Source of the DNA: Crambe crambe
Lineage: Eukaryota > Porifera > Demospongiae > Poecilosclerida > Crambeidae
DNA: 64,000 nucleotides
Reading direction: 5' to 3'
Assembly: GCA_963924555.1 (NCBI GenBank)
Contig: OZ004590.1
Coordinates: forward strand, 5,448,001 to 5,512,000
A program made the translations under genes and the position numbers. This document shows, in pieces, positions 1-64,000 of this stretch (position 1 is the stretch's first letter; every line of letters begins with the position of its first letter). Below the pieces are notes generated by a model that was given only the letters and a program-made list of their open reading frames with translations, made no database searches and was not told the DNA's origin.

Positions 1-3000
1 AGGAGAGTCCAGGCTGTAGCTGAATGGAGCATCCTGGTATCTCACTGATCACACCTTCTCCAAGGTTTGCACCTTCACTGAAGTCCAGAGGTTGAGAATT
101 GAGTGTCATGCCAAAAATACATCCAGCAAAGTTGATTCCATTGAGGGTTGCATTTGGAAATTGGAGACCAACTACAGTACTACGAGGGAGGGCTGGTGGG
201 ATCCCACCCACATGAAGGGTCTGACGACTGGATATGACCTGATCCATCCCCATAGACATCCCTGTTCCCAAATACATCCCATCAATACTTATACTACCAG
301 TTCGACTAGATTGGGTAACTTCAATCCTATGCCACGCCCCATCGTTAAACCTCAAATCAGCCCCACCTAGATCCGGTTGGACAATAGCTGGACCACTACC
401 AGCATCGAAGAAGAACCAGGGGACTCCATTTCGTAATTCTATGGCTATATAGTCCGTACGGGCCGTGTTGATGTAGTAGAGAATCGTTCCGTGCAGACTA
501 AAGGTTCTGAAACTCAGCATAATGGTATTCCTTATACCTCCGAGATTATCTGCTGGTAAGAATTGTTTAATAACATTGCCGTCAAAAGATATGCCAACAT
601 CTCGCAGGAGAGGAGAGGGAAGGAGGGAAGGGGGACGTCGAAGAATGGAGTACGAAGAGATGACTCCATTTAGCTGTGAGGGGGAGTTCCAGTTAAGGAA
701 GACGGAAGAGGACGTGGTCATGTTAAAGACTGGCGGAGGTTGACCCGAAGGAACTGCAGGTACAGGAAAAGAGGAAAATTGCAATGCAGTGGAACCCTTA
801 ATTAACATGAATCCCCTGAAATCTGTATATAAAACAGGACAACAGGACACCTTTTGTGCCCCCCTTGTCAGATCAGTATGGAAGACGTAAAAAGGTGTTC
901 CTGTCTCCTTTACTCAGCTGTACTGGGGTTGTCCACGCTAAGGTACTCCATACTGAGGAGACTGACTCCACTAAATCAGCTCTGCTGTGTTGTAGCTAGA
1001 AACTTACCACCCTCGAGTGTGGAGGTTGAGATTGCCTGACTGCGAGTGCAGCCCTGGACATTGCAGGCCTCGAGTAAAAAGAAGTATTCTGTGAAAGGCA
1101 GAAGACCTTGGACAGTTGAGTTTCCAGGTTCTGGGGAAGATGTTATTTGCACTTCCATCCCACCATTGATCTGGAAGACAGTGTAGAGGGAGATGACTCC
1201 ATTAGGGATTAATGGCTCTGACCAGGAGACTTGGATCTGGGAGGAGCTCAGAGCAAGAAGGTTTGGAGGTTGGACAGCAGCAGGAGCTGGAGAGAGAGAG
1301 AGAACATAATTTATGTGATCACATTTCTCCTCACTATCTAAAGTCCTCTTATTCCCACTACCCCTATTAATTAATTCACTCTCACCAGCTTCTCCAGTCC
1401 TTCCACTGTTCCATAGACTCTGCGTGCCTCCACCACTTGTGAAAGAAGTAACACTAAACTCATAGAGAGTAAATGGCTGCAGACCAGTAGCCATGAAGGA
1501 AAGAACCCCTCTGCTGGTATTTCCAATACCAATTCCATCTCCTTCAAATGGTGCTTCTCTTTGGCTTATCTCATATCTTATAATAATTCCATTGGGCTCT
1601 TGTGGCTCCTCCCACTCGATCAAGAGGGACATAGCCGTCAGCATGGTTACATTTGGCCGAGTTTGGAAAGTAGGTGGTGCCTCTAGGGTCTGTACTAGTG
1701 AGGGCGGGCTAGAACCACATCCACTTGAAGTACACGCCCTTACAATGAAGTTATAGAAGGTGAATGGTTGGAGGTTTGGCACAACAGTTGACAGGGCAGC
1801 ACCAGTGAAGACAACAGTTTCACTAATGACTACATCCTCTGGTCCTAACATCACAATTGCCAGTTCGTATTGACTGATAGCTCCATTCTGAACGGTTGGA
1901 GGAGACCAACTGGCTTGGACACTGAAGGCATCAAGAGCACGCAGTATAGGTGCTGTGATTCCACTCGGTACCCCTTCCTGGGTGCGGCCCACAGCAATAG
2001 CACTTCTTGTTGATCCCGCAGAGTTGTATGCCTCCACAGCAAAGGAGTAATTGGTGTTGGGCTGGAGGCCTTGCACAGTGAAGTTGAGTTGGGAGATGTT
2101 TGCTATCTGGCGATTGTCCTGATACACAATGTAGCCTCGAATGAACCCATTGGACACCTCAGGAAGGAGCCAGGAGAGCAGGATCGAGGAAGAGGACAGG
2201 GAGAGAAGGGTGGGAGGGGCTAGCTCATCTGGTGCTATAAAGGTGAGTTTTTAAGATTATTATACATAATTAGTCCAAATTATCGGCCAACTTACGAGCA
2301 GAACAGCCAAATGGATTTGAGATTTCTAAATTCTGGAAGCCTGGTATGCACTGATCACAACTACTCCCCGTCACAAACTGTTTACAGCTGCACACACCTG
2401 TTTCCTGGCTACACAGAGTCCCCTCCATAGCCCCAGCTGGGTCACAGCCACAGGAGAAACAGCTACAAACAGGGAACAAAGATAGCTTTGAAGAGTGATA
2501 TACATATTAGTTAGTTACCTTGGAAACTGGAAAAGGCCAGGTAAACATGTGTCACAAGTCCTCCCAGTGACTCCTGCACTTTGACAGGGGCAATTTCCAG
2601 TGGTCTTATGACAGACAGAGCTGTTTGAGCCATCCAGGTTGCAGCCACAGGGTACACAGCCACTGCTTGTCATGTAGAAACCATCCACGCAACTCTCACA
2701 TCTTAGCCCTGTGGCTGAAGGGAGACAGACACACTGAGAGGTGATGGGGTCACACACCATCCCAGATGCATTTGTGTTTGGGGAAAAACAGTTGCATACA
2801 GAGCAACCATCAGGGTTTGACTGAAGAAGATCAGTGAAACCAGAATTGCAGGTATCGCAGATTCTTCCTTGGACGTTGGATTTGCAATTGCACTGACCAG
2901 TTGTGAGGTTACAAGATTCATCTCCACCCACAGTGCCGGCAGTGTTACAGCCACATGACGAGCAACCAGATGATAGGTCATAAAATCCTGCTGCACACAT

Positions 3001-6000
3001 ATCACATCTTGTTCCATTAACGTTTGGAAGACAAGGGCATCGACCTGTTAGAGGATCACAAACGTTGCTCGTAGATCCCTCAGGATTACATGAACACTCG
3101 ACACACCCAGTGTTGGAGAGATTACTGAAACCTGAGATGCACATATCACAGCGAGGACCTGTCACTCCAGGTTTACAGATACAAGATCCAGTTACTGGAT
3201 CACACTGGGTCAAAACGGAACCAATGGAGTCACACACACACCCTTCACAGCCAAGAGGGTTGTCAATACTGAGGGATGTGGTTCCAGGCCGACATCGGTC
3301 ACATTTGAGTCCTTCCACATTGCCTTTACATAGACACTGTCCATCTTCTGCATTACAAGTGTCCATGGCATTGAAAGTGCCTGCTATATTGCAGCCACAT
3401 GCTGTGCAGCCTGCTGGATTGTCTGCAGTGAGGTTGGAGAACCCCGGTCTACAGACATCGCATTTAAGGCCCAACACGTTAGCCTTGCAGAAGCACTGTC
3501 CGATAATCTGCCCCCCAGTGCCCTGGTCTTTGACGCAATCGCCTCTATCGGTGATTCCAGCTGCATTGCACATACATGGTTCACACGGTGTGGGGTCAGT
3601 AGGGAGGAGTTCTGTTGGCCGGAAGAATCCAAATCCACACGTTTCACAATTGATACCAGCTATATTCATAATAATTATTAGATATTATAATACATGTAGC
3701 ATGCCCAGTATTTCACATGATAGGTTCGCTAGCTACTAACTTCGATCTTTCTAAAATTTTGAGTAATAACTAGTTAGTTGCTTACCAGTGTTATTCTGAC
3801 AATCCTGACAGACTCCACCCCCTCCCAGCTCGTAGCTATTCGGAAAAGGGTCGACAGTGGCATTGTAGATGCAGGTGGTGGCATGATTGTTACAGCGACA
3901 CGGCTTGCACGGAAAACCATTGGTGGACGTCCCATATCTCCACCCCTTGTCGTTGTGGGTTGGCAGGCAACGCTCACAGTTACGACCTTCGGTATTGTGA
4001 ACACACTGGCACACAGCATCAATCCCACCATCACAGCGACTAGCATGTCCATTACAAGCACACCTAGCAGCCACTGCTAGTTCTTGTATGGAATAGTAAC
4101 GATGCTGCAGAGAAGTGGACTCTGTGAAGTAGTCTATGAGTCTCAGACGGAGGTGAGAGGCCAAGATGAAGTTACGGAACTCGGGACTCGTGTTCAGATC
4201 AAAGTTCCTTGTGCTTTGATCGATGAAACGAAATCGCACATTCCCATTGAAAGTTGGACTTTGGCTACAAAATAATTTATAATATTGACGTTATCTTTCT
4301 TATCTTTCTTCTCTTACCTGGATGTAGCTGTGATACAGTTGACGTCATCAGCTGCTAAAATGGCTCCATTATCAGGCAAACCGAAATACATCATGCAGTC
4401 ATCAGCAAAGTACTGAACTGGCCGGTAGGTCACACCCCCATCACGGGAGGTCTCCAGCACAGCTGCTCTTGGACGAGGAGAACCGTAGCGAATAGTGACA
4501 AGAAAAATCTACAGGATTGTACAGAACTTGTTTAGTTACCGTGGAATCTTTCTTTGGAACACAGAAAGTCAGCTTTACCTCATAGAGTGAGTTAGTGAGA
4601 TTGATGGTGATGTTAACATTTCGCACTCCTGGAGAGGAGACCCAGTCTACAAGACCACTAAAGTCGTTTAAGTACCCGGCAGCATGAGAGAGGGAGTTGA
4701 GTCGTCCCACTGTCCCCCTCGGAATCAAGTTTCCCCCGGGGTGCTGCGTGCAGCTGGACGGGTTCTGGGGGTTGACCAAGGGGTGAGAAGGAGGACAGTG
4801 ACACTCTGTGCTCAGGTGAAGAAAAGGAAGAGTCCCAGCCACAAGTTCAACCACTTCTCTGCAATTAAAGTTGGTGCAGCATAGAGAGTGTTGTATGTTT
4901 GGAACCATATAAATTGGTGGATTATGTCACCATTAATTTTTTTTTTTTTTTTGGCTATCCGAGTTCCATGTAACATATAATTATAGCCACATAATGTGCT
5001 AAAGTACAGCAGTTAAATGAGAGTGTTTTATGTTTGGAACCATATAATATTGATGGATTGTCACTATTAAAACTATTAATTTTTTTAGGCTATCTGAGTT
5101 TCAGGTATCGTAGCTACATAAATGTGTTATTTTAGTGATTATAATTATGTGTACCATATATAGTACAGTACATACCTCATTGTGAGAGCCTGAGTGTAGT
5201 AATAAATGTCCTGCATCAGACCATTGTATGAAGATGCAACTGCATATGGATGAGGGAGCAATCAATGGAGGAAGGAATAAAGCTCTATAGACAGGATACT
5301 CACATGTGGCAATTTGACCGAGTGTGATATCCCGTGAGGGATTATCCACTATTGGTCCTTCCAGCCTCATCACACCGACAACACTCCCATTGACATAAAA
5401 CACAGCATCCTCTGCATATGTAGTCACGGTCACGTGGTGCCAAGCATTGGAGTCCAGCGCCAATCCATCCACAGTTGCAGTCATGACAGACGGATTTGGG
5501 CTACTTTGAAGGTAACTGAGAGTGATGTTTGAAGAACTGATGGATATGGCATAGTTAATGTCACTAGCACTTGCAAGTTTAGCAATCAGTCCACTGAAAA
5601 TACAATATGAAGCAATTCATCTATCTAGCTAGTGACTTCACTAGTAAGTACAGCTCACCCTTGGTTGCCTTCATCTTGGTTGATCCACACTGCAAAAGAG
5701 AACCCATTGCTGGAGATCACGGGCACTCTGGCCGCTGGAATACTGATTGAAGAATTCTGAAACCTGAGGGCCTGAGATGAGCTTCCGGGCCTTCCTTGAG
5801 TCCCACTGATTCCTGAGCCAAAGTTTCCAGAGAGTGCTGCCAAACCTAGAGGAGTCGGAGAGCGTGAGGAGAAGGGGCAGGTATTGTCACACTGAGCTCT
5901 CTGGCAGTTTGGAAGCAGAGAAGCACCGGCGTTTGATGTGTATAGACAGTAGTCCTCCGGTCCGTTTTCCCCACACACGGAGGACGTTTCCACGGGGCGA

Positions 6001-6104
6001 AAGGCAGCCAAAGAACTGATGCCTGGATATTCTCCCAGGACATTTTGTGCTCTTGAAAATCTTTCAAGATTGGCCACCAATAAGGCGATCAGCAGCAGTT
6101 TCAT
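1..6104 (-). CDS. USH2A-like: Usherin-like protein, N-terminal part (continues past left edge)
   Basis: Large secreted or membrane-anchored matrix protein. The start ATG is at 6104 and is followed by a hydrophobic signal peptide (MKLLLIALLVANLERFSRA). Reading on the minus strand, the domains are a LamG-like jelly-roll (about 5900-5180), a laminin N-terminal domain (about 4890-4080, with a CHCP Cys cluster), laminin-type EGF repeats (about 4080-2270; I count 10), fibronectin type III domains (about 2230-600) and the start of a LamG domain (about 600-1). This order is the usherin architecture, and human usherin also has 10 laminin EGF repeats at this point. In vertebrates usherin acts at cilia and basement membranes; a matrix or cell-surface role here is inference. 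Introns are short and several are in the same phase. The C-terminal FN3 array, transmembrane segment and PDZ ligand, if present, lie outside the window. Confidence 0.85.
4881..5103. repeat. Imperfect tandem duplication in usherin intron
   Basis: Two diverged copies of an AT-rich unit of about 85 bp (about 4881-4971 and 5019-5103). They share a block ending in GGAACCATATAA, then a poly-T run, then GGCTATC(C/T)GAGTT. They lie in the intron between the LamG-like and laminin N-terminal exons. Confidence 0.7.
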
Positions 6105-6487
6105 AGCTGCTGAGGAGTAGGTCCTAGCTCTAGCTAGCTACGGATCAGAAAAAAAAATGCTTCTCCCTTCTCCTTACTTCAAAAGCAATAAACAGGAGGG
6201 CGTTGCTCGCTGCAAGCATGGAAGGGGGCGTAGCTGAATTCAAGGAGAGGGCGTTGCCATTCGTACAATAAACATCACGAGGAAATCCCTCCTCATTATT
6301 ATAATGGAAGGCGAGAGGCGGGGCCACAAAATCACCTCATGCATGCAAGATCGAGACATGTATATGCTGAGATTTATGCGTCCACATAATCATTAGTGGT
6401 TTTTACATTCCAGCTCTCACCACTACTCTTACTCCCTCTACACGGACGAGCTAGCGAAAAGCTCAGTATCTGCAATAAAGAGACGAG
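6105..6487. promoter_or_regulatory. Divergent intergenic region usherin / SPTLC2
   Basis: The usherin start (minus, 6104) and the SPTLC2 start (plus, 6488) are separated by 383 bp with no supported gene. Both promoters must lie here. No specific transcription factor site is claimed. Confidence 0.6.
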
Positions 6488-9400
6488 ATGACTAAAGAAG
6501 CCATAGTAAGAGTCTCGCAAGGTGAGAAGACGAGCGGCATAAGTTCTGCAGACGAAGCTAAGAAAGAGAAGCAGAGAAGAGTCCCGAAGGAGTCCTTCCC
6601 ACCTCCTCCCTTGTTCGATGCAGTTTGTACGTACATCAGCTATGGCTTGGTAATAATATTCGGACACATTGCGGATTTCATGAGGAGACTTGGACTCAGG
6701 AGTGACGCTAAACTGGTCTTTTATAGAGATGTAAGAAAAGTTCATAAGAGAGTTTTTGCAACTAGCTACATTTAATATCAAGAATCAATTTTGTATTACA
6801 ATCAAGCAGCTGTTTTTGTATCTGGGGCACACCTAGCTGGCCTGAAATGGCCAAGTAAGTGATCCAGCATATTGTAATAATACAGTCCACTAGTTGTCCA
6901 TTATACTACCCCAGCTTGGCTGTAGCTATGACAACACTTTCATGCACACGCCCTGTGGGCTGAAGTAAATCACCCCATTCTATTTTCATATCATGTAAAT
7001 AAGTTTTGGTTAGGGAGTGTCTGCTGATTTCATTTCAGATTGCTGGCTAGCCTGTGTGTTAGAGTACACAGAGTATGACATCTGCTTTAATATTGAAAGA
7101 ACAAACCATAAACTTAATTGGTTGATATTGCTATGTGTGAATTACCAAGCATAAACATTATAGATACTTCCATGTTAAATCCATGTTTGTATAGGACATG
7201 TTTAAGATGAATCTAGACTTTGAGAGGTTCTATACACGTAATATCTATCGTCGTGTACGGGACTGCTGGAACAGACCCATTGCCAGCACACCTGGTGCAT
7301 ACTTTGATGTGGTGGACCGTGTCAGTGAAGACAATAACTGGACTTACAAGTTAGTGTGTGGTGGTCTGCTTGGTTAGGTTAATTAAGTGCTTGGTTTTAA
7401 TTGTGTCAGATTAACTATACAAAATGTGCTTTTATTGAATGTGGCCACTCTTTCCCCCCCTGCATTAATTTGGCAACAGCCTAATGTAGTGCTGTTCTCT
7501 CTGACACAAGCCCGAGATAACATGCCTTCAGCACTAATTACCGACTAAAATACTTGTCTTTAAAAGTAAAGTTGACTCCAAAAAGTGTTGAACAACAGTA
7601 TGAACTTGTCTCCTAGCACTTTGATGGACGGCAGTTAGCAGCTAAAATATGTAGTTAGGTTGTGGACCTATTCTATAATGGTTATTTACATCTTGTTATC
7701 TATCCCCTCTCTCTTCCTCCCTCTCCCCCTCCTTCCTTTCCCCTTCCCTCCCCTCCTCTCCTCCTGTCCCTCTCCCTCCCTCCACACCCCTCCCCTCCCC
7801 TCCCTCCTCCTGTCCCTCTCCCTCCCTCCACACACCCCTTCCCCTCCCCTCCCCTCCCTCCACACCTTCCTCCCCTCTTTACACCTTCATACAGAATGCC
7901 AGGAACCAACACTCGCTGCCTCAACCTGGGCTCCTACAACTACCTCGGTTTTGCAGAAAATGTTGGCCCATGTTCAGAAGCAGCTCAAGCAGCCACCTAC
8001 AAGTATGGAGCAGGTGTATGCAGTGTCAGAAGGGACCTAGGTCAGTGTCATTAGCATGAAACAGTAGCAGTGTTTTCCCCCAGTATACTAAATGCAGGGC
8101 GGGCCACCCTGTTTGGATATAGAACTTCAAAGAAAGTGGGCTGGGTCTATGGCACTAATTGAATTATATTCTCATGAATATACTTAAGCACCCTGTTTGA
8201 AAGTACAGCTAGGGGAGACTCTGAGTAGGACTTAGAATCTCTGGCTAGAATATTGGCACATGTCGGTATTATAACTCTCAGTGGAAAGTTTTTAGCTTTA
8301 AAATTTCCCTAAGCTCATGAATGCTGCAATTCCATTAGTATGACTATATTCATGTACCTTGAGTTGAAAAGAACAGGTAGTTATTGAATAGACTGGATGG
8401 ATATTCATTTTCTTCCCCTGATTATAGGAACTCTAGACATCCACAAAAAACTGGAGAGTTTGGTTGCTGAATTCATTGGAAAACCGGCTGCTCTCTGTTT
8501 TGGGATGGGCTTTGCCACCAATTCGACAAATATCCCTGCTCTTGTGAAAAAGGTAAAGGGTCGCTAACGCAGATTAGTTAAATGGTAAAGGGTCGTCAAA
8601 CAAACTTAAATGGTAAAGGGTCATCAAAGCTATATAAAGTGGACATGGGTAGGCTTTTATATGATACCTTACCTACTACAGGGTGACCTCATAGTGAGTG
8701 ATGAACTGAATCACACTTCATTGATTCTTGGTTCCAGAGTATCTGGGGCTACTATCAGAGTCTTCAAGCACAATGGTGAAGAGAGCTATGCTGCTGGGCC
8801 CCCAAATAATATTAATAACACTTTCCTTCCTAGATGTCAACGACTTGGAGCAGGTTTTGAGAAAGGCCATTGTTGAAGGGCAACCAAAGACTCATCGCCC
8901 GTGGAAAAAGATACTGATTCTTGTTGAGGGAGTCTACAGGTTAGTACTGCAGGAGACTCTTGCTATATCCAATCAGGCCACTCCAGCCTCTGGTGATCAA
9001 ATTGAAGGGGGTGGTCAAATTTCTTTGCACCTATAAGGATTAGGAATACATCAAGTACGCGTTTTGGTCCTTTATGTGGAGCAACCAATTTTCGGTCATA
9101 GCATAATTATGGTAATGGCAATTTGCACCCAACTTGCTAATGCTCACTGAATTGAAAAAGGAGTGGGGTTCGAAAAAAAAGAGAAAATTTAACCCCTTTT
9201 TCATGTGGCTGGGCTGGTGGGTAACTAATCTGTGATGCAAACTTCCATCATAGCCTTAGAGAGTTATTTTGCACTTATTGGACTAGTAAACAAACCCCAA
9301 GTGTGAAGGGTGACCTTAGAGCTCACGTCAGTTGATCACTAAATAGCAGCTCAGCTGTCCCTATTCTCTGTTCACACCTAACCCGCCATTTCCTGTACTG

Positions 9401-12400
9401 GAGGGGGGTTAACCCTAACCAGATGCGACTAGTCATGCACACGATTACGTAAAAACTGTGACTTCCACAAAAGCTTGAACTTGACGGCTCATAATATCGA
9501 GTAAGACTTGTGTGGTGTAAATGAATTGGAATTGAGTTCATTCAGATGTCACAGCTATCATTTACCACATTAAGGGTGCATGAAGCATTGCATTCAAGAG
9601 TGTCATGATGAAAATAGAGGAAGCTGATGGCGTATCCCACCATTGAGTTATTTTACAGTGGCTTCTCTGAATATACACACATAGCACCCATATTCCTGTA
9701 CTGTGTCTTTGAATATACATACGTAGCACCCATATTCCTGTACAGTGGAACCTCTCTTAGTGAGTCAGGACATAAAAATAAATAAATAAAAAAAACCTAG
9801 ACATTTTTCAAAGTACCAAACTGTATCACTAGTACGCATTGAACCTCTGAGGAGTGGAAACCTCAAAATAGCTGGTCTATAGGAATTTGACCAGACAAAT
9901 GCGGGAAACTGACTGGAAAATATCCTGTGTCAGGCTATTCTTTGAGCACTTAATTACAACCATAAGAGTAACAAATGAGAACGGATATCCCTGCTAAACC
10001 TGTAGCTCTTGTAGGAATTTGACTAGACAAAAAGACAAGAATTAACTGGGAAATTGGCTGGAAAACGTCCTGTTTTTAGGCTCGCTATTGCTTCAAGCAC
10101 TTAATTGCGGTTTTAAGAACAGAAATGATAAAGTTACGAAGTTGATGGCACACCCCACCACCAAGTCAGTGAAGTGGTCTCTCTAATTGGGTTAAGAGAA
10201 GCATGGAATTAAAAAAAAAAAAGAAAAAAGAAAAAAAGATGCTTCCAATTATTACGAAGCTGATGAAACATCCTGTCCCACTGAATTAGAGTAATATCTA
10301 ATTAAGTAAAGGCTGTTTAAGATCAATTTTCCCCTCACACAAACGCAGCCATTTAATTTTATTCTATATGTCCACAGCATGGAAGGATCTATGGCCAAGC
10401 TTCCGGAGATCATTGCCCTCAAGAAGAAGTATAAGGTCAGTTCATATTAGTGATCTTATCCAAGTCTAAGGACTTCCTTTGATCTTGGATGAAGAACCTT
10501 GACCACATTGTCCTAACCGGGCATCCAGTATGCGAGTAATTAGATCATTGTTCTAAAGTTCACAAATGCTGTACTCTGATTGGTTGGTTGTTTTGTTGTA
10601 TCTCTCATGGAAACCTATTGCTGATCTCACCTGTGAGAATAGTTCCTTGCTAGGAACTATTTCAGTTTCCATGGAAATTAATCATAAAATGCTCCTAACA
10701 TTATACATAATTAAATGCTCGCCACATAATCCTAAGACTCGGATTATTGAGCCTGCAAGCCATGACACATAGTGTGTGAGACCAGGGTTTTGAACCTGCA
10801 ATTTATCACTGAATTCCTTATGGCAATGAAGTCTAGTCTGGTTTGTTGAAGTCTGGAGAGAGAGAGAAAGAGAGTACTACCAGAGACTTGTGGTTTAGTA
10901 TGAGAATGTACACCTGTTAACACTTATAGATGCTAATTTTATAGAGTTGGTCTCCTAGGTGATGTTACAAATAGAAACCTTATTTGAAGTTACTACCTTT
11001 TGTAATTTAATATGTAATGTGCTGCAAGTGAGGTAATCACCTACCTGGATACAGCTAAATTCCGTATCCTTGTGATGCGTGAACACACTGTGTCCTCTCT
11101 AGAAACTTTGTCACACCAGTATACTCATCAGTATATCCTCTCTTTTGGATGTATTCAAAGATGATAGCAAACCAAGAGGAGAGGGAGGGAGGGAGGGAGG
11201 GAGGAGGAGGAGGAGGAGGAGGAGGAGAGAGACGTAGTCCATACTTATTGCACTGTCCAATATTAATTAACTCCCCTATTAGGTGCACTAAAAAAGCTAA
11301 CAGGAATTAACAACGGTGATCTCGATCACATCTCCACACCACAGCACTTGAGACATATGGTGCACTAGTAGCAGTGAAGAGGTGAAGCCTTGCAGTAGCA
11401 GACCTCAAGTGTCAACGCACTTACTTAGATAATATCCTTGCTCTATTAGCGTGTGTAGTGTATATACACAAAGACGAGTGAACATCCTGAGAGGATGAGG
11501 AGACCTTTTTCTCCTTTGTACTATGTTCTGATCTTCGTCCTGCAAGTTTTCAGGGTAATAAGTGTCCCCCCACGAGCTGGTCCCAAGTACGAATGGTTTC
11601 TGTTGCAACGAGACTGAGGAAATTGGCATTGATAAATTGCCCTATACAAGATGAAGATGAGTAATTACTTCTGACAAACGAGATTGAATTTTTAATTCAA
11701 TGTTGCCGAACTGCAAACCTTCTACTAATTCTGGGCATTGACACTCAAAAATTTTTTTCTTTAATTCCATCAAAATTTCATTGAATACTGCTTCAATTTG
11801 GTCTGCTTGAAGTGTCATAAAAAATTTTTAAAATTCCATTCAATCATTTTTTTTTTCCCGAGTGAAGTGTTATATTTCTTTACTTTTAGACAGTGTTTTC
11901 ATTCAATTGATGCCATAGCAACACACTCTAATGTAGGTTCACCTGCTTGTGGTACAGACAGTGCACTCCATAATTCCGTCACACCACCTGTTTTCTTCTC
12001 AAATTCAATAAAGCCCTCTTCCTCTGGCTGGTCTAAAGTCCACTTCATCCAGAACTTCTCCCTCTTCCCTCTCTCCTGCACTCCTCTGGGTTCCTGTCTC
12101 CCCGTGACAATAACAACATTGAAATCTTCATCCAATTAGACTCTCAAATGTTTCTGGTAGCTTCACTTTCTCTGCTGGTTAATTAAGATTATGTCACAAG
12201 ATGACATACAAGTCCACACGATGAGAAGCTTCTAAACACACTTTGTGGGGTTTGCATGACTTGACCAAAGTCCTTCCATCCTATGGACTCTGGATTCTCA
12301 GACAGGGAACAGGTGTCCTCTCTTCAGCTAACCTGACCCTCTTGATCTCCTCTGATGCAATGCAATTAGACTGTTTGACTCCAGAGTGCTGGGCAGGATG

Positions 12401-15023
12401 TTTCTATATACAGAAAGAAACCTTTTGTGTGTACCTCCATATCTCCTCACCACTCCAGAGCACATCACTCTATTGAAGTGCTGTATAATAGTTTGTAAAC
12501 ACTGCAGTTTTTATTTCATTTTAAATTTGAATTTTTTTTTTCAACCACCAATCAATTCAGGATATCTTTGCACACCACCAATCAATTCAGGATATCTTTG
12601 CACACCACCAATCAATTCAGGATATCTTTGCACACCATCAATCAATTTAGGATATCTTTGCACACTACCAATCAATTCAGGATATCTTTGCACACCATCA
12701 ATCAATTCAGGATATCTTTGCACACTACCAATCAATTCAGGATATCTTTGCATACCTGCCAATCAAATTCAGGATATCTTCAATCTGATTCACATCACCA
12801 ATCAAACAAGTCATTTATCAACCTCAGTGTTATAGTCTGTATGTGATTTATGCAGCCCTCGGTGTGTATGGGCTTGTGTGCACAATGCGCCATGTGTTAT
12901 GATGGTATAAACTAGAAAATGAGGTGTCCTGGACCATTGCACTGTATTATTGTGTCATGATTTTGACTCTCTCTAAGGGAAATCTGAATGATGCTGCCTT
13001 CCTTCCAATCCTTGCAGGCTTACCTGTACTTGGACGAGGCACATAGCATTGGAGCCATGGGCCAGTCGGGAAGAGGAGCAGTGGAGTACTGGGGGTGTGA
13101 CCCTGCTGATGTCGACATAATGATGGGAACTTTCACAAAGAGTTTTGGTGCCTGCGGGGGATATATAGCCGCTGATCATGTGAGTTCTCTTTTTCAAGAG
13201 TGATTCCAAATTGATGGGGTAGTCCAGATGCTCTGAGACTTCTGTGTATTCTGCTATGGTGGATTATATCCTCCAACTTTAAGCTCAGAAGTCTCATCAC
13301 ACTGAATTACCTGGGCAAAAAAAAAGAAAAGAAAAAGAAGTTTTAATTGAATTATCAACCATGAGGTACTGTCCAGCTACACACTTCCATTTTCCTCCAT
13401 ATTTTTGGAGTAACTCCTTCAACCTCTGCACTGATTTCCCAACCACATTGTTCTAAATGTCCACCACAAGCTGAAAATCAATGATAGGACAGGAAATTGA
13501 TAACACACCCTAGCAGGATATGATCTTAATGGGAAAGCATGTCGCAGGCTCTTATTAACCAAAGTATTCATCAAACACCTTGGACACCGAGATTACGATT
13601 GTGTGTGAGAAAGAGTGTATATGTGTGCTCAGTATGTTGAACATCAGTTCAATGGAAGTGATTTGTTTTGTAGTAAAGCTGTAGTAAATAGTGGTAATTG
13701 AGATGTGTATACGGCATGGTTGGGAGGTAAGTGGTGCTCACTTTGTGGCTAATTAGTGATAAGAATAGATTTGAATCCGTATGAAAACTCAGCATCTACA
13801 GTAAACAAAACCTTCCAAGTACGAGGAAGATATGGTCTAATTAATGTACGTGTAGTGGAATCTCTCTCAGAACACTTTCAGGGGGGAGGGGTTAATCTGG
13901 CAAAATGGCTGGGATTATAATTTCGAGCAGCTCTCAGCTCTCACTGTTTAGGCACTCACAGAAATAGTACAGGAATAAAGGGTGAGGGTGAGGGCTCCAA
14001 GTCACAGTCCCTTATATATTTGGGTACCTAAAATGCAACCAACCAGTGATTAGCCTGACATTAATTTGCATTTGAGAATCTTAATTATTTGCTTTGCAGA
14101 ATATCATCAACCATCTGAGAAGGTATTCTCATGCTTCCACCTATGGGACGTCCATTGCTGCTCCTGTGGCTCAGCAGGTCATCACCTCCATGTCCATCGT
14201 CATGGGAAAGGATGGGACCAATGATGGTGAGGGGAGGAGGGAGAGGAGAAAGAGAGGGAAAGATAGTGAGAGGGGAGGGAGGAAGTAGAGGAGGGGAGAT
14301 CTGTTGGTAATGTATATGAAGGAAAAAGTCTGAACATAGCTAGAGAGAGATTCAAAATGGGATGATTATACTCATCTTCTGTTGGTTCAACAAAAACTCT
14401 ACTGGTCGGGGTTATATTTTGAACTTTGATGAGAACAATTCTCTTTCTTCCTTGATAAAGGGCTTCCCATTTCCTTATTAATGAACACACTTACACTCTC
14501 GGGCAAAAAAATTTTTCTTTCAAGACTTCCTTTTTCCTTATTAATGAATGGAACTTGTGTCTCAGGCAAAAGGAGAATCGATCAATTGCTTGACAACAGC
14601 AGGTACTTCAGGAAGCGTATCAATGAAATGGGGTTCATAGTGTATGGCAATGAGGACTCTCCTGTCGTCCCCATATTGATCTATCAGCCAGGCAAAGTGG
14701 CGTAAGTTGCTCAGTATAGTTCCTTAGTGAGCACCCATATTGTACATGATAGCGATTCATTGAATGGAAAGGGGGAGGGGGAGGGCTTGTACACATACGT
14801 TATTGCTACAACAGACAGAATTTGTATGTTATCAAGCATTATAATTTTTTTCAGTACGTTTTCTCGGGAGCTGCTTGCCAGGAAGATAGGAGTGGTGGTT
14901 GTGGGCTTCCCAGCCACCACCATTGTGGAATCCCGTGCTAGAATATGTCTCTCTGCCTCTCACACAAGGGAAATGCTGGATTTTGTGAGTTCAGTTTCAT
15001 CCACTTGTTATGCTTCCTTTTAT

Positions 15024-15111
<88 letters not shown>

Positions 15112-15181
15112 GGCTCTTAAGGAGATCAGTGAAATTGGTGATTTATTATTAATGAAGAAGAAAAAAGTCCACAAGAATTGA
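6488..15181 (+). CDS. SPTLC2: Serine palmitoyltransferase long-chain subunit 2
   Basis: Catalytic subunit of serine palmitoyltransferase, the PLP enzyme that condenses L-serine with palmitoyl-CoA to 3-ketosphinganine, the first step of sphingolipid synthesis at the ER. Exon 1 (6488-about 6730) has an N-terminal membrane segment ([18 protein letters not shown]). Later exons encode [11 protein letters not shown] (about 7920), [13 protein letters not shown] (about 8700), [18 protein letters not shown] (about 13024) and the PLP-lysine motif [13 protein letters not shown] (about 13130). The last exon ends in a lysine-rich tail with stop at 15179-15181. There are about 12 exons. The introns between 8938 and 10378 and between 10437 and 13016 are unusually long for this window and full of repeats. 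All motifs expected of the LCB2 family are present, including the Lys absent from LCB1. Confidence 0.93.
8550..8635 (+). repeat. Three clustered copies of a GGTAAAGGGTCRYC motif
   Basis: The motif GGTAAAGGGTC occurs three times in 85 bp just inside an SPTLC2 intron. Related copies occur elsewhere in the window (near 27275, 37899 and, reversed, 54098). Confidence 0.6.
9655..9890. repeat. Intronic repeat block: tandem duplication plus dispersed element
   Basis: A 50-55 bp unit ending in AGCACCCATATTCCTGTAC is repeated twice (about 9664-9742). It is followed by an element whose block (about 9800-9880) is clearly similar to 17366-17450 in the anoctamin gene, including TTGAACCT and GAGTGGAAA. This suggests a dispersed non-autonomous transposon family. 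Confidence 0.6.
11400..12160 (-). other. Possible decayed or nested coding fragment inside an SPTLC2 intron
   Basis: Two minus-strand open stretches (11899-12135 and 11405-11629) have protein-like composition, for example [19 protein letters not shown] and [18 protein letters not shown], with no repeats. A plausible upstream continuation ([10 protein letters not shown], about 12165-12135) is in a different frame from the longer ORF, which would fit a frameshifted remnant. I do not recognise the family and have no start or splice evidence. Confidence 0.25.
12543..12779 (+). repeat. 30-bp minisatellite
   Basis: About eight tandem copies of a 30-bp unit with core CAATCAATTCAGGATATCTT, with a few single-base variants; the last copy has a one-base insertion. 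Because 30 is divisible by 3, it is open in several frames on both strands. It lies in the long SPTLC2 intron and is not coding. Confidence 0.95.
15026..15106 (+). repeat. (CT)n tract serving as polypyrimidine tract of the last SPTLC2 intron
   Basis: About 40 CT repeats end six bases before the acceptor (TGTGTAG, exon from 15113). The microsatellite therefore occupies the polypyrimidine position of the 3' splice site. Confidence 0.9.
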
Positions 15182-15421
15182 TTGGCTACCAATTGTCTTC
15201 CCTTCCACCATCTGTATGAATTATTTTTTTGACTTTAGGTTCTCTTAACTGATAACACTATGATCAACTTTTTATATCCAAACAAAATTTTCAACACTTT
15301 TAGTCCCCGCTGTCTTATTTCAAGTAGCTATGAGTCGTTGATATTGTCATTATAATTGATTGGGAGCAGATAATGGTGGTAATATATTATCTACAATAAT
15401 GGTATACAATTAGTTAATAGT

Positions 15422-16453
15422 TCACTCCTCTTTCTCGATCTCAGAATAGCCTTCACTCAATCCGTCCTTCATATTGGTGGTCACCAGTTGGTAGAAGCAA
15501 AGGTAGGCCTCCTTCACTTCAGGGGTGAATTTGTCTCCCAGACCCTGTTCAAGAGTAGCAATGAGAGCTTTTCCTACAACCTGTAAGAAAAGAAATTAGT
15601 GGGTTGCTTTCTGAAGTATTCAGTGTAGCTAGAGAGTTATTGTAGACCCTTGCAAAGGCATGCCAAAAGAAGACAACTCCTTTGAGAGGGACTCTTTCAG
15701 GAATGAGGTGGTGATTTGTTTACTGCTGATGTTGTTCCTTTCTCACAAGGGAAGGGTGCTAGGTAAGGTGACTGGATGTCAGCACCTCAAAAGGTGAAGG
15801 AATTCAGGTGGACTTTACACGAACTTGCAAAGTCAATCAACACAAAAAAAGTGGCAATATTTGTGGAACCAATCATGCAGACCCTTCCACTAGCACTCTG
15901 GTCTTGCAAATAAGTATGCATAACACACCACCTAGAAACAAAATGACTTACATCAAAGTGAGCATCCTGCAAGCCATAGCTGGAGTGTGCTCCTCCAAGA
16001 TCTTTCAGCACCAGCAGGAGTCCCTCTATATCATCCAGGGAAGACACTGCCAGAGAAATGGTTTCAGTCACTTGCAGAGCGTGAGAGCGAAAGTCTTCGT
16101 TTTCTGGCAGCTGCTCGAAAGGAAGATCTCGGAAACTCTTGAAGAGTTGTTGTGCAGGTGGGAACATTGTGAAGATGCTGCAAATGAAAGAATCATGTTT
16201 GCTAGCTTGTTGTGGCTCAAAGTTATTATTATAATGAAGATTAATTTTGATTTGCAGCAAAATTATAATATTTCAAAACTCACTTTTTAAAAAGCTGAAT
16301 CCCAGCGTCCATGAGCCCAGACTCTGTCCCTTCCACCAGTTTCCAAGTGGATTCAATGAGCTGCTTCTGGTGGGGCGTAATGGCTTGAGGATGCTGGCCA
16401 CGAGATACTCCAGTGGACACTTCAGAGGTACTCAGGATTGCAGTGTTTGCCAT
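15422..16453 (-). CDS. Globin (neuroglobin/cytoglobin-like)
   Basis: Haem-binding globin, about 175 residues, in three exons (16453 to about 16286, about 16179-15949, 15581-15422). After an N-terminal extension, helix A starts at ITPHQKQLIESTW. Helix C and the CD corner are FPPAQQLFKSF (CD1 Phe present). Distal E7 His is in FRSHALQV and proximal F8 His is in LGGAHSSYGL. Helix G has HFDVVGKALIATLEQGLG, and the protein ends in EIEKEE. The introns fall at B12.2 (codon split AA/C before IFTMFPP) and G7.0 (HFD/VVG), the two ancestral animal globin positions. No signal peptide is seen, so it is probably cytosolic. Oxygen binding, sensing or redox roles cannot be separated by sequence. It is convergent with SPTLC2 and divergent from the anoctamin gene. 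Confidence 0.92.
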
Positions 16454-16680
16454 TGCTATCTCAGCTGGATCAATGTAATGTGCTTCTTGCTATTGAATTC
16501 TCCAAGCTTTAGCTAGCTGCTACGCGAATTTTCGAGTGCAAAGAGAGAACGAATCTTGCTATGCAAAAGCCGTTTTTTTATACCGCAACAATAAGATTGT
16601 GTGGGTGGTGTCACTCGAGCTGGTAGCTATGAATATGATTAACTCAGCTGCGCTCCTAAAAGAACCCAACCTAGGTGAAA

Positions 16681-18101
16681 ATGTCAAAGAGACAGACAAA
16701 GAAGTATGTACCAATTTACAATATTAGAGTAGAAGAGATTTTCGAGTAAGCCCATTTATATTTGATCTAGGTCTCTTCATGCAATACCAGAGGAAGAAGA
16801 AAAAGATGCCAGCGATATCAAAGGATCTGGTATCAGTTCCTGTGGCAACCCCAGCTATCTCATAACCCTGTGTGAGTCGGCTAGCAAAGAAGTGGTTCAC
16901 TACGTCACGAAGCAGCTGGAAACCCAGGGTCTTTGGTGTGAGCTCATGCTTAATAACGACGACAGGAAACAATATTTGTTTGTGTCTGCAGGATTCGAAG
17001 TTCTTGCTAAGCAGGTAAGGTAAAGCGGGGCTATTCCATAGGTTCAAATATTTCTGAAACTATTGAGACTTCTGGGCTCAACGTTGGAGGATATAATCGT
17101 AGAATATATCTTTCAAAATAGAGCTCGTAAGTTCGTGGAGTTTTGAAAATATTTGACCCTTTGGAATAGCCCCGCCATTCGAAATAGCCCCGCTTTGCTT
17201 TAATAAGTAATAACAGGTAGAAAACATTCCACTTTCATAACACTTATGATAAAAATATATACTGGCTAGAGAGCTGTCATCAGTAAGTTACTGTAGGGAT
17301 GAATTAATGCAGATCTGAACTTTCTATATTCGGGACACAAAACCTCCCTGTATATAATTAGTATTAGGGACATTTTTCGAGGAACCAAAAGATACTGCTA
17401 ATACAAATTGAACCTTTGAAGAGTGGAAAGAAAAAAACCTCAAAAATAGCTGGTCCCCATTATACGAGGTTGTATTGTAGTTGATTAATGGTAACTATGG
17501 TGTAGGCAAAGAAAGAACACTGGATGAAACAACTTCAAGATTCCGAAGAGGTGACTAATAAATCCATGTCTATACTGTGAAAATTACCAATCACTTTTTT
17601 CTCTCTCATAAGATGATGGAATATTCTGAAGAGATGATGACCGAGTATAAGTTGACCAGTCAAGGACGGATGTTTGAATCAGCCGAGGAAGTTCAACTCC
17701 TTCGTCATGCTATGGAAGATGTCCCTTACAAGATGGTAAGCACTTTTAATTAACCCCATCACTTCCTTCACTTCCCCAGCAGCTACTAACTCTCTTCTCT
17801 CTCCCAATGTGTGCAGGAGGTCTTTAAGGAACTGAAGTACAAGGTAAAGGAAGGAAAAGGTTTCGTCGCTGCCCTCCTGGACAGCCGCCCTTCGATTATC
17901 GAAGATGAGTTTCCCCTGCATGACTGTAAAGAGATCGAAGCTCTCGACAGGATATTGAAACGCTCCTTTATACCACTGAATGGAATTGATGTCAACAAGA
18001 TCAGGAACTATTTTGGTATTTTATAGTGGTGATATCATACTCTCTTTTGAGAGATAATCAAGTTTTTATGGAGTACTATGATGAAGTTATGGATGTTTAA
18101 A

Positions 18102-18169
<68 letters not shown>

Positions 18170-21100
18170 AGTTTTTAGGGCATCTATTTAATTAAGGATC
18201 AAAGATCATAGGTGCTTGATTAGAATCCTAGAAATCACTGGACTTTTTTGGAAGGGGCCAGTAAGAGGAAGCGGGGAATCCACTTAAAACTGTTCTCCCT
18301 ACACAACCACAATTAAGTTAATATGTCTGAGTGCTCATATCAGCTCAATGTCAATTTGATTCTCAGGGGAAGACATCGCCTTCTACTTTGCCTGGATGAA
18401 TTTCTACTCCACGTGGATTTTGATCCCTGCATTAGTGGGCGTGGTCATGTACCTCTTACGCAGCACGGATGCTACTGTGGACACAGACCCATACCTTCCC
18501 TTCTACTCTGTCTTTTTAGCGTTATGGGCTGTCCTCTTTCTAGTGGTGAGTTGATTGGGTGATTGCTCAATAAACCATTTTGTAAAGAGGATATTACACA
18601 CCTTAAGTATACTGGAATGCTACACACGTTAGTATACTAGAATGTTACACACCTAGAATGTTACACATCTTAGTATACAAGACCTTACTTAGTATACTGG
18701 ACACCTTAGTATGTTACACCTTAGTTATACTAGAATGTTACACATAGTATACAAGACCTTACTTGTATACTGGACACCTTAGTATGTTATACTAGAATGT
18801 TATACGCACGAGGTACAATTCAATCAATACAGCTGCTTGGGTAATATACAGACAAAAACAACCAGGTTATTTTATTTAGACCTCGACCTGGTAAATTTTG
18901 TAAAGAACAGTCTTAATCTTTTGTTAGGTTTAAATTAACTGTCCAATTTAGGTTTTAAATGAGTCTAGGCATCATGCCGAAGGGTTAGATTCACATTTGA
19001 GTGTCATTGGTCTCGTGGAAAAAATGAACATTTTCCCCGATATTTTCCCAAGGCGGTGACCTGGTAAATAAAAACAGTCTTAATTTTTTGTTAATAATAC
19101 CATTTTAATGTGTAGTTTTGGCGACGGAAAAGTGCTGTGCACAGCTTTGAGTGGAACACTCACTCATACAATTACATGGAAGAGATCCATCATAAGTTCC
19201 ATGGAGTTATCTCACTGGATCCCGTCACAGAGGAGCCAAGAGTGTACTATCCCCTTTGGAAGAGACGCTGCTGGTATTTATTCAGCTTCCTTGCCATGTT
19301 GCCTCTCCTTGCCGGGGGAGTGGGGGTCATGACACTGTCCCTTAACTTGAATGGATACGTCCACCATAAAGATAGTCCAATCTATGTGGGATGGCTAGCT
19401 CAATATGCAGAGCCAGTGAGTTGAGGGTCAAAGGTCAGGTCAAAATGATAACTAAGCAACCCTTATTTTTATGATGAATATATTTATAGGGGAGGATCTT
19501 TGCCTCAGATAGTCCATATTACCTCTGGTTTGTGCCCACCCTAATCCACTCCATAGCTGTCAGCATTGTGAACCAGATTTATAGTGAAGTGGCCAGAAAA
19601 TGCACTGATCTGGAAAACCACAGGTCAGCAGTACATACAATCCGGGTGTTATGGGGGATGGGGCATGGTTAATAAGTGGCTTTAGGGCTGCCCAGATGAA
19701 AGAGCCGTCCTAAATTTCAGGAGTGAATTGATGACTTTTTTCTTCTTTTGTGGTAACACTCAGGACAGTGCACGAGTGGCACTCAGCGCTGGTGGTGAAA
19801 CGTGTCTTCTTTGAGTGCTTTGACTGTTTCATGCCTCTCTTCTACATCGCCTTCTACCAGTTGGACGTCATCACACTTCGGGCCGAGATCGTCAGTCTGT
19901 TTATGAGTAAGCCCTTTTCATTTGAGGACCTGGCTATAATGATCGTGTCAAATGTGGCCGACGACAAGGACAAGGGCTTTTATTCCCATAATTCGGCAAC
20001 ATGCTATAACTTTTTATTTCCACTAACGTGGTTGGACTAGATACTCTTGATTTATTAAAAGAAGTAGCAAAATGGCGAATGATGCAGAGTAAGTAAACTC
20101 CAGACTACTACTTGAACAAACAAAGGAAACTCCCTTGAAACTGCTTGAGTGAACAAGGAAACTCCAGACTACTTGCTTTCAAGAGTGAAAACACAACAGC
20201 ACAACATTGGAGAATTGAGGGCTGCATCCTCGAACTCAGGGCATCCCCCCCCCCCCCCCCCCCCCCCCCCGGATTGCAGTAATACGTATAATGTAATTGA
20301 CACATGCAACAAACCTCCTATTCCATATATAGCTCATGCTTAGTAGTTAGCTTAGCATGGCTGAGCCTCCCAAAGCTAAGAGCCATTTTGATAAGCAAAG
20401 AATAGGTACCAGCTCTAAAGGTAACTTTTGTAGGCATAGATGGATACACCTTTAGAGCTGGTATAGTTTCCTGTGCACACATATTGATATTGACGGGTAT
20501 GGTTGGGGGAAATGGGCGTGGTTATGCCTACCCCCATATTTGGCCTCTGGTGCTGGCATTGCAGAGCTTATGATAACAGCCTGACACCTGATATTTTCCG
20601 GCCAATATTGGTCATTATTTGTGTTTCAGGACAGTCAAAATGCACACCAATTCAAACAGTGGGGACATCATGTCCGGTCAATTTCTTATCATAAGCTGAA
20701 TAGTCACATGACTGTGGCTATCATGTGTACAGCAGAGGTTAGGATGTCCAAACAATTAACAGCCTTTAATTAGAATGCTGGTGGGATGCAGGACGCTGTA
20801 CACAGTACCAAGGGTTAACAACACACGCTGTCTCCCGTTTCCTGGAGAGATAGAGTTGTACAATGAAACAATGTCAGAGTTGTCATGTTAACAGTGTAGA
20901 AATACTGGAAGCAAGCAAAGGTCACATACTAATGATCACTTCCTGCAGGCGATGAGATCCGCAGAGTATTCGTGGAGTGCGTCCTGCCCTTGGTGACTGG
21001 GATGTACGTCAAGAGGAAGAAAGTCTCAACTGATTGCAAATACAGTGACACCTTCCTCTCAGAGTATGACCAATTTGATGACTATTTGGAAATGGTTGTG

Positions 21101-22211
21101 CAATTTGGGGTAAGCAATTGGTCATCTTACATCTCAGTGCAGCGGAAATGATAAGGATTATGTAGAATGTGTACCTACTAGAGCAGCTGATGTTGTACTG
21201 AGAGAAAACAAGTTGGATCATTCAGAAATTTACTGTACAATATGTAGTTCAATCAAGGATGCAATGATTTCCTTATTAAATCAATTTCTAAATAATCAAT
21301 TTCCCTAGAATTAGTTCCCATAAAAATTTTTTACACCTGCCATTGGTTTGTTTCATAAAGCTAATTTTATGTGAACTAATTTTATCATGTTAGCTGAGAG
21401 AAATAAGAAGAATCTATAGTACCCACATTGTGAGCCTCTCTCTCTCTCTCTCTCTCTAGTACATCACACTGTTTGCTTCAGCTTTCCCTCTTGGAGGAGT
21501 TGTGACAATGGTATTCATCTATGTGGAAATACGCTCGGACATTTTCAAACTACTTCATGCTTACAAAAGACCTCTTCCTCTAAAGTGAGTCACTGAGCCA
21601 TACAGCCAGTCATCAAACAGTCCGGCTAGTACTTTTTACACATGCCATTGTTTTACAACTGCCTCTGCAAGTTACCACCTCCCTATTAAATGCCCCTTTA
21701 TTATCCCTAAGTGTAAGCATAATAGGTATGTGATGTGTATTTTTACACCCTTAGGTGCAAGCACATGGGTATGTGATATATGAATATACCTTTCACCCTC
21801 AGGTGTAAGCACATAGGTGTGTGGTACGAGGTGATGAGCGCAATGGTATTTCTGGCCATCCTCACCAACTCGGCCATCTTGGGATTCACCTCTGAACAAC
21901 TGATGCAGTGGATTCCATCACTGTTCTCCAGACAGGCAGAAGAAGAAGGAGGTGACCAGATCATGGCTCTTGGAAGTGGAAGGTGGGCATTATTTGGAAG
22001 ATTAAAAGCCAGAGCTAACTAAAATGCATGCAGATATGTGGTAGGAATTGTGTTCGGGTTTGAGCATTTCCTGTTACTGGTGGCGGTCATATTGCAGTGG
22101 CTGGTGAACCCAGTGCCCAAGTGGGTGAGGGTGGCCCTGGCACGCAGGGAGCACCTAGCCATGAAGAGGGCAGCTACCGTCCTTCAGCAAGAGAAGAAAA
22201 AAGAAAAGTAA
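16681..22211 (+). CDS. ANO10-like: Anoctamin-10-like (TMEM16) membrane protein
   Basis: TMEM16 family, ANO8/ANO10 branch: multi-pass membrane proteins acting as phospholipid scramblases or Ca2+-dependent channels, with ANO10 placed at ER or endosomes. The ATG at 16681 (MSKRQTKK) joins in frame through a 67-bp intron to the exon at 16771, so a longer upstream ORF beginning at 16536 is not in frame and is rejected. The cytosolic N-domain ends with PLHDCKEIEALDRIL. Later exons include EDIAFYFAWMNFYSTW (first TM), FHGVISLDPVTEEPRVYYPLWKR, DQFDDYLEMVVQFGYITLFASAFP and the C-terminal tail VPKWVRVALARREHLAMKR. Stop is at 22209-22211. The 1045-bp intron 19905-20949 and the intron after 17013 carry inverted-repeat elements. 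Orthology to ANO10 rather than ANO8 is likely but not proven. Confidence 0.9.
17021..17201. mobile_element. MITE-like inverted-repeat element in anoctamin intron
   Basis: Terminal inverted repeats AAAGCGGGGCTATT (17022-17035) and AATAGCCCCGCTTT (17183-17196). A second copy of the repeat (AATAGCCCCGC) sits inside the right end. The internal segment shares TGAGACTTCTG and TTGGAGGATATAATC with a reverse-oriented copy at about 13262-13296. It begins seven bases after the exon donor. No coding capacity. Confidence 0.7.
18108..18167 (+). repeat. (GA)n microsatellite
   Basis: About 30 uninterrupted GA units in the anoctamin intron following the FG exon. Confidence 0.95.
18590..18805 (+). repeat. 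Degenerate tandem repeat, intronic
   Basis: Irregular tandem arrangement of units built from ACACCTTAGTATACT and AGAATGTTACAC, at least six partial copies, in an anoctamin intron. Confidence 0.8.
20245..20270 (+). repeat. Homopolymeric C run
   Basis: 26 consecutive C in the large anoctamin intron. Similar long C runs occur at about 28525-28547 and 35881-35907, all inside introns of plus-strand genes. Exact length may be affected by sequencing. Confidence 0.9.
20407..20463. repeat. Perfect 16-bp inverted repeat
   Basis: Arms TACCAGCTCTAAAGGT (20407-20422) and ACCTTTAGAGCTGGTA (20448-20463) around a 25-base loop. It could be the ends of a very short MITE or a stable hairpin. Confidence 0.8.
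20565..20697. mobile_element. 133-bp MITE-like element
   Basis: Terminal inverted repeats AGCTTATGATAA (20565-20576) and TTATCATAAGCT (20686-20697), perfect over 12 bp, in the same anoctamin intron. No ORF of note. Confidence 0.6.
21705..21830 (+). repeat. Three tandem copies of an acceptor/exon-start segment
   Basis: Near-copies of the segment around CCCTCAGGTGTAAGCACATAGG begin at about 21705, 21747 and 21796. Only the third is the real acceptor leading into KCKHIGVWYEV of the anoctamin. The second copy would read into a stop. Confidence 0.75.
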
Positions 22212-22436
22212 CCATTCGTGTGGAAAACATAAGCTACAACTCATCTCCACTTTCAAATAATTCAGCCATAATGCATAGAGATAGTCAATTATTAACAGTC
22301 TTGTGACCCCAGGCCCTAAGGAAAATTTCTTATAATGATAAATAGAATTACTCATCTCACTGTTACGTAAACTGAAGTCTTACATTCACTTTTAAAGTAG
22401 AAACAACAAAGTGTGGATGTTATAATAAAATTTGCT

Positions 22437-25368
22437 TTAGTCCCGTTTCTCTCTTGTGCTCCTCGCTGCAACATTGACGGCCTGATTCACAGCCTTTCTC
22501 ATCAGAGCACCATATATTGGTTGTAAGAACTGCATCGAAAGCAATACAGTAAAGATGAACTAATAGAGAATAATTGGGACGTGCTATTTGATTAGTACTG
22601 TGTAGCCTACGATATAAAATTTTGCTCGCCATATTGTAGGCTGTACATGAGTGGAAAGACTCGGCCAGCTGTTCTTCACCAAGGCATTCAATGTCCTCAG
22701 TGTGATTGGGTTAAACTATATAGCTGTACTCGTCACGAGAACTCTCACCTGTTCCCATATAGCTGCTGTGATGTTGTCTATCATTTGCCCTGCTCCTGTG
22801 AACTCCCCGCTGTAGCGGATGTAGATCCAGAATAGCAACATGAAGAGGGGGACATAGAGACCAATAATTGCCGTCTGGGAGAGAGACTCGATCCCTAACG
22901 TATCCAAAATGCTGGAAATGAGATACGAGAGAATCATGACGAGGCCAATCACGGCAGGAGTGCGGTACGCCTTCAGAATGTGCTTGCTCTCATTTTTCTC
23001 GATGAAAGATTTGTACAAATCGTCAATTTTTATTTCCAGTTCTGTCAAGTAATTGCTACTGATCTTCTCCCCTCCCATTTTGGGTGTACGCTTAAAAAGA
23101 TCGAGGCTGGACTTTTTAAACAAGAGGTGTGCCTCATTGAGTTTCTCTGGTGACAGGTAAGGGGTATCAGCACCACAAACCTGCAGTAGGTATGGATCAT
23201 CAACACTATAAGCAAGAACTTATCCGGTATGGTAAGGGGTCTCAGAAATACACTTATGGTAAGGGTCTATGTACCTGATCCATTTCTTTCATATATTTAT
23301 CTAGAGCTGTGACTTGAGCAGAGATATTGTTAGCTTCCGCAGTCGCTTGCAGCATTGACTTTGGTGCTGGCAAGTGCGAACTCTGGAAGATCTTCATGTA
23401 GACCTGGAAAATGGAGGTGAGAAAATGAAAGAGGAAGTGAGAGGAATAAAGGGGAGAGAAGGGAGGGACTCTAGAGGAAATCTATGTTGGGGGAGATAAA
23501 GAATAGTCACTACTTCATGCCACAATACCCCAAAAATGTCGAAGAGCATTTTCCCAGTCAGTGGAGCATTGTTGATCTTCTTGACCACAAGTCTTTCAGG
23601 TGAGAGCAAGAAAGGAGCCAACTCCTTTAGACAGTGTCGAAAACTCGAATCAATATCTAAAAATAAAAAAAAATAAATATAAAAAGTTGATTACTAAAAA
23701 AATACTACTAGAGCACATTCCCACCTGACACTCGTCCATCACTTTCACCACTTTGAATCTTTGTCCCTGGAGCAGGCATAAGGAAACAAGAAACAGATTG
23801 GAAACACTCCCTGATGTGCTGTCGAACCATCTTCAAGTCATCATGTTGGTGTGGAGCAACCTGTACATCATTGTTATGCAATATTTCTTTTCATATTCAT
23901 TTAATTAGGACAATTATCAGCAGCATTCACCTTTAGCATGAAATCGATGTACTCTTGGCCACCATCCAAGCCATGAGCATACTCGCGTTGGTGGTACCAA
24001 TCTCTGATCAGAAACACGAGCGACTAATGCATAAACAAGACTACTATGATGTGGTCTGCCCTTTCCTTTGGGAAGGGGGGGGGGGGGGAATGGGGAACAG
24101 AGGGGGGTGGGAGGGGGTCTTGGAGCTCACCTGAAAAGGTGATGAAACATTGCCTCCATCTTCCATGGCCAGCATGCCATAATCTGTGAATAGCTGGTAA
24201 AAGAGTTAAATGGAGTCAGGAATGCTCATTAAAAAACTTCAGGTGACCTTTCAAGTGTGACATACATACATACGTACATGTAAGTGCTGTAAGTCGTCTT
24301 CCTGCAGTTGTAAGATCAAGTTGAAGACCTATAAAAGAGTGTCCACAATGATTATTGAAGTTATCCCTGAGATGATGGCAATAGCTTTAGGGGTTACTGT
24401 GAGACTCACCTGGATGGAAGAAATCATAGTGCTAAGCGCAAAGATGGTGGCATTATCTTTGACACTGGAGAGCCGATCGAATGCTCCCTGCGTGTCCAGG
24501 AGCAGAATGGCTACCTGCAATGGGCAATTTTTTTTAAAAATCTCTGCTGCACTACAGGAATTCATTTTGAAGATCATCAAAGAGGGGGGTGGGATTTGAG
24601 CATGTGTTGCTCACCCTAAAACAACACCCACAACTCTTTATGGAAGTTAAGAGATTCTGTACACATGTCCACCAATAGTTTTACAACTATTCGATTATGC
24701 AAATGACCTTCAGGGTGGGTTCTTACTGGACAAACCAGTGACTAATAGACCTACAAATTATGCACAAAGAGCGAAATCTCCGTGCCGTCTCACCTCTTCT
24801 CCAGAGGGTAAGGTGGTGATGAATGGTTTGCTCCACATCAGAATCCCTGTAGTGTCTCTTTCAAATCCACCTCTCCAGGAGAAGCCAACCAATGGTTCAT
24901 CTTCATCTCCCATCCAGTCTTCATTCCCTTCCACCCCCTATTAAGAAGAGGAGAGAGAGAGAGAGAGAGATCAGATAATGGATGGGAGAGATCAGAAGAT
25001 GGCAGGTATTTAAAAAATTTTTTTACCTGTGCATTCAAATAGCGAAGGAGATAATCTAAAAGGAATGATTTTCCCTTTCGGAAAGCTCCAGCCACTGACA
25101 CAATTACTACTTTACGATTCTTGACTTCATCTGAGAGCAAGACTTCTTTGAGAGCTCTCATGTCTAGATCAAATGTATGGTCCTCCTTGGAGAGCACAAT
25201 CTGAATTGCGTGAGGCCCAGAAGGGGATTCAACCAAGTCATCAACACCATCTGTAAGCATAAGGCAGCTTAGCCCACTCGCTATGAAATGTTGAATTAAC
25301 TTACTGGAAGATGCTCCCGGTGCAGCACCCCTGCCTTGTCCAAGTGGTTCTCTCTCCAACGAGCTCAT
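22437..25368 (-). CDS. ATL-like: Atlastin-like dynamin-family GTPase
   Basis: ER membrane GTPase that fuses tubules by homotypic fusion. ATG at 25368 ([12 protein letters not shown]); the upstream in-frame codon at 25404 is TTG, not ATG. The GTPase domain shows the P-loop [15 protein letters not shown] (about 25095), switch region [11 protein letters not shown], the G3 motif DTQGAFD (about 24490) and the guanine-specificity RD motif LIRDWYH (about 24000). A middle three-helix domain follows. The C-terminal part has two closely spaced hydrophobic segments ([19 protein letters not shown] and [19 protein letters not shown]) and then an amphipathic tail rich in Arg/Lys ending [10 protein letters not shown]. 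The order matches atlastins. Multi-exon with short introns. Divergent from Rab4 with 224 bp between start codons. Confidence 0.92.
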
Positions 25369-25438
25369 TTTATGCTCAGAGCTAGCTAGCTGCCGAGTCT
25401 CCAATTTTTTTTAATTTTTGAACACGCTAGCATTTTTC

Positions 25439-25448
25439 GTCACGTGAT
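25439..25448. promoter_or_regulatory. CLEAR-like E-box (GTCACGTGAT) between atlastin and Rab4
   Basis: GTCACGTGAT matches 9 of 10 positions of the vertebrate CLEAR consensus GTCACGTGAC bound by TFEB/MITF proteins. It lies 71 bp upstream of the atlastin ATG and 145 bp upstream of the Rab4 ATG. Function in this organism is inference. Confidence 0.45.
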
Positions 25449-25592
25449 ATTGGGGAGGAGTCTTATTTTTACTCCAGCTCTAATTCCAAACCTTGAAGTC
25501 TTGACTTGAGTTGAAGAACTTCAGCAAACCATTTCAGACGCTGTATAATAAGTGTGGTGGGTTGGATTTAGTAGGGACTGTCCACAAGTAAA

Positions 25593-27127
<1,535 letters not shown>

Positions 27128-27305
27128 CATATTTGTGTAGCCTTCTCGATCTTGTATGAACTCTATTGGCACCCTAAATGTGACACATGTTGTTTTCTCT
27201 TATTGTAGTGAAGATTAGAGCACATACTTTTATGTCATTATTAAAAAATCACGTTCTTTTTAAGAATTTATTGGGTAAAGGGTAGTTAGCTATGTGAATT
27301 TTGGT

Positions 27306-29287
27306 ATGTCTTCTGAAATAACTGCGATTCTTAAAGATGAAGTTTATCAGGACATAGAGAGAAGTACGTCATGGCAGTTATAAAGATTCCGTTCTTGATT
27401 CTTTCCTTATGTTTAGCGGATGCATTTTGTGCTAAGATCTTGGATAAAAAGAAGACGTCAGAATTTATCAAGTAACTAGTCCAATATTGTGCCGATATCA
27501 CACCGCAGAAATTTATTCTTCTTCGCAGAGATCTGAATACACGTTATCCAATATTGAACTTAGAACACTTGAGAAGAGTGAAGAAAGAAGGTGAGGAGAG
27601 GAATCGTAATAAGTACCACACCTTGGGGAGCTCGAGTGTCTTCTCCCATTTGGTCTAGTGGTTAGGATTTCTGGTTTTCACCCAGACGGCCCGGGTTCGA
27701 TTCCCGGAGTGGGAAGCATTTTTTTCTTCTTTTTTTCCCCCCTTTTTTAAAATGCCTTCTTTTTGCTATAGGAGATGATTTATATATTTTGATAGTCACA
27801 AAGGACGCAAATATTTCATCCACAGTGATACTGGAGCAGGACAGCAGTTTGGTTGGATTATCTGGTTTTAGAGAGGTGCAGATCCCTAAACATAAGCCCA
27901 TAACAAGATCCCAATATGAAGCAGCAAAAAAGTTATGGCCAACACAATTCCATGAGAACAAATGGTATTAATAGTTTGAAGCAATCCCAGTGGATTCTAT
28001 TTTTTCATACTATAGGTTGGAAAGAGCATTGAGTGGCAAGTTGTTTTCAGAGAAAGATGTTCTTATAATGGAACGATTCATGGAGATTGCTTTGACGGAG
28101 CGAGATTCTGTCAAATCGAAGCATAAGGTTAGTCTGACACAAAGTAGCTATCTTTTCAGGGAAAAGAAGGGAGTTCAAATTGCAAGCATTACAGTAAAAC
28201 TTGTACACTCAGAAACTTCTCAACAAAGAATTGGTCCCATGTGTGTCTATATTTGGAGGTTCCACTGTAGTCCTTACAGGGTTCTATCTAGGATTTTTTA
28301 ATAGGGGGGCAAGCATGTGGGGAAAATTTTTGCCTTGGCCACACCCTTTTTGGATATCAAACCATGCCCACTTGTCAAAATAATGACTTTTAGCTAGCAA
28401 CTGAGTTGTTGATGTACACTCCTATACATGCAACATGTCATCATAACCACGTGATTGTCACATCATGTGTTAATGGACATGTACAATAGTATTATCATAT
28501 GGAAATTTTTTGGGGGGGAAGCTTCCCCCCCCCCCCCCCCCCCCCCCAGTAGATAGAACCCTGCCTTATTCTTCCAGGCTGCCCCAAAGAAAGGATGGTG
28601 ACTAAGTCAGATATAGTGTTATCATGCAGAGACCAGTTGGCGCGGTCATAGTGGATCCTGAGGCTGGTATCATCCTTGCTCAAGCAGCCTCCTCATTCAC
28701 TCACCCCCTCAAACATGCAGTCATGGTCTGCATTGATGCTGTTGCTAGGACACAGGGTGGCGGAGCTTGGGGTCCCCATGGCAACCAGTGCAGTCTGTTA
28801 CAAGAGAAGAATGTGGTGGGAACAGCAGTAATATCTGGTGTTGACAGTGCTTCTAAAAAAGATCAGTTTGAAACCATTACTGTACCCACCCCACCAGCAA
28901 AGAAGTTAAAATTAAGCAAGCAGTATCTTTGCACTGGGTACGATGCATATGTGACTATGGAGCCATGTATAATGTGAGTAGTTTTCATAATGTATAGTTG
29001 ATGTGATATAATACTTTGTGTTGATCATTGATAGGTGTGCCATGGCTCTGCTACACTCTCGAATAAGAAGAGTTTTCTATGGTTATGCAGATCTCAGGAA
29101 TGGGGGGTTGGGATCACGAAGTAAGATTCACGATCAAATTGGACTGAATCACCATTTTCAAGCATTTAGTGGACTTCTTGAAAAGCAGTGCAGGTCAACA
29201 TATTACACGCGCATGCGTATCGTACATGTGCTACTGGAGCTGCGCTTGCGCGCGGCAATATACGCCCATATCCGGCATGCCAAATAA
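27306..29287 (+). CDS. ADAT3: tRNA adenosine deaminase accessory subunit ADAT3
   Basis: Non-catalytic partner of ADAT2 in the enzyme that converts A34 to inosine in the tRNA wobble position. Start [18 protein letters not shown] at 27306. Exons join in frame through [33 protein letters not shown] and the long C-terminal deaminase exon. The zinc motif is [11 protein letters not shown], with Val where active deaminases have the catalytic Glu (HAE); this substitution defines ADAT3. The second zinc motif is [16 protein letters not shown]. The conserved end [28 protein letters not shown] is present. After this the frame stays open for about 30 further codons to the stop at 29285-29287; an alternative splice at about 29213 is possible, so the last residues are uncertain. 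One intron holds a tRNA gene and another a MITE-like element. Confidence 0.88.
27644..27715 (+). tRNA. tRNA-Glu (anticodon UUC)
   Basis: A 72-base cloverleaf. The acceptor stem TCCCATT pairs with AGTGGGA. The D-arm/A-box region reads TGGTCTAGTGG and the anticodon stem is TCTGG/CCAGA around loop TTTTCAC (anticodon TTC). The T-arm with B-box is GGGTTCGATTCCC. A TTTTTT run starts about five bases downstream, a Pol III terminator. It is very similar to animal tRNA-Glu genes. It lies in an intron of ADAT3 in the same orientation. Confidence 0.95.
28277..28563. mobile_element. 287-bp MITE with target-site duplication
   Basis: Perfect 14-bp terminal inverted repeats CAGGGTTCTATCTA (28277-28290) and TAGATAGAACCCTG (28550-28563), flanked by an exact CCTTA direct repeat on both sides (28272-28276 and 28564-28568). 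A long C run lies near the right end. Non-coding, within an ADAT3 intron. Confidence 0.8.
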
Positions 29288-29380
29288 GGGTAGGGCCAAC
29301 ATTTGCAACTCTCATCTTCAAGCCGTTGTTTGAATCTTTGTTTCTTTTAGCTCGATCTACTTGCTTTGTACCATCCGAGA

Positions 29381-29878
29381 ATGCCTGTTGATGTGAAAGT
29401 AGTCTATTGGTGAGTGGACCTAACTACTTGTCTAAGACTAAGATGTTAAATGAACCATTTTATTTCTTGCAGTGGTGGATGAGGGTACGGGGCCCGGGTA
29501 AGTCGCCCATTATCATTCCTATTTCGCTAATTCATTTATTTCACTTTATTTGCAGTTCCGCCGGTTCGAAACTGAACTGGGGGATGAATTTGGGGATGAT
29601 GTCAAGGTGGTAAGTGATCATTTATTTGTTTGTACAGTGATACTTGACGCAAGTGTTTCTCTTTCAGACTGGGGAAAGTACACCTGGGATCACGGGCTAT
29701 TTTGAAGTGACAATAAACGGTGAAACTGTGCACTCAAAGAAGGTGGGCAATAATTGAAATAATAAGCCATCAAGTTTACCACTAATTTTTTTTACCGTGT
29801 TCACAGAATGGCGATGGTTTTGTTGACAGCAAAGATAAGCTCAACAAAATCTTTACTGCCATCAAAGGCAAACTCTGA
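29381..29878 (+). CDS. SELENOW: Selenoprotein W (UGA = selenocysteine)
   Basis: Small thioredoxin-fold redox selenoprotein. ATG at 29381, five exons (29381-29409, 29473-29497, 29556-29609, 29668-29742, 29807-29878), all junctions GT/AG and in phase, total 84 residues, close to the family's usual 87. The N-terminus is MPVDVKVVYCGG, then an in-frame TGA at 29480-29482, then GYGARFRRFETELGDEF. The TGA falls at residue 13 in the CxxU motif, exactly where mammalian selenoprotein W has selenocysteine. Downstream TGESTPGITGYFEV, GETVHSKKNGDGFVD and AIKGKL are diagnostic of the family. True stop is TGA at 29876-29878. An annotation that treats the first TGA as stop would miss or truncate this gene. 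It starts about 94 bp after the ADAT3 stop. Confidence 0.93.
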
Positions 29879-29925
29879 GCACCAGCTAATTAAATTGTAC
29901 ACAAGTGTGAGCAGGTATTCAGTGT

Positions 29926-30032
29926 ATGGCTTTGATATGAACGAGACTTTAACTTTGTGTGCATTGTCTTTATTCAGTGGAGTTTTCAAGAGTCAAGTGG
30001 TGTCTTTTTGAGGAGATTTGTATAAAGGCTAT
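29926..30032 (+). promoter_or_regulatory. Candidate SECIS element in the SELENOW 3' UTR
   Basis: A SECIS must lie downstream for UGA recoding. Candidate by eye: basal helix ATGGCTTT (29926-29933) with AAAGGCTAT (30024-30032, with G-U pairs and one offset base); AUGA core at 29937-29940 opposite UGAG at 30009-30012; an upper helix using GAGAC (29943-29947) with GTCTT (30002-30006); and unpaired AA at 29951-29952, ten bases after the AUGA. Pairing in the upper helix is imperfect, so the exact fold is uncertain. Confidence 0.45.
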
Positions 30033-30171
30033 TGCCTGGCATTTCTCTGAAGTCTCATTGGCTACTTCTTGTCTTCCTGTGAACTTCTACTGTCATACTT
30101 GTTTTTAAAACTTAATAGTATTTTTTCACATATTCACATATTAAAAGAATTGTGTGTGCTGCAATGCTGAA

Positions 30172-30705
30172 TTACACGTCTTCCTTTCGATCTCTTTGAG
30201 CCTGTACAAATTCATAGTAATCTATGAATCCATCATCATTCAAATCATCGGCCTTGAGAAGTTGGTTGACCAGAGTTGCAAGTTCATGATCAGCCAGTGA
30301 AACACCTGGTTCGTTGGTGGTTTCCCCAGACCCAGTGTGTTCGTCATTAAAGTGTGTCATGGCCGCTGCTAGTTCCAGGCCGTCCAACTTATTATTACCA
30401 TCGTAATCATGGAGCTTGAAGTAATGGAACTCCATAGCTTCATCAGAGTCAAGTTTCAGCTGATCATCAACATCACTTTCCTTGTAATACTCTCCCATAT
30501 GTTCCTTTATGTGCCTGTACGTACATGTCATCAGATAGTATTACAACTAGTCATGCCCCAGTAACTTGACACAGCAACCAGATCTAACTCCTTACTCTTT
30601 ATTGTGGACATTCTTAGGATCATGAAAATATGATTCCGTCTCTTCATTTCCACACACAGATCCAGAGAGCCACAGAGCTACCAAAAGGTGAAGGATCACC
30701 ATCAT
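30172..30705 (-). CDS. MCFD2-like: MCFD2-like secreted EF-hand protein
   Basis: Two-exon gene. Exon 1 starts at 30705 with a signal peptide (MMVILHLLVALWLSGSVCG) and joins to HIKEHMGEYY in exon 2. Two canonical EF-hand loops are visible: DYDGNNKLDGLE and DLNDDGFIDYYE, separated by an acidic linker. Size (about 150 residues), signal peptide and a C-terminal EF-hand pair resemble MCFD2, the luminal Ca2+-binding partner of LMAN1 in ER-to-Golgi cargo export. A related short EF-hand secretory protein cannot be excluded. Its stop lies about 140 bp past the candidate SECIS of the convergent SELENOW, so the two 3' UTRs probably overlap. Confidence 0.75.
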
Positions 30706-30870
30706 GTATCGTATCGTATAAAACCGCGACGTGCCACGTCGGCACAAAGCATAAACTTCCTGATCGAATATACACAAACGTATAAATGAGATAAAACCTG
30801 GTGAATCACATACTCGATAACTACACTAAAAACTTAAAAGGACATAAAAAAGAAAGAAAGAAAAAATCTT

Positions 30871-33800
30871 CTACTCTACAGCAACAGTAGTATCTGGTAG
30901 GAAGTTTGTCTCAGATGCCATCATGTCAATGATGAGCTGGCTTCGCAGGTCAGGAGTCAAGGCAAGGAAGAGTTCTTTAAATCGCAACTCCACGATTTCC
31001 CGTTGATTTTGATCGATATCATATCGCTGAAATAACTGCTCAAGAAACATGTACTCACAGTAGTTCAAGCAGATTACAATCTTGCTGATATCGATGTTGG
31101 TGTGATCAGTGTCTTGCTCATAACGCATCTCGTCATTGGGAAAGGCATCACATTCAAATATCTTTGGTTTCACCTCTCCATTGCCGGACTCTTTGTCATT
31201 TGGCATAGCACTTCCATTCTTGGCTTGTGATTTGTTCTCTTTTCCACTTGTTTGCTCCTCTTTTGGTGCAGACTCATTTTCAAGCATTTCAATGTCATTT
31301 TCTCCTTCCCTTTTCTTATCAGCCTCTTCTCTTCTGGAAATCATCTCTTTCTTTGCACGGTCCACTCCATCGAGTGATTGTACCCAATTTGGAACGATGC
31401 ATGGACAGTAAAACTCTTCAGGTTCATAATTTGCCTTATAATCTAATTTCTTGTTATTTCTGTTCCATCCCTGAAGGTAGTAATACTTCATTTCGGGATT
31501 CTTTTCACTCATCTTCTTGATCATCTCGATCTCTTTCAGAGCGGAATACACTCCAAATGAATACTTGGAAATTTCCTTAGTAACATCGTACCACATATAA
31601 ATGCTCACCATCCCCTTGGGGATGATATCTATGATTCCCACGGCTACCAGCTTCCCATCCAACCAGTACAACTGATGGTAAGTGCCATATTGAAGATCCT
31701 CTATGCCATCAATAGGCTGATAGGCAATGGGTTTGTTCACTATGTGCTCACAGTATGAATATTCAGACTTCAATGGTTTGTCATGCTTACCCATGTGATA
31801 CTTATTGTAGAGATCAAACGATTCCTTGTGGAACTGAGCAGGAATGGTTTCCACTTTGAGCTGTTCGGGCATTCTCCTGAGGACCTTTCTGTAGCTCCTG
31901 TGAGTTCTGTGGTCAAACTCGTTTACCAGGACTCTTGTTTCCCAGTCGGCACACTCAACACTGTGGTTGTGGCGTAGGCGAAACATCTTGACCCCACCCC
32001 TTCGATACCAGCCGTTATCAACAAGCATTTGGTACTGTTCTGCTGTCATGTTCAGAGGGCGTATCACCAGTTCTTCAGAAGGTGACTCCCCCTCACAATT
32101 ACTGCATAAACCATGAGTACTGCCATAAACACGACCGATTCGAAAAAGTGGTTTAGACGGGTCCAAGCCCAGGAGTGTGAGCTGTTGTACTGCTGATTGG
32201 AACTGAGGTGCCACAGGAGTGTGAGATTTAAAGAAGGATGTTTCCAAAGGTAGGAGTTTTGTTGCTGTTGGAGAAGAGGAGGCAGCAATAGGGATAGTGT
32301 TGTCGGAACCAGTTTCCATTGGAGAGTCAAACTGAATGTAAGGAGGCCAATCACTTTCATTGGTTGGATTAGGAGGGGGTATGGGGTATGGGGTAGTCTT
32401 TGGGATGGAGATGGTGTAAAGGTTCTGTTTCTCCAGGACGTGAACGCCCCATCTTTCAAGGTCGGGTGCTTGCTTACGATAGCCAGGGTTGTCAATGGCT
32501 CTTGTTAAATACTCCACCACTCCAAGTTCTCGCAGCTTCCTGGCTCCTTCATCCAGCTCGTCACTGCCGAGGAAAACGAGGGTAGTGTAACTAATGACTT
32601 TACCATTTGTGCTCTCTCTTAGTATGGACGCAACTACCTCCATAACCTCATCTGTAAGGATATAACGTCTGTTTGAAGTGGCCATGAAACCCAAGGAACT
32701 CAGAAGACCTAGTGGCCTCCAACGAATCTCTGGATTATCCTTCCGTAGACGCAATACCTGCAAGATGATGTCTATGCAGCCACTTTCTACGAATTTCCTC
32801 TTCGCCCAATCGCCTGAAGCAAGTATGTGAAGGACTCGATAACAAGCACTAAGAAGGAACGGACCCCCTGATTTTATTTCCATGCGGGTGATGGAGAAAA
32901 GGACCTTGTAGAATTCGTTATCGAGAAGAACTTGCTTTATGTTTTGCCCACACAGTGCTATGTTGCCAACGGCATGAATCATACTTCGTCGAATGTCCAC
33001 CATGCGTTTTCCCGTAATCATTTCAATCAAACTTTCCAGGTATCCCTGAGTGTACAGCTCAAGAGAAAGTTCTTTATCAGCTGTCAAATTCAACATGATA
33101 CGTCCAAAGTCATCACTGAACTGAACCCGTCGTCCTGGTTGGCCACAGATTTTAGCCTTATCCAGTAATGTGTTAGGGACCTGTGCTTTAACGAATGGCT
33201 TCACATCTTTGAGGAATTCATAATATTTTCCGACCATACATGCCAGTAATCCCGTTATGACAGAGATATTTTCAGTGCTCGTGCTGCTCTGTAGCAAGTT
33301 GGCGACAGTGTCGTGAAAATTAAGCTCATTCAGAATGGAAACAGGGTCTTTCGATCTCATCTCAAAAACAAAATAGTGAGTACTGAACACTATCCTGCTC
33401 ATCAAATTCGGAAAGGTGCAGGTATCTCGGATAAAACATACAGAATAAAACTCCATAAAATCTTTTGTGTATACTTTCTCCATTGCTTCTTCAGTGAGGG
33501 GCTTGAGAATTTTCTGGAAAGTAATGTACATCAATTTCAGAAACTTTTGATTGGCACTGATCACAGGATTAGAGAGCATGTCTTGGAAAAACTGAAGGTG
33601 GTTTTGACTGCAATATTCTGTACGTTGGGGCTTAAACAACTCAATCACCTTTTTCATGGAGGGGGACACATTAGACGTCTGATTAGGTGGGAAAGAGTTG
33701 ACGAGGCCTTCGATGGCAATACAAGCATGGAGCAGACACTCGTTGGGATAAACTCGAGCACAATCTTCCAAATGCGATACGATTTTCAGTTCCAAAATAG

Positions 33801-35132
33801 TAGCTAGATGGGCGGGCTCACTCCTACAGAGAGTGGCAAAGAAATCACAGAGGCAGACGATGGTCTCTATCCTAAGTTTCTCCTCATCATGAGAAACATT
33901 TCTTAGAACACTGAGTAAGTGGGACATGAAGGAGTTGTCATTAATGCAAGCACTGATGCAGACGGATGGTGAAACATGGCAACAAGTTGACAGGAATGAA
34001 ATTGAGGGCATCAAATCAGCATTTTCCATTTGAATCAGTGTCGAAATGCTCTCCAGGATATTAACTTCGAAGAGGCCCTCAGCAAATTTCTTCTCCTGTT
34101 TGCATAATACACTAAATAACTGCCAGATGAGTGTCTGGACAGCTTCTGCCGAAGGGTGCTTCAGAGCTGAATGGATAAAACCCAAGTAGTAGTTCTCTTC
34201 CAGAAATGACATGGGTGAGGGTTTAATTTCTGCAAACATGCCCACTCCAATCACTATCTCTTTCAAATCCTCGACTGGAATCTTGTCGTAGTGCATGATG
34301 AGGGAACGAAACTGCTCGTAAACGCCTTCCTTCTCCAGAGCCAGGATCTGGCTATCACTGAGAAAACGCATCATGTGCAAGATGAAATCCTTGCCACAAG
34401 TGATAGCTTCCTGCACTCTAGTCTGCTCATTACGGCCCAAGTCAGGCTTCAGGGCAGTGATAATCAGCTTGGCGAGGTGCTTGGTATTACTAGAAGCTGG
34501 AAGTGACGAGGAGTACTTGCCCCAGAGGATCAAGATAAACTTAAAAGCGGGCATTATGAAGGACGGATTTGTCTCAAAATCATAGTGGGAAAAGGTCTCC
34601 AGGGCATTCATATGCAGCTCTGTTATGATGGGCGGGGACTGCTTAGGTAGGAAAGGAGCACAGAGGGGCATAGTCTGGAGGGCTAGGTTGAGAACTGTGT
34701 CATGTGAAGGGAATTTTAAGAAGACACGAGCCATTGCACTCAGCAACCTGTGTATTATGTATAAATTATGTAGTATCATTCCAAAATGGGTTATTCTTCT
34801 ACTAAGCAAACAAATTTAAGCCCATTTCAAGAAGGGCCCATAATAACAGTCACCTACTTTCAATTGATGACTTACATAATAAACTGCTTATCAGTCGGGG
34901 TTTTCATCTCATCCCCCTTAGTGCTCTCTTCAATAAACTTCTGTAACACCAAGACATCTGAATCTAGGCTGAGGGGGTCAGTAGTGGGAGTGACAACCAC
35001 TGCCTCTTCAGCTCCTGGGGGTAAGATAATTGTTGGGAGAGTAGCTGGAACTCTGCCTTCGTCATCTTTGTCATTTTCTGAGTGGGAGGCGGGATTGGAG
35101 GAAGATGAACTTTGATTTCCCTCTGGCTCCAT
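30871..35132 (-). CDS. ARM-like repeat / arginyl-tRNA-protein transferase (ATE1) fusion protein
   Basis: Predicted 1377-residue protein from two exons (35132-34876 and 34747-30871; lengths sum to a multiple of three). The second exon is one open frame of 3.9 kb, striking in an intron-rich window. Domains: a Ser/acidic N-terminus; about 800 residues of helical ARM/HEAT-like repeats (e.g. MVDIRRSMIHAVGNIALCG, GCIDIILQVLRLRKDNPE); then an arginyltransferase region (from about 32150): LCSNC, AEQYQMLVDNGWYRRGG, and the GNAT-like half with YGTYHQLYWLDGKLVAVG, IIDIIPKG, YSFGVYSALKEIE and KYYYLQGW. A Lys/Glu tail follows. Canonical ATE1 adds Arg to N-terminal Asp/Glu in the N-degron pathway. The first Cys pair (CxxC) is kept, but the CC pair of ATE1 appears here as EC. 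Whether it is an active enzyme is unknown. Confidence 0.85.
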
Positions 35133-35503
35133 AACATGTGCTTGAGTTACACTCTGTGATTTAATAAGAGTATGACACTAAATATACAAGATGATATAAT
35201 TATCTTACCTCTGATGATGAGTCTCTCTTTGAATTGCTTATACCCATCAGATGGCTGGTTATCACTGACTTCAGCTATATTAACAAGTTTACATCCAACA
35301 TGCACTAAAGTTTGAATTGTAGCACTAGTCATACCTGCTATGAATCATGCCAGTTCTTCAGCACCACTATTAAAAAAGCTCAGCATAATGGCGGCCGGAA
35401 AGCTTAAAGCGGATTTTTTTTATGCTGACAACGCAATAATAAAATGACGTCATAGAAAATAGATACCGGACACGCCCGGATACTTGATATCCTCTCTTCA
35501 ATT
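35133..35503. promoter_or_regulatory. Divergent intergenic region ATE1-fusion / SNW1
   Basis: 371 bp between the two starts. On the minus strand a short ATG-initiated frame (35332-35147, MTSATIQTLVHVGCK...) contains a donor-like AGAG/GTAAG, but splicing it to the following acceptor (just upstream of 35132) does not keep the MEPEG frame. It is best read as a 5' UTR exon with an upstream ORF or as noise. Confidence 0.5.
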
Positions 35504-36780
35504 ATGTCTTTGACCAAGTATGTATCCTTTAGCTCTATCTTTTATGTTTAAGTGCTGATTTTTCTCTCTAGATTGCTACCAAAGCCAGTGCAACTGGCTC
35601 ATGAACCAGATGTTCCAGTCAGTTCCGATTATGGTGGAGCAATACAAGCTACTACAATTCACAGAGAACCGCCGGCTTATGGTCACCGTAAGGGCTGGGT
35701 TCCTCGTTCACTGGAGGACTATGGTGATGGGGGCGCTTTTCCAGAGATCCATGTGGCACAATATCCACTTAATATGGGCAAGAAGAAGAGTGGAGGAGTG
35801 AGTTGCATGTATTCTAATTAATGACCACCCATTATAGTTGGTTATTCTAAATAATGCACATCCTAATCCATGTGTCTTTCCCCCCCCCCCCCCCCCCCCC
35901 CCCCCCCTTTTGAACAGAATTCCAAGGCAATTGTTCCTTTGCAATTGGACCCAACTGGGAAGGTAAAGTACGATACCATTGCTCGAATGGGACAACGTAA
36001 GGACAAGGTAATCCACACCTCTCTTCAAGCTATGGTTCAGCAAGATCGTCCCAGCAACCCTGAGCTGGTAAAACCAGATGAGGAGGAAATTGAAAAAGTA
36101 AGTGCCTTCAAAACATTTTCCTGCTGTGAACTCTGTTTGTATCTTGCAGACAACTGAAGAGACTCGTAAGGCCTTGGAAAAGCTGGTGCAGGGGAAAGTT
36201 GCAGCTGCCCTGCCTGTCAGGGCTGCAGATAAGCTCCAACCTGCCCAGTACATCCGATACACTCACTCAGCACAGGCAGCTGCCTTCAATTCGGGTGCCA
36301 AACAGAGGATCATCAAGATAGTGGAGGCACAGAAGGACCCCATGGAACCCCCCAAGTTCAAAACCAACACCAAAATCCCACGAGGTCCCCCATCACCTCC
36401 TGCCCCAGTCCTCCATTCACCAACACGAAAGGTGGACATCTCAGGAATATTCCCATAAAGAGCTTACCCCCCATCTTCTTCCCTGTAGGTATCAGTGAAA
36501 GAACAACAGGAATGGAAGATTCCACCTTGTATCTCAAACTGGAAAAATCCTAAAGTCAGTCCTTCTCATTAGATTTAGTGGACAGGATATAACACTGGTC
36601 TTTTTCTTTTGCCTCTTCATTCGTCTGCAGGGCTACACGATACCACTTGATAAGCGTCTGGCAGCAGATGGGCGTGGCCTACAGGACCACACTATCAATA
36701 ACAATTTTGCCAAACTAACACAGGCTCTGTACACTGCAGACAGAGAGGTGAGCATGTCAACATTGAAAGAATGGCTTCTT

Positions 36781-36862
<82 letters not shown>

Positions 36863-37833
36863 GGCACGCAAAGCCATTGCCCTCCGGTCAACCATGGAAA
36901 AGAAGCTCTCAAATATCGAGAGGGAAAAGAAAGAAGAGAACCTGAGACACCTGGCCCAGAAGGCCAGAGACTCCCGTGTCGGCATTAGAACTATGCCCAC
37001 TGAAGGTATGCTAATCATACTACATCAGTCCACATCATAATATCGTGTTCTTTTCTAACAGAGGAGGATTCAGAAGCTAAGGAGAGGGATCAACTGCGCC
37101 ATGATCGCCACAAGGAGAGAGAGAGACAGCGGCGCCTTGCCAAGGCTCACCCTGACAAGAGGTCTAAGCTCGACAGAGAGAAAGACAGAGATATCACCGA
37201 GAAGATAGCTCTTGGAATGCCTTCAAAGAGTGCCTCCCAAGAGTCAATGTTTGACCAAAGGCTTTTCAACCAGTCCCAAGTGAGTGCACATTGGAGAACA
37301 CCACTTTGACAATAATTGTCTTGATTACAGGGACTTGACTCTGGCTTCAGTGGAGGATCTGATGATTTATACAATGTGTATGACAAGCCATGGAGGGCTG
37401 GAGGGGGGGTTGCTGAGAAGATATATCGCCCCAGCAAAAATATTGACAAGGACGTTTATGGGGATGATGTGGAGAAACTGATAAAAACCAATCGGTAAGT
37501 AAGAGGTTGGGACTAAACATGTGATGATTGGAACCATCTTTGCATACATTAACTTTTGTACTCTACCCTCAAAGGTTCCAGCCTGCTAGAGGATTTTCTG
37601 GTGCAGACTCCAGTCAGGTGAGAGATGGACCAGTCCAGTTTGATAAAAAAGAAGTGGATGAAGATCCCTTCGGACTCAACAAATTTTTAACAGAGGCCAA
37701 GAAGGCAAAGAGACCGTCTGATGATTCCAGGTATTGTTACTGTACTGTTTGAATGTACCTCATTGATACAGCCACTTTTTTTTTATTATCTAGGGATGGA
37801 TCATCCAGCAAGCCAAAGAGACCAAAATATTGA
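35504..37833 (+). CDS. SNW1: SNW domain-containing protein 1 (SKIP/Prp45)
   Basis: Spliceosome component (Prp19-related, active spliceosome) and transcription coregulator in the nucleus. Start MSLTK at 35504 joins to LLPKPVQLAHEP. Family blocks in order: PPAYGHRKGWVPRSLEDYGDGGAFPEIHVAQYP (about 35680), KYDTIARMGQRKDKVIH, SAQAAAFNSGAKQRIIK, the signature ISNWKNPKGYTIPLDKRLAADG (about 36530-36670), then a charged helical tail and DLYNVYDKPWR, YGDDVEKLIKTNRF and a basic end SSKPKRPKY. About ten exons, complete. Two introns have unusual polypyrimidine tracts: a C homopolymer (35881-35907) and a CT microsatellite (36782-36859). Confidence 0.96.
35881..35907 (+). repeat. C homopolymer before an SNW1 acceptor
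   Basis: About 27 C followed by TTTTGAACAG and the exon beginning AATTCC; it occupies the polypyrimidine tract. Confidence 0.85.
36782..36859 (+). repeat. (CT)n tract at an SNW1 3' splice site
   Basis: About 39 CT units immediately followed by GCAG and the exon encoding ARKAIALRSTMEKK. Confidence 0.92.
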
Positions 37834-37971
37834 TCTATTTTATGCACAGTTATGACTGTACTTATCAGCAACATAAATAAAATTAAACATAGATGTCGGT
37901 AAAGGGTCGTTTTACTATGCAATGCTCTTTAATTAGAAAAGTATGACAATAGACAAAGATTGCCATTCATA

Positions 37972-39217
37972 ATGGGACAAACTCAAGGTAGGGAGCTTCC
38001 CTACGACATAGGAGAGAAGTTTACAAGCCTCTCTTCCAAGACCATTTGGTCTGTGCACGCAGGCAAAAAGAAAGTAAGATCTTACTCTTTCTCTCTCTCT
38101 CCTCAAAAAACTTATTTCCTTCCACGTAGACTAGTGGAGAGCCAGTGACTGTATTTGTTTTTGATTTTGCTGAAAGGTCTCAGGAAGAGGTGACAATATA
38201 GCAGTAATGAATTGACCAGCAGTTAAAATGTTTACTGTCTGTTTAACGATAGATCAAATTGGCTCAGTCAGCCCATTTGAGACTCAAGACTCTTCGGCAC
38301 CCTAACATCCTTAAATATGTCGATGGAATTGAGGTGAGGGAATTGATTCATGTGCCCCTAGGCCTTGCTTATTGTAATAGGCCTGGAGCAGTGTATGAGG
38401 TGCTAAGCGTCCCTCACTCATCGCCCTCTTCTTTAGCTTCCAACAAGTATCTATGTGGTTACTGAAGAAGCACTTCCCTTGGATGAATATATCACCACAA
38501 AAGATGGTTCTTCCAACTTTTCTATTTCTTGGGGACTTCACCAGATTATTGTGAGTTTGGAGAAAGTAATGGGTGCTCACTTGACAAGGAAGTTTTGATT
38601 CAGAATCTATTCGACTTTTTCATAGAAATCAATTGGTTTCCTTACAAATGACTGTGGTCTTGTCCACCACAATGTCTGCCTCTCATCTGTGTTTGTGGAT
38701 GAAGCAGGAGAGTGGAAGTTAGCAGGGGTTGAGTTCATGCATCCCTATGGCGACACGTCCATGCCCCCTAAGAACTTTGGACAGCTCAGTAAATATGACC
38801 CTCCCGAGACATCAAAGCCTGGAGCAGCAAAGCGAACTAGCAAATGGTCAGTTCAAATTTTACATATCACACAATAAGTTTCATCTCTTTTCCAACTATA
38901 TAGGTCAACTGATGTTTGGGGTTTAGGTTGTTTAGTGTGGGAGATCTTTAATGGTCCTCTACCACAAACTTCTGCCCTAAAAAACACGAGCAAGGTATGT
39001 AACATTTTTAAAAAAATTATTTTTTAAAATTGCACTCTGTTTTTATGCAGATTCCAAAACCTCTGATCACTCATTACTGTGAGATGGTGAGTGCTAATCC
39101 CAAGTCCCGGCCAAACCCATCTGTCCTGCTTAGCAACCTCCGTGAGCATGGAGGATTTCTTGCTAATAACTTTATCAGTATAGCCCTCAGGATAGAAGAA
39201 GTGCAAGTAAGTCAAGT

Positions 39218-39248
<31 letters not shown>

Positions 39249-41918
39249 GGTTGTTGTTCAATATTGATATCGGCTATTAGATTATGGAGCCTACACAGAG
39301 GAATGACTTCTTCAATGAACTGAATAAGAACTTGGATTCATTTCCAGAGAGTTTTGCCAAACACAAGATCCTTCCTCAGCTGATCAATGCCTTTGAGTTT
39401 GGTGGTGCTGGATCATCTGTTCTCTCACCTCTTTTCAAGCTAGGAGGTTTGCTGAAGAGTGAGCAGTACCAGAAAAAGATAGTGCCTTGTGTTGTGAAGC
39501 TGTTTTCTTCAACTGACCGGGCTACACGACTGAACTTGCTCAAGCAGGTATGTTATGATTTCAGTAATGACCCTTTACCCAACATAGATTACCTCAATCT
39601 TTAGCTTGAACACTTCATCGACCACCTGTTACCGGCCACTGTAAATGACCAGATATTCCCCAGCATTGCTAATGGATTTACTGACACTGTCGCAGCTTTG
39701 CGAGAACAAACTGTCAAGGTAAGGAAAAGAGACAAATACTTTGTATGGCAAATTATGTTATACCGTAGCAAGTTCTACATATCTATAGCAACAGCCTGGT
39801 CTGAACAGAGAGCTAAAATTGCATACATTGATTTGATGGATGGGTCCAAAAGTTTGTTTTTTAATCGATCAGAGTTGACACATTGATGGGGAGAGAGGGA
39901 GATTCATTGTCCCCCCCTAAAAATTTTTTAAAAAAGAAAGAAAGAGAGAAAGAAAGAAAAAAAGGTGCCACTATGAGGAGATTTGCTTTTATGCATCCCT
40001 GCAGGCTACTGTGCTGATAGCCCCCAAGCTGAAAAGTTCCACCCTCAATGGTCAACTCCTCAAGTATCTAGCCAAGTGCCAACTGGATGAAGAGCCAGCC
40101 ATTAGGACCAACACTAACATTTGCCTGGGGAAGATAGCAGGCTACCTCAGTCCTTCTGTAAGTTAAACTGTCTCCTGACCAAGAGTAGCTCATCTTTTGC
40201 CCTACTGCTATTTCAAAGTGGACCTGAGCTGAGTAGATTATGGTTCTTGAATGAAACCATTCTTTTCAGTAGAATTATACTAAAGATACTGCCAATATAT
40301 ATTAGGTACTAGCACAGGTAAGCAATTATTTCTATGTGTTGTAGACTCGCCAAAAGGTTTTGGTGACAGCCTTTTTACGTGCACTGAAGGATCCCTTCCC
40401 CCCAGCACGCATTGCAGCCATTGGTTCCATGGGGGCCACTCAGGGATTCTTTTCCACCTCTGACCTCTCCTCTCGCATCATGCCAGCATTGTGCATCGTT
40501 ACTATCGATAAGGAGAAAGCAGTGAGGGATATTGCCTTCAAGACCATCAAACTCTTCTTGGCCAAACTGGAGAAGCTCTCTGAAGACCCCAAAGCAGCTG
40601 CTCAGCAAGAAAAAATCGAAGGCATGTTTGTGGATATGAAAGTGACCTTACTTTGTTGCTCTACTTTAATATTACAGCTTCTACAAACAGCTGGACTGGC
40701 TGGGCTATGAGTTCTCTCACTTCCAAGTTTTATAAGAACCCTCGAAGCCAGGCCACACCCACTAGTAATGTTCCTGTGACTAAGGAGTCTGTGGAAGACA
40801 GACAGAAAAAGGCTGTAGGTGGTGGCCCCACCTCCTCTAGCAAAGGTAGGAGATCAGTACTGTGCACCTTACAAGCATGTGACTATCATGTGACTCCAAT
40901 TGCAGAGGATGAGACATTAAGGGCAGGAGGTGGAGGGAAACAAGACTTGGAACCTTCTCACAAAGTAGAGTCCAATGCTGATGATGGGTGGGGAAATGAT
41001 GAATGGAAGGTACTGCTTAAAAGCTGGATTGCAATTGTTTGATGCACTCTTTCTTTTGTGAAGGATTTCGGTGTCAGTGGCCAGGAATCAAGGGAGCCTG
41101 AAGTGTCTGCATCCATGGGCTGGGGGAGTGGTGAAGTGGAGGCAAAGGAAGACAGTGATATGGAAGGCTGGGAGGACGATGGGTGGGGCACCTTTGACAT
41201 ACCAGACACAAAACCATCCCAGCACCAGAAGCAACAACAACACTCGCCAGAGAAAAGCAGTGGAGCAGATTTCTTCGATACCTTTGACACGGCTAGCTCT
41301 CAGAGAACTAAAACGAAGGATTTTTTTGATAGCTATGGAATTTCTAACCCCCGACCTTCCCCCTTGAAGAAGGAGAAAAGCCCCCCGCCATTGACGTCAG
41401 CTTCTTTATTTGGAGGGAGCAACACTGGTAGCAAAGTTGGGACTGGGATAGGGGGTGTGGCTGCTTCAGATACTGGCGATGGTGGTGGATGGGGTGATTG
41501 GAGTGAAGACTTCGATATGAAACCAGCTATGCAGGTAAACTATGGTTGCATTTAATCTTATATTTTTGAGCTAATAACAGGTACAAGCAGCTGAAAATAT
41601 TGGTTTGAAACTTGGCAGTAAAGCTAAAGGTGTGCAGTCAGCTAGTTTTAGCAAGTCACAATCTTCAATTTAATATCTAATGCTCCAGAACCGGAGCAGT
41701 TGTCAACTGCAACAGGTGATGGCTGGGGGTTGGACGACTCCAGCTGGGGCACATTTGATGATCAACCAAAGAGTGCTGTGAATGATGAAAAATCTCGGCA
41801 AGAAGAGCTCCAGAAAAAGAGAGAGGAAAGACGTTTGAAGCAGCAGGCAGCAAGGGAAAAACGAGCAGCTGGCACTGCTCTTAAACCAAGTGGTCTAGGT
41901 GCAGTCAAAAAGGATTAG
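37972..41918 (+). CDS. SCYL1: SCYL1, N-terminal kinase-like pseudokinase
   Basis: Scaffold of Golgi-ER COPI traffic. ATG at 37972 ([17 protein letters not shown]); the in-frame codon at 37960 is TTG. The kinase-like domain lacks catalytic motifs: the HRD region reads [13 protein letters not shown] and the DFG position reads LAGVEF. The HEAT-repeat region runs from about 39280 to 40700 ([45 protein letters not shown]). A long low-complexity tail rich in DGWG/WGTF motifs and then a basic coiled coil ([20 protein letters not shown]) follow, ending GLGAVKKD. Vertebrate SCYL1 ends in a COPI-binding basic motif (RKLD); KKD is a possible equivalent but is not identical. Many short exons; one exon boundary near 39215 abuts a (GTT)n run. 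Confidence 0.93.
39216..39258 (+). repeat. (GTT)n microsatellite
   Basis: About 14 GTT units with one interruption (GTGGTT), in a SCYL1 intron. Confidence 0.9.
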
Positions 41919-42647
41919 ACAACTGATGTGCTATATTCATGTTAACATGTCTTAATTTATGCACAATAATTATCTGGTGATGACCTCATGACGTGATAGA
42001 TATGACATCACGTGTACGCGTGCATGCTAGAAGCACGTGCAGCGTTTTCTGCGCACTCATCATTTCAAAGGTGAAGCTTTGTGTCACCACAATAATTTTG
42101 AGTTGTGTGTGTCTTCTTCTCCTCGTTGGAACTTCACACGCAAGGTATTGTAGCTCCCTAGTCACTATTTTATACTTGCCATACTTACTGAGATAAATTT
42201 CCCGTTCTTTTCCCAGTTGTCTGCTGACTGACTTATCCCAAGGACCTGTATGTCTTTCTACAACGCTGAGAGTAAATATCATCAGTTTAACGTCTTCCAG
42301 CAGACTAACATAACTTTTTGTCTTTTTTAGGTATATTTATGTTCATCTCGAGTCCCACAGAGGGGAAAACAGCCATTGCTAGAAACCTCAGTCACCAGAG
42401 TGATAGAACTCCTCTCAATGTTCTTAGTTTGTATGCTCTGATATTGGACAAGGTTGAAGAACAGCAGAATTGGCTTCATGATAGGGAAAAAACTTTCTAA
42501 ATCTGACCCAGGAACTTACCTAGCCTCTGCTTCTGTTAGAGATCGTGCTCTGTGACTGCCTCTCTATGACCTTTGACCAGACCTGTGAAAATCTGACTTC
42601 AGAAAGATATTTCCTCCCCAGAAACCAGAAATCGATAAGAAAGAAAG
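41919..42647. promoter_or_regulatory. SCYL1-eIF5 intergenic / eIF5 leader region
   Basis: 729 bp between the SCYL1 stop and the eIF5 ATG. It contains two CACGTG E-boxes 25 bp apart (42009-42014 and 42034-42039) and likely spliced leader exons. Upstream ATG frames are present, including one starting at about 42566 and running to 42745, which overlaps the eIF5 start in another frame. No separate gene is supported. Confidence 0.5.
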
Positions 42648-44913
42648 ATGTCTGTCAACATCAACAGGGAGAATCCGGACCAGTTTTATCGTTACAAGAT
42701 GCCCTTGCTCCAAGCCAAGGTTATAATCTACATCCTTATGTGTGATGCCCTAATGTGACATAATTTTTAGTGCTTCAGTTGTAAGTTGTGATTTTTTGTT
42801 CCTTTAATAATTGGGGAAGTGTATTAGAAGTTCACTTTATGGGACTGCACTATGATGAAATCAATATTATGTAATAGGCTTTTTTTTCTAAATGATGTAA
42901 TTTTTAAATGTAGGTGGAAGGTAAGGGAAATGGAATCAAGACCGTGGTGGTGAACATGGTGGAAGTAGGGAAGGCCCTGGGAAGACCACCTTCATGTGAG
43001 TGTTTACATTTGCAATGTCCATTGCATGTTCTTAGTCTTGTAAACATTTCATTGTTCTTTTGTTCTCTCTGGTAGCTAGCGAGTTCCATTAGGCACTAAA
43101 TTTGCATTGATTTTACATCGTTCCTTGTTTACAAAATGGTAAAGTGACTCCAGTTAGTGGGTTTATAGGGCGAGTTATCAGGTGTAGTTTCATAATCTAA
43201 AATGGCACCTTTCCTGGTCCCAATATGCTTCCCACAAACAGATCCTTGTAAGTACTTTGGTTGTGAGCTGGGGGCTCAGACTCAGATGGATCACAAGATT
43301 GGACGCTACATTGTCAATGGTGCTCATGAGTCGGTCAAACTCCAAGATATGTTGGATGGCTTCATCAAGAAGTTTGTGTTGTGTCCAGAGTGTGACAACC
43401 CAGAGACTGAACTGGTGAGTAAGTGAATTGGTTCGGGAATGCTTGTGCCTGAACATACTTGAAAAGAGGGAGGGGAAAGGTGTGTACTTTCGTTCTAATT
43501 TGGGGTTAATATCAAGTTGAATGTGCAACCACAAACATTATGTACCAACCTGGGGCATTAGTAGTTACTTCTTTCATTTATTTATCCAGCATGTGCAGGT
43601 GAATAAAGGTCGCATCAACCAGAGCTGCAAGGCTTGCGGCCACCACTGCATTGTGGATCCTCGACATAAACTCACCACCTTCATCATTAAGAACCCTCCC
43701 AATGCTTCCGAGGAGACCTCTAGTAAAAAGTAGGACATTCAATATCTAAGTTTAATGTTTTGAGTACAGATATCTCCTTTTTCCTTCAGAGATAAGAAGT
43801 CCAGACGAGCTGAAAAGAAAGGTAAAGCGGGAAAGAAGGATGAAGAACCTCCTAAGCACACCAACGGTTCTACCACTGCCTCTCCCCCCTCTCCAAACCA
43901 CGAAGCAAACATGGATGGAGATGACATCATTGAAGTCCCTCCTATACCGGAAGAGGTAATTGTATATGACAATTTAATATTATAGAAAGAAAGAAAAAAA
44001 TGAGTTATGCTTTTGTTTGTTAGAATGGTGATGAGGATTGGAGTGTTGATACTAGTGAAGAAGCAGTGAAAGCCAGAAGTGAACAGATCTCTGATCATGT
44101 TTCCAACCTCACTTTAACCAGCGACACAGATTTGTCCCCCAGCCAAAGGGTAGACAAATTTTACAAATTCGTTGAGGTGAGTCTTTGATTATATGTACAA
44201 GCCCAGAAAGGAATGAGATTTTTTTCCCCCTAGGGCTTGAAAAGCTCTGGTGGCGTAGCAGCAATCACAAGCAATGTTTCCAAGATCAAGATAGAGGCAG
44301 AGAAGCTTGAAGTGATGGACAAAGCTGCTGGGATACTGTCTGAACTGCTCTACACCGATTGTCTTCTCACTGAGATCAAAGAATACCGTTCCATTTTGCT
44401 TCATGTATGTATAGTGTTTAAGTGTGTTGACATTTTAGATGGTTTTTTTTGCACAGTTTGTTGTAGATAATCGAAAGGCGCAGAAGTTTTTGCTGATTGG
44501 ATTTGAGAAGCTTGTGGAGACCTATCGTGAGCAGCTGTTGCCAAAAGCTGCTCTCATTCTCAAGAGTTTTTACGATAATGACATCTTGGAAGAAGAGGCG
44601 ATATTGGAATGGGCAGATAAGGTGAGGTGTTTAGTTTGTATCATAGCAAACCTTTTACCTAATGCTGTTACGAAAGGCTTCAAAGAAACACGTCAACGAA
44701 GAAGTGGCAAAGAGCATTCATGAGAAAGTGGCTCCTGTGGTAAACTGGTTGCGCACTGCTGAAGAGGAGACAAGTGAGGAAGAAGAAGAGGATGTAGAAG
44801 TGGTATACTCCGACAAGGTATCTGGGGCTGGAATCATCACGGAGACTATCAAAACCAACGGTGAGAACCAAGATGTCCCTGTTGATGAAGAGCTGGATAT
44901 TGATGCCATCTGA
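42648..44913 (+). CDS. EIF5: Translation initiation factor eIF5
   Basis: GTPase-activating protein for eIF2 in the 43S/48S complex. ATG at 42648; N-terminus [19 protein letters not shown] keeps the GAP arginine finger at residue 15. Next come [34 protein letters not shown] and YIVNGAHE. The zinc ribbon is [10 protein letters not shown]...CKACG. An acidic/Lys linker leads to a W2 (HEAT-type) C-terminal domain with [18 protein letters not shown] and acidic aromatic box [12 protein letters not shown]. The last residues DIDAI are identical to the vertebrate end. About eight exons, all short introns. Upstream ORFs in the leader fit the known start-stringency autoregulation of eIF5 in other eukaryotes, but that is inference here. 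Confidence 0.96.
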
Positions 44914-45095
44914 TTTTATGTTGTAAAGAAAAACAACTGCTGAATAATAATATTATCTACTGTATCTGTTATAATCTTATCCTTTGCCTTTGATTAGTAC
45001 TATGATTAATTATGCCACATTATTTCACTATCGCTGATTTTATTTACCATGTTGTGTTGCATTTTTTAAATTTCATTGTTACACAAAGAAAAATT

Positions 45096-46415
45096 TTACT
45101 TGCTAAATAACCTGTATCTTTTCAGCATTAGTTGATCGATACCATTTGTGAATATGTGGTTTAGCACCAGGTAGAAGGTAATCACAAGGGGGTAATATTT
45201 CCAGTAGAATGAATTAGTCATAAAGCTATAGCTCAGATAGAGGATGATTATTAACCAAGTGAAGAGAACTTTTTTCATATCTTTGAATTTTTCCTTCATG
45301 GCTGCCTCACTCAAATACTTAGAAGAAAACTTATTATTTTTGTAGAATTTTTTCAGCTGGCTCTCTTTCTTCTCCCAACATTTCCCTAGCCATTGAGCAA
45401 TACTTTTTTCATCTTCAGGTATATCCACTGAAGCTACTTGCTCAGCAAAGAAGTGAATTTCAGTTGGCCAATTTCCTCCCGATATGTCGCTCTCATTCTG
45501 AGGCATAGTTCCAATATAACCCACAGAAATATTCACCACAGTAGGAGGGATTTTCCCCTTTCTTAACTCTTGAAGACAAAGGGAGAAACCCTTTGTCCTG
45601 GGATGTAGAACATAATCATACTTCTGTAGACCATTTTCATTGGCATAACGATGGCTCTTCTCCCTATTGGAAGGGGAGAGGTCTGTACCCTCAGGGAAAA
45701 AGAGCAGCTGGATGGGATAGTCAGTCTCCATAAAGTATGACAGACTGTCCTTTATCTGTTTTTCATCCACAGCCCACTTACGTGAAAGGAATATGAACTG
45801 TACTGACTGCATCGCCCAACCTAAAGATCAGAGATATGGCTGGCCTGCTCCAGAACTTAATTTTGATCAACCACTAACCAACAATAGGAATATTCTTAAG
45901 TGACTCCTTCAAAACAATCTTGAGCTTCTGGACGTCACCCATTCTCAGGAGATAACACCAAAGGAACATCCAGTCGAACCGTGTCCTGTGGTTCATGATC
46001 AACAGACATGGCCCTGTCAGTTTCTTCAAGTCACCACATATCTTGACCTTTACACCAAAGATGACCTCTGTATTAAGAATGAAAACACTTGGATGATTTC
46101 GGGTGATCTGTCCACAGATAGAAACTCTTCCTGTTTTCTATTTATAATCTGTTCATATAGCCATCCATACTCACCAAATAATCCCTGTAAAGTTTAGGTT
46201 CATTATATTTTATGACGTGGAAAAATAAAATAAAAAGCACCAACCGGAACTAGGATGAAAAAAGTGCTGATATAGGAAGTGTGGGCCTTTCTTGATAAGA
46301 AGACTCCATAGGGGAGTAGCAGAAGAAGCAAACAAAACGGAAGGAGGACCATCCCGAAGTAAAACACCGCTGAAACCGCTAGGAGAAAGAAAAACCCTTT
46401 CATCTTTGGAGACAT
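45096..46415 (-). CDS. LCLAT1-like: Lysocardiolipin acyltransferase 1-like (AGPAT family)
   Basis: Membrane acyltransferase of lysophospholipid/cardiolipin remodelling at the ER. ATG at 46415 (MSPKMKGFFFLLAVS...), strongly hydrophobic N-terminus. Catalytic motif NHRTRFDWMFLW (NHx4D, about 45985) and motif III FPEGTDLSPSN (about 45690). HPRTKGFSLCLQELR follows. Two hydrophobic segments near the C-terminus (FTWLIIILYLSYSF and YYPLVITFYLVLNHIF) match the LCLAT1 layout better than AGPAT1/2. Four or so exons. The first 15 codons and 38 bp upstream are contained in an 84-bp block that is perfectly duplicated 165 bp upstream, creating a second possible start at 46580. Confidence 0.9.
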
Positions 46416-46440
46416 GGCCGGCTGGATCGTGGAATAAACC

Positions 46441-46451
46441 GGGGACTTTCC
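46441..46451 (+). promoter_or_regulatory. kappaB-type site 1 (GGGGACTTTCC)
   Basis: Exact match to the classical NF-kappaB decamer GGGACTTTCC plus one leading G, 26 bp upstream of the LCLAT1 ATG on the opposite strand. Confidence 0.55.
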
Positions 46452-46605
46452 CTATTATTATTTTTGCGACCCCGGCCGGCCGCGCCCCACGTCACGTACC
46501 TGGCACCATAGATATAAGATGTTTAATCTTATATCTGAAACCGCTAGGAGAAAGAAAAACCCTTTCATCTTTGGAGACATGGCCGGCTGGATCGTGGAAT
46601 AAACC

Positions 46606-46616
46606 GGGGACTTTCC
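46606..46616 (+). promoter_or_regulatory. kappaB-type site 2 (GGGGACTTTCC)
   Basis: Second copy, carried by the 84-bp duplication, 287 bp upstream of the TPR-CHAT start codon. Confidence 0.55.
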
Positions 46617-46726
46617 CTTTAATGTAAAACCTCTTATATATATCTATGCTGGCACCTAGCTACGCGCGCACAATTACAATTATATTCATCACTAGCACGC
46701 GCTGAGCTGAGAAGTGCTGACGCAGT

Positions 46727-46752
46727 TTCCCCCAGGGACTTTCCTGGGGGAT
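46727..46752 (+). promoter_or_regulatory. kappaB-type site 3 inside a palindrome
   Basis: GGGACTTTCC at 46735-46744 sits in CCCCCAGG-GACTTT-CCTGGGGG, an 8-bp inverted repeat with a six-base centre. This site is outside the duplication, so it arose independently. It is about 160 bp upstream of the TPR-CHAT ATG. Confidence 0.55.
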
Positions 46753-46902
46753 GACTTGGTTATTTAATAGCTACATCATGTTGAACAAACCATCAGGACA
46801 AGTAGAAATAGCAGTGAATTGAAGAGTGAAGATTTAAAGGTAGGGCAGTAGGCAGTAGTCTAGTTTTAGCTTTGAATTTTTACTTCAATTAAATACCACA
46901 GA

Positions 46903-49900
46903 ATGTTGCAACAAGAAAGCCAAACAGATTATATCTGTGATGACAAACCTTGTGTTACCTCATCAGGAAGAGTCTTAAGCCCAAATTATCATCCAACTCT
47001 AATATCTGGTTCCAACCGCTCTGATTTCAAGGTAATTTTGCCGAAATCACACTCTGAAGAAGGTTTGCTCCCATCACAAGTATCTCTAGACCATGAAATA
47101 CTTGAAAGAGTACCAGGCTCCACTTCTCCAAGTTCTTCTGATGGGTGTAGAGATGCTGCCAGTAAAACGATGGAGTGTGATGATCAACTTCCACACACTG
47201 GATCCAGCAGGGATATGCCGGCTGACTATGGTCCAGTGAGCCCTTCTTATCAGCCACAGACTGGGAGTGGCTCTACACAACAACAACATCAAGAGATGGT
47301 GATGAGCATGAATCTGTCGTCAGGAGCAACAGGGATAGGTAACTGGAGTGTAGTATCTAAGTCAATGCAAGAGTTCACACAACCTACTTTATCACACAGT
47401 ATTGCTATGCCTCACTCAAAACCCCGCCATAGGTTATCACCTCAATTAACAGAGCATAGTGGCAAGACTGAGAATCTCACCAACTCCTCACTAGGTACAC
47501 CCCACCATAGATTATCGCCTCTCTCAGCAGAGCAGAGTAGCAGTAAGCCTGCTAGATCTTATCAAAGTGAGCCTGACTTCCTAGCTGTTAAGTCGGCCTC
47601 TGATTGCCTTCATGCTCAAGACTATATCAGAATGATAGTTGTTCTCAGTAGAGAGAGGCCAAGCATTGCAGTCCACTTCGGAAGAGGCTTAGCCTATTAC
47701 AAGCTCAAGAAGCACCAGGAAGCAATTCAGAACTTTACAAGCATGGACCAGCTTACTTCCATGGATCTGTCAGAGAATGCCAATGTGTACCTTGCTCACT
47801 ATTACCTAGCTGAAATTGATTTTTCCTGCAATCGATACCGCAATGCTGCAAAGCATTACCACAAGGCCTCAAGGGCATATTCAACAGAAACAGTGGCTAA
47901 ACGTTACCGGATAGTGCAGCCAACGTTAGCTATCATTCATTCTAAGCAGGGCTCGGCTCTGAGACACGCCCAGCTGATCATGGAAGCAGTGAAGGCGTAC
48001 AAAGCAGCTCTGAATGTGGCAGAGAGCAAGAAGGATCAACTTACAGCTTACACCTCTCTGGGCAACCTCTATCAGAGCCTGGGCGAGAATTCCACTGCTT
48101 TGATCCAATATGAACATACAATTGTTCTAGCCGAAGAGCTCCATGACTATGTATCACTTGGCTGGGCATACGGTAACATGGGAAACGCCTATCTTGGTCA
48201 ATATCAAAAGGATAAAGCACTCCGTCATCTAGAAAAATCTCTTGAACTTACTATAGAGCACGAACCAACGCCACAAGCCATAGGAAGAGCTTATAATAAT
48301 CTGGGGACTGCATATCAGAGTCTAAATGAGTTGGAAAAGGCACACGAGTACTACGATTTGGCCCTCAGTCAAGCAATCTATGGCAGTGACATGGGAGGTC
48401 AAGCTCGAGTGTATGGCAATTTCGGGAACTTGCTGATGATCCAGAAAAAGCTGGAACCGGCCATTGTGCATTATTCCGAAGCGCTGGCCATCAGTACCGA
48501 CCGTTCCACCAGATCCACAGCTCACCACAACAGAGGGTGTGCTTACTACGAGAAAGCTGAAAATGACAAGAAGAAATTTCTCAAAATTGAGAAACCTGTC
48601 AAGGATGATGATTTCCCGATCACTTATACTGGACCAGGTATGAATGGACAACCTCGAGACCCATCTCTGACTGATTCTGTGAAGAAAGGGTATGAAAATG
48701 GACGTGATGATCTCTCGAAGGTTGTTGAGTTCCATGAGGAGACATTCCAAACCATGAAAGGATCATCACATGGTCTCAGCCTGTCTGTTTCTCTCTTTGA
48801 AACCAATTCCAGGTCTTTCCATCGTCTGCAGGATTGTCTCTTCAACCTTGGTCAGTGGGAGAATGCCATGGAGTTTGCCGAACAGAGCAGAGCTCGTACT
48901 CTTGGGGAACTGCTGCTGCAGCGAAAAAGTGGACAGCTTCGCAGGGAACTTACCTCCCCTCTCAAGTTTGAGCAGATCAAGAACATCATTGAATCCATAG
49001 ACACTATTGTTGTCTACATATCCTTCACCGGAGCTCGTCTTCTCACCTGGGTCTTTGTCCCAACCAGAGAGGGAAAAATAGTCAAGGCTATGTTTCAGGT
49101 CAGTCTAGAAGACGACCAGTTTGAAGGGAAATCACTGGATTACTTCCTCCGTTATTTGCTTGCGGATCAACTTATCGAAAACACCGTCGAGATGTATTCC
49201 TATTGTACCTATGACGAATCCCAGCCTCTCTCAAAGCTCTACAAACTCTTTGGTGAGCCTCTGTTGAAGATTCTGAACGAATTCAGTGATAATCGAGTTA
49301 GCACAAAGGATATTATTTTGATCCCCGATAGCTACACAAATCTCATCCCAGTTGTTGCTCTCCTTAATGCCACCTCCAAGAAATTCCTGGGAGATAAGTT
49401 TTATTTTCGTATCATGCCCTCTCTCCTCACTCTTGGCATCCTCAGTCAGTTCTCAGAGGTCAGAGTCAGAGTTCCCGAGGAAAGTCAGAACTTCTGTGTT
49501 GTTGGGAACCCAACTATCCCCAGCTTCAAGTACCAGGAAGAGACTTGGAATTTGGGGAAACTTCCATTTGCCACTCAAGAAGCAGAAGCCGTGGCTCACA
49601 TTATCAAGTGTAATCCCACCTTGCATGAGCAAGCCACCAAAGCGGTGGTCCTCAGCATGATCTCAGCTGCTAAAGTTGTCCATCTTGCAACCCATGGCAG
49701 TGCCGCTTCGGGCTTTCTGGCATTTGCAGGTCTGGGCTCCAGTAGGAGTAGAACCGTATCGGACGAGAAACTCATCCTGCTCTATCCTGAAGACATTGAG
49801 AAGCTAAGTATCAATCCCGCTCTCGTTGTTCTCTCCAGTTGTGATTCTGGACGTGGGAATGTGAAAGCTGATGGGATCCAAGGTATGGCAAGGGCGTTCA

Positions 49901-52031
49901 TCCTTGCTGGGGCACAATCAGTCCTTACCACCCTGTGGAGAGTGCCAGACGAAAGTGCAGCCATCTTCATGCAGTTCTTTTACCAGTACATGATGGATGG
50001 GTTCAAGAGTTCACATGCTTTACATAAAGCCATGTTGAGTATGAGAAGTTTCAAGAAATATTCAAGATACATTCACTGGAGTGGTTACCAGTTGACTGGG
50101 AGGGACGTGCAGTTCTGTATTTCAGAAACCGCTTCCATTGAAAGAATCCGTACTAGAATGGGACCGAGTCCTGTATTTCCCCGACTGGACGTTGTGAAAT
50201 CTCTGGAAAAATCCTTCGTAAAAGACCCTTATCTCCCAGCTGATGTTCAGGTGAGTAATGTATGATTGATCGTCAGATATCCCATACCTCTGTAAATTGA
50301 CCAGCTCTAGCTTTGGCTCCAGTTCTGTGCATCTGGTATTTTGGTTTTCCCCTGGTATTTTCCCTTCCATCTGGTTTTCCCCTGGTGTTTCCCCTTCCTA
50401 TACATTGCTGACGCAAGCTTCCAATTAACCTGACCTCTATACATAAGCTTCCTGACTTCAGGTTCTTTATCCAGTTCAAAGTGAAATCAGGGGTCAGGGG
50501 TCAATTAGTCTATAAATTTATTTTTTATACACTTAAAATAGATCATTCATCCCTTTTCCTCTTTTGGTTCCAAATTATGCAGGTCATTGTCGGAATCCCA
50601 GGATTGGAGCCTTTGGAACCAGTCATTGAGTTTGTTAGTAACAACCACCAGCACTTCACAGGTGGAATCTTCTTCATCAACACTCAAAATGAACACCTCA
50701 TGAAGGCAACGGAAGAAGCCATCAAAGAGGTAAGATTTGCAAAGTTAGCATGTTTACATTCATACGGTATGTTCGCCAAGCACAAAATTATGTTTGCTAA
50801 GCATCTTGGTTACCAGGGTACATCATTAGTACTGTAAGGTACATCATTAATGAGTTATGTTCTGCACACACAAAATTGTGAATTAAATCATTTTCTATGA
50901 AAATAAGTGTTGAATTAAATCATTTTCTTATTATTGCAGGAACTAATAGGGACTCCCTCCTCCAGAGAACAGCCTACTTTGTTTATTTTTGACAACCTGC
51001 TCCAGCTGCCTTCAGACTCCTCCTACTTTTATCACTGCCTTTGCCAGAGCAATGCTCACATCATCTTACTACTGGATGTGGACATCAACAGGTTTCCCCT
51101 CGACAGCCTCAAGAGAGATATTGAGTGCAAGCTCTTGAGGGGATGCAATGTGACCAACTTGGAGCCGCTTCAAACTGTTCAATCCACTCAGAGGATAGTG
51201 CATGGCATCGTTGGCAGGAGTGAGTTTGCCCCCTACAATAGAGAACAGGAGATTCTTGCAGACATCGCTGAGAGAACGTGCGGTTCTCCTGATTTGGTGG
51301 GAGTGGTCTCTTCATTGCTCTCAAAGTATATTGATAGTGAAGAGGAAGGATTATCAGACAGTGAAGGATTTCTTGAAAGATTTTATAAAGATGTCTGCTC
51401 TCATGCCGACTATTTGAAGGAAGATGAAACAAATACCTCTTCAACTAAATATGATTTTGCTGCTCGGATGATCAGCACTTTCAATCTCTCCAAAACCGAT
51501 CACTTTTTGTTAGCTACACTTTCATTATTTGGAAATGTGCCCATTCCCCGTGGCCTCATCGAGAGAATTGAACTCATGGCCATCATGGCTTCCTCTGAAC
51601 CCCCTCGTCAATGTCGTCCAATGACCAGTCTCATATCTGCTAATCTCCTCCATATCTGTCCTTCTCCTGTCATTCAATCACCTAGCAAACATGATACACA
51701 CTTGACACACATCTCCACTTCAATAGCATCTAAATCGGCAAGGATCTCCTCAACTGAACCACGATTTTATTACGTCACTAAGCTTATTAGTAAAACTGTG
51801 CGTCTCTCCATGAATAAGAAAGATAAAATATTTTCTCTAACAGCAGCTCACCGCTCTCTGTCTCAGTTTTGTGAGGGATACAGTGAAGAAAGCAGGTCTA
51901 ACTTTTTAATGGCTGGTTATGCTAAGATCATTCATGATGTATTACAAACTGTTATTGATCCTGAACAAGTAGAAGAATTAAACTGCTACAAGGAAGCTTA
52001 TAGAACTTATTTAAAATTGCAACTTATGTAA
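46903..52031 (+). CDS. TPR-CHAT caspase-like protein with degenerate STAND-type module
   Basis: Three exons (46903-50250, 50583-50729, 50940-52031), in frame, 1528 residues. N-terminal 220 residues are Ser/Pro/Gln-rich. Tetratricopeptide repeats follow (about 230-560; e.g. AYGNMGNAYLGQYQKDKALRHLEKSL). A CHAT domain (about 680-1090) keeps the caspase-like dyad: His931 in HLATHGS and Cys980 in LSSCDSG, then GIQGMARAFILAGAQSVLTTLW. CHAT is the clan CD peptidase domain of bacterial TPR-CHAT and animal TTC28-like proteins. Exons 2-3 look like a STAND/NB-ARC ATPase remnant: VIVGIPGLEPLEPV stands where a P-loop GxPGxGK[ST] is expected, then HFTGGIFFIN and a Walker-B-like TLFIFDNLLQL. Nucleotide binding is therefore probably lost. 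Predicted intracellular protease or scaffold; substrate unknown. Divergent from LCLAT1. Confidence 0.85.
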
Positions 52032-52182
52032 TTATTTATTTATTTATTTATTTATTATTCCAGATTTCAAATAGGGAATTATAATTATTATTGCTGAATG
52101 CTACAAAGTAAAATCACATAGTTAATTAAACGAAATTAAATAAACGCGCATGCACGTGTACGTGTAAGTTGCAAGGCTATAG

Positions 52183-55119
52183 ATGGCTGAAACTGGTGAT
52201 GTGCAGGTAGCAAACCAAAATGGAAGCGCTGAGGGCCAAGATCAGCAACAGCAACAGCCGGCTGGACGTTCATGGCTGGATATAGCCAAGTCTTTCATGT
52301 TCCAAATGGTAATCTTCTACTTCATCACCAGCTATTTCAGGGGAAACAAGACCCCTCCCCCAGACACCACGGGACCTGATGGTAAACCCCTGCCGTCAGT
52401 TGGGACCAATCTCTTCAGCAAAGGACAGGAACTGGTCAGTAAGGACAAGTTAATCTGTACAACTCATAAGTATGTCCGTTTACTGCCATTAAGATCTACA
52501 TGTCTAATAATAATTTTGGTAATAGTGAAAAAGAGAATTTGCATGACTTTTGAAGTCTGGTGTGCCAATGAGTTTCATATTTAGGTTAGTTCTGTAACGT
52601 ATGAGGTGAAAGATTTTGATTCATGGCATGAATAGACTAAGACTATTGACATTTTGACCTGATACAAAGGAGGCTTATGAGGTAGCAACTGTATTCATGT
52701 CTGGTGGAAGTAGGCTCTATATAGAATATTACTGTGACTGGCCAAAGGTGTCTTTTCTTAGGAATTGTATTTGTATCTGACACTGAATGAAGATTTCAAC
52801 TATGTCGAAGACAAACAATATCTTCTATGGAACGAGGAACTGGCGTATGGGAAGTGGGATGACGGTCCCAATAAGGACGGGACTCATTCAAAGACCCTCA
52901 GTGTACTGGTTCCAGAATCTGTCCAGCATAATGGAACTTGGTACCTTCACGTTTTCATAGCGAAGATAGGACATACAGTAGACTCAGATAGCAAGAATTA
53001 CAAAGAGCAGGCAATAACTTACCAATCAACATGTGAGTTAATAATAGTTCAGCAAATTTAAAAAGTGACATCATATTTTGCTCTTTTTTTGTTAGTATTT
53101 AACAGGTATCGTAAGCGTAGGGTGCACAATACTGCTAACCTATTGACGGGAGAGTCCGATGTAGCTCCAGGCACCATCAAAGTGCCCCAGGGGAAGACTG
53201 ATGTTGTGCCGGACGTGATTTCGTACTACCACCCCAACCTAACCATCAACTTAGTGGAGGACTACACTGCTTGGACCAAGGGAGCTATACCACAGCCCCT
53301 TGATAAATGTGAGTTTATTCCATACTCAGCGTGCCTCTCGGATGTAATCTCAACCAATCAGATTACTCCATTATTAAAAAATACATTGCAGTTGTCGAAT
53401 TCGACCCTGATACTGGTGGTTACTACCCAATTCTATACATCAACAGTTATTGGAACTTGGCACAAGAATACATGCCTCTTAACGACTCAACAAAGTGAGT
53501 TTTTGTATGGGACCAATCCTGCCATCGTTTTAATTTCTCTCTCCCTCCTTCTCTCCTTTATACAGGAATGTTACACTTACCTTCACATACACGCCTCTGA
53601 CACTATTCAAGTTCAACATGTATGCAGCGATGGGTCGGGATAATCCTTGGTCCAGTTTCATGGCCACTTCTGATTCCACTGATGAAGACCAGGACACCAT
53701 AAAGGTAAGCAAAGCAAACATAAATCAGTCATGTCAAGTTTTTATTTCCTGGTTTATTTAGACCACTCTGCTGGAGACAAACCCTTATCTTCTAGCTCTG
53801 ACAGTGGTTGTCAGCATACTGCATAGCATTTTTGAGTTCCTCGCTTTCAAAAATGGTAAAGTTTGAACTTGATAGTAAAGGGTGCAATGCAGCATCTAAA
53901 ATTATCATTCGTTTGTTTGGGTGTAGATGTCCAGTTTTGGCGTAGTCGTAAGAGTTTGGAGGGTTTGTCAGTACGATCTGTATTCTTCAACGTGTTCCAG
54001 TCCTTGATAGTGTTGCTGTATATTCTTGACAATGAGACAAATTACGTTGTTATCGTCTCTGTCTTTGTTGGTGAGTATTATAATAAAGGCCGTTTATATG
54101 ACGACCCTTTACCTAATTAGCACCCTCTGATGTGATGACGTTTTACCGATCAGCTTCCCTCTATGTGATGATACCACTTTGTTTCCAGGTCTCTGCATTG
54201 AGCTGTGGAAAGTTACTAAAGTGGCAGATGTGAAGTTGGACTGGGAAAATCTCATAGGAGGGGTTATCCCTCGTATTAGGTTATTGGACCGTCCCTCCTA
54301 TTCGTCCTCGACCAAGGAGTATGACATGGTATAACGGCACAATTATTCACATGACAACAGTTGTAAAATTAGCTATTTCTATCATTTAGCTTGCCTTCAA
54401 GTACCTAGGGTGGGCCCTTTTCCCCCTGCTCATAGGCTATGCAGTGTACTCCATCATATACTTGGAGCACAGGGGCTGGTATTCCTTCGTTCTTAGCATG
54501 AGCTATGGATTTTTACTGACATTTGGTGAGTTTCTTGTTGCTATAAGTCCTGCCTGTTGTGACTTTGTCCCTCTCCTTCCTATTTCCTTAAACCCCCTTC
54601 TGTCCTGCTTCATCTCCCTTCTCACTCCCTCAAATCTTTCCTTCCACTCTTCCCTGACCCCTATCCAGGGTTCATCACCATGACTCCCCAGTTATTCATT
54701 AACTACAAGCTGAAGTCGGTGGCACACCTTCCATGGAGAATGCTCACCTACAAGGCACTCAACACCTTCATTGACGACATGTTTGCCTTTGTCATCAAGA
54801 TGCCTACCATGTATAGGATAGGCTGCTTTAGAGATGGTAAGCTGTGGTCATCATAATAGCAGACCTTTGAACTTTGCGGTTACAACACTCTCTCTCAGAC
54901 ATAGTTTTCTTCATCTATTTGTACCAACGCTGGATCTACAGGGTGGATCCCAAGAGAGTGAACGAGTTTGGAACGTCAGGAGAGGATCACACTACACCCC
55001 CCACCCCTCAGTCACTAACAGCTGCAGAGAACTCACCTGACAAACGAGAGGAAAATGAACAAGAGGAAAACAAGAACCCGGAACAAGATAAGACAGCTGA
55101 AGAGAAGAAAAATGATTGA
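52183..55119 (+). CDS. CLPTM1: CLPTM1 (cleft lip and palate transmembrane protein 1)
   Basis: Multi-pass ER/plasma membrane protein; in mammals it retains GABA-A receptor subunits in the ER. ATG at 52183. First TM follows a Gln-rich N-terminus (FMFQMVIFYFITSYF). The large luminal domain has LLWNEELAYGKWDDGP, NGTWYLHVFIAK, YYHPNLTINLVEDYT and YYPILYINSYWNL. C-terminal membrane part: LALTVVVSILHSIFEFLAFKND, WRSRKSLEGLSVRS, YLGWALFPLLIGYAVYSI, FITMTPQLFINYKLKSVAHLPWR, then YLYQRWIYRVDPKRVNE. The tail is acidic/Lys-rich. Complete, about ten exons. A CACGTG E-box lies at 52153-52158, 25 bp before the ATG, next to an (ATTT)n run at about 52031-52055. Confidence 0.95.
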
Positions 55120-55239
55120 TAAGATTAATGTGTATATAAAAATAATGGAGAGATCATAATAATGATGATAATTTATTGCTTCCACTTGTCCACTATGTCC
55201 TCAAATACCAAATATCTGTTGGCAATAATATCAAAGGTG

Positions 55240-56018
55240 TTATCTGTGGGGAATACCCATGGTTCTTAACTGTATATACCTCTGTAGTGAGGCAGGGATC
55301 CACAGTTTGTGTGCTGGTTCCAGCAGAGTCATGTGAATCATAGTAGACACCACATGTCGACTCAGTACCAACAAAGGTTTCGGTTGCATACCTGTTTTAT
55401 GGATACACATTATGTCTAATGTACATGCATGTCTAACACCTCAATACATGTCATGTGCATGCATGTAACATCTAACACATGTACACGCATCAATACATGT
55501 GTATACATGTACATACCATATATGTGTGTACATGTCTAACATGTACATACATGTAGCATGTCACAGTCACCTTGCTTCAGGAGCTCACTGACACAGACAG
55601 AATTCTTTTGCTGCTTGGCCAAGTCCAAGGGGGTGTGTCCGCTCTTGGTCCGTGTCCTGAAGTTGCCTCCAAATTCAATTAGACTCACCAGGCACTGCCA
55701 CACCCTCAGATTGTCATGTCCAGGGTTGTGAATCTGGCATACATAATGAATAGGGGTGTACCCATCACTGTCACTTGCATTGGGGTTGCCCCCAAACTTT
55801 AGAAGAAGTCTGATGCAGTCCAACTGGCCCTCCTTGGCCGAATAGTGTAAGGGGGTTCGAGTGTGTGTCTCACTGGCACCCCTCAACCAACATACTTGAC
55901 CCCCTCTGATGTCTGGTGGGTGACCTTCTTCTAATAAGTGTCGGAGAGTGGTGGTATCACCATCAGAAGCAGCTTTATGAAGGTTGTGGCTCCATTGGTA
56001 TGACAGTGGTGATACCAT
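55240..56018 (-). CDS. Ankyrin repeat and SOCS box (ASB-like) protein
   Basis: Two exons (56018-55571 and 55391-55240). Exon 1 encodes about four ankyrin repeats: NLHKAASDGDTTTLRHLLEEG, RTPLHYSAKEGQLDCIRLLLKFG, YTPIHYVCQI and HTPLDLAKQQKN. Exon 2 gives a short C-terminal segment PKPLLVLSRHVV...LWIPASLQRYIQL. The P-x-L-L-SR start and the IPxSLQRY end fit a SOCS box, the Elongin B/C-Cullin5 adaptor that makes ASB proteins substrate receptors of ubiquitin ligases. The SOCS box was found by extending across the 179-bp intron; without it the gene would look like a bare ankyrin protein. Which ASB paralogue it matches is not resolved. Confidence 0.75.
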
Positions 56019-56100
56019 AATTGGAGCGCATGCGTATTATTAACTGGGCATGTGACGTTGTTTACATCTAAGATTCTCTTGTGTGATCTATATCTAACTT

Positions 56101-56556
56101 ATGTCTGATCAACCGAATAGAAAGGGAAAGAAAGAAGAGAAGAGGTTGAAGGAACCTTCCCCCGTCCCCGATGAGGGGGGAAGTGGGGAAAGAGTCGAGG
56201 AACAGCGAGAGGAAGCACAAGCTGTGTTGATTCCACACGTGAAGTGTTTGAATCCCAAACCCTTCTTTGGCCGTGCCTGTTTCCCTGAGGATTCATCGTT
56301 TCAATCAACTGATGAAGAACCCATTCCTCAGTGAGTAGGCATTAATTTATTTGGCACATTAAACTTGAACAACTTTCTGTGTTTTTAGACAAACTGTGCA
56401 AGTGGAGAATGGCCAAGATGATTTGGCTACGTAAGTAGGCTTGTGGTAGCAGGGGAATATAACTTACAGCAGCTATTTTATTTGGTTTTCAGGGTGCTTT
56501 TTGTGCCTATGGTACCAGAAAGGATTGTTTTGCCCCAGGGAGCAATATATGTGTAA
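56101..56556 (+). CDS. Small charged protein of unknown function
   Basis: Three exons joining in frame (56101 to about 56331, about 56390-56431, about 56493-56556), about 111 residues. It starts MSDQPNRKGKKEEKRLKE, has a Glu/Gly-rich segment, a conserved-looking core KCLNPKPFFGRACFPEDSSFQ and a hydrophobic end VLFVPMVPERIVLPQGAIYV. No TM or signal peptide. I do not recognise the family. It is divergent from the ASB-like gene (82 bp between starts), which supports a real promoter, and clean GT/AG junctions support a real gene. Confidence 0.6.
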
Positions 56557-56805
56557 AGAAAAACAAAACAACACAATATTATCATATAATGTTACTCCTG
56601 TTGCATCCGTGCATGCTATATCATGTCCCCCCTTCATTTTTTTATGAACAGTAAATAATATCTAGCTAATGCCATTTTTGGCATTGTATCTTAACTTGTT
56701 TCTGGCATTTGGACTTCTACATCTACCCTGATTTGGTTTTAAAATTTTTTTCATTTTTTGTGCGATAATTTTATACATGTTTGAGTGAAGAAAGAAATAT
56801 TCATT

Positions 56806-57854
56806 TCAAAAGGGTAACTGTTTTCTATCTCTTCTAGCATTCTTTTTACGCTTCTTGGTCATGAACTTCTCCAGTTTTCCCGATTTTTTCAACTCCATGT
56901 ACTTGTGGGCCAATTCAATTTTCTTTTGCACAGCTGTGTATGAATCGAACAACCGATGATATAATAATAGACTACATTGTAACCTCTTACATTTCTTGAT
57001 GTGAAATGGCTTTTTCCCCTTCAGCATCAACTCTCTCTCGGCCTTCTTGTGCTCTCTGATGAGAGTTCGTTGTTCAGCTTTCTTTTTTTCAGCATCTTCC
57101 TTAGATTCCTATATCCAAAGACCCATGACTAACTCTAATAGTGGGTGAGTACTTTGTACTTTGTGACTTCCTGAAATGTTCTAGGACAATTATTTTGCCG
57201 TCTTGCATATTAATTCACCCACCCTGAAAATATGGACACCTAAAAGGATTTTCTGGTTCTAAATGTCTGTATAAGTTCCACTGTATGAAAATTACACTAC
57301 TGTACTATTTGTTGTAGTAGCCTTTGAAGTTTCATTCTTCTCCCGGGATTCCGAGATTTTTTCGTTTCCTTGAGGATAAGTTGCTTCTCATTTTTCTTCA
57401 TCTCTTCAATGAAACTGTATGATTTTTTGAACAAGTCATCGTTGAATTTTCCAGCCCTGTCATCAAAGCGTGGATCACAACTTTCATCCTGCTTCTTTTC
57501 AATAGGTACCACTTCTCTGAATCGAGAAACTGGCTTTTTTGAAGATATTTCCCTAGGCCTGGTAATGGTCGTTAAACCAAAATCCACAACTTAATAACAT
57601 CATAATATACCTGTTCTTATTTGCTCTTTTAAAGTTCCTGGCTTCTTTTTCTTCCTGAAATATCTTTAAAGCTGAATCAAATCTTTTAGTTCCTATTTTG
57701 TGACGAATATCCTGGAGTTCCCCGAGTGGAATATCAGAGAGTTCTGTAATATTTGACATGGTTCATATACTGAATTCACTTCCATAATAGATATACCTTT
57801 TCTGATTATGTCTTCAGCTTCATCACTGTCGGCATCTTCCTTGAACAACGCCAT
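56806..57854 (-). CDS. RRP36: Ribosomal RNA processing protein 36
   Basis: Nucleolar factor of the SSU processome needed for early pre-rRNA cleavages. ATG at 57854 (MALFKEDADSDEAEDIIRK) spliced to ELSDIPLGELQDIRHKIGTK. Family core: KPVSRFREVVPIEKK followed by DPRFDDRAGKFNDDLFKKSYSF (human: DPRFDD, YxFL). The basic coiled C-terminus is KGKKPFHIKK, KKIELAHKYMELKKSGKLEKFMTKKRKKNARRDRKQLPF, matching the human end. Five exons. Divergent from ALKBH1 with 117 bp between starts. Confidence 0.92.
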
Positions 57855-57971
57855 TACTTCAAGGTCGTTAATGAAATAAACTTCAAATGGCACAACACGT
57901 ACGTACGTACGTACGTACATGCACACTAGTGACTTTTTTAATACTAACGACCCCATACCAATTTCATCATA
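57855..57971. promoter_or_regulatory. RRP36 / ALKBH1 bidirectional promoter with (GTAC)n
   Basis: 117 bp between opposed start codons. Contains about five GTAC repeats (57897-57918), a self-complementary tract. Confidence 0.6.
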
Positions 57972-59289
57972 ATGGCAGAAGGAGAAATGGACCTTTTTAA
58001 AGCGGAATTTAAATTTTATAAGAAGATCTCTGCTGACCATAGTCATGTTTTGGACTTCAGATGTTCTGATAGCGTCAAACGATCCAAGGTATGTCTGCTA
58101 TCATTATGAAAGGTAGGTACTCCTAATAACCACACTGATATGAAAGGTAGGCATGGAAACTTGTAAATCAGACCAGCCTAAGACGGAAGCATTTGGTCTC
58201 AAACCACTCTCAGAATGGAAAATTTACACTGTTCCCAGTATCTCAGGACTCCTGATACTTCCTGACTTGTTCCAGTCTGGAGGTCAGCATTACTGGGTCA
58301 AACGGTGTCTTAAAGACTACCCCTGCAAGCCTAATATCTGCAATCTGGATGCACATATGCAGAGGGATGGAGACGGTAGCCTTTGGCCTCACAATCGATC
58401 AGATCAAGTTTACAAATCAGATATTTGCTCGGTTGAATCATGCAGAGGAGGAATTCCTTCAGTCCCAGAGCGAAAACGAATGAAAATTTCCCAAGGGAAT
58501 GCAGAAAAGGAGGAAGCACTACCAATTCCCAAAGAGAGCCCCCTGTACCGGCTGCGATGGGTGACTCTGGGATACCATTACAACTGGACCACCAAGGAGT
58601 ATAAGAGTGATATGAGGTCTCCCTTTCCAAGTGATTTAGCTCAGCTCTCTTCACTCATACTCCACCATGCTGGATTCCCCAGGTATGTTGTTATCATTTC
58701 TACTAAAGTTACAGATAATATTTCAATAATCATTTTAAAAATCCTTTCACAGGTTCAAAGCAGAGGCCGCCATCGTGAATTACTATCATCTTGACTCCTC
58801 TCTATCAGGACATACAGATCATTCTGAGAAGGACTTGACTCAACCGTTACTTTCAATAAGGTACTCGCTGTTCCATACCAATGAACTCACAACTCTATTT
58901 CAAATCGCAGCTTTGGACAATCTGCTATTTTTTTGATTGGTGGGAAAACCAAGCAAGTTCGACCCATTCCAATTCTACTGAAGAGTGGAGATGTTATGAT
59001 CATGTCTGGGGATGCTCGTTTGGCATATCATGGTGTCCCAAAAATCCTCTCCCCTAGCACTTCAGATAAAGAACAAGTCCCAACATCCTTGAGTGCTGCA
59101 ACTATTACACATGGGTTATGTCATTACAGTGAAGGAACCAATCCTACTTGTGCTGCTGGAACTACTTCAAATGATTGTTTGTATTGTTGTGAATTGGTTT
59201 CTCTCTGGCATAACGTCACTTCATATCTCTCAATGTCTCGTATCAACATCAATGTAAGACAAGTCATATCTGATCAATACAAATTCTGA
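57972..59289 (+). CDS. ALKBH1: ALKBH1, AlkB-type Fe(II)/2-oxoglutarate dioxygenase
   Basis: Nucleic-acid demethylase (tRNA m1A and mitochondrial tRNA roles in mammals). ATG at 57972 (MAEGEMDLFKAEFKFYKK). Exon 2 begins at about 58147 so that the frame enters FGLKPLSEWKIYTVPSISG. Catalytic residues: Fe-binding HxD in SGHTDHSEKD (about 58812), distal His in LAYHGVPKI (about 59028), 2-oxoglutarate Arg in SRININVRQV (about 59236). Nucleotide lid LRWVTLGYHYNWTTKEY and SFGQSAIFLIGGKTK match the family. An insertion of about 40 residues (about 59060-59200, Ser/Thr/Cys-rich) lies between the distal His and Arg motifs. Complete, about four exons. Confidence 0.93.
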
Positions 59290-59417
59290 TCACATCCACA
59301 ACACAACATAATATGAAAATAAAAGTACAATAACAATTGGTGGGCACTTAATTGAACATAAAAATATAGTCATGTAGAATAGGTAGGATATGTAGTTCTT
59401 GTTTGATCTAGCTGATA

Positions 59418-60646
59418 CTATACTACTTTGAGCTGGTATTTTTCTACTTCTGCAAACTCAGAGTTCATTTTTTTCACCCATTCTTCCAGTTCAGTAGATT
59501 TCTGCACAAACATTCAATAATGATGAAGTTAAGTACTACAATGGAATCTTATGCAGGTGTGGGACTCCTAACATGCGAGCAATCAGGACACATCATAAGT
59601 GTCAGCATCCACAATAACCTATAATAATTATTCAGTACCTACCCGGGTGGTCTTTTTTGCTTTTCTTCTTCTCTGTATCTTGGAAGGTTGGATGGGAAAG
59701 TCGTACACACTACTAAATTTGAGCTTCTTTACTGGTGCAGCCGGCACACCAGTTGAACTTCTCTTTCTAGAAACTTCTGGACTTACAGATAACTCAATAG
59801 GTGAGAAGGTGAATGGAGACTCCAGATCTTCAAATCCTAATAATGATTCTCTTTTCCCATCATTCTGAGGAGTTGACCCACCCAGTAAGGGTCTTGGAAC
59901 TTTGAACTCTGTATCTGTTTCTGGACTTGTCTTTGGGCAAGTTGTGCTAGTTTCTGAAGATCCACTGGAAGTATCAGTGATGGAATTCTTTAGTCTCCTG
60001 GATATGATCCTGCTACTAGTCCTTGTGTGACCAGCGCCATCACCTTTCTCCTTGGACTCACTAGGCATCTTTTTTAATAGGGTGAGAGTTCTAGTTTGTG
60101 TGGTTGGTCCTAATTCATCCTTTTTGTCATGTGACTTCCTCGACGTTGCCCTGCTCCCTGGTCTTGGGACTCTACTTTTAGAAGGTCTGTTACTGGTGAC
60201 CTCTATATTCTCTTGGTCTTCCTTTCCATGTTCTTCCTCAGGATTTTCTAAGTCTTCATATCCACTTTCTGGTCTTGGGACTCTACTTTTAGAAGGTCTG
60301 TTACTGGTGACCTCTATATTCTCTTTGTCTTCCTTTCCGTGTTCTTCCTCGGGACTTTCTAAGTCTTCACATCTCATGATACCATCACCACTTTCATTGG
60401 GAGATTTATTCTGAGGTTTTCAAATAATACAAATTTCGCAGTTTACATGTATCAACTTACCAAATACTTTTTTGCAAGCCTTTCAATCGTAGCTCTTGCC
60501 TCCTTTTGAGAGTTACTATCTTCTTCTACTGTAGATATAGAATGAGTGAACTTTAAGCTCTACCCTTTTGTCATTTCTAAATTACCTTCCCGTATCTTTT
60601 CACTTTGTTCTCTAGGTTTTCCCTTCTTCCTTCTTCTAGAAGGCAT
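59418..60646 (-). CDS. CDCA5-like: Sororin-like cohesion protector
   Basis: Protects cohesin by opposing WAPL at PDS5 during S/G2. ATG at 60646 (MPSRRRKKGKPREQSEK), several exons, final exon from about 59502. The diagnostic C-terminal sororin block is present: STELEEWVKKMNSEFAEVEKYQLKVV, ending at 59418. A KEN box (KEDKENIEV, about 60318) fits APC/C-Cdh1 degradation. SPFTFSP (about 59810) sits where sororins carry an aromatic PDS5-binding motif. A 34-residue block ending SNRPSKSRVPRP occurs twice in tandem; one copy has KEN and the other QEN. Otherwise low complexity, as usual for sororins. Divergent from OVCA2 (117 bp). Confidence 0.82.
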
Positions 60647-60763
60647 TGCAAAAATGCAACTGCAGCTAGTTCCCGCCTTCGAAAAATTCTAAATGAAGCA
60701 CACCTTGTTGATGTTCTAAATAAAGCACGCCTGCGTTTAGGCCTTGGCTAGCTTCGAAATCAA

Positions 60764-61411
60764 ATGGGGAAGCTAAAGGTTCTGTGTATTCATGGTTACC
60801 GTCAAAACGAGAAGATATTCAGAGAAAAGAGCGGAGGCTTCAGGAAGCTGGTTAAGAAACACATAGAGTTTACTTTTCTTTCAGCTCCTCATGAAATACC
60901 AGAAGAAGCAAACCTAGCACGACCTGAAGAAGAACGAGAGAAAGGTTGGTGGTTCTCTAGACCTGAAAGAAATTACAGTGCAATGGATCAGACGGATTTG
61001 TGCACAGGATACCAAGAATCGCTTCAATGCATCAAAGACAAATTATCCAGCGAGGGTCCATTTGATGGCATCTTGGGCTTCAGTCAAGGAGCAGCATTTG
61101 TGTCACTTCTCTGTACTTACCGTGGAGATACAAACAACAATATAGATTTTAAATTTGCTATAATGATAGCTGGATTTCGATCACAGGTGGCTCCACATTG
61201 CGTCATGTACAACACTCCCATAGACTGCCCAAGTTTCCATGCCATAGGAAGTACAGATGGTGTTATCCCCACACAAGCAAGTGAAGAGTTACTTTCAGCC
61301 TTTGTGGGTGGTGTAGCTTACAGACACGATGGCGGTCACTATGTACCATCTTCACCACAACTCAGAACAGCTTTACTAGAATTTTTAGCACCCTTTATCA
61401 GTAAGATATGA
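60764..61411 (+). CDS. OVCA2: OVCA2/FSH1-type serine hydrolase
   Basis: Alpha/beta hydrolase, single exon, 215 residues, typical of the family. N-terminal LKVLCIHGYRQNEKIF, then KGWWFSRPE, nucleophile Ser in ILGFSQGAAF, acidic residue in IGSTDGVIP and catalytic His in RHDGGHYVP. Human OVCA2 hydrolyses long-chain alkyl esters; substrate here is not known. No introns, in contrast to neighbours. Confidence 0.94.
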   Translation: MGKLKVLCIHGYRQNEKIFREKSGGFRKLVKKHIEFTFLSAPHEIPEEANLARPEEEREKGWWFSRPERNYSAMDQTDLCTGYQESLQCIKDKLSSEGPFDGILGFSQGAAFVSLLCTYRGDTNNNIDFKFAIMIAGFRSQVAPHCVMYNTPIDCPSFHAIGSTDGVIPTQASEELLSAFVGGVAYRHDGGHYVPSSPQLRTALLEFLAPFISKI

Positions 61412-62671
61412 AACATGAAAGAAAAAAAATATTTTTTTTTCCCTAACTTAGAAGGAACACTGTAAACGGATAGAGGTAGGGGGATTAGATTACAGTTCTT
61501 ATTGAGTACAAATTAAAAAATAAAAGTATGAAGTGAGTAGTTTTATTGTAGACTTATCTTAACCATGCTTGCATTCTGATTCTCATGAGAACCTAATAAT
61601 GATAATATTAATATGAATGAATAAAAATAGTAAAAGCATAAATGAGCCTTACCAAAAAAAAATTGCATGTCCCTTTAATGTTGGAATTCAGTCTCCAAGA
61701 GAAGCGGAGAGAGGAGAACGGGACCTGGTCCTCGATCTGCTAGGACTGGTGATCCTGACAAAGAATAATGTGAACATTGAAAATTGCAGGGGGTTTGCCC
61801 TTAAAGTACTTTCACCTTAAACCATGATTTGCAAAAGTTATAAGCTTACTTTCCTTGCAATGATCATACAATGTCTCATCGATGAACACAGCAGTATTCA
61901 AAGTCTCATGCATTTACTGCGAATGTCCAGCTGGAATTATCACAAATCATGCAAAGCAACTCCACAGGTGATTATTCTAATAATGCTTGGTATATTTAGC
62001 TTATTTCACACTAACATTAGCAGACTTTTTCATTTTCACACAGCTGTTCACTAATGAGTGTGGTTCACGTTGATAGGGTATTATATCTCAAGTTTTCAAT
62101 CCTCTTTCTCATCCAAAATTTGACCTTTGTCACCAGCAAGATATACTAATATTTTGTCATGAATAACCATTAACCTTCAGGTGAATTGATCGTCAAAAAA
62201 TGCATATTTTACTCCATTCCAATTTCACTCTTTATCATTTCACATTGTCATTTTCATGTCAAACTACAAATTTTAAGCTGGTAAGCTCGATGCACAACTT
62301 TTCAATCACTGCAATCACTGCTGATGGAAACGTGATAACTAAAGCAAACTTCATGAAGCTGAAGAAGATATCACGAAGCTGAAGAAGATATCAGAATGCG
62401 AAGATTCCAGAATGATCACTCCGAGATAGATTGGATCTGTAGCGGCATGGTGTTTCTTTGCGATCTAACAATGAATCATTGCTTACCCATCACAAATGGC
62501 TCTTTGCCATCATAATAATAAAGGTCTCTTTTTTGAAACATTAGTGCATTGGGATACAACATTTGGATCGATCAAAATTAACAACACTGGGTGCATGTGA
62601 GGTATCTTATGAAGCAGCCCTGTTTAACAAAGAGACACACAAGCTCAAATAATTCTTATCATTATGTTGTA
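61412..62671. other. 1.26-kb stretch without a supported gene
   Basis: AT-rich sequence with only short, compositionally random open frames on both strands. It probably holds the OVCA2 3' UTR, intergenic DNA and the 3' UTR or last exon(s) of the minus-strand gene to the right. A short direct repeat (AGCTGAAGAAGATATCA) lies at about 62356-62392. Confidence 0.6.
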
Positions 62672-64000
62672 TTAACCCCTACTTCTTATCATAACTAACC
62701 TTTTACGCTTCTGATTACTACGACGATGTCCCCCACCACGGGGAACCATTACAGGGGATATGTCGCCCAAATCAGAGTGTGAGGCATATTCTCTATCAGA
62801 ATACCCACCATGCTTGTCGTCAGGATAACCTCCATGCCTCTCCTTCTCCACATAACCACCACGCCTCTCGTTAGAGTAGCTTCGATGTTGATTCTTTTCT
62901 GGGTATCCCCTGTGTCGCTCCTCTGAATACACTCCATGCCGTTCCTTCACAACAAAGCGGGTAGGACGATCCTCATCCCTGTAATCCAGCTCTCGCAATT
63001 CACGTGATTCAACACTTCTTTTCCCATTCTTTACTTCATAAGACCTGGTTGTAACACTGCGCTCAGCCGAATACTCCCCTCGGTGGCTTTCAGATCCATA
63101 CTGGTGAGACTCGTACACAGGTTCATTCCTGTATGTGTCCATTTCATAACTGTCGCGATAAGCACTGGGGATGTTGCTGGAGTATTCGTAACGACTCTTT
63201 GAGGGAGGAGGGGAAGAGTGGGAAGAACTCCTGTAATCACTCTCGCGAGGAGCCTTGCGATGCTTCTGCGAGGAATGCTTGGGTGGGGGGAGAGGGGAGA
63301 GGCTGCTGGGACTCCTACTTCGGCTTGAAGAAGGGGTGCGGCTCAACGAGGACCTTGACTGTGACCTTGATTTGGGAGGCCTCTGGAAACCGTGATGGGA
63401 CTTTTGATGAGGTGACCTATCACGATAGTCACCGTCATCGTCGTCGTCATACTCATCCCATCGGCTGCCACTATACTGTTCTCCTTTATAGTGCCCGCCT
63501 CCACTGCTTCGATACTCACCCTTGCTGCTATATTTGTTGTGATAAGGACCAGAGCCTTCTCTCTTGTGCATGCCTTTGGACTCATAATCGTCTCTCCGAC
63601 TGACTCTGTGTTGGCGATACTCTATGTCTGGACCGTGTCTGTCATCCCTTCCTTCATCGTACCCCCAATTCCCTCGGTTGTAGTCTTTCTTTCCACCACC
63701 ACCACTATAATCTTGCTTGTTGTACCTTCCTCGACCTCGGCCCCTTCCTCTTGGGTAATAATCATCATAGTAGTTATCACGAGACCCTCCAGAATCATAA
63801 TTATCTCTGTAACCCCCTCCACGTCCACCACGAAATCCTCTCGTGTTACGCCCACCAAATCCATATCCGCCTCTTCCCGAGTTGTAACCTCCACCTCTTC
63901 CTCCCCTGGGCCCGTAGTTCTCTCCATAATCCCTTCCTCCACTCTTGTTTCGGTCACCATAACCATGACCAGAATCATGGTAATTGCTCTGATTCCGGTA
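62672..64000 (-). CDS. RGG/RS-rich protein, C-terminal part (continues past right edge)
   Basis: Minus-strand frame entering from the right edge. From the edge inwards: Gly/Arg-rich segment with RGG and RGRGR motifs (about 63980-63620), then a Ser/Arg-rich region (KSRSQSRSSLSRTPSSSRSR, about 63380-63300), then Tyr/Arg/Glu-rich imperfect repeats of the type RHGGYxEE (about 62960-62800), ending near KRKR with stop at 62672 or splicing out at AG/GTTAGT (about 62698). Composition fits a nuclear RNA-binding or splicing-associated protein; the N-terminal domains that would identify it are outside the window. I do not assign a family. Confidence 0.65.
   Translation of the reverse strand, partial: YRNQSNYHDSGHGYGDRNKSGGRDYGENYGPRGGRGGGYNSGRGGYGFGGRNTRGFRGGRGGGYRDNYDSGGSRDNYYDDYYPRGRGRGRGRYNKQDYSGGGGKKDYNRGNWGYDEGRDDRHGPDIEYRQHRVSRRDDYESKGMHKREGSGPYHNKYSSKGEYRSSGGGHYKGEQYSGSRWDEYDDDDDGDYRDRSPHQKSHHGFQRPPKSRSQSRSSLSRTPSSSRSRSPSSLSPLPPPKHSSQKHRKAPRESDYRSSSHSSPPPSKSRYEYSSNIPSAYRDSYEMDTYRNEPVYESHQYGSESHRGEYSAERSVTTRSYEVKNGKRSVESRELRELDYRDEDRPTRFVVKERHGVYSEERHRGYPEKNQHRSYSNERRGGYVEKERHGGYPDDKHGGYSDREYASHSDLGDISPVMVPRGGGHRRSNQKRKRLVMIRSRG

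Follow-up and report, generated by a model that had tools for sequence, protein, structure and literature searches.

A candidate animal fusion of a TPR-CHAT cysteine protease with a divergent, inactive NB-ARC/STAND module

Described TPR-CHAT and inactive STAND proteins

TPR-CHAT proteins have already been described from animals, fungi, and bacteria, and inactive STAND proteins from bacteria. Csx29 of type III-E CRISPR is a TPR-CHAT protease with a His and Cys dyad, which the available part of its description presents as ATP-independent and allosterically activated through the TPRs (PMC10028731). The gene described here (hereafter A) encodes a TPR-CHAT protein with the same dyad, and we propose ATP independence and TPR regulation for it too. 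Unlike A, Csx29 has an RNA-guided Cas7-11 partner and, in that part of the description, no STAND module.

The iSTANDs of MoxR-vWA ternary systems, which we compared with A by description, are inactive STAND proteins, and some carry an N-terminal caspase-like peptidase (PMC7159879, PMC8195603, both as partial texts). They differ from A in being bacterial and in having MoxR and vWA partners, and the accessible sections of both papers do not mention a TPR-CHAT fusion. In fungi, TPR-CHAT and CHAT-NLR proteases involved in cell death are encoded beside gasdermin genes and, like A, have CHAT together with TPRs or an NLR module; one fungal gasdermin is activated by a TPR-bearing CHAT protease (PMC12881547, in the portion available). 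In the fungal CHAT-NLR type the protease is N-terminal and the NLR module follows, unlike in A. Besides, a gasdermin, as a substrate candidate, gave no match in this genome at E up to 1 in an exon-by-exon search that could miss one. The NLR order of effector, NTPase, and C-terminal repeats is not that of A either, which runs TPR, CHAT, and inactive STAND.

Metazoan TPR-CHAT proteins (TTC28 and the coral expansions; PMC12314368, PMC9145168) share with A the N-terminal TPRs followed by one CHAT, but in the available extracts their chains stop at CHAT and no NTPase-like module follows. A preliminary description of the locus had pointed to TPR, CHAT, and STAND-like parts combined in an animal. The combination stands, whereas TPR-CHAT in an animal is as such not unusual, going by the available text of PMC12314368. 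Relative to the open-access literature searched, parts of which were available as extracts, what is new is the fusion of a TPR-CHAT protease with an inactive STAND in an animal, where this literature search did not find it. The TPR-CHAT-STAND combination may be widespread among sponges, or already sit in public records without annotation.

Gene structure and upstream region

The window is the whole stretch of 64,000 nucleotides that we analysed, positions 5448001-5512000 of contig C13 in a 143-Mb eukaryotic assembly. Gene A lies on its plus strand in three exons. Exon 1 (46903..50250) stays open without interruption for 1116 codons up to the donor GTGAGT, and it encodes the N-terminal region, the TPRs, and CHAT. 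Exon 2 (50583..50729; acceptor CAG, donor GTAAGA) has 49 codons and holds the degenerate P-loop and the following strand, and exon 3 (50940..52031; acceptor CAG) holds the remainder of the putative inactive NB-ARC/STAND module and the C-terminus. Both introns are in phase 0, the splice sites are standard, and the gene has 1528 codons before the stop. At the N-terminus, no Pfam domain was found before the TPRs; a Death-like domain was considered for this region and rejected, with zero Pfam matches.

When exon 3 of A was used as the query, the genome returned A itself and at least two further loci (L014 and L015, hereafter B and C), which stand in tandem on the same contig with about 8 kb between them. 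Both have the same architecture, with TPR-CHAT, then a 49-codon exon, then an exon-3-like exon, and with phase-0 junctions as in A. In B a stop codon immediately precedes exon 2, and C lacks any ATG from the last stop to exon 2; thus, exon 2 of these copies is read only via splicing. The three-exon phase-0 layout and the 49-codon exon 2 common to the three copies support splicing, so that the joining of the CHAT exon to exons 2-3, as first described, is borne out by conservation across three paralogs, not by transcripts. It is very improbable that exons 2-3 are a separate gene unjoined to CHAT. An in-frame ATG just 5′ of exon 2 in A speaks for it, but exon 2 of B and C needs splicing –one after a preceding stop, the other with no ATG– and the phase-0 junctions are identical in the three copies.

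Upstream of A, an 84-bp direct repeat is present in two exact copies, at 46370..46453 and 46535..46618. They contain GGGACTTTCC at 46442 and 46607, 461 and 296 bases before the ATG, and a third GGGACTTTCC lies at 46735..46744 on the plus strand, 168 bases before the ATG. The neighbouring gene, which is divergent and which we take to be acyltransferase-like, has its 5′ end in the repeat too. The proposal of immune or stress induction through these kappaB sites was not supported: two of the three sites are one duplication, GGGACTTTCC is absent upstream of B (2308 bases) and C (1961 bases), and GGGGACTTTCC occurs 31 times genome-wide vs. 58 for the reversed control pattern, with no enrichment. 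The paralogs have one degenerate GGGGAATTCC each, 115 (B) and 240 bases (C) before the first ATG, which is a chance-level number. A kappaB promoter was therefore rejected as a family trait, since the exact site is absent from B and C and the motif is not enriched. The genome encodes a Rel-homology protein, and kappaB control of A itself is possible.

The TPR-CHAT part

Across the whole protein, Pfam identified TPRs in A (TPR_1 with E 1.1e-22 and TPR_12 with E 1.5e-20), and the best-scoring stretch lies at approximately 48280..48380 on the plus strand (residues 462-489 and around). The CHAT domain covers residues 775-1066 (49225..50100, plus strand). A profile search of this region, which the preliminary description had suggested, matched Pfam PF12770 with E 5.6e-51 and 174.1 bits, well past the curated cut-off of 24 bits. 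In the PDB, the CHAT chain 8rot_B matched A (E 3e-5), and the alignment paired the LATHG and Cys motifs of the two.

Both dyad residues are intact where they had been placed from the sequence, His931 at 49693..49695 and Cys980 at 49840..49842 (plus strand). All three copies keep the dyad and its surrounding motifs, which match those of bacterial CHATs; the dyad aligned in all six bacterial CHATs compared and in nine of the ten other CHAT loci of the genome. The exception is a TTC28-like locus (C19), where both residues are absent. Thus, CHAT domains can persist without catalysis, and A could likewise be a non-proteolytic scaffold like TTC28, with its dyad retained by chance or for structure; vertebrate TTC28 is tied to the cell cycle (PMC9145168, partial text). 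However, conservation of the dyad and flanking motifs in the three copies, in agreement with bacterial CHATs, makes the scaffold doubtful, and we regard the TPR-CHAT part of A as plausibly an active protease.

The genome has at least 11 CHAT loci, and the C-terminal module follows CHAT in three of them (A, B, and C). For the other eight, a profile that included the family was run on stretches of 5.5 to 9.5 kb, and nothing convincing came up, the best E-values being 0.11 (477 ORFs) and 0.034 (68 ORFs). The genome also gave 46 caspase-family matches, which, like its Rel-homology gene, fit an animal origin. The CHAT of A, B, and C scored 138-167 bits with the four best cyanobacterial TPR-CHATs, 90 with a further locus of the genome (C20), 69 with the TTC28-like one, and 32-52 with six SGT-like ones. 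Cyanobacterial plasmid TPR-CHAT proteins resemble A, with about 31% CHAT identity over 98% of the query. Unlike A, which continues for about 440 residues more, 19 of the 20 bacterial CHAT matches stop 0-41 residues past CHAT and the remaining one stops at 47.

In the tree, A, B, and C group together with 100/100 support, and the six SGT-like CHATs are set apart. A group of A, B, C, C19, C20, and the cyanobacterial CHATs had weak support (80/86), with long branches flagged. Horizontal acquisition of CHAT from cyanobacteria was considered and rejected: the bit scores suggest closeness, but the tree, in which CHATs of this genome and of bacteria were compared, gives no resolution. A search for CHAT in phages gave no match.

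The C-terminal module

Direct searches of the C-terminus gave little. No NTPase was found in A in Pfam or NCBIfam at E up to 10, and viral contigs gave no match to the C-terminus. An RTTN_N match in B (Pfam, E 0.05) was rejected as under its cut-off, and two RelE-type toxin chains from a PDB profile search (E 1) were rejected as chance. An HMM of the three C-termini, run against 281 ORFs of the same genome with the NB-ARC genes included, found only the family itself below E 0.036. By hhalign, neither the genome's own NB-ARCs (10 sequences; E 0.13) nor the NACHT-like ones (five; E 0.24) matched significantly; in the former alignment GxPG and TLxxxD nevertheless fell in register with the P-loop and Walker B.

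Bacterial NB-ARCs were added as references after this comparison with the own-genome NB-ARCs came out negative, and significance was reached only then. The 26 references comprised 17 of 18 bacterial loci (L046 was dropped, having no in-frame P-loop) and nine of 19 own NB-ARC loci, from which near copies, NACHT-like loci, and one without a P-loop were left out. The family scored 55.9 against the 17 bacterial NB-ARCs (E 6.1e-7, probability 92%) and 71.8 against all 26 (E 1.8e-9, 96%, 276 columns), E-values that apply to single comparisons. Among the controls, none of the 200 column-shuffled and 200 block-shuffled profiles exceeded 30.9; the reversed profile gave 19.2, and other regions of the same proteins did not go beyond 24.4. 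Each copy alone also scored against the 26 references (A 46.8, B 47.8, and C 48.3), and none of 148 other protein windows reached 46.8: 147 stayed at or below 29.4, and the single one above that, an ABC ATPase whose P-loop is genuine, scored 40.5. Against the bacterial set, own canonical NB-ARC pairs scored 156-162 and a NACHT-like pair 76.6. The best single reference was L047, a metallophosphatase-NB-ARC-TPR protein (47.3), and the remaining 25 were below 29.

An HMM built from the 26 canonical NB-ARCs, with the family excluded, ranked exon 2 of C (E 0.0016) and of B (E 0.026) first and second among 477 ORFs; exon 2 of A was not listed at E up to 1, and exon 3 gave E 0.98 in B and 0.82 in C. 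AlphaFold on exon 3 alone was uninformative (pLDDT 41, pTM 0.27). The first suggestion that exons 2-3 resemble NB-ARC/STAND is borne out by the hhalign score of 71.8 vs. a shuffled maximum of 30.9. We conclude from these profile comparisons that the C-terminus of A, B, and C is very probably a divergent NB-ARC/STAND homolog.

Residues 1120-1129 of A read GIPGLEPLEP and both paralogs have GAPGIKPSGI there, where GxxGxGK[ST] is expected. In the hhalign register, A has EPL at the Gly-Lys-Thr/Ser positions of the P-loop and both paralogs have KPS; all 26 references have an intact P-loop by construction, as they were picked for it. At the sensor-1 Arg position A has D and the other two copies K (R in 23 of the 26 references). 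At the MHD His position, which lies close to the alignment end and has the least certain register, A has T and the other two P (H in 22 of 26). The Walker B Asp is kept in A (Asp1183), B, C, and 26/26 references, and so is the GxP Pro in A (Pro1282), B, and C (P in 20 of 26). In the same register, exon 3 also holds the winged-helix-like part of the module. Replacement of the P-loop Lys, the sensor-1 Arg, and the MHD His in all three copies indicates an inactive STAND module. The broken P-loop of the STAND-like C-terminus noticed at the outset is thus confirmed and extended to two further positions.

Between B and C, exons 2-3 differ by 11 synonymous and 14 nonsynonymous changes over 300 and 1002 sites, a pN/pS of 0.38 (Fisher p 0.027). 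The ratio is 0.26 in CHAT (p 1.1e-8) and 0.80 in the linker from CHAT to exon 2 (p 0.75). For this one copy pair, the substitutions suggest modest purifying selection on the inactive STAND module. The module could instead be a roleless remnant heading for loss, with TPR-CHAT alone functional: identity between A and B falls to 33.5% in exons 2-3, below the 60.8% of the TPR part and the 56.7% of CHAT, and retention of intron 1 would give a TPR-CHAT protein terminating a few codons later. We consider a remnant improbable, however, as the reading frame and intron positions are maintained in three copies, two of them deeply diverged, structural motif positions are retained where catalytic ones are not, and the pN/pS is 0.38 (p 0.027).

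Proposed mechanism and significance

We put at about even the chance that A is a cytosolic TPR-CHAT cysteine protease with a C-terminal NB-ARC/STAND module no longer using ATP. The gene structure, the CHAT dyad, the NB-ARC kinship, the losses at P-loop Lys, sensor-1, and MHD, and the retention of Walker B and GxP can be read from the sequence itself. The likeliest reading is that the STAND part of A is a nucleotide-independent platform that restrains or positions the protease. By analogy with Csx29, the TPR superhelix would keep CHAT inactive and signal to its active site when a ligand or partner binds. The inactive STAND module would serve as a platform for docking, oligomerisation, or sensing, placing or restraining the protease, and activation may lead to substrate cleavage in a stress, defence, or cell-death pathway.

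Bacterial iSTANDs are regarded as sensors of invaders, possibly of nucleic acids (PMC7159879, PMC8195603, in the parts available). In a role like the one proposed for them, the inactive STAND of A could be the sensor itself, with nucleic-acid binding activating CHAT. The accessible text proposes that inactive STANDs keep nucleic-acid binding (PMC8195603), and bacterial caspase-like peptidases stand N-terminal to the iSTAND (PMC7159879, partial text), the same order as in A. A MoxR or vWA partner, however, is not applicable in an animal, and we hold such a sensor to be unlikely, with the nucleotide-independent platform the preferred reading.

A conserved animal gene that fuses a plausibly active protease to an inactive STAND would offer a defined, testable case of STAND function with no nucleotide switch. 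By its architecture, A would directly link animal and bacterial peptidase-STAND proteins. It is a long shot that A corresponds, in an animal, to the peptidase-iSTAND proteins of bacteria, with an inactive STAND whose ATP-free sensing of nucleic acid or another ligand would license cleavage by the TPR-CHAT protease. If true, it would be a STAND-derived animal receptor with its own protease, in which nucleotide switching has been dropped altogether.

Other CHAT and NB-ARC genes

At least 11 CHAT loci are present in the genome of Crambe crambe (assembly G000), and in only one of them, L020, is the His/Cys dyad of the active site missing. This gene (G000:C19:6458000-6467500) combines a TTC28-like TPR array with a CHAT domain that lacks both dyad residues and reads HLAIN and LSAG at these positions.

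Six CHAT genes on contigs C6 and C8 are of another type (L017, L069, L018, L019, L068, and L021). Three of the six (L017, L018, and L019) present an SGT-like TPR or related region upstream of CHAT, and the set includes two near-identical pairs, whose members are separated by ~137 kb and ~94 kb. The genome also harbors seven NB-ARC genes with intact P-loops, clustered within 38 kb (G000:C9:1395722-1433706).

On cyanobacterial plasmids (loci L042 and L066), the TPR-CHAT gene has a neighbor with a caspase family or peptidase C14 annotation.

Region upstream of the window gene

The upstream region common to the window gene and its divergent neighbor contains an 84-bp tandem-spaced duplication (window 46370-46618). 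The duplicated segment carries a kappaB-like site and also takes in the neighbor's coding region at its 5' end.

Divergence between the tandem paralogs

For paralogs B and C (L014 and L015), synonymous divergence differed by region: dS was 0.04 in exons 2-3, which encode the inactive NB-ARC/STAND-like part, vs. 0.16 in TPR and CHAT. Since dS is lower in exons 2-3, the sequence comparison suggests that the C-terminal part has undergone gene conversion.
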